Shown here piece after piece: positions 1-29,723 of a stretch of DNA of 29,723 bases. The notes under the pieces were generated by a model. That model was not told the DNA's origin and did no database searches. It worked only from the letters and a program-made list of their open reading frames with translations. The position numbers and the translations under genes were made by a program. The stretch spans positions 1-29,723 of the IMG/VR virus record IMGVR_UViG_3300023176_000213; one strand, written 5' to 3'. Numbering within the stretch: position 1 is the first letter of the stretch; each line of letters begins with the position of its first letter. Source of the DNA: a virus.

Positions 1-29
1 CAAACCAAACCATTAATTATAATTTTAGA

Positions 30-221
30 TTAGGAACTTATTTTTTTTCGCCAAACTTTGTAATCAAATAGTTTGTTACCTTCTATTTCTCCAATGGATA
101 ATCCATTGTCTGGTAACCAATCGTATACTTTATCGAGACTAATATGTGATGGAATACGCTTGGGAAAGCCATACTTCCACCCATTGATAGGCTCAATCCA
201 GAACTCCCATTCTTCATTCAT
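30..221 (-). CDS. hypothetical protein, 63 aa
   Basis: I do not recognise this protein. It is short and rich in Trp, Tyr and Lys, with no membrane segment and no obvious motif. It begins after a good ribosome-binding site (AGGTG, 7 nt before the ATG), which overlaps the stop codon of the endolysin gene, so it looks like the next member of the lysis transcript. A short segment (IEP, then G, then GFPK-R-I, about residues 9-23) resembles a segment of the unknown protein at 28136-28366, but the match is too short to prove kinship. The 29 bases to its left hold nothing I can name. Confidence 0.6.
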   Translation of the reverse strand: MNEEWEFWIEPINGWKYGFPKRIPSHISLDKVYDWLPDNGLSIGEIEGNKLFDYKVWRKKISS

Positions 222-229
222 AATATCAC

Positions 230-685
230 CTATAGTAACTGAAAGTGTGGTGCATCAATGAAAGGCCTACGGCCCTCAGAGCGGCGTGTATCAATATAAG
301 AGTTCATTGCCTCTTCCATAGTGCCGTCCCATTCCCGTATATCAGGCACTGTCCACGCTGCACCCCATTGAATGCCAACGTCTTTTTCGATTGCCGCTGT
401 CTTCATGGCGTCAGCAATATCATCATAAAGATTAAGTTCCCATGAGCCGCGAGAACCCACATACGCCATAAGATCCACAGCATCACCAGTAAGATGACGC
501 GACTTCATAGTTTGTGAAGCCCCAGATGCAACTAATTCTTCTTGACGCTTCTCTGTTCGTAAGCCTTCGATCACACCAAAGTCTACTTTGGTTATCTCTA
601 TTGCCCTTAAAACTACGCTACGCAGGTCTTCATTTACGCCGTTCAATCTAAGTATAGACCTGCCACTTAACTTAAAATCACTCAT
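230..685 (-). CDS. endolysin, M15-type peptidoglycan peptidase
   Basis: This 151-residue protein probably cleaves peptide cross-links of the host cell wall at lysis. It carries the zinc-site pattern of the M15 family (VanY / L-alanyl-D-glutamate peptidases): SRHLTGDAVD at residues 62-71, giving ligands His64 and Asp71, and a C-terminal PHFQL with His147. The segment VIEGLRTEKRQEEL (residues 38-51) is also typical. There is no signal peptide or membrane segment, so it would need a holin to leave the cytoplasm. Candidate holin genes lie just upstream in the same transcript. Length fits single-domain phage M15 endolysins. The exact bond cut is inferred from the family. Confidence 0.9.
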   Translation of the reverse strand: MSDFKLSGRSILRLNGVNEDLRSVVLRAIEITKVDFGVIEGLRTEKRQEELVASGASQTMKSRHLTGDAVDLMAYVGSRGSWELNLYDDIADAMKTAAIEKDVGIQWGAAWTVPDIREWDGTMEEAMNSYIDTRRSEGRRPFIDAPHFQLL

Positions 686-691
686 AAGTAC

Positions 692-832
692 TTATTTCCC
701 TTGACCACGGTAACGTTTCCAGTTGCGTCTCTTGTGCTTATTAGATGGACGACTCAGCGCTGATTGCCCTATGGAGGTACGCTTGCTGACTTTCAATGGT
801 TTCCATACTGTTCCTACATTTTGCTTAGCCAT
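692..832 (-). CDS. small basic protein, 46 aa, KRTSIG / KHKRR type
   Basis: This short ORF fills the gap between the endolysin and the putative holin. It starts at 832 with a clear ribosome-binding site (GGGAG, 7 nt upstream) and ends with TAA at 692-694, overlapping the end of the preceding gene by 19 nt. The product is strongly basic, with VSKRTSIGQS in the middle (residues 15-24) and PSNKHKRRNWKRYRGQGK at the C-terminus. I remember similar short KTSIG...NKHKRR...YRGQG proteins from marine phage genomes, where their function is unknown. Nucleic-acid or virion DNA binding is a guess from charge alone. Confidence 0.75.
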   Translation of the reverse strand: MAKQNVGTVWKPLKVSKRTSIGQSALSRPSNKHKRRNWKRYRGQGK

Positions 833-1164
833 TTCTTATCTCCCAGTAAGTAGCATATTGAAGCTGCACAAAAACCTGTAAGTAAAGACTCAGACATCTT
901 TAAACCAAAATGACTAGGATGCACCATAATATCTGCGGTAGAAGTCACAAGGCCTGTTACAAAGGCGTCTGTTACTCTATTTCTATTAGGTGAAATAAAG
1001 CTTGCAATAACACACCCAATACCCGTGAGAGTGCCTGTCTTAGATGCCGTCAAAGCATGGCTCACGGTCATCGCCGTAAAATCACCCTGAACCATACAAA
1101 GCATACAAGCTGTCCACGCTTCGCCAAACTTCTCAGACCAAATCTTTACTAGACTTAGTATCAT
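814..1164 (-). CDS. putative holin-like membrane protein
   Basis: This 116-residue protein is hydrophobic, with likely membrane segments near residues 37-57 (containing TGTLTGIGCVIASFI), 65-81 and 93-107, and a basic C-terminus (DKKWLSKM). It overlaps the upstream 3-TM holin gene by 4 nt (ATGA) and lies two genes before the endolysin, which is why I suggest a role in membrane permeabilisation. I do not recognise a named holin family, and an antiholin or other inner-membrane lysis factor is equally possible. Confidence 0.55.
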   Translation of the reverse strand: MILSLVKIWSEKFGEAWTACMLCMVQGDFTAMTVSHALTASKTGTLTGIGCVIASFISPNRNRVTDAFVTGLVTSTADIMVHPSHFGLKMSESLLTGFCAASICYLLGDKKWLSKM

Positions 1165-1628
1165 TTACCTATTCTTGCCCTTGCTTTACTCATAGCTCTG
1201 TTGCCAAACCAGAAAGCAATGATAGCGCTGAATATAGCTTGTGTTTCACTATCCCATACAGCAAGCAAACCAGTCGCCAAATCAACGCCTTCATTGTTCA
1301 TCATTGCCACCAGCGCCGTTCCTTTGACCGCCGCGAAGAGGACAAAGAAGGCATAAGTAATAATAGGGCGAACACTACCGCGCAAAGCATTAACAAAACT
1401 ACCGCTATCGAGATTATTATCATGCTGATAAATCGATTGTGATTCAACAATGTCTGCCTGCGCGTCAAGTTCTTTTACTTTAAGCTCAGACAACTTCTCT
1501 GCATATTTAGCTTTTGCCTCAAGCATTGCCAACTCTTGTTGGTTTGCCTGACGCTGCTTGAAGTAGCCCAGTATCTCTGGAACGATTGACGTTCCAAAGC
1601 CAATAAGGGTTCCTAAGAGGGAAATCAT
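1161..1628 (-). CDS. holin of the 3-TM type
   Basis: This 155-residue protein matches the layout of the Holin_3TMs family: a first hydrophobic helix (residues 1-22), a long charged helical stretch rich in Ala, Glu and Lys (about 26-70), then two membrane helices (about 88-110 and 128-145, the latter with AIFSAIIAFWFGNRAM) and a basic end (KARARIGK). It would form holes in the inner membrane that let the endolysin reach the wall. It overlaps both neighbours by 4 nt, consistent with translational coupling in the lysis cassette. Family placement is by recall of the pattern. Confidence 0.75.
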   Translation of the reverse strand: MISLLGTLIGFGTSIVPEILGYFKQRQANQQELAMLEAKAKYAEKLSELKVKELDAQADIVESQSIYQHDNNLDSGSFVNALRGSVRPIITYAFFVLFAAVKGTALVAMMNNEGVDLATGLLAVWDSETQAIFSAIIAFWFGNRAMSKARARIGK

Positions 1629-1843
1629 TTCTTCTGTTGCCAGCTAGTTGCGCCGAAGTACACTGCAACCAGACCTGATAGCCCATAGAATATTGGCGCT
1701 AACTCCGCACCGCCATATTTTTCTGGATTAATTAAATAGCAAACAACTACAACCATCATCATACCAAGTGCTACCCAGCACATCCGACGACGATTTACTT
1801 GGTATGCCTGTTTGTCAGGAACATTATCTTTAACATCACTCAT
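1625..1843 (-). CDS. small two-helix membrane protein
   Basis: The 72-residue product has a charged N-terminus followed by a hydrophobic helix (about residues 21-39, MCWVALGMMMVVVVCYLI) and a second one (about 49-66). It overlaps the genes on both sides by 4 nt, so it is made with the holin. It could be an antiholin, a second holin or a membrane anchor; nothing in the sequence decides between these. Confidence 0.65.
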   Translation of the reverse strand: MSDVKDNVPDKQAYQVNRRRMCWVALGMMMVVVVCYLINPEKYGGAELAPIFYGLSGLVAVYFGATSWQQKK

Positions 1844-2073
1844 TTTCTTACTCCTGTAATCAACCGTTTAATATTCCATTGGCCATCTGGGCCTTTCTCT
1901 AATTCTACCGTCATGCGTTGGCATGTCCACCTACTGGCAAAATCATGTGACATACCCCCATAGCGTTTTATCTCACGCTTAACCCTCAGACAATCAGACA
2001 AGTTCTCGTGGTGCTTGTAACCCTCCAAAGCACCCCCTGAAAACAACAGAAGCACAAAGGACGCAGTAATCAA
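1840..2073 (-). CDS. small secreted or membrane-tethered protein with two cysteines
   Basis: The 77-residue product starts with a short hydrophobic stretch (MITASFVLLLFSGGALEG) that looks like a signal peptide or anchor. A polar region with Cys28 and Cys50 follows, which could form a disulfide in the periplasm. It sits in a chain of 4-nt overlapping genes between holin-like and coiled-coil membrane proteins. A spanin-like role is conceivable from position, but there is no lipobox cysteine near the signal sequence and no recognised spanin motif. Confidence 0.6.
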   Translation of the reverse strand: MITASFVLLLFSGGALEGYKHHENLSDCLRVKREIKRYGGMSHDFASRWTCQRMTVELEKGPDGQWNIKRLITGVRK

Positions 2074-2510
2074 TGCTTTCCTCCGTTTAGGCCATTGTTC
2101 TTATGAAACATCTCCATCTGACTATCTTTGAGCTTTTCTATAGCTTCCTCTAAATTAGCAATACGCTTCTCGTAAAAGTCTAAGGTTAGCTTTTGCTGCT
2201 GGTCGAAAGGAGCTTTTCCAGTTTCAATTTCTGTAGTCAGCTTCTCTAACTCGCCCGTCAGATGCTCAATAAGCATGAACTGCTCGCTATCCGCAGGTAG
2301 GCTACCCATCTCGCCACGCGGCCATTTAATGCGAAACTCTGTATTTTGTTCCAAGTCATTAGTCATCAGGTGCATGTTTGTTTCGAGCTTATTCAAGCGC
2401 TCTACAATCCCAAAATACGCCCACGTTGCCAGTGCTGCTCCAGCAATCAAAGAAATTAGATTGCGTATTGGTAGTGCTACTTGTGTGGTGTCATTTACTT
2501 TAGCAACCAT
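2070..2510 (-). CDS. membrane-anchored coiled-coil protein
   Basis: This 146-residue protein has one membrane segment near the N-terminus (about residues 15-35, LISLIAGAALATWAYFGIV) and a long charged helical region after it (about 36-140). A conserved-looking patch RIKWPRGEMGSLPADSEQF lies at about 60-78. I remember that patch from other marine phage proteins of unknown function. The topology (anchor plus periplasmic coiled coil) resembles an inner-membrane spanin, an inference from layout and from its place in the lysis cassette. It overlaps the next gene by 4 nt. Confidence 0.65.
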   Translation of the reverse strand: MVAKVNDTTQVALPIRNLISLIAGAALATWAYFGIVERLNKLETNMHLMTNDLEQNTEFRIKWPRGEMGSLPADSEQFMLIEHLTGELEKLTTEIETGKAPFDQQQKLTLDFYEKRIANLEEAIEKLKDSQMEMFHKNNGLNGGKH

Positions 2511-2511
2511 T

Positions 2512-2859
2512 TTACCCCCCTACTGGTGGGTGACGACCATTATGCATATGTCTAAGAACTTCTACCTCTGATCGAACAGACGCCATATCTGCTTGTAACT
2601 TAGCCATCTCACGATGGCGTCGCTCCATAACTTCTGGAGCCATCATTCCAGATATTACACTCAACCTTTGTGCTGTAGTCTCTACCTGTGTCTCAAGACG
2701 ATCACACCTTGTATCCATTTTGCGGAGATCTTTTATGATATTTTCCATAGATGTCGTAAGGCTTTTGATTTGATATCGAGCAACCGCCATTGCACCAATA
2801 ACACCAGCAGCAGTAGTACCAAGACTAAGAAGCGTAGAGAGATTTACAGATCCTTCCAT
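2512..2859 (-). CDS. membrane-anchored coiled-coil protein
   Basis: The 115-residue product has a single hydrophobic segment (about residues 9-27, LGTTAAGVIGAMAVARY region) followed by heptad-like helix to about residue 105, ending in a His/Pro/Gly-rich tail (MHNGRHPPVGG). It repeats the architecture of the next gene (2070-2510), so the two may act together across the cell envelope at lysis or DNA entry. I recognise no named family. It begins 1 nt after the stop of the gene at 2861-3157. Confidence 0.6.
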   Translation of the reverse strand: MEGSVNLSTLLSLGTTAAGVIGAMAVARYQIKSLTTSMENIIKDLRKMDTRCDRLETQVETTAQRLSVISGMMAPEVMERRHREMAKLQADMASVRSEVEVLRHMHNGRHPPVGG

Positions 2860-2860
2860 A

Positions 2861-3157
2861 TCATGGTGTACTCACAGTTACTTCACCCACAGATCCTGTA
2901 GATGAAACACCAGCAGGGTGTGGCTTATTTAAGATCACAACCCTTAACACACCATCAACCTGAAAGGTTGCCCCTTCTTCAAGCTGATAATCATTTTGTT
3001 GAAGGTTAGTAAAAACGGTAAATGTGTTTCGCCCTTCTCCGGGATTTTGAATCCCTAAAAGATAAGTAGAATACGCCCTTAAAACCTCTGCAAAATACAT
3101 CTGATCGTATTCTTTTGGAGGTACTGGAAAGTATGGGAGTGTAAGGTTTCTACTCAC
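2861..3157 (-). CDS. hypothetical phage protein, 98 aa, GTG start
   Basis: The start is GTG at 3157-3155, sharing one base with the TAG stop of the upstream hub gene (TAGTG), so translation is probably by re-initiation. The product begins with SRNLTLPYFPVPPKEYDQMY, a mostly helical N-terminal part followed by a beta-like C-terminal part ending in TVSTP. Small proteins like this follow tail genes in marine phages I remember, but no function is known to me. It may be a minor virion protein, because it sits between the hub gene and the lysis genes. Confidence 0.65.
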   Translation of the reverse strand: MSRNLTLPYFPVPPKEYDQMYFAEVLRAYSTYLLGIQNPGEGRNTFTVFTNLQQNDYQLEEGATFQVDGVLRVVILNKPHPAGVSSTGSVGEVTVSTP

Positions 3158-5277
3158 TACCTTCTCCCGTCCTGCCTTACCTCAATGCGAGGTGTGCCAA
3201 GTCTCCAACCAACGCCTGTTTCTGAAGAATCAATCCTAAAGGCAAAGCTGCGCCCACGAAGCCTCATATAGAGTTCATTGGTATATTGCTCAACTGGAGA
3301 TGAGGCCGTTTTTGATACTGGGTCATCGTTAGATTGCAGATAGTTTCCGCCCGGAAAGTTCCTTGTTTTCACTGTAAAAGTTACAGATGGCGAAATGCTG
3401 GTAGAGTTTCTGAATGTTAAATCTGGAATCACTCGACTCAAGAAAGCAAAGTCATCTCCATTACCAAGCGACATTTGACTACTCTCAATATAAGAGCTTA
3501 TGGCTGTTTTTGGATTTTGACTTCCATCATCAAAGCCAAACTCTTGATAGTAAAGTGCGTGATCTGTACCTGCGGCAATTGGATATTGGTACTGACTTAC
3601 GCCACGATCTACCCAAACCGTTCTATCTAAAGTTCCGTAATACCATAGATCTTGGCCATAATTATAAACAACATAGCTATCACATTCACTGCTGTTTACA
3701 GATGGATAAAACCACCAGATCTCAGAGAAAGCAGTGTTAGCGGCAGATGTAATTTTTTCAGCTTGGTTTTTGTTTATGTTTGAAAACACATAATCTCTAA
3801 CGGAACAGGGAAGTTCTTGAACCGCTCCCCCATATACATAGAACTCGTTTTGCCCCATCCAGTATACATTATCTTCAACAGCAATGGCTGCTAACGGACT
3901 AGCTATTGATATGTTTTGGGATATTAGGTCTATGCCAAACGTAAATGGCGGTCCTAGATATTGCATTACATGCAAAGATACATTTGTGAAGACAAGGATC
4001 TGCTGCCTTGTTTCCATAGCTGTAATGATTTCAGATCCAGTTCCAACCTTTAATTCGCCTGCAGTATTATTTACTGCTGTTTCCCAATCTGTCAGGCTTT
4101 CTTGACTACTAAATCTAATAAGCAGTGGATCTTGAACTCCCGGATCAAACTCACTATCGCAACCAAATGCAAGAATATGTCTATCTGCATTTGAAACCAT
4201 TATTTTCTTAGCGATGGTTGGAGTTTTATTTGCTCCAGCCAAAGAGCTTAACTCAACCGCTCTCGTGCTTACACCGTTAGTTTTATCCCAATAATAAATT
4301 CCTCCGTCACGAACATTTATAAGCAAATCTTCGCCGAAGTTGTCGTGAGACCAGATGCGAAGGGACGCACCAACAGCTATAAGAGACGCGGCAGACCCCC
4401 ATGCTCCACGAGACCAAAGCCCAGCACCCCAACCAGTACCGCTTACTGTAGTGTCTAAACCAGTGTTTACTTGGTACGCACCAACAACACTAGAGCCGCC
4501 GTTTCCTGTATCAGCAGCCGTAGCAAACACATAGGTTTCATCAATACCAGTACTAGTTGTTATGGAGTTTAAAGTAGCTACGGTTCTTAGATTAATATAA
4601 TACTCATCTTGATTGACGTAATGCCAAACTTGGTATTCTTGATTTAATATATCTGCTGTCGCAGCGCCACCTAGCGAAACAGCGCCCGTGTATGTAACAA
4701 AATCATTATCAAGAGTGCCGCTACTTGAACTCGAAACAATAACCGTAGAACAATTTACCGCGTCTCCAGACGTGTGTGCAGCAGCTGTGGTTCCGTCAAT
4801 ACCTCGAACGCAATCCGTTAAATCGACACCACTAATTCCTCTGTACTCAATAATTTCATCGTTAATTTTTATAATACCAAACTGAGGAAAACCTGCAGTA
4901 CTAGTTAAAGAAATTATTAAATCTTCTGCCTCAACATCACCATTTAATGTATCAGCGGAAGCAGCAAAAGTTACATCTCCTGCAGCCGTAGTTAGGCGTA
5001 TAGGGGTAATGTCGTTGTAGCCACCACCTTCATTGATATAATATTTTAAATGTGTCCCAACACCAAGATATGGCTCACCAGCTAAAGATGACCAAGGGTG
5101 AAGAGCGCGGCATGTGCCAAGAAAAAAAGTGCCTGAAAGCTTTTCCCAACCACCTATCTTTTCTGGAAATCCAAAACGGAACCTTACTTTATCGCAGTCG
5201 TACCAACCACCTTCGTTAGAATATGATGTCGCCTCCCTGTTTAAACCGGGGCGAAACTGCAATTTTGTAAATGGCAT
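3157..5277 (-). CDS. large tail hub / nozzle-like protein
   Basis: This 706-residue protein is the longest virion-type product apart from the portal. It starts MPFTKLQFRPGLNREATSYS and then runs through beta-rich, Gly/Ser/Thr-rich sequence with repeated Trp/Tyr-Gly blocks, the texture of beta-propeller hub proteins such as T7 gp12 or P22 gp10. Those close the short tail tube of podoviruses and hold fibres. Assignment to that role is by composition, size and position after the fibre genes, not by a diagnostic motif. The ATG at 5277 has no good ribosome-binding site. A GTTCAATTGAAC palindrome lies 23 nt upstream of it. Confidence 0.65.
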   Translation of the reverse strand: MPFTKLQFRPGLNREATSYSNEGGWYDCDKVRFRFGFPEKIGGWEKLSGTFFLGTCRALHPWSSLAGEPYLGVGTHLKYYINEGGGYNDITPIRLTTAAGDVTFAASADTLNGDVEAEDLIISLTSTAGFPQFGIIKINDEIIEYRGISGVDLTDCVRGIDGTTAAAHTSGDAVNCSTVIVSSSSSGTLDNDFVTYTGAVSLGGAATADILNQEYQVWHYVNQDEYYINLRTVATLNSITTSTGIDETYVFATAADTGNGGSSVVGAYQVNTGLDTTVSGTGWGAGLWSRGAWGSAASLIAVGASLRIWSHDNFGEDLLINVRDGGIYYWDKTNGVSTRAVELSSLAGANKTPTIAKKIMVSNADRHILAFGCDSEFDPGVQDPLLIRFSSQESLTDWETAVNNTAGELKVGTGSEIITAMETRQQILVFTNVSLHVMQYLGPPFTFGIDLISQNISIASPLAAIAVEDNVYWMGQNEFYVYGGAVQELPCSVRDYVFSNINKNQAEKITSAANTAFSEIWWFYPSVNSSECDSYVVYNYGQDLWYYGTLDRTVWVDRGVSQYQYPIAAGTDHALYYQEFGFDDGSQNPKTAISSYIESSQMSLGNGDDFAFLSRVIPDLTFRNSTSISPSVTFTVKTRNFPGGNYLQSNDDPVSKTASSPVEQYTNELYMRLRGRSFAFRIDSSETGVGWRLGTPRIEVRQDGRR

Positions 5278-5298
5278 CGCATTGGTTCGCTGTAGTTA

Positions 5299-5314
5299 AG
5301 GTTCAATTGAACTT
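5299..5314 (-). promoter_or_regulatory. dispersed palindrome, copy 1 (upstream of hub gene)
   Basis: The core GTTCAATTGAAC lies at 5301-5312, and on the minus strand it is preceded by AATATAAA. It sits in the short gap between the 59-aa gene and the hub gene. It is one of six related sites in the window (others at 14584, 21195, 23165, 28025 and 29707). Function is inferred only: promoter, operator or another protein-binding site. Confidence 0.6.
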
Positions 5315-5329
5315 TTATATTAATTACCA

Positions 5330-5509
5330 TTATTCCGCATCAGCAATGGTTAGTGTGCCTTCTTCTACTTGGCGCAAAATTTCGGCGTAGTGGCGGTTTG
5401 ATGGGTCGAGTGGGACGGATAGCTCCTGTCCGTTTATAATGGCGCTAATGCAGGATGTTTCGCCCATGTAATTAACATATCGGGCTGATGTAATTTGCAT
5501 TTGTTCCAT
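5330..5509 (-). CDS. small phage protein, 59 aa, VPLDP...EGTLTIADAE type
   Basis: The ATG at 5509 follows the preceding fibre gene by 2 nt, and the ribosome-binding site GGAG lies 8 nt upstream inside that gene's end. The stop is TAA at 5330-5332. The product has a middle stretch NGQELSVPLDPSNRHYAEIL (residues 26-45) and the C-terminus QVEEGTLTIADAE. This pattern recurs in small genes next to tail-fibre genes of marine phages as I remember them. Function is unknown; a fibre accessory or minor virion protein is likely from context. Confidence 0.8.
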   Translation of the reverse strand: MEQMQITSARYVNYMGETSCISAIINGQELSVPLDPSNRHYAEILRQVEEGTLTIADAE

Positions 5510-5511
5510 GG

Positions 5512-6579
5512 TTATAACTCCGCATCAAAATATAGATATGCGTTGGCATCATTACTTGCAATTAAGCCTCCGCCATTTCCAGACGTTCCAGAAGCACCAG
5601 AGCAATTTAGAAACACTGTCTTTTTTGTACTTGCGTTGGTATCATAACCAAACGAAGAAACTGCCCCAGAACCACCTTGGATGGCCCAATTTCCGCCTGA
5701 AGAAACGGTTGATTTCCCACGCATTTCTGTTGGATAATTTAACATACAAACAAAGTTACTAGAAGAAGACCAAGTTCCACCTGCAACAATACTGTAGGTA
5801 CCTTCTCCGCCGTATTTGATAAAGTACCTCTGGCACCGTGCAAGCTCATCCCCAAATTGGCGATGCTCAAACGGGGTTGCTTCAGAGCCTAGTTCTAATT
5901 GGACGCCTGTGATTTGAATTGTTGAATTAGTTGTAGATGCCCAAGTGCTATCAAACGTAATAATTGCATTTGATGTAGTTGATTCCCAGACGCCATCCGA
6001 CGACGCAGATGCGTAATTCGTACCGTAGAAAGGCGATATGAAAATTGATAGACCAGCACCATTGTCATTATTAACAGTCAATCCACTATCACCAAAGATG
6101 GTCATAGTTTTGTATTCCCAAGTGTTAGCACTGTTAATAGTAAACTGACGTGAAAAGTATTTATTGATTGCAGTGTCATCAACTCTAAACAAAACAGACA
6201 TTGTCTGAGCAACAGACGATTTTACCCAAAACGAAAAAGACATATATGCGCTTGAGCTTGTGTAATTCCAACCAGAATTGGCTAGGTCTTGAGCTTCTAC
6301 AATGTATCGAATTTCTCGATATGAAGTTGAAGAGCTACTGGCAGTTGTATTGGTAAACTTCAAGCTATTTGTAAATCCTGTTGGCGCGTCCGAAACTTGT
6401 TCGTATGTCGCGGCAGTATCCGTTTGCACTTTCCATCTATCCACTAAAAAAGCACTAGATGTACCAGTCACGCTAGTTCCGCGTTGCGAGATAGTACACG
6501 CACCATTGGTCACAAGATTCCGATACCCGTGTACCGCTGTGTCTGCAAAGCTGTTGTTCTGGATTGTGCTGAGTGCCAT
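5512..6579 (-). CDS. putative receptor-binding / tail fibre protein
   Basis: The 355-residue product begins MALSTIQNNSFADTAVHGYR and has a long central beta-rich domain (about residues 25-235) resembling carbohydrate-binding modules of phage adhesins. A linker ITGVQLELGSEATPFEHRQF (about 223-242) and ELARCQRYFIKYG follow. This VQLELG...ATPFE.R...EL..CQRY motif is common in phage host-recognition proteins. The Gly/Ser-rich C-terminus (about 260-355) is probably the variable receptor-contact part. Ribosome-binding site AGGA precedes the start. Role in binding host surface glycans is inferred. Confidence 0.7.
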   Translation of the reverse strand: MALSTIQNNSFADTAVHGYRNLVTNGACTISQRGTSVTGTSSAFLVDRWKVQTDTAATYEQVSDAPTGFTNSLKFTNTTASSSSTSYREIRYIVEAQDLANSGWNYTSSSAYMSFSFWVKSSVAQTMSVLFRVDDTAINKYFSRQFTINSANTWEYKTMTIFGDSGLTVNNDNGAGLSIFISPFYGTNYASASSDGVWESTTSNAIITFDSTWASTTNSTIQITGVQLELGSEATPFEHRQFGDELARCQRYFIKYGGEGTYSIVAGGTWSSSSNFVCMLNYPTEMRGKSTVSSGGNWAIQGGSGAVSSFGYDTNASTKKTVFLNCSGASGTSGNGGGLIASNDANAYLYFDAEL

Positions 6580-6580
6580 C

Positions 6581-6787
6581 TTACTGATCCTGTTCTAACG
6601 ACGAAGTTAGCATATTTATAAACGCATCACGGCCTACTGATAGCTGGTCAAGCTCGAACTTTGCACCGCTTACCTTACGGTCCAAGTCCTGTATGTGGTT
6701 GAGCATGGTGCGTTGTTGGTCTGTCATGTCTTCAAGTACATACTCTTTGCCGTTGATCGTAATCGGTGTTTTGTTCTCTTCATCCAT
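6581..6787 (-). CDS. small coiled-coil protein, DUF6447-like
   Basis: The 68-residue product opens with MDEENKTPITINGKEYVLED and continues as a helical, coiled-coil-like segment (about residues 24-66). ITINGKEY followed by an acidic start of helix is the pattern I associate with DUF6447, a family of small phage proteins of unknown role found beside tail fibres. It ends 1 nt before the fibre gene at 5512-6579. A chaperone-like or fibre-associated role is possible from position only. Confidence 0.65.
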   Translation of the reverse strand: MDEENKTPITINGKEYVLEDMTDQQRTMLNHIQDLDRKVSGAKFELDQLSVGRDAFINMLTSSLEQDQ

Positions 6788-6796
6788 CGGTCTGTA

Positions 6797-7015
6797 TTAC
6801 TCGTTAGCAGCTATCGCAGCATTGGCAGCGGTCATGTCTTCGTTGGTCCAGAAGTCCTTTGCCACCATGATCTTCAGATGATCGACGTTGCGCTGTACGC
6901 AGTCTGCCCACTCTGCATCGTCCATGTCTTCTGGTTGTCCAGCGTTTAGGAGATCAACACTGTGGCCCATTGCTGTATAATGCTGGGCGATTTGTTCTGC
7001 TGTTATTTCGTCCAT
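6797..7015 (-). CDS. hypothetical protein, 72 aa, fibre-adjacent
   Basis: A longer reading frame begins at 7057 inside the preceding fibre gene. I choose the ATG at 7015 because the ribosome-binding site AGGAG sits 9 nt before it and the upstream gene ends at 7027. The product (MDEITAEQIAQHYTAMGHSV...) is acidic and alpha-helical, with DMDDAEWADCVQRNVDHL in the middle. Its start region GGAGACCCCATAATG nearly copies that of the fibre gene at 8907 (GGAGACCCCGTAATG). I do not recognise a function. Confidence 0.65.
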   Translation of the reverse strand: MDEITAEQIAQHYTAMGHSVDLLNAGQPEDMDDAEWADCVQRNVDHLKIMVAKDFWTNEDMTAANAAIAANE

Positions 7016-7026
7016 TATGGGGTCTC

Positions 7027-8907
7027 CTAACAAGCCATCAAGACGCACGGCACACAATATGAACCGTCATCGTATGTGCATGTGACATGAGTTGATGTTA
7101 CCTTTGCGATTGTCTTGCTGCGAACAATATCGTCGCCTTGAGGTTTAGCTGTACCATCACCCGCTGACATAAGCAGATCACCACGTTGCACAGTTGTACC
7201 TTGAGCAATGCGGATAATCATGTCGCCAGTCATGGCAATGTTCATGTCATTGGTATAATCTTCGTCATCATCATCCCAGTTGACAAATACTCCTGCAACA
7301 TTGGGATCACCTTCTACAGAAGATACCGCCATACAGTTAAGCTGTTCGTTATCTTCATCACCCCACACAGCCATCTGATCCAAGTTGGTCATCACTGTGC
7401 CTTTAACAAGATCAATGCGGGTGTTGTCTGTGGTTTGTGACCAACGAGATAAATGTCCACCATTATAGGAAACAGTCGTACCAGAAACGGAAATTGTTCC
7501 TTCTATAATAGTGTCTTGATAAAAGCGCACCAGATCTCCATCTGAAGACTTTCTGCCTACAAAAAGTGAAGGATCATTATTTCTAATTAAAATAGCCCAT
7601 CCATCAGCACCTAATTGGACACCTGTTTGGGAAGCTGAACCAGTAGAAAGAGCGCCTAAGGAAAGATCTCCAGTACTATTAGCAGTTATTCTCGGATTAC
7701 CATCACCATCCGACAGCACGATGTTGTTGCTGCTGGTGCGGATGTCCACGCCGCCTTGGTTGCCTGTGTAACCACCAAGGATAGTGTTTCTTGAACCTGT
7801 GGTCATTACCCCACCACAAGACCCCGCTGTACCATTAGCTCCCACGTAAGTGTTGTTACTTCCTGTTGTAGCTATTTCACCCGCATTGTTTCCAACGTAT
7901 AGGTTTCTAATGCCTGTAGTGTTTGCTGATCCTGCGGCTGTTCCTAAAAATACGTTTTCATACCCAGTTGTATTTGCATCTCCTGAAGCATAGCCCACAG
8001 ATACATTTGATGCACCAGTGGTAGCATACAATGCTTGATACCCAACTGCTGTATTGCTGTTTGCGGTGGTGTTGGAATACAAACTACGGAAGCCCAAAGA
8101 GGTGTTGTTGCTACCAGTTGTATTTGCATAAAGTGCTTGCCACCCAAAGGCGTTGTTATCGTTTCCTGTTGTATTGCTGTAGAGTGCTTGATAGCCAGTT
8201 GCTACAAGATTACCGCCAGTCGTATTATTATACCCAGCCTGATACCCAACAGCCGTGTTGTTGCTGGCGGTGGTGTTGGAGTTGAGAGCGCCTGCCCCAT
8301 AAGCAGAATTTGAAGATCCTGTGGTATTGTTTTCTAAGGAAGAACTGCCATAGGATGAATTTGAAGAACCTGTTGTATTTGAGTTTAATGAATAAGCTCC
8401 GACCCCAGAATTAAAATTGCCTGAAGTTGTTGACGACATCGCAGCGTGGCCAACAGCGACATTGTTAGCACCAGAAAAACTTGCATCATCAAGCGCAGTG
8501 TCGCCTATTGCTACGTTACTACTACCAACAGGATAGTTCCCGTCTAGCTTGATTGTGCCGTTATCTACTGTGAAGTTATTGTTTACGACTACCGCACCTT
8601 CAAACGTACCACCACTTAACGCAGACACCGAATCAGCTACCGAGAAGATCCCGTAAGCTACAATCTCAACCAGATCACCAGCCGTTGCACCAGACGTAAG
8701 AGTTACTGATGTCTTAGTCGTAGCAGTGTAGTCGGTGGTGTCTTGCAGCAGTACGCCGTTCAGGTATACGTCTACATAGCCGCCGTCTTGGTATGCTAGT
8801 GTCTTACCGTTGCTGTCTGCACCGCTGAACACAGTTTGGGCTGCGGTTGCTGTGTAGTAGAACCTACCTCTGACGTTGTTTGCTGGTGAGTTACCTATGT
8901 AGGGCAT
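7027..8907 (-). CDS. tail fibre with YadA-head-like repeats
   Basis: This 626-residue protein has three parts. Residues 1-95 (MPYIGNSPANN..., VDVYLNGVLLQDTTDY) look like a virion-attachment module and share their opening with the fibre at 10088-11119. Residues about 146-380 are some 13 tandem repeats of about 17 residues of the type NTTGSNNTAVGYQALYS, the signature of YadA-like trimeric adhesin heads. The C-terminal part (about 470-626) has KGTVMTNLDQMAVWG, NVAGVFVNWDDDDED, GDMIIRIAQGTTVQRGDLLM and DIVRSKTIAKVTS. That ending recurs in marine fibres and reminds me of self-cleaving Peptidase_G2-type chaperones, though that link is tentative. It probably forms a trimeric receptor-binding fibre. 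Confidence 0.85.
   Translation of the reverse strand: MPYIGNSPANNVRGRFYYTATAAQTVFSGADSNGKTLAYQDGGYVDVYLNGVLLQDTTDYTATTKTSVTLTSGATAGDLVEIVAYGIFSVADSVSALSGGTFEGAVVVNNNFTVDNGTIKLDGNYPVGSSNVAIGDTALDDASFSGANNVAVGHAAMSSTTSGNFNSGVGAYSLNSNTTGSSNSSYGSSSLENNTTGSSNSAYGAGALNSNTTASNNTAVGYQAGYNNTTGGNLVATGYQALYSNTTGNDNNAFGWQALYANTTGSNNTSLGFRSLYSNTTANSNTAVGYQALYATTGASNVSVGYASGDANTTGYENVFLGTAAGSANTTGIRNLYVGNNAGEIATTGSNNTYVGANGTAGSCGGVMTTGSRNTILGGYTGNQGGVDIRTSSNNIVLSDGDGNPRITANSTGDLSLGALSTGSASQTGVQLGADGWAILIRNNDPSLFVGRKSSDGDLVRFYQDTIIEGTISVSGTTVSYNGGHLSRWSQTTDNTRIDLVKGTVMTNLDQMAVWGDEDNEQLNCMAVSSVEGDPNVAGVFVNWDDDDEDYTNDMNIAMTGDMIIRIAQGTTVQRGDLLMSAGDGTAKPQGDDIVRSKTIAKVTSTHVTCTYDDGSYCVPCVLMAC
7751..8472 (-). repeat. 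tandem repeats of about 51 bp coding YadA-type head units
   Basis: Within the fibre gene, about 13 degenerate units of roughly 51 bp encode consecutive 17-residue blocks built on NTTGxNNxAxGYxAL. Each would add one turn of a left-handed beta-roll in a trimeric head. The divergence among units argues for old amplification. Such arrays can change length by recombination and so alter reach or receptor contact, which is known of the family in general. Boundaries are approximate. Confidence 0.75.
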
Positions 8908-9785
8908 TACGGGGTCTCCAGTGCGGCGACGCGGGTTTTAAGGTCAGCTATTTCAGATAGAGCTTCTTGTAGGGCAGCGGTGAGTAGAGGAACTATTTTG
9001 GATTGATCGATTTGTTGATAAACCGGATTACCGTCTTCATCGACTTCGTTGTGTTCACCTGTGATTGCTTCTGGTACGACTGTTTGAACTTCGTGTGCTA
9101 AGAAGCCGTCTAATGTTCTGTCTGGATCAACAATGAAGTTAAAGCGATGAACAGGGATTTGATTAATGCGATCAGAAGCATCTGTTAGGTTCACTACGTT
9201 TTCTTTGAGGCGGTAGTCGGATGAAGTATTGTAGGCAGTTGATGTGCTGACCGTTGTAATTGATCCGACTTTACCATTGGTATTCCAAAAGGTAATTTGA
9301 TTAGAATTTGAGCCAGAATTTCTTGATACACGAATAGAACCTTCGTTAATTGGATCGACACAAATATTAGCGCCATCAACACTTCCAGAAATAACACTTG
9401 TAGTCCCCACCAGCAAGTTGCCGCTGCTGTCGATGCGCGCGCGTTCTGTTGCGGTTGTATCTGGGAATGGTGAAGTTCCAAAAATTAAATCAGTACTTGT
9501 TCCAGATGAATTTGATGAAATGGCTTGAATTGTAGCTTTTTGCCCAGTTCCACCAGTTGATCCGTCATTCGCATAAAAGTCTATTTGACCAATAACGTCA
9601 TTAGTTGTTATTGAAGTATCGCTGTTTTCAATAGTTAAGACTGCACCTTGGCCTGAGTTATTTGCGGCAAGATTAAGCGTTGTTCTTGGGCTGCTTGTTC
9701 CAATGCCAACCCGATTGTTAGCAGCATCGACTACTAGCGTATCTGTGTCGAATGTTCCATCAGCTAGATCACGGGCTTTGGACAT
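8907..9785 (-). CDS. tail fibre/spike protein with S74 self-cleaving chaperone domain
   Basis: The 292-residue product has an N-terminal shaft (NNRVGIGTSSP at about 23-33, and RIDSSGNLLVGTTS at about 117-130, both typical of phage fibre collagen-like or beta shafts). A C-terminal peptidase S74 domain, the intramolecular chaperone of endosialidase, starts near residue 188: SSDYRLKENV with candidate nucleophile Ser189 and Lys194, then DGFLAHEVQTVVPEAITGE, DQSKIVPLLTAALQEAL and a terminal coiled coil. The domain drives trimer folding and then cuts itself off. It overlaps the next fibre gene by 1 nt, suggesting equal or coordinated expression. Confidence 0.9.
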   Translation of the reverse strand: MSKARDLADGTFDTDTLVVDAANNRVGIGTSSPRTTLNLAANNSGQGAVLTIENSDTSITTNDVIGQIDFYANDGSTGGTGQKATIQAISSNSSGTSTDLIFGTSPFPDTTATERARIDSSGNLLVGTTSVISGSVDGANICVDPINEGSIRVSRNSGSNSNQITFWNTNGKVGSITTVSTSTAYNTSSDYRLKENVVNLTDASDRINQIPVHRFNFIVDPDRTLDGFLAHEVQTVVPEAITGEHNEVDEDGNPVYQQIDQSKIVPLLTAALQEALSEIADLKTRVAALETP

Positions 9786-9788
9786 TGG

Positions 9789-10040
9789 TTATACCTCTTG
9801 GCTTGCTACGTGCGCTTGATACGCAGCGATTACTTCAGCAGTGTGAACAGCGGCGGCTATGGCTTGTACTTCAGCGCTTTCACCGGATACGTCGGCCCCC
9901 GGGGCTACTACATGCCTATGAAAGCTGCGGCTTATCTCTACACCGTCGCGCTCGATGACCGTGGCTGTACGCACTTGGATGTGCTTGTAGTCGCCAACGA
10001 TTTCAATTTTATCTTCTACTGTTCTTTCTGTAAGTGCCAT
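9789..10040 (-). CDS. hypothetical protein, 83 aa, fibre-adjacent
   Basis: A strong ribosome-binding site (AAGGAG, 8 nt upstream) supports the start at 10040. The product begins MALTERTVEDKIEIVGDYKH and contains IQVRTATVIERDGVEISRSF, a beta-rich segment, followed by an Ala-rich helix to the C-terminus. Similar 80-90-residue proteins accompany fibre genes in marine phages I remember; function is unknown. It is probably a minor virion or fibre-assembly protein. Confidence 0.7.
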   Translation of the reverse strand: MALTERTVEDKIEIVGDYKHIQVRTATVIERDGVEISRSFHRHVVAPGADVSGESAEVQAIAAAVHTAEVIAAYQAHVASQEV

Positions 10041-10070
10041 TGTTTATCTCCTTATGGCTTGGACTGTCCG

Positions 10071-10088
10071 ACCCCAATGGTGTGGGGT
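10071..10088 (-). other. short hairpin just after a fibre gene stop
   Basis: On the minus strand, ACCCCA and TGGGGT can pair around a 6-nt loop immediately after the TAA of the gene at 10088-11119. No U-run follows, so it is not a standard terminator. It might limit 3' decay or readthrough translation, or be chance. Confidence 0.3.
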
Positions 10089-11119
10089 TATGTTGAACGA
10101 TATGTTATTGTGCCTCTCATTTGCCCTGTTCCTATTTGAGCAACAGTATAACCACTAGCTCCTGTAGCAGAACTTCCTGTTAGCCCATAAACATAACAAA
10201 TAGTACTGTTTTCTTCTGCTCCGAGATATACTCCATTGATAGCAGTTGACCATCCGTTCCAGTAAGTACTTACACCACTTGCTTCAAGTCCTGTAGCTGG
10301 TAAAACAGTAGCAACAGTAAACGGTAATCCCGTTATTTGCATATTACCAACAGCGCCATTTGTACTAGATACAGAAATATTAAGATTAACAGTAACTATT
10401 TTTCCAATTTTAGTATAATTTCCATAAGCATTTGCTAATGCGCAAACGTTACCACTACTGGCTCCTTTTAACCCCGGTGTAAAGGTCCCCTCTTCATAGT
10501 CATCCAGATAGTTAGCCGACCCAGTACCGCCGAGATACACGCCGCCAGAGAGGTAGAGGTCTTGCCAACGATATGTTGCTTGACCAATATCTCTAGAGTT
10601 ATCGGATATACTTCCGCTGGTCATTGGCAACATACCAAGTTCATTGAAGTATATGCCTGTTTGATTAGACCCCGACTTGGTTAGATAAAAATCACCGCCA
10701 GTAGTCCCAATACTCCCCACAGTGGTGCCGCTTTTCTGAACGTCGATAATCGTACCATCAGAGGTGGCTCGGTCCACTGTTAATACTGTAGACCCATCAG
10801 CGTCGATAGTTACTGAATCACCAAACAAATAAGTACCATCAGTCTGCTTCTCAGGTATGCCTATGGTCTGCTGGGCTTTACCTTGAAACACCACGTAGAA
10901 ATCATCCGTAGCGGTAATGCTTCCGGTCATCTCCAGCGAAGTGCCAGATACTGTGTAAGCTACAGTTGGCTCCTGCCTGACGTTATTAACGAAAACTTCG
11001 ATCTCACCTGCGCTGCCTGCGGGGTAGTCGAGCGTAAAGCTCGTACCAGAACCACCTGTTAGGTCTTGGTAGCTTATTTGTGAGTAGGCTTCCGCCGGGG
11101 CATTACCTAAATAAGGCAT
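10088..11119 (-). CDS. tail fibre protein with shared attachment module
   Basis: This 343-residue protein opens MPYLGNAPAEAYSQISYQDL. Its first ~95 residues (with IEVFVNNVRQEPTVAYTVSG and FYVVFQGKAQQ) parallel those of the fibre at 7027-8907, so both probably attach to the virion in the same way. The centre has QSG-type beta shaft sequence (GTTGGDFYLTKSGSNQTGIY) and a block LYLSGGVYLGGTGSANYLDD followed by YEEGTFTP, which often starts the C-terminal domain of phage fibres. The last ~130 residues would then contact the receptor. Function is inferred from architecture. Confidence 0.75.
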   Translation of the reverse strand: MPYLGNAPAEAYSQISYQDLTGGSGTSFTLDYPAGSAGEIEVFVNNVRQEPTVAYTVSGTSLEMTGSITATDDFYVVFQGKAQQTIGIPEKQTDGTYLFGDSVTIDADGSTVLTVDRATSDGTIIDVQKSGTTVGSIGTTGGDFYLTKSGSNQTGIYFNELGMLPMTSGSISDNSRDIGQATYRWQDLYLSGGVYLGGTGSANYLDDYEEGTFTPGLKGASSGNVCALANAYGNYTKIGKIVTVNLNISVSSTNGAVGNMQITGLPFTVATVLPATGLEASGVSTYWNGWSTAINGVYLGAEENSTICYVYGLTGSSATGASGYTVAQIGTGQMRGTITYRST

Positions 11120-11451
11120 CAGGTGATCTCCAGAATCGACATCACAATGTCTACAGAGCTGGCTGTATCTGATTTTACTTTAATGCTATCGCCTGTTTCA
11201 AGAACGACCTTTTGATCGCCCCCAACAATAACAATTGAACCACCGCTTGGCACTGGCGCTTCTTTTATCAGATAATAATCATTTGATGCGTCATTCAACG
11301 TAGCATCAACAAGAACTTGTGAAGCGCTAGTATTAGAAACAGCTAGACCAATAACGGTTGTTTGCGTGGAAGCTCCTACAGTATAGCCACCAACTACCGT
11401 TAATGATGTCCCTATGTTTCTAGAAAGTTTACGTTTAAAGGTATTTGCCAT
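11119..11451 (-). CDS. small beta-rich virion protein, 110 aa
   Basis: The product (MANTFKRKLSRNIGTSLTVV...) has a basic N-terminus and a beta-sandwich-like pattern with ASTQTTVIGLAVSNTSASQV and ends in SVDIVMSILEIT. It overlaps the fibre gene at 10088 by 1 nt and follows the fibre at 11457 closely. Proteins of this appearance are frequent among marine phage virion genes in my memory, with no defined role. A tail or fibre connector is likely from context. Confidence 0.65.
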   Translation of the reverse strand: MANTFKRKLSRNIGTSLTVVGGYTVGASTQTTVIGLAVSNTSASQVLVDATLNDASNDYYLIKEAPVPSGGSIVIVGGDQKVVLETGDSIKVKSDTASSVDIVMSILEIT

Positions 11452-11456
11452 CTACA

Positions 11457-12470
11457 TTACCCCAGTGCTATTGCCATTGCTACCGCAGTCCCTGCCTGAT
11501 CAACATCTAGGTTGGTACGCGCAGCGGCTGCTGTACTTGCTCCCGTACCACCATCTGCCACAGCAAGGTCTGTAATCCCGGTTATTGTACCACCGTTTAT
11601 AACTACAGTCGTTACTGTGCCAAGGTTAGACCATGTCCCCGTAAGGGAGCCGCCACCAGTAGCTGTAATTCCGTTGTCTTTAAGCAAGACGCCGTCTATC
11701 GTCACACCAGACGCAGCAGTCGTTTCATTGATAGTGTTAGCGGTTAGAGCTTGACCATTGTCGATGATAAGGTCATTTGCGCCAGATGTATTTCCGTTAA
11801 CTAAAATCTCAGCAAGAGTATCAACGGTTCCGACTTGGCTATCTACATATGCTTTAATAGACTGTTGTGTAGCCAGCTTTGTGGCGCTGTCAGAGGCCAT
11901 ATTGTCTTCATCAAGAACGCCGTCAACAGTGGTTGAACTAGCAATATTCAAACTAGTTCCAACTGTTAATGTTGTTCCAACAGCCGCACCGCTGACAGTG
12001 GTTAGGGCTTCGATATAAGCATCGTCAAAGATATTTGCAGCTACCGCACCAGTGCCTGCGCCATCAAAGTAAACGACTGCGGTCTTACCTGCAGGTACTT
12101 CGTAATCATTGGAAGCGCTATAGTTTCCTTGGAAAAGAAGAATAGAGCGACTGCCAGAAAGAGAATTACGAACATAGATAATCTTTTCAGCATCATTCGG
12201 AGTTAAGCGAACGTAAGCTGTAGCGCCAAGATCAGATCCATCATTAAAAATGACTAGACGATTTCGACCATTTGATGTGGCCCCCTCGTCAATTGGCAAA
12301 TCGTTTGGAGAACCTGAAGTTCCTGCAGACGGCAACGTAACAGTAACTTGACCATCAAGAGATGCGTCCAAAAGTTGGAAGTTAGTGTTAGTTGTATCGC
12401 CCCATGTGCCAGACTGCTCACCAGTTGCAATGAGTTCAATGCCATTGTTAAGTGTATATGTACTTGGCAT
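11457..12470 (-). CDS. tail fibre protein
   Basis: The 337-residue product begins MPSTYTLNNGIELIATGEQS and then GTWGDTTNTNFQLLD (about 21-35), a module I know from the N-termini of phage fibre proteins. The rest is low-charge, Thr/Ala/Gly-rich beta repeats with DSATKLATQQSIKAYVDSQV (about 193-212), a segment common in fibre shafts. It ends with GITDLAVADGGTGASTAAAA and RTNLDV, the GGTGA(S/T)TAA.AR.NL motif of phage fibres. No enzymatic domain is visible. It is probably a structural fibre or fibre adaptor rather than the receptor-binding tip, because the C-terminus is short after the motif. Confidence 0.75.
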   Translation of the reverse strand: MPSTYTLNNGIELIATGEQSGTWGDTTNTNFQLLDASLDGQVTVTLPSAGTSGSPNDLPIDEGATSNGRNRLVIFNDGSDLGATAYVRLTPNDAEKIIYVRNSLSGSRSILLFQGNYSASNDYEVPAGKTAVVYFDGAGTGAVAANIFDDAYIEALTTVSGAAVGTTLTVGTSLNIASSTTVDGVLDEDNMASDSATKLATQQSIKAYVDSQVGTVDTLAEILVNGNTSGANDLIIDNGQALTANTINETTAASGVTIDGVLLKDNGITATGGGSLTGTWSNLGTVTTVVINGGTITGITDLAVADGGTGASTAAAARTNLDVDQAGTAVAMAIALG

Positions 12471-12479
12471 GGGTTCTCC

Positions 12480-13178
12480 CTATGCTGCTATATTCTGCCA
12501 GTCTGCCGACTGGGACGGTGTTACGTCTGAATATCCAATATTTGGAACTGGCTCGATTGCATTATAGTTTGGATTTTGATCTGGAACAACATCTGTCCAT
12601 AGAAAAACAGTACCAACAGCAGTTGTTGCAAATAGCCCGGTAACTGGGGCATTTGCATCTGCACTAGCAATTGCATCACCAACACTAGCTGTTACTGAAA
12701 ATCCATCAACAGAAATAATATTATTTGTTATTAATGATATGTTGCCTTGTTGAACTGTGGCCTCAAGTCCAGTAACCGCAACATTTGCTTCGGCATCAAT
12801 CGATACACTGCCGGGGCGCGCAAAACCACGAAGGCCAGTCACACTAACATTGGCATCTGCTGTTGTTGTTGCTGTACCTACTGCTGCGGTGGCCTGCAAA
12901 CCAGTTACAGAAACAACAGCTTCAGCAATAATAGATACATCACCTACTGACGCACTTGCTGACAAACCAGTAACAGCAGCATTAGCTTCTGCGATTACTG
13001 TGACAGTACCTACATTTCCTGTTGCCTGTAGTCCTGTTACCGAGACATCTGCATTTGCTGTAACAGTGACACTACCAACGGCTGCGGTTGCTGAAACGCC
13101 AGTAAGCTGAACAGGGATAGGTTCGCCCCATGTTCCGCTAGACCATGTGTCTCTACCCCAGCCAGTGATAAGTGTCAT
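12480..13178 (-). CDS. tandem-repeat beta-solenoid-like protein
   Basis: The 232-residue product consists mainly of about eight units of 22 residues with the plan VTGLxATAxVGxVxVxAxAxVx (about residues 24-195). A start MTLITGWGRDTWSSGTWGEP and a tail VPNIGYSDVTPSQSADWQNI frame the repeats. The Trp-rich ends may cap a beta-solenoid. Such VTG-repeat proteins are common near fibre genes of marine phages. A spacer, decoration or surface-binding part of the tail fits, but function is unproven. Units 6 and 7 are the most degenerate. Confidence 0.7.
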   Translation of the reverse strand: MTLITGWGRDTWSSGTWGEPIPVQLTGVSATAAVGSVTVTANADVSVTGLQATGNVGTVTVIAEANAAVTGLSASASVGDVSIIAEAVVSVTGLQATAAVGTATTTADANVSVTGLRGFARPGSVSIDAEANVAVTGLEATVQQGNISLITNNIISVDGFSVTASVGDAIASADANAPVTGLFATTAVGTVFLWTDVVPDQNPNYNAIEPVPNIGYSDVTPSQSADWQNIAA

Positions 13179-13196
13179 AAGGAGACCCTAGCTCCG

Positions 13197-13646
13197 TTAT
13201 GCTATGCGGATAATGGCGTTCGATGCATCTGCAGTTGGAAAGACAATTGTAAAATCTCCCGCAGTAGACGTTTTATCGCCACCAAAATCCAAAACTATAA
13301 CAGATGGATTTGAAACAGCTATTGACGTTGTGTCGGGAGTTGAATTGTAAATCAACGCACCACGCGCCGTGATTGTAGCTGTTGTCCATGTCTCATCATC
13401 AAAATCTAAAAAAGCTGTAGTGCCAGAAGTAGTAGGATCTACATTGGTAAGCGCTTGACCGCCTGCAACATAACCTGTTCCTGAAACCTCATCGGTTGCA
13501 GTGTATGCTGTAGTGGCAGCGGTGAAAGATGCATTATTATCATAAAGCGCTGCATAAAAAGTATCAGCAGCATTAGCAAAATCATGCACACCATAAAGAA
13601 GTTCTTTCTTAAAAGATGTACACATATAGTTACCAGTAAACGCCAT
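13197..13646 (-). CDS. small virion protein, 149 aa
   Basis: A strong ribosome-binding site (AAGGAG) precedes the start. The product MAFTGNYMCTSFKKELLYGV, then AADTFYAALYDNNASF, and the ending GDFTIVFPTADASNAIIRIA are familiar to me from marine phage tail modules, without a known function. It is beta-rich and low in charge, typical of a virion component. Its place between an adaptor-type gene and the repeat protein supports a tail role. Confidence 0.7.
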   Translation of the reverse strand: MAFTGNYMCTSFKKELLYGVHDFANAADTFYAALYDNNASFTAATTAYTATDEVSGTGYVAGGQALTNVDPTTSGTTAFLDFDDETWTTATITARGALIYNSTPDTTSIAVSNPSVIVLDFGGDKTSTAGDFTIVFPTADASNAIIRIA

Positions 13647-13647
13647 A

Positions 13648-13935
13648 TCAAAGTCTCCTTATGAGTTCTGCAAGCTCTGGATGACCTGCATCCATAAGAG
13701 CATTGAATACTGTAGTCCTATCGCTCTTTACTGCCTCTGACAAATAAAACTCTACTGTTTTTGCTATTTGTTTTTTAAACGCATGTGCTTGCGCTTGTAT
13801 AGCAGGGTGTGCCGTATCTGAAACAGACATAATCTTATCGGCGCACCTTAACGATATTTCTTCTGGGGTGAATCCACGATTACTTGTGGTTTCAACCCTT
13901 ACTTGAAAATCACCCATTGAAGCAGCGTTTATCAT
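13648..13935 (-). CDS. hypothetical helical protein, 95 aa
   Basis: The ATG at 13935 overlaps the upstream stop by 4 nt (ATGA). A start at 13917 (MGDFQVRVET) is also possible and fits my memory of relatives better. The product has RGFTPEEISLRCADKIMSVS, AHPAIQAQAHAFKKQI and SDRTTVFNALMDAGHPELAE, all amphipathic helices ending LIRRL. No membrane segment. It is a conserved-looking tail-module protein of unknown role. Confidence 0.7.
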   Translation of the reverse strand: MINAASMGDFQVRVETTSNRGFTPEEISLRCADKIMSVSDTAHPAIQAQAHAFKKQIAKTVEFYLSEAVKSDRTTVFNALMDAGHPELAELIRRL

Positions 13936-14591
13936 TCTGGTCTTGGCTCCCCATCACGATAATTGTCGCGCTTTGTTTTAGCATCAATAGTAGATAGCTC
14001 TTTAAGGGCTTCTTGATATCTATTAGCATACTGACTCATAATATCTGGCTCACCCTTCATGTAGGTGTACGCTTCTATTAAAGAGCCATACAGTAAAACT
14101 GTATCGGCGTTTTGCCCAAGCCAAGATTCTCCAGAAGTTACAATCGATGGTGGGTCATAATAATAATGAAGCTCTACAGTATATCCGCTATCTGGTGTTG
14201 GCCCCAGTATAAAATGACCAGAACTAGCTTCAGATCCGCTTGAAAAAACATCCCCATCAAAAATACCATAGTATTTTGGAAGACCTTGCGTTGATGCTGA
14301 TGGGTAAGCCTCTCTTATAAAGTTTACATCTTTATCCAAGAGATATGAGTAATCACCAGATCCATCAACAACAGCAAGAGACAGAACAGATAAAAAATCT
14401 GACGGACGTGAAAGGTACTGATTGCCAGATGATAGAGATCCAGTAACATTCCTTCTTAACTCAGGAATCATAACTGTCCTGAATATACGTTGCTCAGCCT
14501 GCTGCACAAACGTAGGAATCAGGGAGACAAATGATGTCTCCTGATTTTCAGTATAGTCTTGTATTGCCTGAGTTAACTCAGAATAGTTCAT
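13932..14591 (-). CDS. head-tail adaptor / tail tube protein (SU10-adaptor-like)
   Basis: The 219-residue product starts MNYSELTQAIQDYTEN and has FVQQAEQRIFRTVMIPELRR (about 28-47) and YLSRPSDFLSVLSLAV (about 59-74). A beta-rich middle (FILGPTPDSGYTVELHYYYD) and a helical C-terminus follow. That AE.RI...PELR...GN.YLS.P.DFL pattern is what I remember of adaptor proteins of podoviruses, including the SU10 adaptor family. They join portal and tail. The ribosome-binding site AGGA is 9 nt upstream, and between it and the ATG lies a palindrome of the dispersed family. Role is by family recall and position. Confidence 0.7.
   Translation of the reverse strand: MNYSELTQAIQDYTENQETSFVSLIPTFVQQAEQRIFRTVMIPELRRNVTGSLSSGNQYLSRPSDFLSVLSLAVVDGSGDYSYLLDKDVNFIREAYPSASTQGLPKYYGIFDGDVFSSGSEASSGHFILGPTPDSGYTVELHYYYDPPSIVTSGESWLGQNADTVLLYGSLIEAYTYMKGEPDIMSQYANRYQEALKELSTIDAKTKRDNYRDGEPRPE
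14517..14546 (-). other. strong RNA hairpin inside the adaptor coding region
   Basis: Twelve base pairs (AATCAGGAGACA with TGTCTCCCTGATT on the minus strand, one bulged base) close a 5-nt loop within codons for NQETSFVSLI. It lies 45-75 nt downstream of the start codon. It is not followed by a U-run. A role in slowing translation, stabilising RNA or binding protein is possible; coding constraint alone would not favour such pairing. Confidence 0.45.
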
Positions 14592-14599
14592 TTGAACTT
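14584..14599 (-). promoter_or_regulatory. dispersed palindrome, copy 2 (overlaps adaptor start codon)
   Basis: GTTC-ATTT-GAAC at 14586-14597 keeps both arms of the family but has a different 4-nt spacer. The start codon of the adaptor gene (14591-14589) lies across the spacer and one arm, so a bound protein or folded RNA here could affect initiation. Copy of the family also seen at 5299, 21195, 23165, 28025 and 29707. Confidence 0.5.
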
Positions 14600-15320
14600 A
14601 TCCTATCTTAAAGTTACCGCCTCGTGTGGCAGCACCCATACCACGGCACATAGAACCACCATGCTTCATTTTATGAACCTTACCCTTCATCATTGTGCCG
14701 TCTGGCATACGATGCATAGGAGAGCCACCTTTTTTCATAGCGGTTGCTTTTCCTACAGAAGATCCAGAAGTCTTAGGGGCTGCCTTTTTCTTTTTGCCAC
14801 TAAGTTCATTTAGAGCCAAACCAGCACCAACTCCAAGCAATGGAGCTACGTCCGATTTCTTTATATTTTTTACGCCTTTACCTATGGCTTTAGCGGCATC
14901 TCCAAACAAACCTTTACCAGTAATTGCTCCAGCTACAGGGCTTAAAGACCCAAGCACACCACCTAATGATTTTTTAGCGACAGGCTTTTTTCTGCGTGGA
15001 GGCAACGGAACATTTTTCTTTGACCCAGAGCCTTTAGACATTCTCTTAAGGCTTGTGGTAAAGTCTGCATTGCCGTGCCTTAAAAGATCTGCATCAGACT
15101 TAGACACGCCTTCACCGGGTGAATCCATGCCCTTCATCTTTCCGCCACCAGCATACTTCTTGAGCTTACCGCCCATCTTCATCGGAGTCCCCCCCTGCAT
15201 TCTCGACGGTTCTTGTATTTGTTGTTGCATCTCTTTTGTTTTTGTCTGTTGTTGTTTTCGTTTTGAGGCTTCTTGCTGAAGCTTACCGCCAGCGGCGTAA
15301 CCTTTTTTCTTAGCTCGCAT
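14598..15320 (-). CDS. very basic Gly/Lys-rich virion protein
   Basis: The 240-residue product is highly basic and low in complexity: Lys/Gln-rich N-terminus, Gly-Lys-Met repeats (MGGKLKKYAGGGKMKGMDSP, about 49-68), and a hydrophobic amphipathic stretch (about 119-170, including LGGVLGSLSPVAGAITGKG). It ends MHRMPDGTMMKGKVHKMKHGG followed by CRGMGAATRGG, an ending I remember from marine phages. It has a good ribosome-binding site (AGGAG). DNA compaction or an ejected internal protein is possible given charge and the amphipathic part; neither is shown. An antisense plus-strand ORF over it is a shadow. Confidence 0.7.
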   Translation of the reverse strand: MRAKKKGYAAGGKLQQEASKRKQQQTKTKEMQQQIQEPSRMQGGTPMKMGGKLKKYAGGGKMKGMDSPGEGVSKSDADLLRHGNADFTTSLKRMSKGSGSKKNVPLPPRRKKPVAKKSLGGVLGSLSPVAGAITGKGLFGDAAKAIGKGVKNIKKSDVAPLLGVGAGLALNELSGKKKKAAPKTSGSSVGKATAMKKGGSPMHRMPDGTMMKGKVHKMKHGGSMCRGMGAATRGGNFKIG

Positions 15321-15321
15321 A

Positions 15322-15639
15322 TTAATCTCCTATTGTGACGGTAACTCTACCAACAGAGCCTACCATATATTGAGCTGCATTTCCAACGGGATTCCACCCC
15401 CATAACTGTCTACTCTCGACTAAAGAAGTGTCTGGCCTAGGGTTTCTAAGCGACTGAGGGTCGTTAATCTTTACACGCCCCAAAAAGTTTTGAGGCTGAT
15501 CTGGATCAACAACATCCTTACCAACACGAAACCCAGTACGCACACCATCTTTATACTCATCGACAAGATCTTTTAATGGATACCTAAACCCAGTCTTATC
15601 ACAGTACCCAAATGCGTATTTTCCTTTTGCGTATGCCAT
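15322..15639 (-). CDS. small virion-associated protein, 105 aa
   Basis: The product contains GYCDKTGFRYPLKDLVDEYK (about 11-30), DPDQPQNFLGR (about 45-55) and NDPQSLRNPRPDTSLVESR (about 59-77), then LWGWNPVGN. Relatives I remember from marine phages have a second cysteine in a CxxC-like knuckle at the start. Here only one Cys is left, so a metal site is unlikely. It overlaps the adjacent 224-residue protein gene by 1 nt. It is probably a connector or tail component; function unknown. Confidence 0.65.
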   Translation of the reverse strand: MAYAKGKYAFGYCDKTGFRYPLKDLVDEYKDGVRTGFRVGKDVVDPDQPQNFLGRVKINDPQSLRNPRPDTSLVESRQLWGWNPVGNAAQYMVGSVGRVTVTIGD

Positions 15640-16313
15640 TATCCACCTAAAGCAAACGTATTGTATGGCACAAACCTAACAGCCGCTCTTTCCTCGTCTT
15701 CACCTGCAGCAAGATCAAATTGATATTCATACTCTTGCTTCAACAACTGCGCTGCCTGCGGGTTTCTCTTTTGTGAGATATAAAATGCAAGCCCTGAAAT
15801 AAGTGCAGGGATAAAGCGAGGTGGTATGGATGCTGTAGTGCCAATACCAGAAGAAAGGCCGTCAATGCCCTTTAGACGATAGTACGCAAGCGTATATGTC
15901 TGTGTACTATCAGGAACAGGCCACAAGGTTACTTTCGTTTCCGTGGCGAGCCTTTCGACGTAGATTTGCGTGGGGCGGCCTTGCGTGTTTTTGTTGCTTT
16001 GCTGGGCGTAGGTCGAGACGCTGATTCTTTCGAGGTTCGTGTCTGTTTGGTTGGTTCCTGTACCTGTTCGGACTTGGTGTTCGATGATATCAATCGTGTC
16101 CGAAGGGAGAGTATACGTTGCCGTACCTGCTGTAATAGACAACGTACCCGAATCAATAGTGAAGAGATTAAGCCCACGGTTCTGCCACTCCAATGTTAAA
16201 ATGTTCAGGCTTCGCCTTGCTGTACGCAAGTCATAACCAGAACGCATTTCGAGGCCGTTTCTTTCAAACGCCTCTTCAAATATTTCAGAAAGTTCAGGGA
16301 CAACGACTGCCAT
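15639..16313 (-). CDS. head-tail connector / adaptor-like protein, 224 aa
   Basis: The product starts MAVVVPELSEIFEEAFERNG and has LNILTLEWQNRGLNLFTIDS (about 32-51), TATYTLPSDTIDIIEH (about 62-77) and a C-terminal helical part with PPRFIPALISGLAFYISQKR (about 164-183) and LLKQEYEYQFDLA. This plan, an N-terminal helix, beta centre and C-terminal helices, matches adaptor proteins of podoviruses (T7 gp11 / P22 gp4 functional class) and parallels the gene at 13932-14591. Two adaptor-like proteins in one tail module would fit a two-ring connector. Inference from fold pattern and position. Confidence 0.65.
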   Translation of the reverse strand: MAVVVPELSEIFEEAFERNGLEMRSGYDLRTARRSLNILTLEWQNRGLNLFTIDSGTLSITAGTATYTLPSDTIDIIEHQVRTGTGTNQTDTNLERISVSTYAQQSNKNTQGRPTQIYVERLATETKVTLWPVPDSTQTYTLAYYRLKGIDGLSSGIGTTASIPPRFIPALISGLAFYISQKRNPQAAQLLKQEYEYQFDLAAGEDEERAAVRFVPYNTFALGG

Positions 16314-16703
16314 TTATTTCTTCCTATACTTTGCTGTCTTCTTAGCAATCTTTGCAGGTTGCTTAGAAAATTGTTTTCCCTTGGCTGTATCAGCCCTTTT
16401 CTTCCTAGATGTTGCTGCGTACTCTTTTTTGGATAAAGCTTTTCTTGCCTTCTCTGGTAAGTATCTTTCTCCAGTTGCTTTGGAACCAAGTGTGGAGTTC
16501 TTTCCGCTTTTGGTTCCCCATTTCTCTTTAGTCCATTTACTTAATGACTTCTGAGCAGATGTCTTTTTACCAGTATACCCACCACCCTTTTCTTTGTAGA
16601 TCTTGCCAGCAAGCTGCATTGCACGGGCAGAATGCTTTCCACCCATCTTTGCTTTTGCTTGTTTCTTGGCTTGCTCCCAAAGTTTGGGGTTGGTTCTGCC
16701 CAT
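16314..16703 (-). CDS. very basic protein, DUF5872-like
   Basis: The 129-residue product is extremely rich in Lys: QAKAKMGGKHSARAMQLAGK (about 15-34), YKEKGGGYTGKKTSAQKSLS (about 36-55), WTKEKWGTKSGKNS, then RYLPEKARKALSKKEYAATS (about 80-99) and a KKTAKYRKK end. The arrangement resembles DUF5872 proteins as I recall them; their role is not known. It has ribosome-binding site AGGTG. With its charge it may bind DNA or RNA inside the virion. It ends 1 nt from the start of the 224-residue connector gene. Confidence 0.7.
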   Translation of the reverse strand: MGRTNPKLWEQAKKQAKAKMGGKHSARAMQLAGKIYKEKGGGYTGKKTSAQKSLSKWTKEKWGTKSGKNSTLGSKATGERYLPEKARKALSKKEYAATSRKKRADTAKGKQFSKQPAKIAKKTAKYRKK

Positions 16704-16710
16704 AGATCAC

Positions 16711-16974
16711 CTAACAATAACGTCCTTTAGTTTTACCACGAGATGCTTTGCCATCAATGTTTTGCTTTAAGTATCCACCACCCTGCATCTTCTTAGGATC
16801 TTCATAACCACTAGCATAAGCGGCAGCAGCTTGGCGCTCAGCGCCCTTACGGTCCTTATAGACCTTACCCTTACTGCCCCACTTGTATCCGCCTTTAACT
16901 TTTCTAATTGGCATCCTGTCACCAGTCATCTGACTACCCATTTGAGAGCGGGAAATCACGATCCTTTCTTCCAT
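16711..16974 (-). CDS. small basic protein with VKGGYKWGSKGKVY motif
   Basis: The reading frame opens at 16974, overlapping the upstream gene by 19 nt. A start at 16914, giving MPIRKVKGGYKWGSKGKVYK as the N-terminus, fits relatives I remember better, so the true start is uncertain; neither has a clear ribosome-binding site. The body continues RKGAERQAAAAYASGY and ends TKGRYC. The GGYKWG...GKVY...AE.QA.A motif is widespread in phage genomes as a short add-on of unknown role. It belongs to the run of basic proteins here. Confidence 0.6.
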   Translation of the reverse strand: MEERIVISRSQMGSQMTGDRMPIRKVKGGYKWGSKGKVYKDRKGAERQAAAAYASGYEDPKKMQGGGYLKQNIDGKASRGKTKGRYC

Positions 16975-17270
16975 TTTTTAGAGCTAGACTTTGTCTTGCT
17001 TGGAGACCACTTGACCTTATCGGCCCAGTATGCCGCAGACATCTTGCCCTTTTTAATGTTTTTCTGGTGGCGTGATTTAAACGCTTCACGCTGTCCAACA
17101 GTTTGATTCGTCTTTACGCCCTGCTGACCAAAACGAATTGTCTTAACTTGATCACCTTGCTTAGCCACAACAACATGACTCTTTGTTGGGTGATTAGGAG
17201 TGCGCTTTGGCTTGTTATATCCAGAGACCCCGGCCCTCGTTAAGCGGCTGTCTTTTTTCTTTTCAGCCAC
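16956..17270 (-). CDS. small basic protein, 104 aa, HPTKSHVVVAK type
   Basis: The product has KRTPNHPTKSHVVVAKQGDQ (about 22-41), VKTIRFGQQGVKTNQT (about 42-57) and REAFKSRHQKNIKKGKMSAA (about 62-81), then YWADKVKW and a Ser/Lys tail. This order is one I recognise from many marine phages, where it is annotated as a structural or unknown protein. It shares 1 nt with the stop of the 265-residue gene upstream. Basic character again suggests contact with packaged DNA, an inference. Confidence 0.7.
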   Translation of the reverse strand: MAEKKKDSRLTRAGVSGYNKPKRTPNHPTKSHVVVAKQGDQVKTIRFGQQGVKTNQTVGQREAFKSRHQKNIKKGKMSAAYWADKVKWSPSKTKSSSKKWKKGS

Positions 17271-18067
17271 TACAAGTCACTCCCGTTTTGAATGTAAATA
17301 AACTCCATTGACGCGGAGACATTAAAGTCAACCGACCCTGAAGAAGAAAATGCTCTCATCTCTAAGTCTGTTTTTTCTGTGAACTTTAACGGGAAAGTGT
17401 AAAACTGTTCGTGTGCGCCATCCGTAAGAGTAAATCTTTCTTTTATTTGAAACACTTCTCCGTATGGCCTAGCAACAAGAGAAGCATTTAGAATAGCAGG
17501 TGTTTGCGTTGAGGTGCCTGTGGACAAAGCCATCTTTGTGAGAAACGCTGTATATCCTGCGGGAACTGTCCAAAGAGCCATTAATGTTTGGTTGTCGCCA
17601 TCCCCATTTATGGTCAGGTAAATATTAGCTGGAACCCCAGATGTAACAGTACCTGTTCCTGCGTAAAGTGTGCCAGCGTTTGCGCCACCACTGCCTGCAC
17701 TGCGAACAATGCCGCGATTTATACGCAGATAAGATTTTGTCGTATTAACAGCCGTTTGTCCGTTTAATGTGACAACTTCGTTTATTTCGTTGTAATCAGC
17801 GTCTAGGCCAAAAATCTCTACTGTTCTTGCACCCGTTCCTGCGGCAGTGTCGTTAGCCGAACTGCTTGATACAGTCATTACTGTGGCTGATGCGGGGTAG
17901 GAATATAAACCACCTTGTTCCCAAATGGTTTCTTTTGTAGCTCCAACAACAGCGTTGTAACCAAACTTAAAAACAGTTTTGTGGAAGGATATTTGCTCTC
18001 GCGCAACCTGTAGTTCAAATGGCTCGCTAGTGCCAACCCGCGTTATAGAGCTAACTTCACGAGCCAT
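17270..18067 (-). CDS. beta-rich virion protein, 265 aa
   Basis: A strong ribosome-binding site (AGGAGG, 7 nt upstream) indicates high expression. The product starts MAREVSSITRVGTSEPFELQ and shows repeated beta segments, with LDADYNEINEVVTLNGQTAV (about 98-117), YLTINGDGDNQTLMALWTVP and AHEQFYTFPLKFTEKTDLEM toward the end. I remember this protein from T7-like and other marine podoviruses as a virion structural protein. A capsid-surface or connector location fits its place after the capsid genes, but is not shown. Confidence 0.7.
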   Translation of the reverse strand: MAREVSSITRVGTSEPFELQVAREQISFHKTVFKFGYNAVVGATKETIWEQGGLYSYPASATVMTVSSSSANDTAAGTGARTVEIFGLDADYNEINEVVTLNGQTAVNTTKSYLRINRGIVRSAGSGGANAGTLYAGTGTVTSGVPANIYLTINGDGDNQTLMALWTVPAGYTAFLTKMALSTGTSTQTPAILNASLVARPYGEVFQIKERFTLTDGAHEQFYTFPLKFTEKTDLEMRAFSSSGSVDFNVSASMEFIYIQNGSDL

Positions 18068-18078
18068 CCGAAAACCTC

Positions 18079-18486
18079 CTACGCATACTTTTTGCGAAGA
18101 TATAAAATGATGGTGTAGGTATCTGCTGATGTAGCTCCGACAGTAGTGAAGGCTATATCACCAGTTTTACCAGCACCAGCATTATTGGTGAGGCCACCGA
18201 ACAAGTTATAATCGTGATTGCCGCTTTGGTTTTCACCAAGCTCAATACAGAATTGATCTGAAGTTGCATCCCAAAGGATTTGTACCTTCATGCCAATGCA
18301 CTGCCACCATATACGCTCGATGACAACTTCACTGCACGACTTACCATCAAAGGCACTCGCAGCAAGCGAGGATACATCAACTTTCGTAACGGCGCTTTCA
18401 CCAGTACCATCAGAGATGTTGGTAAACTTCAAAACGGCATGGTGCTGACCATCTATGATGGTTTGGCTTGTAACTGCATCTGCCAT
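18079..18486 (-). CDS. virion protein, 135 aa
   Basis: The product has QHHAVLKFTNISDGTGESAV (about 14-33), VDVSSLAASAFDGKSCSEVV (about 37-56), and RIWWQCIGMKVQILWDATSD (about 58-77), ending TYTIILYLRKKYA. The pattern is familiar from virion proteins of marine phages of unknown role. It follows the AT-hook-like microprotein by 3 nt. No enzymatic or membrane feature is visible. Confidence 0.65.
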   Translation of the reverse strand: MADAVTSQTIIDGQHHAVLKFTNISDGTGESAVTKVDVSSLAASAFDGKSCSEVVIERIWWQCIGMKVQILWDATSDQFCIELGENQSGNHDYNLFGGLTNNAGAGKTGDIAFTTVGATSADTYTIILYLRKKYA

Positions 18487-18489
18487 TTA

Positions 18490-18588
18490 TCAGCCCTCTT
18501 TCTTAGATGGACGCCCACGTTTTTTTGGTTCTTCCTTTGGGGCAGCTTTTGCTGCCCCTTTAGAAGGTTTGCTATTAAGCTTTCCCAT
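18490..18588 (-). CDS. 32-residue microprotein with AT-hook-like motif
   Basis: The ATG at 18588 is preceded by AGGGG, 6 nt upstream, and the frame ends with TGA at 18490-18492. It fills exactly the gap between two larger genes. The product is basic: an Ala/Lys stretch (KGAAKAAPKEEP, residues 10-21), then KKRGRPSKKEG, which contains the RGRP core of an AT-hook, a minor-groove binding element for AT-rich DNA. Inside the coding sequence is a perfect 8-bp hairpin (18539-18558). A DNA-binding or packaging role is inferred from the motif alone. Confidence 0.65.
   Translation of the reverse strand: MGKLNSKPSKGAAKAAPKEEPKKRGRPSKKEG
18539..18558. other. perfect 8-bp hairpin (GGGGCAGC / GCTGCCCC)
   Basis: Two 8-bp arms around a 4-base loop (AAAA on the minus strand, TTTT on the plus strand). 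It lies in the microprotein gene, in codons for GAAKAAP. Only a short T-run (TTT) follows on the plus strand and A-rich sequence on the minus strand, so it is a weak terminator candidate for plus transcripts at best. It could be an attenuation or RNA stability element. Confidence 0.4.
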
Positions 18589-18600
18589 TACTTACCCCTA

Positions 18601-19080
18601 TTATACAGCGGCTGAGAATGGAGTTGCTTCTGTGCCAGTAGCTGCTTGACGAATAACAACAGAGAACTTTCCAGAATATACATCCTGAAGTTCAATCTGA
18701 CCGCCGAGGATTCCACCAGTGGTGGTTCCATTCAAAGTAATGGTGTCAGAAGCTGCTACAGTTTCAAAGATAGAAGCTGTGTCGCCGCCATCGTTTGCAA
18801 CGATAGCTACCCCAGCCATGCTATCAGACGCGCTTGCGGCTTGAATAACATAGTTGTTTGAGGTTACAGTCGTCTTAACAAAAAACTTATAAACATTGCC
18901 AGTGCCAGTTGCTGCTGGAAGCGTAACGGTTGCGCCGCTTGCTACATCGAGGAGCATTGTGCGCCCAGCGTGGTTAGCAGAAGTTAATGTTACATTGGCG
19001 TCTACGGTAACGAGAGAACCAGAACCAGAGATAAAACCATTGGTAGATGTAACTGGACCCGAAAAAGTGGTCGAAGACAT
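18601..19080 (-). CDS. beta-rich virion or decoration-like protein, 159 aa
   Basis: The product begins MSSTTFSGPVTSTNGFISGS and is low in charge and rich in Thr, Ala and Val, with TLTSANHAGRTMLLDVASGA (about 31-50), TVTLPAATGTGNVYKFFVKT (about 51-70) and FSVVIRQAATGTEATPFSAA at the end. Similar proteins accompany marine phage capsid genes in my memory; a capsid decoration or head-fibre role is likely but unproven. It is the first minus gene downstream of the plus-strand regulator island, and so may need its own promoter within 19081-19209. Confidence 0.65.
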   Translation of the reverse strand: MSSTTFSGPVTSTNGFISGSGSLVTVDANVTLTSANHAGRTMLLDVASGATVTLPAATGTGNVYKFFVKTTVTSNNYVIQAASASDSMAGVAIVANDGGDTASIFETVAASDTITLNGTTTGGILGGQIELQDVYSGKFSVVIRQAATGTEATPFSAAV

Positions 19081-19085
19081 ATTAT

Positions 19086-19137
19086 CACCCCTTGCACAAG
19101 GTTTTGCCTAGCAGTCTGTGCAACGTCAGGTGGGGTG
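19086..19137. other. two-part inverted repeat in the divergent intergenic region
   Basis: TTGCACA (19092-19098) and TGTGCAA (19117-19123) are perfect arms with an 18-nt gap, and outside them CACCCC (19086-19091) pairs with GGGGTG (19132-19137) across an 8-nt bulge. It lies between the start of the minus gene at 19080 and the plus-strand promoter candidate. It may be an operator or an RNA leader structure of the minus gene. Confidence 0.4.
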
Positions 19138-19157
19138 TCCTGTCTGCAAGGCTAATG

Positions 19158-19186
19158 TTAACCCCAATTCTAGAATAGAATACAAT
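19158..19186 (+). promoter_or_regulatory. candidate sigma70-type promoter for the plus-strand regulator
   Basis: TTAACC (19158-19163, 4 of 6 to TTGACA) and TACAAT (19181-19186, 5 of 6 to TATAAT) are 17 bp apart, ending 23 nt before the leader ORF start. A perfect 10-bp palindrome ATTCTAGAAT (19167-19176) fills the spacer and is a natural autorepression site. Confidence 0.5.
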
Positions 19187-19209
19187 TGACAGAAAAGAAA
19201 GTAAAGAAA

Positions 19210-19278
19210 ATGAACAAAAAGAAAGAGCCAAATCCAGAAGAAGTGCCTCCAGTAGACGAATATGAGGACAGACTATGA
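19210..19278 (+). CDS. 22-codon leader ORF overlapping the regulator start
   Basis: ATG at 19210 opens a frame for MNKKKEPNPEEVPPVDEYED followed by RL, ending with TGA at 19276-19278. That stop overlaps the ATG of the regulator (ATGA). The ribosome-binding site is weak (A/G-rich only). It also contains the strong GAGGA site that serves the regulator. It may couple or tune regulator translation; a function for the peptide itself is not evident, and it may be non-coding. Confidence 0.4.
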   Translation: MNKKKEPNPEEVPPVDEYEDRL

Positions 19279-19562
19279 CAAGAACAGAGCAAGCTATAGA
19301 GATGGCTGAAAATGGTTATAGCCTAGAACAGATAGCAAAGGCATTCGGTACAACAAAAAAAATTATAAGAACGTCTATGTATCTAGAGATGAAAAAGACT
19401 GAGCGTATAGCATTACGCCTCTTTCTCACAGAGAAGACCTACGGCCTTTTACAGGAAGAAGCAAACGATCTCGGTATAGAAGTTGCTGGAATAGTGCGGT
19501 CTTTGATCTCAAAGCACATACGAGAACGCAAGAAGCAAAAACAAAACGAAGGAAAGGGGTAA
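19275..19562 (+). CDS. putative DNA-binding regulator, HTH plus ribbon-helix-helix
   Basis: The only sizeable plus-strand gene encodes 95 residues. Residues 3-37 form a helix-turn-helix-like unit (EQAIEMAENG, SLEQIAKAFG, TTKKIIRTSMYLE). Residues 44-83 look like an Arc/MetJ-type ribbon-helix-helix: a beta strand RIALRLFLT, then EKTYGLLQEEANDLG and VAGIVRSLISKHI. The C-terminus is basic. Ribosome-binding site GAGGA lies 6 nt before the ATG. It stands alone against the structural genes, with its own promoter candidate, and a hairpin spans its stop codon. A phage regulator of late genes or a 'moron' is likely. Its target sites are unknown; the dispersed palindromes are candidates. Confidence 0.7.
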   Translation: MTRTEQAIEMAENGYSLEQIAKAFGTTKKIIRTSMYLEMKKTERIALRLFLTEKTYGLLQEEANDLGIEVAGIVRSLISKHIRERKKQKQNEGKG

Positions 19563-19575
19563 CCGAAGTTACCCC
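19543..19575 (-). terminator. UUCG-loop terminator behind the capsid gene
   Basis: Arms GGGGTAAC (19556-19563) and GTTACCCC (19568-19575) are perfect. In minus-strand RNA the loop is UUCG closed by C-G, the very stable tetraloop, and a U-rich tail follows (UUUCCUUCGUUUU). It sits about 50 nt after the major capsid gene stop and would end its transcript. In plus-strand RNA the same hairpin covers the TAA of the regulator but lacks a U-run. Confidence 0.75.
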
Positions 19576-19627
19576 AATCCAACAGGGAGGACGCCCAGAT
19601 GACTGGACGCCATCCTATTATCACAAT

Positions 19628-20533
19628 TTACGCTCCGGGTGAACCGTAAATTCCGAGCGGATCAGAAACGCCGAAGGAATAACGCTCACGCGCTTTGTAG
19701 CGCACGTTACCCGTATCGAAGTCACCATCCATAGATGTTGCCATTGGAGTACGCACAAAGTGCTTCATTCCGTTTGGAACATCTGTAGTGATGAAGAACG
19801 CATCTGTGTCCGTAAGGTAGTGGTTAACGCGGTAACCTTCTGGGATCGAACCATTTGAACGCAGAGCGTTGATGTCGTTATCCGCAGTACCTGTACGAAG
19901 CTCAGTCTGAAGCAAGCGAGTTGCTACAAACATAAGCGCAGGTGGAACGATGAGCTTGCGAGGACGCGCAGCAATTAACAAGCCGCGTTCGTCAACGAAT
20001 GCAGCAATGTCAATAACCGCTTGTTCAAGCGAGGTTTCGTTCAAGTCTGCATCCGTCGAAGGACGGTTTGCGTTATTACCACCAGCAACGGTTGGGTGCG
20101 ACGTGCTGAAAAGGAATGCACCATCACCAGATGTGAATGTATCAAATCCAGTGTTCAGCAAATTCGCAGCTTTTACCTGCTTGGTGTAGGCCATAGCGCG
20201 AGCTAGAGCCTTTGTATAACGTGCAGACAAGGAGTCATACAGGTTGTCTTCCATCGCCTCTTCGGTGATGGAGAAGCCCATAGCAACCGTTTCGTGGTTG
20301 TAACGAGCAGTGAAAGACTCCTGTGCGTTGTCATACGAGATTGCAGAGCCTTCAGGCTTAATTGGCGCAGCGCCAAAGCCAGAAAGTTTAACCTCTTCCT
20401 CAAAGCTACGCTCTGAGTTTTCAGTCTCATAAATCTCTGCATGTTCGTTTTCGTACTTTTGATACTCCAAACCGAACAATGCATTAAGACCCGGCAGAAG
20501 CTCCTTCAGTAGTTGAGCGCGTGAAATAGCCAT
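19628..20533 (-). CDS. major capsid protein
   Basis: The 301-residue product is the capsid subunit by its size, position after scaffold-like and decoration-like genes, and HK97-type features. These include an N-terminal helical arm (EYQKYENEHAEIYETENSER, about 23-42), a beta-rich E-loop-like region (VKLSGFGAAPIKPEGSAISY, about 48-67), and a central helix with FVDERGLLIAARPRKLIVPP. The C-terminal run GNVRYKARERYSFGVSDPLG is typical of marine capsid proteins. The ribosome-binding site is a perfect AAGGAGG, the best in the window, fitting the most abundant protein. A UUCG terminator follows. The fold is inferred from family resemblance. Confidence 0.85.
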   Translation of the reverse strand: MAISRAQLLKELLPGLNALFGLEYQKYENEHAEIYETENSERSFEEEVKLSGFGAAPIKPEGSAISYDNAQESFTARYNHETVAMGFSITEEAMEDNLYDSLSARYTKALARAMAYTKQVKAANLLNTGFDTFTSGDGAFLFSTSHPTVAGGNNANRPSTDADLNETSLEQAVIDIAAFVDERGLLIAARPRKLIVPPALMFVATRLLQTELRTGTADNDINALRSNGSIPEGYRVNHYLTDTDAFFITTDVPNGMKHFVRTPMATSMDGDFDTGNVRYKARERYSFGVSDPLGIYGSPGA

Positions 20534-20545
20534 ATCTCAACCTCC

Positions 20546-21148
20546 TTACGATGAGCCAGTGGTTGACGTGTGCTGATGGTAATTAAACTTACACACCAGA
20601 ACAGGGAAAGAAGTACCCTTTTCATCACCCTGATCACCGCCAAGATAGTCGATGATACGAATTGGGTTCTGTGGGTCTGTGCCGATTGCAGAGATGTCCA
20701 AAGACACACGACTAATGTTTAGCGTGGTATTTGGAGCGGTCTGAACAAACACAGCATTCTTACCATAGATATCACCTGTGTTAGCAGGCGCACCGTCAGC
20801 TTGGATTGCAAACAACACATTCGGGTCGTCAACGACATACGCCATTGCGTCAGACGCAACAGTGCTCGCAGGCCATTTCTGACTGAATGTAAGTTGATTG
20901 GTGTTAGGGTCTGTATATTTACAGCCTATAAAGATACCCACCATATCAATAGCGGTAGTATCATCCCCTGTAGCAGACTGCTTTTCAATGGTCACCGCAG
21001 CGCCGCCATCTACGAGTTGAACGACATCGCCAGCGCAGATGTTCGTTCCGTAGGCAGAAGCAATAGGATATTGACGGAACACTTCTTGTGAACCGTTATC
21101 CAAACGACCAATGGGGCGCAGTCCAAAGGGAGCAGCAGTAGAAGACAT
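20546..21148 (-). CDS. putative capsid decoration / head protein, 200 aa
   Basis: The product starts MSSTAAPFGLRPIGRLDNGS, and 'APFGLRPI' near the N-terminus is common to small head proteins encoded beside the major capsid gene. A beta-rich body follows, with AGDVVQLVDGGAAVTIEKQS (about 39-58), VGIFIGCKYTDPNTNQLTF and VLVCKFNYHQHT at the end. It is the gene directly upstream of the capsid gene, separated by 12 nt. A palindrome of the dispersed family lies 48 nt before its start. Role as decoration or cement protein is inferred. Confidence 0.65.
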   Translation of the reverse strand: MSSTAAPFGLRPIGRLDNGSQEVFRQYPIASAYGTNICAGDVVQLVDGGAAVTIEKQSATGDDTTAIDMVGIFIGCKYTDPNTNQLTFSQKWPASTVASDAMAYVVDDPNVLFAIQADGAPANTGDIYGKNAVFVQTAPNTTLNISRVSLDISAIGTDPQNPIRIIDYLGGDQGDEKGTSFPVLVCKFNYHQHTSTTGSS

Positions 21149-21194
21149 TTGCCTTTTCCTTTTTTCTACAATTTGAACAAAGCAAGCACCCTAG

Positions 21195-21210
21195 AAGTTC
21201 AATTGAACTT
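21195..21210 (-). promoter_or_regulatory. dispersed palindrome, copy 3 (upstream of head genes)
   Basis: A perfect 16-bp palindrome AAGTTCAATTGAACTT, beginning 6 nt after the stop of the gene at 21217-21663 and upstream of the decoration-like and capsid genes. On the minus strand it is preceded by an A-run. Same core as the sites at 5299 and 29707. Function inferred. Confidence 0.6.
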
Positions 21211-21216
21211 TTTCAG

Positions 21217-21663
21217 TTACCTGCCAAACGAGGTGCGCGTTGACCGTTCTGATTGAAGAACAGGCATACGCGGATCATTTTCACGCAGATAGTTTCGATC
21301 AACAGCATCCGCAGCATTTTGTGCATTTGCAAGCTGTCCCTCGACGCGATCACGCGCGATTTCTTCGGGAATACTACAAAGCATTAACCCGCCAATTTCT
21401 ACATTGCCCTGAAATCTGGAATCGAGATCAGAAACAGCGTAAAGCTCTGGATAGTCTTCGGCTTTAACAGGAGTGTACCCTTCGCGGAATCGGGTAGACA
21501 CGTTCGGATTGTCGCTTTGACCCAATAAGGAAGTGCGAATCCAACGAAAGTGCAAACCATCGCGGGGTTCGGGGGTCGGCAACGCAGAAGGTCTACGCCA
21601 GTTTTTTCGACGCTCACCTTGTTCACGAGTCTCAAGGTTGCGTGGTTTTCTCTGTTCAGCCAT
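21217..21663 (-). CDS. hypothetical protein between scaffold and head genes
   Basis: The 148-residue product is charged: Arg-rich start (KPRNLETREQGERRKNWRRP, residues 6-25), then HFRWIRTSLLGQSDNPNVST, YTPVKAEDYPELYAVSDLDS and a helical C-terminus with LMLCSIPEEIARDRVEGQLA. It ends in a Ser/Arg-rich tail. I recognise it as conserved in marine phages, but not by function. Sharing 1 nt with the scaffold gene suggests a role in head assembly. Confidence 0.65.
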   Translation of the reverse strand: MAEQRKPRNLETREQGERRKNWRRPSALPTPEPRDGLHFRWIRTSLLGQSDNPNVSTRFREGYTPVKAEDYPELYAVSDLDSRFQGNVEIGGLMLCSIPEEIARDRVEGQLANAQNAADAVDRNYLRENDPRMPVLQSERSTRTSFGR

Positions 21664-22580
21664 TATCTACTATCCTTCATCATTTGCGCCGCATACTGTT
21701 CGTTTGTCAGACCGAGTCGTTTGGCGAGTTTGACTGCGGAAGGGGTCAACGTAACTTTGCGTGGCTTTTTTGAGCTTCTGCTTGCAGGTGCTACCACGTT
21801 ACCTGTTTGACGGGGTTGTGTGTTGACCTCCACTGACCCATCGTCAAATTCCTCTGGGAAGCGTTTTCTCATCGCTTCGTCAATTGCATTGTAATACGCT
21901 TGGCTGTTTGGGGAAACCCCAGATTTCACAACTCTTTCGTGAACACCAAAAGCGTATCCAGTCATCTCTTCATTTTTACCAAACCACTCATTGCGAGAAG
22001 CCCATTCTTCAGCTTCCGGGTCAGGCCTCTTTACCTGTTGAGCTGGTTTTTGCTGTTGATATTGAGCTTGTTGTGGTTGGGGTTGAGGTGATGGCTTATA
22101 ATTATCCACACGATATTTTTCATTTTGTAAGTTAGTAAGCTGCTCTTGCGCGGCAATAACAGCATCACTATCACCAGTATCGTATGCTTCTTTGTAAGCT
22201 CTTTTAGCTTTATCTATTTCTGCTTGAAGACGCCCTTGTGCCTGTTGCACAAGAACTCTTTCTCCATCTTCAAGAGTCTTTCGTAGACGTTCATTTTCTT
22301 TTTGAACTGTTTCAGCATATCGAATTGCTTCCTCACGAACACGCGAGGCTTCTTCTTTTGCCCTACGTTCTTCGTGGTATTCGTACCGCAGCTTCTTAAT
22401 TCTGTTTTGTACGTTTTCGCTATACTGTTCTATTTCATTGTCTTCAGGTATTTCTGGTTCAGACCCTTCAGCACGAACTGGTCTGTTGCGATCAGCCTCT
22501 GGAGTATCGTCCTCGATTTCAATCTCGAACTCGCTATCGTCCAAAAGCTCTTCTTCTATTTTTGCAGCTTCTGCGCTCAT
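21663..22580 (-). CDS. putative scaffolding protein
   Basis: The 305-residue product has the usual scaffold look: very acidic N-terminus (LLDDSEFEIEIEDDTPEADR, about 12-31), a long coiled-coil region (about 60-145, with LRYEYHEERRAKEEASRVRE), and a Gln/Pro-rich linker (about 160-185, PQPQPQQAQYQQQKPAQQVK). A basic C-terminal part (SRSSKKPRKVTLTPSAVKLA, about 268-287) could contact the shell. It would guide capsid assembly and then leave or be degraded. It lies directly before the head genes and overlaps the co-chaperonin gene by 4 nt. Scaffolds are poorly conserved, so this rests on composition and position. Confidence 0.75.
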   Translation of the reverse strand: MSAEAAKIEEELLDDSEFEIEIEDDTPEADRNRPVRAEGSEPEIPEDNEIEQYSENVQNRIKKLRYEYHEERRAKEEASRVREEAIRYAETVQKENERLRKTLEDGERVLVQQAQGRLQAEIDKAKRAYKEAYDTGDSDAVIAAQEQLTNLQNEKYRVDNYKPSPQPQPQQAQYQQQKPAQQVKRPDPEAEEWASRNEWFGKNEEMTGYAFGVHERVVKSGVSPNSQAYYNAIDEAMRKRFPEEFDDGSVEVNTQPRQTGNVVAPASRSSKKPRKVTLTPSAVKLAKRLGLTNEQYAAQMMKDSR

Positions 22581-22957
22581 ACCCTTGTGTACCCCCGTGG
22601 ATCATCAACAACGGCTTCGACAGTATCATCATTAATGATACGGAACTCTTTGCCCTGCAGTTTAAACCTAGTACCAGAATAAGAACGGAAAATCACAAAG
22701 TCCCCTTCTTTACACCAAGGTCCATCAGAAAACCTTGATTCGTCTTTATAGGCGTCTGGGCCTACTTTCAAGACAAAACCAATAATTGATGCGGTCTCTT
22801 CTGCAGATTTAAGCTGATCTGGCATAAACACACCACCATCAGTCTTCTCGTTGATTTCGGGAATAGCTATTAGAAGTCTATAGCCAGTTGGTTCAGGAAG
22901 TTTTGCGCGTAAGGTTTTGTTAACCTTAACATCGTCTACATTCACTGTAGCACTCAT
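22577..22957 (-). CDS. GroES-like co-chaperonin
   Basis: The 126-residue product matches Cpn10: PTGYRLLIAIPEINEKTDGG (about 23-42) followed by VFMPD gives the mobile loop with its hydrophobic tripeptide (Val43-Phe44-Met45) that would dock on host GroEL. Then come IIGFVLKVGPDAY (about 58-70), KEGDFVIFRSYSGTRFKLQG (about 83-102) and a final KEFRIINDDTVEAVVDDP. It is about 30 residues longer than typical GroES, mainly through an N-terminal extension of 20 and a middle insertion (DESRFSDGPWC). Like T4 gp31 it may adapt host GroEL for folding capsid protein. It has ribosome-binding site AGGTG and heads the scaffold-capsid transcript. Confidence 0.85.
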   Translation of the reverse strand: MSATVNVDDVKVNKTLRAKLPEPTGYRLLIAIPEINEKTDGGVFMPDQLKSAEETASIIGFVLKVGPDAYKDESRFSDGPWCKEGDFVIFRSYSGTRFKLQGKEFRIINDDTVEAVVDDPRGYTRV

Positions 22958-22990
22958 TATTCACCTGTGTGCAGTGGTTTAGGTCCACCG

Positions 22991-23024
22991 TTACCTTGCG
23001 TGGTTTATTCCACGAATAAGGTAA
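22991..23024 (-). other. leader hairpin upstream of co-chaperonin gene
   Basis: TTACCTT and AAGGTAA (7 bp) plus inner CGTGG/CCACG (5 bp) form a stem with a 1x3 internal loop and a 6-nt apex loop. It lies 33 nt before the start of the GroES-like gene. There is no following U-run, so it is probably an mRNA structure rather than a terminator. Confidence 0.55.
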
Positions 23025-23025
23025 G

Positions 23026-23052
23026 ATTATAGGAAAAAGTTCTAACTATCAA
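23026..23052 (-). promoter_or_regulatory. candidate promoter for co-chaperonin / capsid transcript
   Basis: On the minus strand, TTGATA (23052-23047) and a perfect TATAAT (23031-23026) are 15 bp apart, a short but workable spacing. A GTTAGAAC element sits between them. It would start a transcript that begins with the leader hairpin. Confidence 0.45.
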
Positions 23053-23233
23053 TATATCTTTTTTCAATTTCTTTTAAATCATCTAAAATTTTATTGTACG
23101 AACTATATTGGCCAACTGCTTGCCAATATGCGTTCTGGTCTTTAGCGCCACCAGTTGCCAAGAATTGTTCAATAGAACTTTTATATTCAGTAATTCTTCG
23201 CTCTAGCACTAGAAAGACATTACTCTCCTCCAT
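23042..23233 (-). CDS. small helical protein following portal, 63 aa
   Basis: The product MEESNVFLVLERRITEYKSS, with KILDDLKEIEKRYIDS at the end, is predicted helical with charged heptads, probably a short coiled coil. It overlaps the portal gene by 14 nt. Small helical proteins follow portal genes in marine podoviruses, function unknown. A palindrome of the dispersed family lies inside its coding sequence (codons for KSSIEQ), and its stop codon is in the region of the co-chaperonin promoter candidate. Confidence 0.6.
   Translation of the reverse strand: MEESNVFLVLERRITEYKSSIEQFLATGGAKDQNAYWQAVGQYSSYNKILDDLKEIEKRYIDS
23165..23180 (-). promoter_or_regulatory. dispersed palindrome, copy 4 (within a small gene)
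   Basis: GTTCAATAGAAC at 23167-23178 on the plus strand. On the minus strand it follows AATATAAAA exactly like copy 1 at 5299, an extended match of about 17 bases despite lying in coding sequence. It is about 210 nt upstream of the co-chaperonin gene. Confidence 0.5.
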
Positions 23234-25712
23234 TGTTACGCTCTAATGCTCTGTTAAGTTCTCTCTCATCTAAGTTGAGATCCTTTGCTATCTCCAAGCC
23301 AAGCTTAGCTCCAGCAAGCCTTTCTTCGCGCTGAGACTTATCAAGGTCTGTTGCAAGTCGAGCGCCAACCTGTGCGCCAGCCCTTCTATCTTCTGAACGA
23401 ATACGCATCTCTTGGATATCAGCATTTGATTCAGCTTTAAGTCTATCAAGCTCAAGCTTTGCTTGATCCATTTGAATTTTATGCTGCAGCTCTTGCTCTT
23501 TGATAACAAGTTCGCGTTGTTGAATTTGTGTGAGAGGATCTTGTGCCTGCCTTTGAGCTTCTGCCTGCTGAGCCTCTTGCTTGTTTGTCTGCAGGATCTT
23601 TTGAGCAGCTTCTGCTACAAGCTTTGATAGTTCGTATTCTACGTCCTCTGGGAGAGGCGCATCTGGGTCTGGAAGCTCTACACCAAGCTTTAGTTGTATT
23701 TGCTTGCGATATTCTAATGCAACGTGCTCTGTGATGTGTGAGGCCATTGCAGCTTGAATTGCTGATGCAAAAGGTGATTGACCAACCATCTCTTGGATCT
23801 TTGGATCTTGTATAGCAGACATATGAGTCTGGATGTGCGCCTGATGATCTTGATAGGCAAAAGCTTTAACTGGCTCTTGTTTGAGAATAGCCATGTTTTC
23901 TGTAACTGGATCTTTTGGTTTGATCTCATCTGGAAGCTTAATGATATCATCGGCGTCTTGAATGCCTAGAACCTCTAGCATTTGACGGTGCAACTTACCC
24001 ATATCATACAACTGAGGAGCTTGTTGAGACAATTGAAGCGCCGCCTGATATTGCATGATACGCTGAGCCATAGTGGCTGCATTAGGGTCTGAAACAGGGA
24101 TTACATCTACCCTGCCGTCAAAGTCTTCCGTTCGGTTGTATTCACCGTCCATTTCATATGCATATTCAGCAGGCATGTAATCATGGATTACTTTAGCCAA
24201 CAAACGAAGCTCACGCTTCATTGCTGCATGCATACGAGACTGCACACCAGACATAACCTTCATGGATCTCTCCATGAGAGCCAGTGTAGTTCCCACTGGA
24301 GCCTGTGCGTTCATGTCTCCTACTTGGATGTCAGCAACTGATCCAATGCGTCTGCCTTCTTCGACAATGTTCCCAAGTAACTGATAAAGCACACTCGACG
24401 GCTCTTTGTAAGGGATAAACGTAATCGCGTCGCGGATAGCGCCACCCGGCACATCCACGTCCCTAAATTCACCCGGCATAAGAGGAGAGTCGTCCCCTTT
24501 AATACGCATTCCGCGAGCTTTAAGACCTGCAGGCAAATTTGATAACGTACCTGCATCAATAAGCTGACGAAGTATGGATGTAGCGGATTTCGCAAGACCA
24601 CCAATAAGATGAATAAGACCCGTCCCATAGAACCCAAGCCCCGGCAAATATTTGTAGTGTACAAAGTGTAATCGTTTCTTTTTTCTACTGTCTTCTTCAT
24701 ACCAGTTGCGACGAATAGAAAGAACGGTTGAAGATGATTTGTCTATTGTAACGACATAAGGGAGAGCAAGTCCATCTGGGTCGGCAAGATCTCCGGGAAG
24801 ATCTAAGTTCGCATGAATCTCAAGGATTGTGTGCCTGTCATCATCTTCAATTACAGCAGACTCACCATCTAGCTCATCATACTTTTCTTCGATGTCTGTT
24901 CTGTCAGGAGAAGGATCTGGAAGATCTACCTCACGATAAAACCCATTAATCTGCAGTTCTAAAATTTCATTAGAGGTCTTCTTCATAACATGCGTATAGC
25001 GTTCGCATGTTTCTAGATCTGAAGAACCATACGCCACCACAAAGTCTTCAGCGGGAACAAACATGGCCGCTGGACGCCCGTTAAGCGGATCGTAGTAAAC
25101 CTTTTTAAAAGACGAGCCAGCAAGCGGTAGCTTAAACAGCATTTGCTCAGTCTCTTCACGATACTCAACCATCTCTTCCGTTAAGAGATAGTTCATTTCG
25201 TTTTCTACACGCTGAGATTGCTTATACTTTTCAGTTGTAAGCTTACCCATAATTTTTGTGCGAACAGGACCAGAAGCTGGGAACAACTCGCTCATTGCCT
25301 GTGCTTGAAAGCGCACAACCGATTCAGTAAGTAATGGATGGAATACACCTGATGCACCTGCCCACGGCTGCTGGCGCTCTTCAATCTTCAGGCCTAAAAG
25401 ATCTAAGCCTTTTACATATGCTCGCGCCCAATCCTTACGGGAGTCTCTATCAGACTCAAACTCCTCTATAAGATCAGATGAAAGTGCCTGAAGGTCTTGG
25501 TCATCCATAAACTCGGCGAGATTGCTTTCGTGATCTGGGCCAAGAAGATTTTCTGAAACTTCTCCAGTGAAATCTATAACAATACCACCGTCTTCAGTTT
25601 CCATTGAAACCGCATCTGGGTTTACAATTTCTATTTCTAAATCTGGCTCACCCTCTTCCGCTCCTTGAATCTCTTCAGGATCAAATGGTTCCATTTGTTT
25701 GGTGATAGCCAT
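23220..25712 (-). CDS. portal protein
   Basis: I take the ATG at 25712 because GAGGAAA precedes it by 7 nt; an ATG at 25739 lacks a site. The 830-residue product fits the large P22-type portal class. It has an acidic N-terminus, ERQQPWAGASGVFHPLLTES about 110 residues in, FKKVYYDPLNGRPAAMFVPA, a central KYLPGLGFYGTGLIHLIGGL, and a long C-terminal Gln/Glu-rich coiled coil (about 640-800, e.g. QQRELVIKEQELQHKIQMDQ) like the barrel of P22 gp1. A dodecameric ring at one capsid vertex would pass DNA and bind terminase. It is next to TerL, as usual. Confidence 0.85.
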   Translation of the reverse strand: MAITKQMEPFDPEEIQGAEEGEPDLEIEIVNPDAVSMETEDGGIVIDFTGEVSENLLGPDHESNLAEFMDDQDLQALSSDLIEEFESDRDSRKDWARAYVKGLDLLGLKIEERQQPWAGASGVFHPLLTESVVRFQAQAMSELFPASGPVRTKIMGKLTTEKYKQSQRVENEMNYLLTEEMVEYREETEQMLFKLPLAGSSFKKVYYDPLNGRPAAMFVPAEDFVVAYGSSDLETCERYTHVMKKTSNEILELQINGFYREVDLPDPSPDRTDIEEKYDELDGESAVIEDDDRHTILEIHANLDLPGDLADPDGLALPYVVTIDKSSSTVLSIRRNWYEEDSRKKKRLHFVHYKYLPGLGFYGTGLIHLIGGLAKSATSILRQLIDAGTLSNLPAGLKARGMRIKGDDSPLMPGEFRDVDVPGGAIRDAITFIPYKEPSSVLYQLLGNIVEEGRRIGSVADIQVGDMNAQAPVGTTLALMERSMKVMSGVQSRMHAAMKRELRLLAKVIHDYMPAEYAYEMDGEYNRTEDFDGRVDVIPVSDPNAATMAQRIMQYQAALQLSQQAPQLYDMGKLHRQMLEVLGIQDADDIIKLPDEIKPKDPVTENMAILKQEPVKAFAYQDHQAHIQTHMSAIQDPKIQEMVGQSPFASAIQAAMASHITEHVALEYRKQIQLKLGVELPDPDAPLPEDVEYELSKLVAEAAQKILQTNKQEAQQAEAQRQAQDPLTQIQQRELVIKEQELQHKIQMDQAKLELDRLKAESNADIQEMRIRSEDRRAGAQVGARLATDLDKSQREERLAGAKLGLEIAKDLNLDERELNRALERNNGGE

Positions 25713-25752
25713 ATTGTTTTCCTCTACACTAGACCACAATATAACAGGTTAA

Positions 25753-27261
25753 TTAATAATATTCCACTGGTCTTCTATATTGCGGCGTATCATCGTAGTC
25801 ATCATTTGCTGATCTGATCCACCCACCTTGCCTAAATCTAATCAAAGCTTGAGACACAGAGTCAACATAGTCATCGTGCTCTCCTGATGGGAATGAAGCA
25901 CACTCTTCAATCACATCATAAGCACCCTTTGTTGGTGGATGCCATATAACTCCACTAGCAAATAGGTCTGTTACTGCGTTTACACGAGCAATTTTATCCT
26001 GTCCACGAGAAGGAGTAAACTCTGTAACTGGTAAACCCATAGCCCGAAGCTCAAAGATCAGCGGCGCACCAGAGGCTTTCTTCTCAACAATCAACTGATC
26101 TGGTTCATACTCCCAGTATTTCTCGTAAGCTAGTTGCTTTAACTCTGGAAACTCCAGCTTTTCTTTGTACGCATCCAACAAAATAAGGTTTGGTGTTGCA
26201 CCACCGTTAATATCTTGGTGGTAAAAGATACCCCACGTTGTACATGCGCTGTAATCAGAGCGTTGTGTCTTTAGAAACGCTGTATCCCAAGACTGAAGGA
26301 TAGCCTGACACATGGGTGGCTCGTCATACTCCCACTCATTCCACCATTCGCGCTTGATGAGAGCGCCTTCTTCTGATGTTGGGTTCTGTTGATACTGAGC
26401 ATTCCACTTAGATACGGGGATCTCAGCCTTAATTGCCTCTAATTCCTGTAATTTCCAAAACTCAGGCCACAAAGACTTGCCAGATGGCATGATTGCTGGG
26501 AGTTCAATCACCTTCCATTCATCAGTGCCTTCAATCTCTGCGGATCTTTTGATGATTTGCCCGGTAAGATCACGCTTTGACCAGCGTGTCATCACAATGA
26601 TGATGGCTCCACCGGGTTGTAAACGCTGACGAGGCCCAGATGTGTACCATTCGTAGACCCTATCGTAGACTTCAGGGTTGAATTGTCCCTGTTGGGCCTC
26701 TTGTTCGGAGTGTGGGTCGTCAATAATTAGGACATCAGCGCCCTTACCAGTAACAGCACCACCAACACCAATAGCAAAGTAGTCACCTTTCTTGTTGGTG
26801 TTCCACCTACCAGCAGCTTTTGAGTCTGAAGATAGCTCGATGCCAGAAAAAACATTCTGAAAGTCTTCTCCTTGGATGAGGTTACGCACCTTACGACCAA
26901 ATCCTACCGCTAGTTCTGCGGTATGTGCCGTCTGAATAACCTTTCTTTCGGGGTATTGGCCTAAGTACCATGCAGGAAAGAGGTAAGATGCAAACTCTGA
27001 CTTGGTATGACGGGGTGGCATGTTGATAATCAGGCGCTTTAGTTCACCTTTTGCTACCTGCTCAAAAGCATCTGCCATTGTTTTGTGATGTTTGCCAGCA
27101 ATAAAGCTAGGCCACATCATCCTAACAAACTCTAGGAAGTCCGTTCTTGCTGATTCTTTTGATCGTGCAGAGTCTAGTGCCTCAAGCTCTTTAAGAATTT
27201 CAGCCTGCTGATCTATAGGCAGGCTTGATATCTTATCAAGAATTGAAGAGTGCTTTCTCAT
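25753..27261 (-). CDS. terL: terminase large subunit (packaging ATPase and nuclease)
   Basis: The 502-residue protein pumps DNA into the capsid and cuts concatemers. The ATPase part has a variant Walker A, NMPPRHTKSEF (residues 80-90), without the usual loop glycine; Walker B is VLIIDDPHSE (177-186) with catalytic-type Asp181-Asp182; VMTRWSKRDLTGQI (223-236) follows. The nuclease part is RNase H-like: SWDTAF with Asp326, IVEKKASG with Glu393, and GEHDDYVDSV with Asp463/464/467. Length and order are normal for the family. The ribosome-binding site is weak, and the gene starts 8 nt after the preceding stop, so coupling to the Gln/Tyr-rich gene is likely. Confidence 0.95.
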   Translation of the reverse strand: MRKHSSILDKISSLPIDQQAEILKELEALDSARSKESARTDFLEFVRMMWPSFIAGKHHKTMADAFEQVAKGELKRLIINMPPRHTKSEFASYLFPAWYLGQYPERKVIQTAHTAELAVGFGRKVRNLIQGEDFQNVFSGIELSSDSKAAGRWNTNKKGDYFAIGVGGAVTGKGADVLIIDDPHSEQEAQQGQFNPEVYDRVYEWYTSGPRQRLQPGGAIIIVMTRWSKRDLTGQIIKRSAEIEGTDEWKVIELPAIMPSGKSLWPEFWKLQELEAIKAEIPVSKWNAQYQQNPTSEEGALIKREWWNEWEYDEPPMCQAILQSWDTAFLKTQRSDYSACTTWGIFYHQDINGGATPNLILLDAYKEKLEFPELKQLAYEKYWEYEPDQLIVEKKASGAPLIFELRAMGLPVTEFTPSRGQDKIARVNAVTDLFASGVIWHPPTKGAYDVIEECASFPSGEHDDYVDSVSQALIRFRQGGWIRSANDDYDDTPQYRRPVEYY

Positions 27262-27269
27262 AAGAACTA

Positions 27270-27971
27270 CTAGTAATAATCATATCCATATTGAGGCATC
27301 ATGTATGGACGAAATCCACCAAACTCTCGGTTGATCCGTGGACCGTACATGCCACGATAACCACCAATGCCACCTGACATATTTCTCATTCTTTCTTGCT
27401 GATAATCACGATATGCATCACTGCCCTCAAAAGCAGACCGAAGCTCTTGAAGCCTTGTTCTTTGCTCTTCAGTTGGTGCTAGTGATTTTTGATAATCCAT
27501 CAAAGCTTGATATTGCTCATTTCCAGCAAATGTATCCTGCAGGTTAGATGGATAAGGGAATATGTTTTTTGGCCTACTCTGAAACTCTGGCACAAAGACA
27601 TTATCTTTCGGAATAACATTCCTTGGCGCAGGTTTAGGAGTGGGAAGCTCATAAGAGATTGGTTTGTAGGGTAATGGTCTAGATCCGTAAGTGGAAGCAT
27701 AGCTTGGTGCGAATGTTGTTGCACCAGAGGGTAACTGCTGCTGCACAAATTGAGACTGAACATTCTGGGGTGCCGAGAACACAGGTCCGTATTGCTGGTT
27801 TACTCTGTTAAAACTACTTGATCCATATGGGCTTTGATACGAATAGTTTTGACCATACGATGCATCCGAGTACGATGAGGGTGTTTGGTATTGTGGGGCA
27901 TTGTATGCACCACCCTTACCACTAGTGCCTGATTGACTTACCGTTCTTCCTATAACCGAACTAAAACCCAT
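27270..27971 (-). CDS. low-complexity Gln/Tyr/Ser/Pro-rich protein, 233 aa
   Basis: The N-terminal ~100 residues are low-complexity and disordered-looking, rich in Tyr, Ser, Gln and Gly (YSDASYGQNYSYQSPYGSSS, about 34-53), followed by a Pro-rich stretch. A short helical segment is rich in Gln, Glu and Arg (EEQRTRLQELRSAF, about 168-181), and the C-terminus is Gly/Tyr/Arg-rich (GGIGGYRGMYGPRINREFGG, about 200-219). No known domain. Ribosome-binding site GGAG is present 9 nt before the start. A packaging-related or virion role is suggested by position before terL, nothing more. Confidence 0.65.
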   Translation of the reverse strand: MGFSSVIGRTVSQSGTSGKGGAYNAPQYQTPSSYSDASYGQNYSYQSPYGSSSFNRVNQQYGPVFSAPQNVQSQFVQQQLPSGATTFAPSYASTYGSRPLPYKPISYELPTPKPAPRNVIPKDNVFVPEFQSRPKNIFPYPSNLQDTFAGNEQYQALMDYQKSLAPTEEQRTRLQELRSAFEGSDAYRDYQQERMRNMSGGIGGYRGMYGPRINREFGGFRPYMMPQYGYDYY

Positions 27972-28024
27972 AACAGCTCTCCAGCGAAACCCTCTCTAAT
28001 ATATCAACTAAATGTCGAATTGAA

Positions 28025-28040
28025 AAGTTCTATTGAACTT
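28025..28040 (-). promoter_or_regulatory. dispersed palindrome, copy 5 (upstream of the TerL transcript)
   Basis: AAGTTCTATTGAACTT, with perfect 6-bp arms around a 4-nt spacer that differs from copies 1, 3 and 6. It lies 55 nt before the start of the Gln/Tyr-rich gene. A weak 29-codon minus ORF (28093 to 28004) without ribosome-binding site crosses it. Confidence 0.55.
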
Positions 28041-28042
28041 TC

Positions 28043-28078
28043 CTGTGGAGCTTGTGGAGGATGTGGAGGATGTGGAGG
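28043..28078 (+). repeat. 9-bp tandem repeats, TGTGGAGG core
   Basis: Four consecutive 9-bp units (CTGTGGAGC, TTGTGGAGG, ATGTGGAGG, ATGTGGAGG) lie next to palindrome copy 5. On the minus strand each contains CCTCC, complementary to ribosome-binding sites. They could be iteron-like protein-binding sites. The gap 27972-28135 holds this array, the palindrome and no convincing gene. Confidence 0.6.
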
Positions 28079-28135
28079 ATTCTCAGAGAACATAGTCGGA
28101 TTTAATTTCTTTGAACTTTTGGTTATCTATGGTTC

Positions 28136-28366
28136 TTATTCCGTATATTGCCCTGCATCTAAAGACTCTGGATGTTTCAGAGCATACTCAACCCGCTCTA
28201 GGGTTTCAGGCCAAGTGAAATGAAAAGTTGAAATACCTTTAGGGAAACCATCAAACGGCTCGATGTCTATATAGCCATCATCCGCAATCATGTAGCTGGT
28301 TTGCAACTTTCTAACAACCTTGCGGAATCTAATATAACAACTACGGGAATGTTTCTTTTCTTCCAT
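28136..28366 (-). CDS. hypothetical protein, 76 aa
   Basis: The product starts MEEKKHSRSCYIRFRKVVRK, a basic stretch, followed by ADDGYIDIEPFDGFPKGIST and FHFTWPETLERVEYALKHPE. Not recognised. AAGG precedes the start by 8 nt. A small segment (IEPFDGFPKGI) recalls the protein at 30-221. It lies between the AT-rich tract and the 9-bp repeats, so it may be an early or regulatory gene inserted into the packaging region, but there is no direct evidence of function. Confidence 0.6.
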   Translation of the reverse strand: MEEKKHSRSCYIRFRKVVRKLQTSYMIADDGYIDIEPFDGFPKGISTFHFTWPETLERVEYALKHPESLDAGQYTE

Positions 28367-28410
28367 GTGACAGCCTTCAGCACAGACCAGTAATTACTAT
28401 AAACGCGCGT

Positions 28411-28514
28411 AATATGTATATATTATATATATTATATATATACTCTCTCTCTCTAAAAGAGAGAGAGATATAATTATATTATATATATTATATTATATAT
28501 ATATATATATAATA
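28411..28514. repeat. TA-repeat tract with CT:AG hairpin, about 100 bp
   Basis: The gap between the MazG-type gene and the small gene at 28136 is almost pure TA repeats on both sides of a CTCTCTCTCTCT tract and GAGAGAGAGA separated by AAAA (28443-28468). The central arms pair over 11 bp with a 3-nt loop, and the TA arms could extend a cruciform. Possible roles: DNA-unwinding element, binding region for an AT-hook protein, or transcription break. The rest of 28367-28518 shows no gene. Confidence 0.8.
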
Positions 28515-28518
28515 CGGT

Positions 28519-28854
28519 TTAACGGTTATCTCCTGAACCACCTATCTTCCCTCGCTCCTTACGAGACTTCAGCTTGTTCATGTTGTCTAGTGCCAAACGT
28601 TCAAGAGGCATATCCAGATCAGTGGCTAGTGCGGCACAGTACCAAAGAACATCACCAATCTCCGAAGCTATCAGCTCCTTAACCGCTGCTTGCCCTCTCC
28701 AGTCCTCTGGAAGGCCGTCTCTGACTATCTTCTTTACCTTGTTGGCTACCTCACCAGCTTCCCCAGCTAATCCAAGCGCTGGGTACATTATCTTGGCACT
28801 GTCAGGGTATATGGCAGTGGTCTTACAAAACTCTTGGTACTCTTTAAAATCCAT
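28519..28854 (-). CDS. MazG-type nucleoside triphosphate pyrophosphohydrolase
   Basis: The 111-residue product has the MazG-fold metal site: GLAGEAGEVANKVKKIV (about 28-44, with ExxE at Glu32 and Glu35) and ELIASEIGDVLWYCAALA (about 60-77, with ExxD at Glu65 and Asp68). Family members hydrolyse NTPs to NMP and pyrophosphate. In phages this may clear non-canonical nucleotides, or affect host (p)ppGpp, which has been proposed but is contested. It is single-domain, as expected. Ribosome-binding site AAGG lies 9 nt before the ATG. A palindrome TTGAAAACCGTTTCAA sits 19 nt upstream of the start. Confidence 0.85.
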   Translation of the reverse strand: MDFKEYQEFCKTTAIYPDSAKIMYPALGLAGEAGEVANKVKKIVRDGLPEDWRGQAAVKELIASEIGDVLWYCAALATDLDMPLERLALDNMNKLKSRKERGKIGGSGDNR

Positions 28855-28872
28855 AACTCAGCCTTTCTTGAT

Positions 28873-28888
28873 TTGAAAACCGTTTCAA
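28873..28888. promoter_or_regulatory. inverted repeat before the MazG-type gene
   Basis: TTGAAA and TTTCAA arms around a 4-nt spacer (ACCG on the plus strand). It lies in the untranslated leader close to the ribosome-binding site, a position suited to repression. The similar 7-bp repeat at 29686-29702 shares the arms TTGAAA/TTTCAA. Role inferred. Confidence 0.45.
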
Positions 28889-28986
28889 TTTTTTGGGTAT
28901 AGTACCTACCCCCCTATTTGAACCTAGGAGGTATTTGTGTGTGTGGAATATCATGTATGTAAATCGCGTACAGCGTCGCCGATAAA

Positions 28987-29009
28987 GGGGGGGTGGGGGG
29001 TGGTGGGGG
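28987..29009 (+). other. G-run tract, possible G-quadruplex
   Basis: G7-T-G6-T-G2-T-G5 on the plus strand fits the G3+N1-7 pattern four times, so it could fold as a quadruplex, with a C-rich strand opposite that is the transcribed RNA sense (minus). It lies in the 211-bp gap 28855-29065, which also holds two runs of seven T on the minus strand just after terS. No convincing gene is seen in the gap. Confidence 0.6.
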
Positions 29010-29065
29010 TCAGAGATAAAGGAAAAAAACCTATACCTTATAATTGCCAAAAAAACCTCACCTTC

Positions 29066-29590
29066 CTAGCCCAGCCCCAGCCGCTGCAGTTTCTCTTTCA
29101 GATCCCGCTCAATCTCGTCGGCTGTTCGATCAGTCTTGTCCTGTGTCTCCACCCGGTCAGTGAACAACGCAACGCTCTTACCTAGCAGCTCCAGTGCCCG
29201 AACCCTCGCCCCGTCCTGCATGTCCCCGTCCAAAGCAATTGCTTCTAGCTGTTTCAAAACGAGATCGCTTCGAGAGAGGCTCTGCATGCGCCGCTCCCTC
29301 TCCTTCTGACTATGCAGCTCATCTAATCGTGCTGATATCTTGGGGTGAACAGCCAGCTCATAAGCCTGCCTGTGAATGGTAGCTGGCAACATGTTCTCAG
29401 CATCGTAGGCCTCTCGATATGCATCGCTAAACCCTTTGCCATTAAAGACGGCTAGGGCAAACGTCTCCTGCTTCAGTGTCAGCCCATTGGGCTGTATGGC
29501 ACTCTTTCTTGTGACCTTCTTGGTCTTCCCCCTCTTAGGACTATCAGTACCTGTGCCACCTACGACTGTGAGCTTTGGTTTATCTGTCAT
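29066..29590 (-). CDS. terS: terminase small subunit
   Basis: The 174-residue product would recognise phage DNA and hand it to TerL. After a basic leader (PKRGKTKKVTRKS, about 18-30) comes LTLKQETFALAVFNGKGFSD (about 37-56) and AYREAYDAE, the helix-turn-helix type start of the Terminase_2 family. Then come TIHRQAYELAVHPKISARLD (about 71-90) and a long helical region to the end for oligomerisation. GAGG precedes the ATG by 5 nt. It is separated from terL by two unrelated small genes and repeat-rich DNA, somewhat unusual since terS and terL are often adjacent. Confidence 0.9.
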   Translation of the reverse strand: MTDKPKLTVVGGTGTDSPKRGKTKKVTRKSAIQPNGLTLKQETFALAVFNGKGFSDAYREAYDAENMLPATIHRQAYELAVHPKISARLDELHSQKERERRMQSLSRSDLVLKQLEAIALDGDMQDGARVRALELLGKSVALFTDRVETQDKTDRTADEIERDLKEKLQRLGLG

Positions 29591-29685
29591 CTTTACCTCG
29601 ACGCTGCGCTAGGCCTTTCGGCGTTTTGGGTTCCTATTTTAACGACTGGGGGACAACGAAGTTGTTCACCAGGGAGTTAAAAATC

Positions 29686-29702
29686 TTGAAATAAAATTTC
29701 AA
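29686..29702. promoter_or_regulatory. inverted repeat upstream of terS
   Basis: TTGAAAT and ATTTCAA, 7 bp arms with a 3-nt spacer (AAA), just left of palindrome copy 6. Its arms resemble those before the MazG-type gene. The region 29591-29723 has these two palindromes and a weak ACAAC/GTTGT hairpin; no gene is seen. Confidence 0.45.
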
Positions 29703-29706
29703 ATAC

Positions 29707-29722
29707 AAGTTCAATTGAACTT
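29707..29722 (-). promoter_or_regulatory. dispersed palindrome, copy 6 (upstream of terS)
   Basis: A perfect AAGTTCAATTGAACTT at the window edge, 116 nt before the terS start. Identical to copy 3 over all 16 bases. The continuation beyond the window could hold further copies. Function inferred, as for the others. Confidence 0.6.
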
Positions 29723-29723
29723 T

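Follow-up and report, generated by a model that had tools for sequence, protein, structure and literature searches.

An accessory regulator gene between the capsid and cement genes of a marine phage, flanked by a SorX-like small RNA candidate and a structured leader RNA

In a viral record of 29.7 kb (29,723 nt; "the window" is this whole stretch of DNA), a 95-codon ORF lies on the plus strand amid an otherwise minus-strand series of structural genes. Sequence comparison indicates that it is a gene under purifying selection, inserted between the genes for the major capsid protein (MCP) and the cement protein; we refer to it as the "regulator". Our best overall explanation, to which we assign a probability of about one half, is that the window comes from a marine phage whose capsid is of the HTVC023P/HTVC027P/Pag-Yong1 type, with an accessory gene between the MCP terminator and the cement promoter, and that this gene encodes a small DNA-binding dimer, a repressor of the region that holds its own promoter and the divergent one of the cement gene. 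What was an orphan ORF can now be regarded as a gene under selection whose empty site is mapped; the apparent regulatory cassette around it turns out to be partly borrowed from its neighbors. The gene is an ordinary kind of accessory phage gene, of unusual probable architecture and without known relatives. The main interest lies in its surroundings: a candidate for a SorX-like small RNA (sRNA) on one side and, on the other, a structured leader RNA that is unlisted (Table 1).

Genomic setting

The TerL, portal and MCP genes of the window were identified by profile match, and TerS by a weak match to Terminase_2. The closest sequences to its MCP and TerL are those of Pelagibacter phages HTVC023P/HTVC027P, phage DSL-LC04 and Planktothrix phage Pag-Yong1. 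The gene downstream of the MCP gene is annotated as cement protein in DSL-LC04 and as minor capsid protein in Pag-Yong1. The GC content of the regulator gene is 38.8%, versus 44.4% for the whole window.

Table 1. Features of the region between and around the MCP and cement genes (window coordinates)
Feature	Position	Strand	Basis or remark
Cement/decoration protein gene	18601..19080	-	Position and annotation of relatives
Structured cement leader RNA, covarying stem and pseudoknot	19081..19165	-	
Candidate regulator promoter, TTAACC-17-TACAAT	19158..19186	+	Near chance level
-10 of cement promoter (TATTCT), 6 nt before leader RNA, overlaps ATTCTAGAAT	19172..19177	-	
22-codon ORF, shares ATGA with regulator	19210..19278	+	Within 65-nt indel; L367 lacks it
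Accessory regulator gene, 95 aa, predicted HTH and RHH-like	19275..19562	+	L367 copy, dN/dS 0.12; HTH matches; model
SorX-like sRNA candidate: hairpin 1, CCTCCCTGTTGGA (19578-19590), terminator hairpin	19550..19616	-	Rfam alignment, motif, stem
Terminator hairpin of MCP/sRNA, GGGGTAAC-TTCG-GTTACCCC; regulator stop codon on opposite strand	19556..19575	-	
Extended -10-like TGtGATAAT directly after MCP stop	19617..19625	-	
Major capsid protein (MCP) gene	19628..20533	-	phrog_371, E 2e-22

A selected gene at a mapped empty site

The initial annotation had described a plus-strand ORF of 95 codons in the structural series, a 22-codon ORF overlapping it at ATGA, and a hairpin over its stop codon, all of which are present. 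An ATG ORF as long as 95 codons would arise by chance in a gap of such composition with P ~0.03. We accept it as a gene despite this value, because a diverged copy under purifying selection exists. This copy, at the same site and on the same strand of viral contig L367, surfaced through a pattern search run for another purpose; it is 76% identical over the full length, with the MCP and cement proteins of the two contigs being 99% and 97% identical. The reading frame is kept: dS is 1.09 and dN 0.13 (dN/dS 0.12), and substitutions at codon positions 1/2/3 number 14/8/40. Among the other frames, the lowest dN/dS is 0.20, for one antisense frame. Judged by these patterns, the 95-residue ORF codes for a protein and is held under purifying selection.

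Searches of phage, plasmid and bacterial genome collections found no relatives of the 95-residue protein, and 50 related genomes or records checked for the gene contained only an identical copy. With both copies as queries, a search of 2.9 million viral contigs by two short patterns found only two distinct variants. The gene thus seems rare, within the reach of a narrow pattern search.

Comparison of relatives with and without the gene, a check that the initial annotation had proposed, located the insertion. Of ~125 loci that share the MCP/cement junction, nearly all lack the gene. The distance from the MCP gene to the core of the leader is mostly ~90-155 nt in relatives that share this leader RNA, versus 497 nt in the window. 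The empty site is seen in L009, L369, L131, L104 and L013, with the order terminator, T-run, promoter, leader. From these comparisons, the regulator gene was inserted between the genes for MCP and cement protein. Other loci have other inserts at this junction: a GIY-YIG + NUMOD3 gene in L192, an ORF with a weak PCO_ADO match in L132, ORFs judged by eye to be HNH-like (with no Pfam match) in L022, L117, L138 and L173, and ORFs of other kinds in L108, L152 and L206. By this comparison, the junction is an insertion hotspot in which both strands are used.

Predicted fold of the regulator

Regulator residues 1-46 match HTH_7, Sigma70_r4_2 and GerE, with best E values of 0.0003-0.001 over both members (the window and L367 copies); all family matches of the regulator are below curated cut-offs. 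An AF2 model built from the two sequences places residues 1-30 at pLDDT 72-82, while the single-sequence model is uninformative (mean pLDDT 53.7). The predicted model has the tri-helical arrangement of an HTH; over residues 1-46 it aligns with HTHs such as sigma region 4 and those of RcsB type at Z 7-8, values that can also come from common structural arrangements. Foldseek returned no match to the model at E<=0.001, and NCBIfam only irrelevant ones. Taken together, residues 1-45, the N-terminal half, are likely a sigma-region-4/LuxR-type HTH.

The model of the remainder, at low confidence, has no element in residues 43-52, followed by helices at 53-66 and 70-92. Both members weakly match the Arc-like phrog_582 and the repressor phrog_876 (best E 0.013 each). 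Searched alone, the C-terminal half has no Pfam match, including to Pfam ribbon-helix-helix (RHH) families. An RHH-like C-terminal segment is plausible on this predicted layout. The combination of HTH and RHH modules proposed in the initial annotation is therefore supported for the HTH, by profile matches and by the structure prediction that it had called for, and stands as plausible for the RHH, which has weak phage-repressor matches and a low-confidence layout.

Signals around the regulator gene

The strong hairpin across the regulator stop codon (z -5.5) had been assigned to the regulator. It reads GGGGTAAC-UUCG-GUUACCCC-TTTCC on the minus strand, with a cUUCGg loop, ~50 nt past the MCP stop codon, and in most relatives without the regulator ORF a hairpin of this kind closely follows the MCP stop codon. 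In L367, a G-U pair preserves the minus-strand stem; read on the plus strand, that pair would be an A-C mismatch. By position and conservation, the hairpin is the minus-strand terminator of the MCP gene, and does not belong to the regulator.

The upstream signals fare variably. The proposed promoter sequence is present and matches at 9/12 positions, but the number of such matches is near chance (2 sites versus 1.5 expected); its L367 equivalent, TTAACC-17-TATAAC, is partly kept. The 22-codon ORF, regarded as a leader within the unit, can be discarded as a member: it falls within a 65-nt indel with ATGA at its borders and is missing from L367, where the regulator starts at the ORF's ATG. Autorepression through the palindrome ATTCTAGAAT (19167-19176) had also been suggested, with the regulator as a candidate reader of the window's palindromes. 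ATTCTAGAAT was rejected as an operator: it is not enriched (17 occurrences at up to 2 mismatches versus 17.6 expected), it reads ATTCTGTGAC in L367, and it overlaps the cement -10. In empty-site relatives, the left half of the palindrome forms part of the -10 of the cement promoter (GTATGCTATTCTG...GGGG). For this one palindrome tested, the suggested role as reader is without support. No operator conserved between the two carriers, the window and L367, was found.

The cement promoter and its leader RNA

The cement gene is preceded by a structured leader RNA belonging to a family found in >100 contigs. Among 53 non-redundant leaders (52 true members and one unrelated chance match), a 7-bp stem has compensatory double changes at 6/7 pairs. 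In 52/52 true leaders, the loop is paired with a 5' GGGN strand, the pairing score being 9.4 versus 8.2 when partners are shuffled (maximum 8.8 of 300); we therefore describe the leader as pseudoknotted. The window leader remains unmatched in Rfam even at E<=5, including by Mu-gpT-DE (RF03012), which 11/18 related loci do match. This covarying cement leader is thus a structured RNA that Rfam does not match. In L110, incomplete copies of the leader RNA sequence stand in tandem within the 323-nt gap between the MCP gene and the leader (GCGGGATGACATGAGCTG...).

Many relatives have a precisely spaced extended -10 upstream of the leader. TGnTAnnnT occurs in 41/74 unique empty-site leaders, versus 10% in shuffles, and in 0/2 regulator carriers.

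Possible modes of action

If the regulator acts at the junction as a repressor, the following steps can be envisaged. Transcription would begin at the candidate promoter at ~19158-19186, back-to-back with the cement promoter, and the transcript would end convergently in the MCP terminator. The predicted N-terminal HTH would bind DNA, and the RHH-like C-terminal segment would give an intertwined dimer. This dimer may then repress the divergent regulator/cement promoter region.

The strongest alternative, though a tentative one, is that the regulator acts elsewhere (e.g., on an early/late switch, in superinfection or on host promoters), with the junction merely tolerating inserts. The many unrelated inserts accepted there, and the lack of a conserved operator near the gene, fit this reading; nothing specific speaks against it, the window being part of a genome only.

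Somewhat more doubtful is activation of the cement promoter: insertion would have removed the TG of the extended -10, and a region-4-like HTH would compensate, tying decoration to the accessory gene. The loss of TG in both carriers leaves room for activation, and the similarity of the HTH to sigma region 4 agrees with it. However, the loss may merely accompany insertion, since HNH-like insertions likewise lack TG; TG is also missing in 33 empty sites, the cement -10 TATTCT is still present in the carriers, and HTHs like region 4 are common among repressors.

We consider it very improbable that the regulator is an Aca-like (anti-CRISPR-associated) autoregulator of a small moron operon, of which the 22-codon ORF is the remnant partner. 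The small ORF, the translational overlap, the HTH gene and the place among structural genes recall such operons, but the candidate acr partner has only 22 codons and is absent from L367, PADLOC gives no match, and the regulator promoter has no conserved inverted repeat. An Acr/Aca operon, with an acr gene beside the HTH gene, was accordingly rejected. Finally, it is scarcely credible that the reading frame is spurious, lying antisense to a long 3'UTR: the ~3% chance of such an ATG ORF is not negligible, but the dN/dS of 0.12 with its third-position excess is strongly contrary, as are the HTH family matches and the absence of the whole segment from relatives.

A SorX-like sRNA candidate behind the MCP gene

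SorX is a 3'UTR-derived stress sRNA that targets the mRNA of a spermidine-transporter subunit (PMC8625941, PMC8307010). The Rfam SorX model (RF02784) aligns end to end with the minus strand at 19616-19550, scoring 27.2 bits against a gathering cut-off of 46.6 (E 2e-4 for a 0.7-kb search). The 13-nt CCTCCCTGTTGGA is exactly common to the window's MCP 3'UTR and Rhodobacterales SorX, and the SorX feature CCUCCCUGUUGGA lies between hairpin and terminator in the window. The window and all 13 related viral loci tested fall short of the gathering cut-off, and we therefore use the label "SorX-like" rather than claiming membership.

In bacterial genomes, the 13-mer followed by a CTTCGG terminator occurs in 92 stretches, with ~63 among the 80 listed being Rhodobacterales by title. 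SorX scores above threshold in 14/18 of the bacterial 13-mer + terminator loci tested. By inspection, 24/26 exact reverse-complement 13-mer sites in 12 host genomes are SorX-type elements.

Among viral contigs, 74 have the 13-mer + terminator signature, and in 57/74 it lies 10-46 nt past this MCP gene. A SorX-type seed and terminator are also found, without a match to this MCP, in L305, L311, L314, L321, L324, L337, L339, L353, L357, L363 and L374. These contigs may represent prophages, host DNA or phages of other kinds that have sRNAs of similar type.

Several further observations concern the 3'UTR: (i) in 3'UTRs not selected for the motif, CCTCCC occurs in 25/171 unique sequences and CCTCCCTGTTGG in 3/171; (ii) the stem upstream of the motif averages 7.6 bp versus 4.9 in shuffles, with compensatory changes between the window and L367; (iii) a loose extended -10-like element directly behind the MCP stop occurs in 49/57 motif-bearing UTRs versus 27/145 others, a count that includes motif-selected loci. 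RNAalifold recovers only the terminator from the sRNA alignment, because hairpin 1 shifts in register. Judged by alignment, motif and stem, the MCP 3'UTR is a candidate for an sRNA of SorX-like type.

Ribosome-binding-site targets of the form AACAGGGAG[GA] in host loci initially appeared numerous; after removal of antisense copies of SorX, a single site was left, with no ORF behind it. Beyond SorX itself, the host loci searched contain no complementary target site with an ORF behind.

It appears, then, that in a widespread marine phage group the capsid gene is directly followed by an sRNA whose seed is identical to that of a stress sRNA from Rhodobacterales. In one review of phage sRNAs (PMC12197685), no such case was found, which is weak evidence of novelty. 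If the sRNA is real, one could test directly whether phages control host mRNAs by mimicking a host sRNA. More speculatively, and we regard this as unlikely, the whole junction could be a node of RNA and protein control: the SorX-seed sRNA would act on host transporter mRNAs late in infection, the pseudoknotted leader would control cement expression, and the HTH-RHH insert, antisense into the sRNA terminator, would now run the cement promoter.

Comparison with known systems

Phage morons are extra genes between conserved genes, classically with their own promoter and terminator. The regulator resembles them in being an extra gene between structural genes that are adjacent in relatives, in opposite orientation and of lower GC content. 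Unlike classic morons, it has no terminator of its own, ending instead inside the MCP terminator, and its promoter is only a candidate. The earlier term "moron-like island" consequently holds for its placement, given its absence from most relatives and the other inserts found there, and fails for the terminator.

The Arc-type phage RHH repressors (PHROG 582 and 876) are like the regulator in C-terminal layout and in their weak profile matches to both members, which are not significant alone; the regulator differs in its extra N-terminal HTH. Mu-gpT-DE occupies the same place between the MCP and cement genes in relatives and shares the core ACAnTAGCC..GACAGG with the window leader, which is longer, with the 7-bp covarying stem and the pseudoknot.

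Unlike SorX, the sRNA candidate scores below the gathering cut-off, lies behind a phage MCP gene, and possibly has its own -10. Like SorX, it lies 3' of a coding gene, has two hairpins with the identical CCTCCCTGTTGGA between them, and aligns over the full length.
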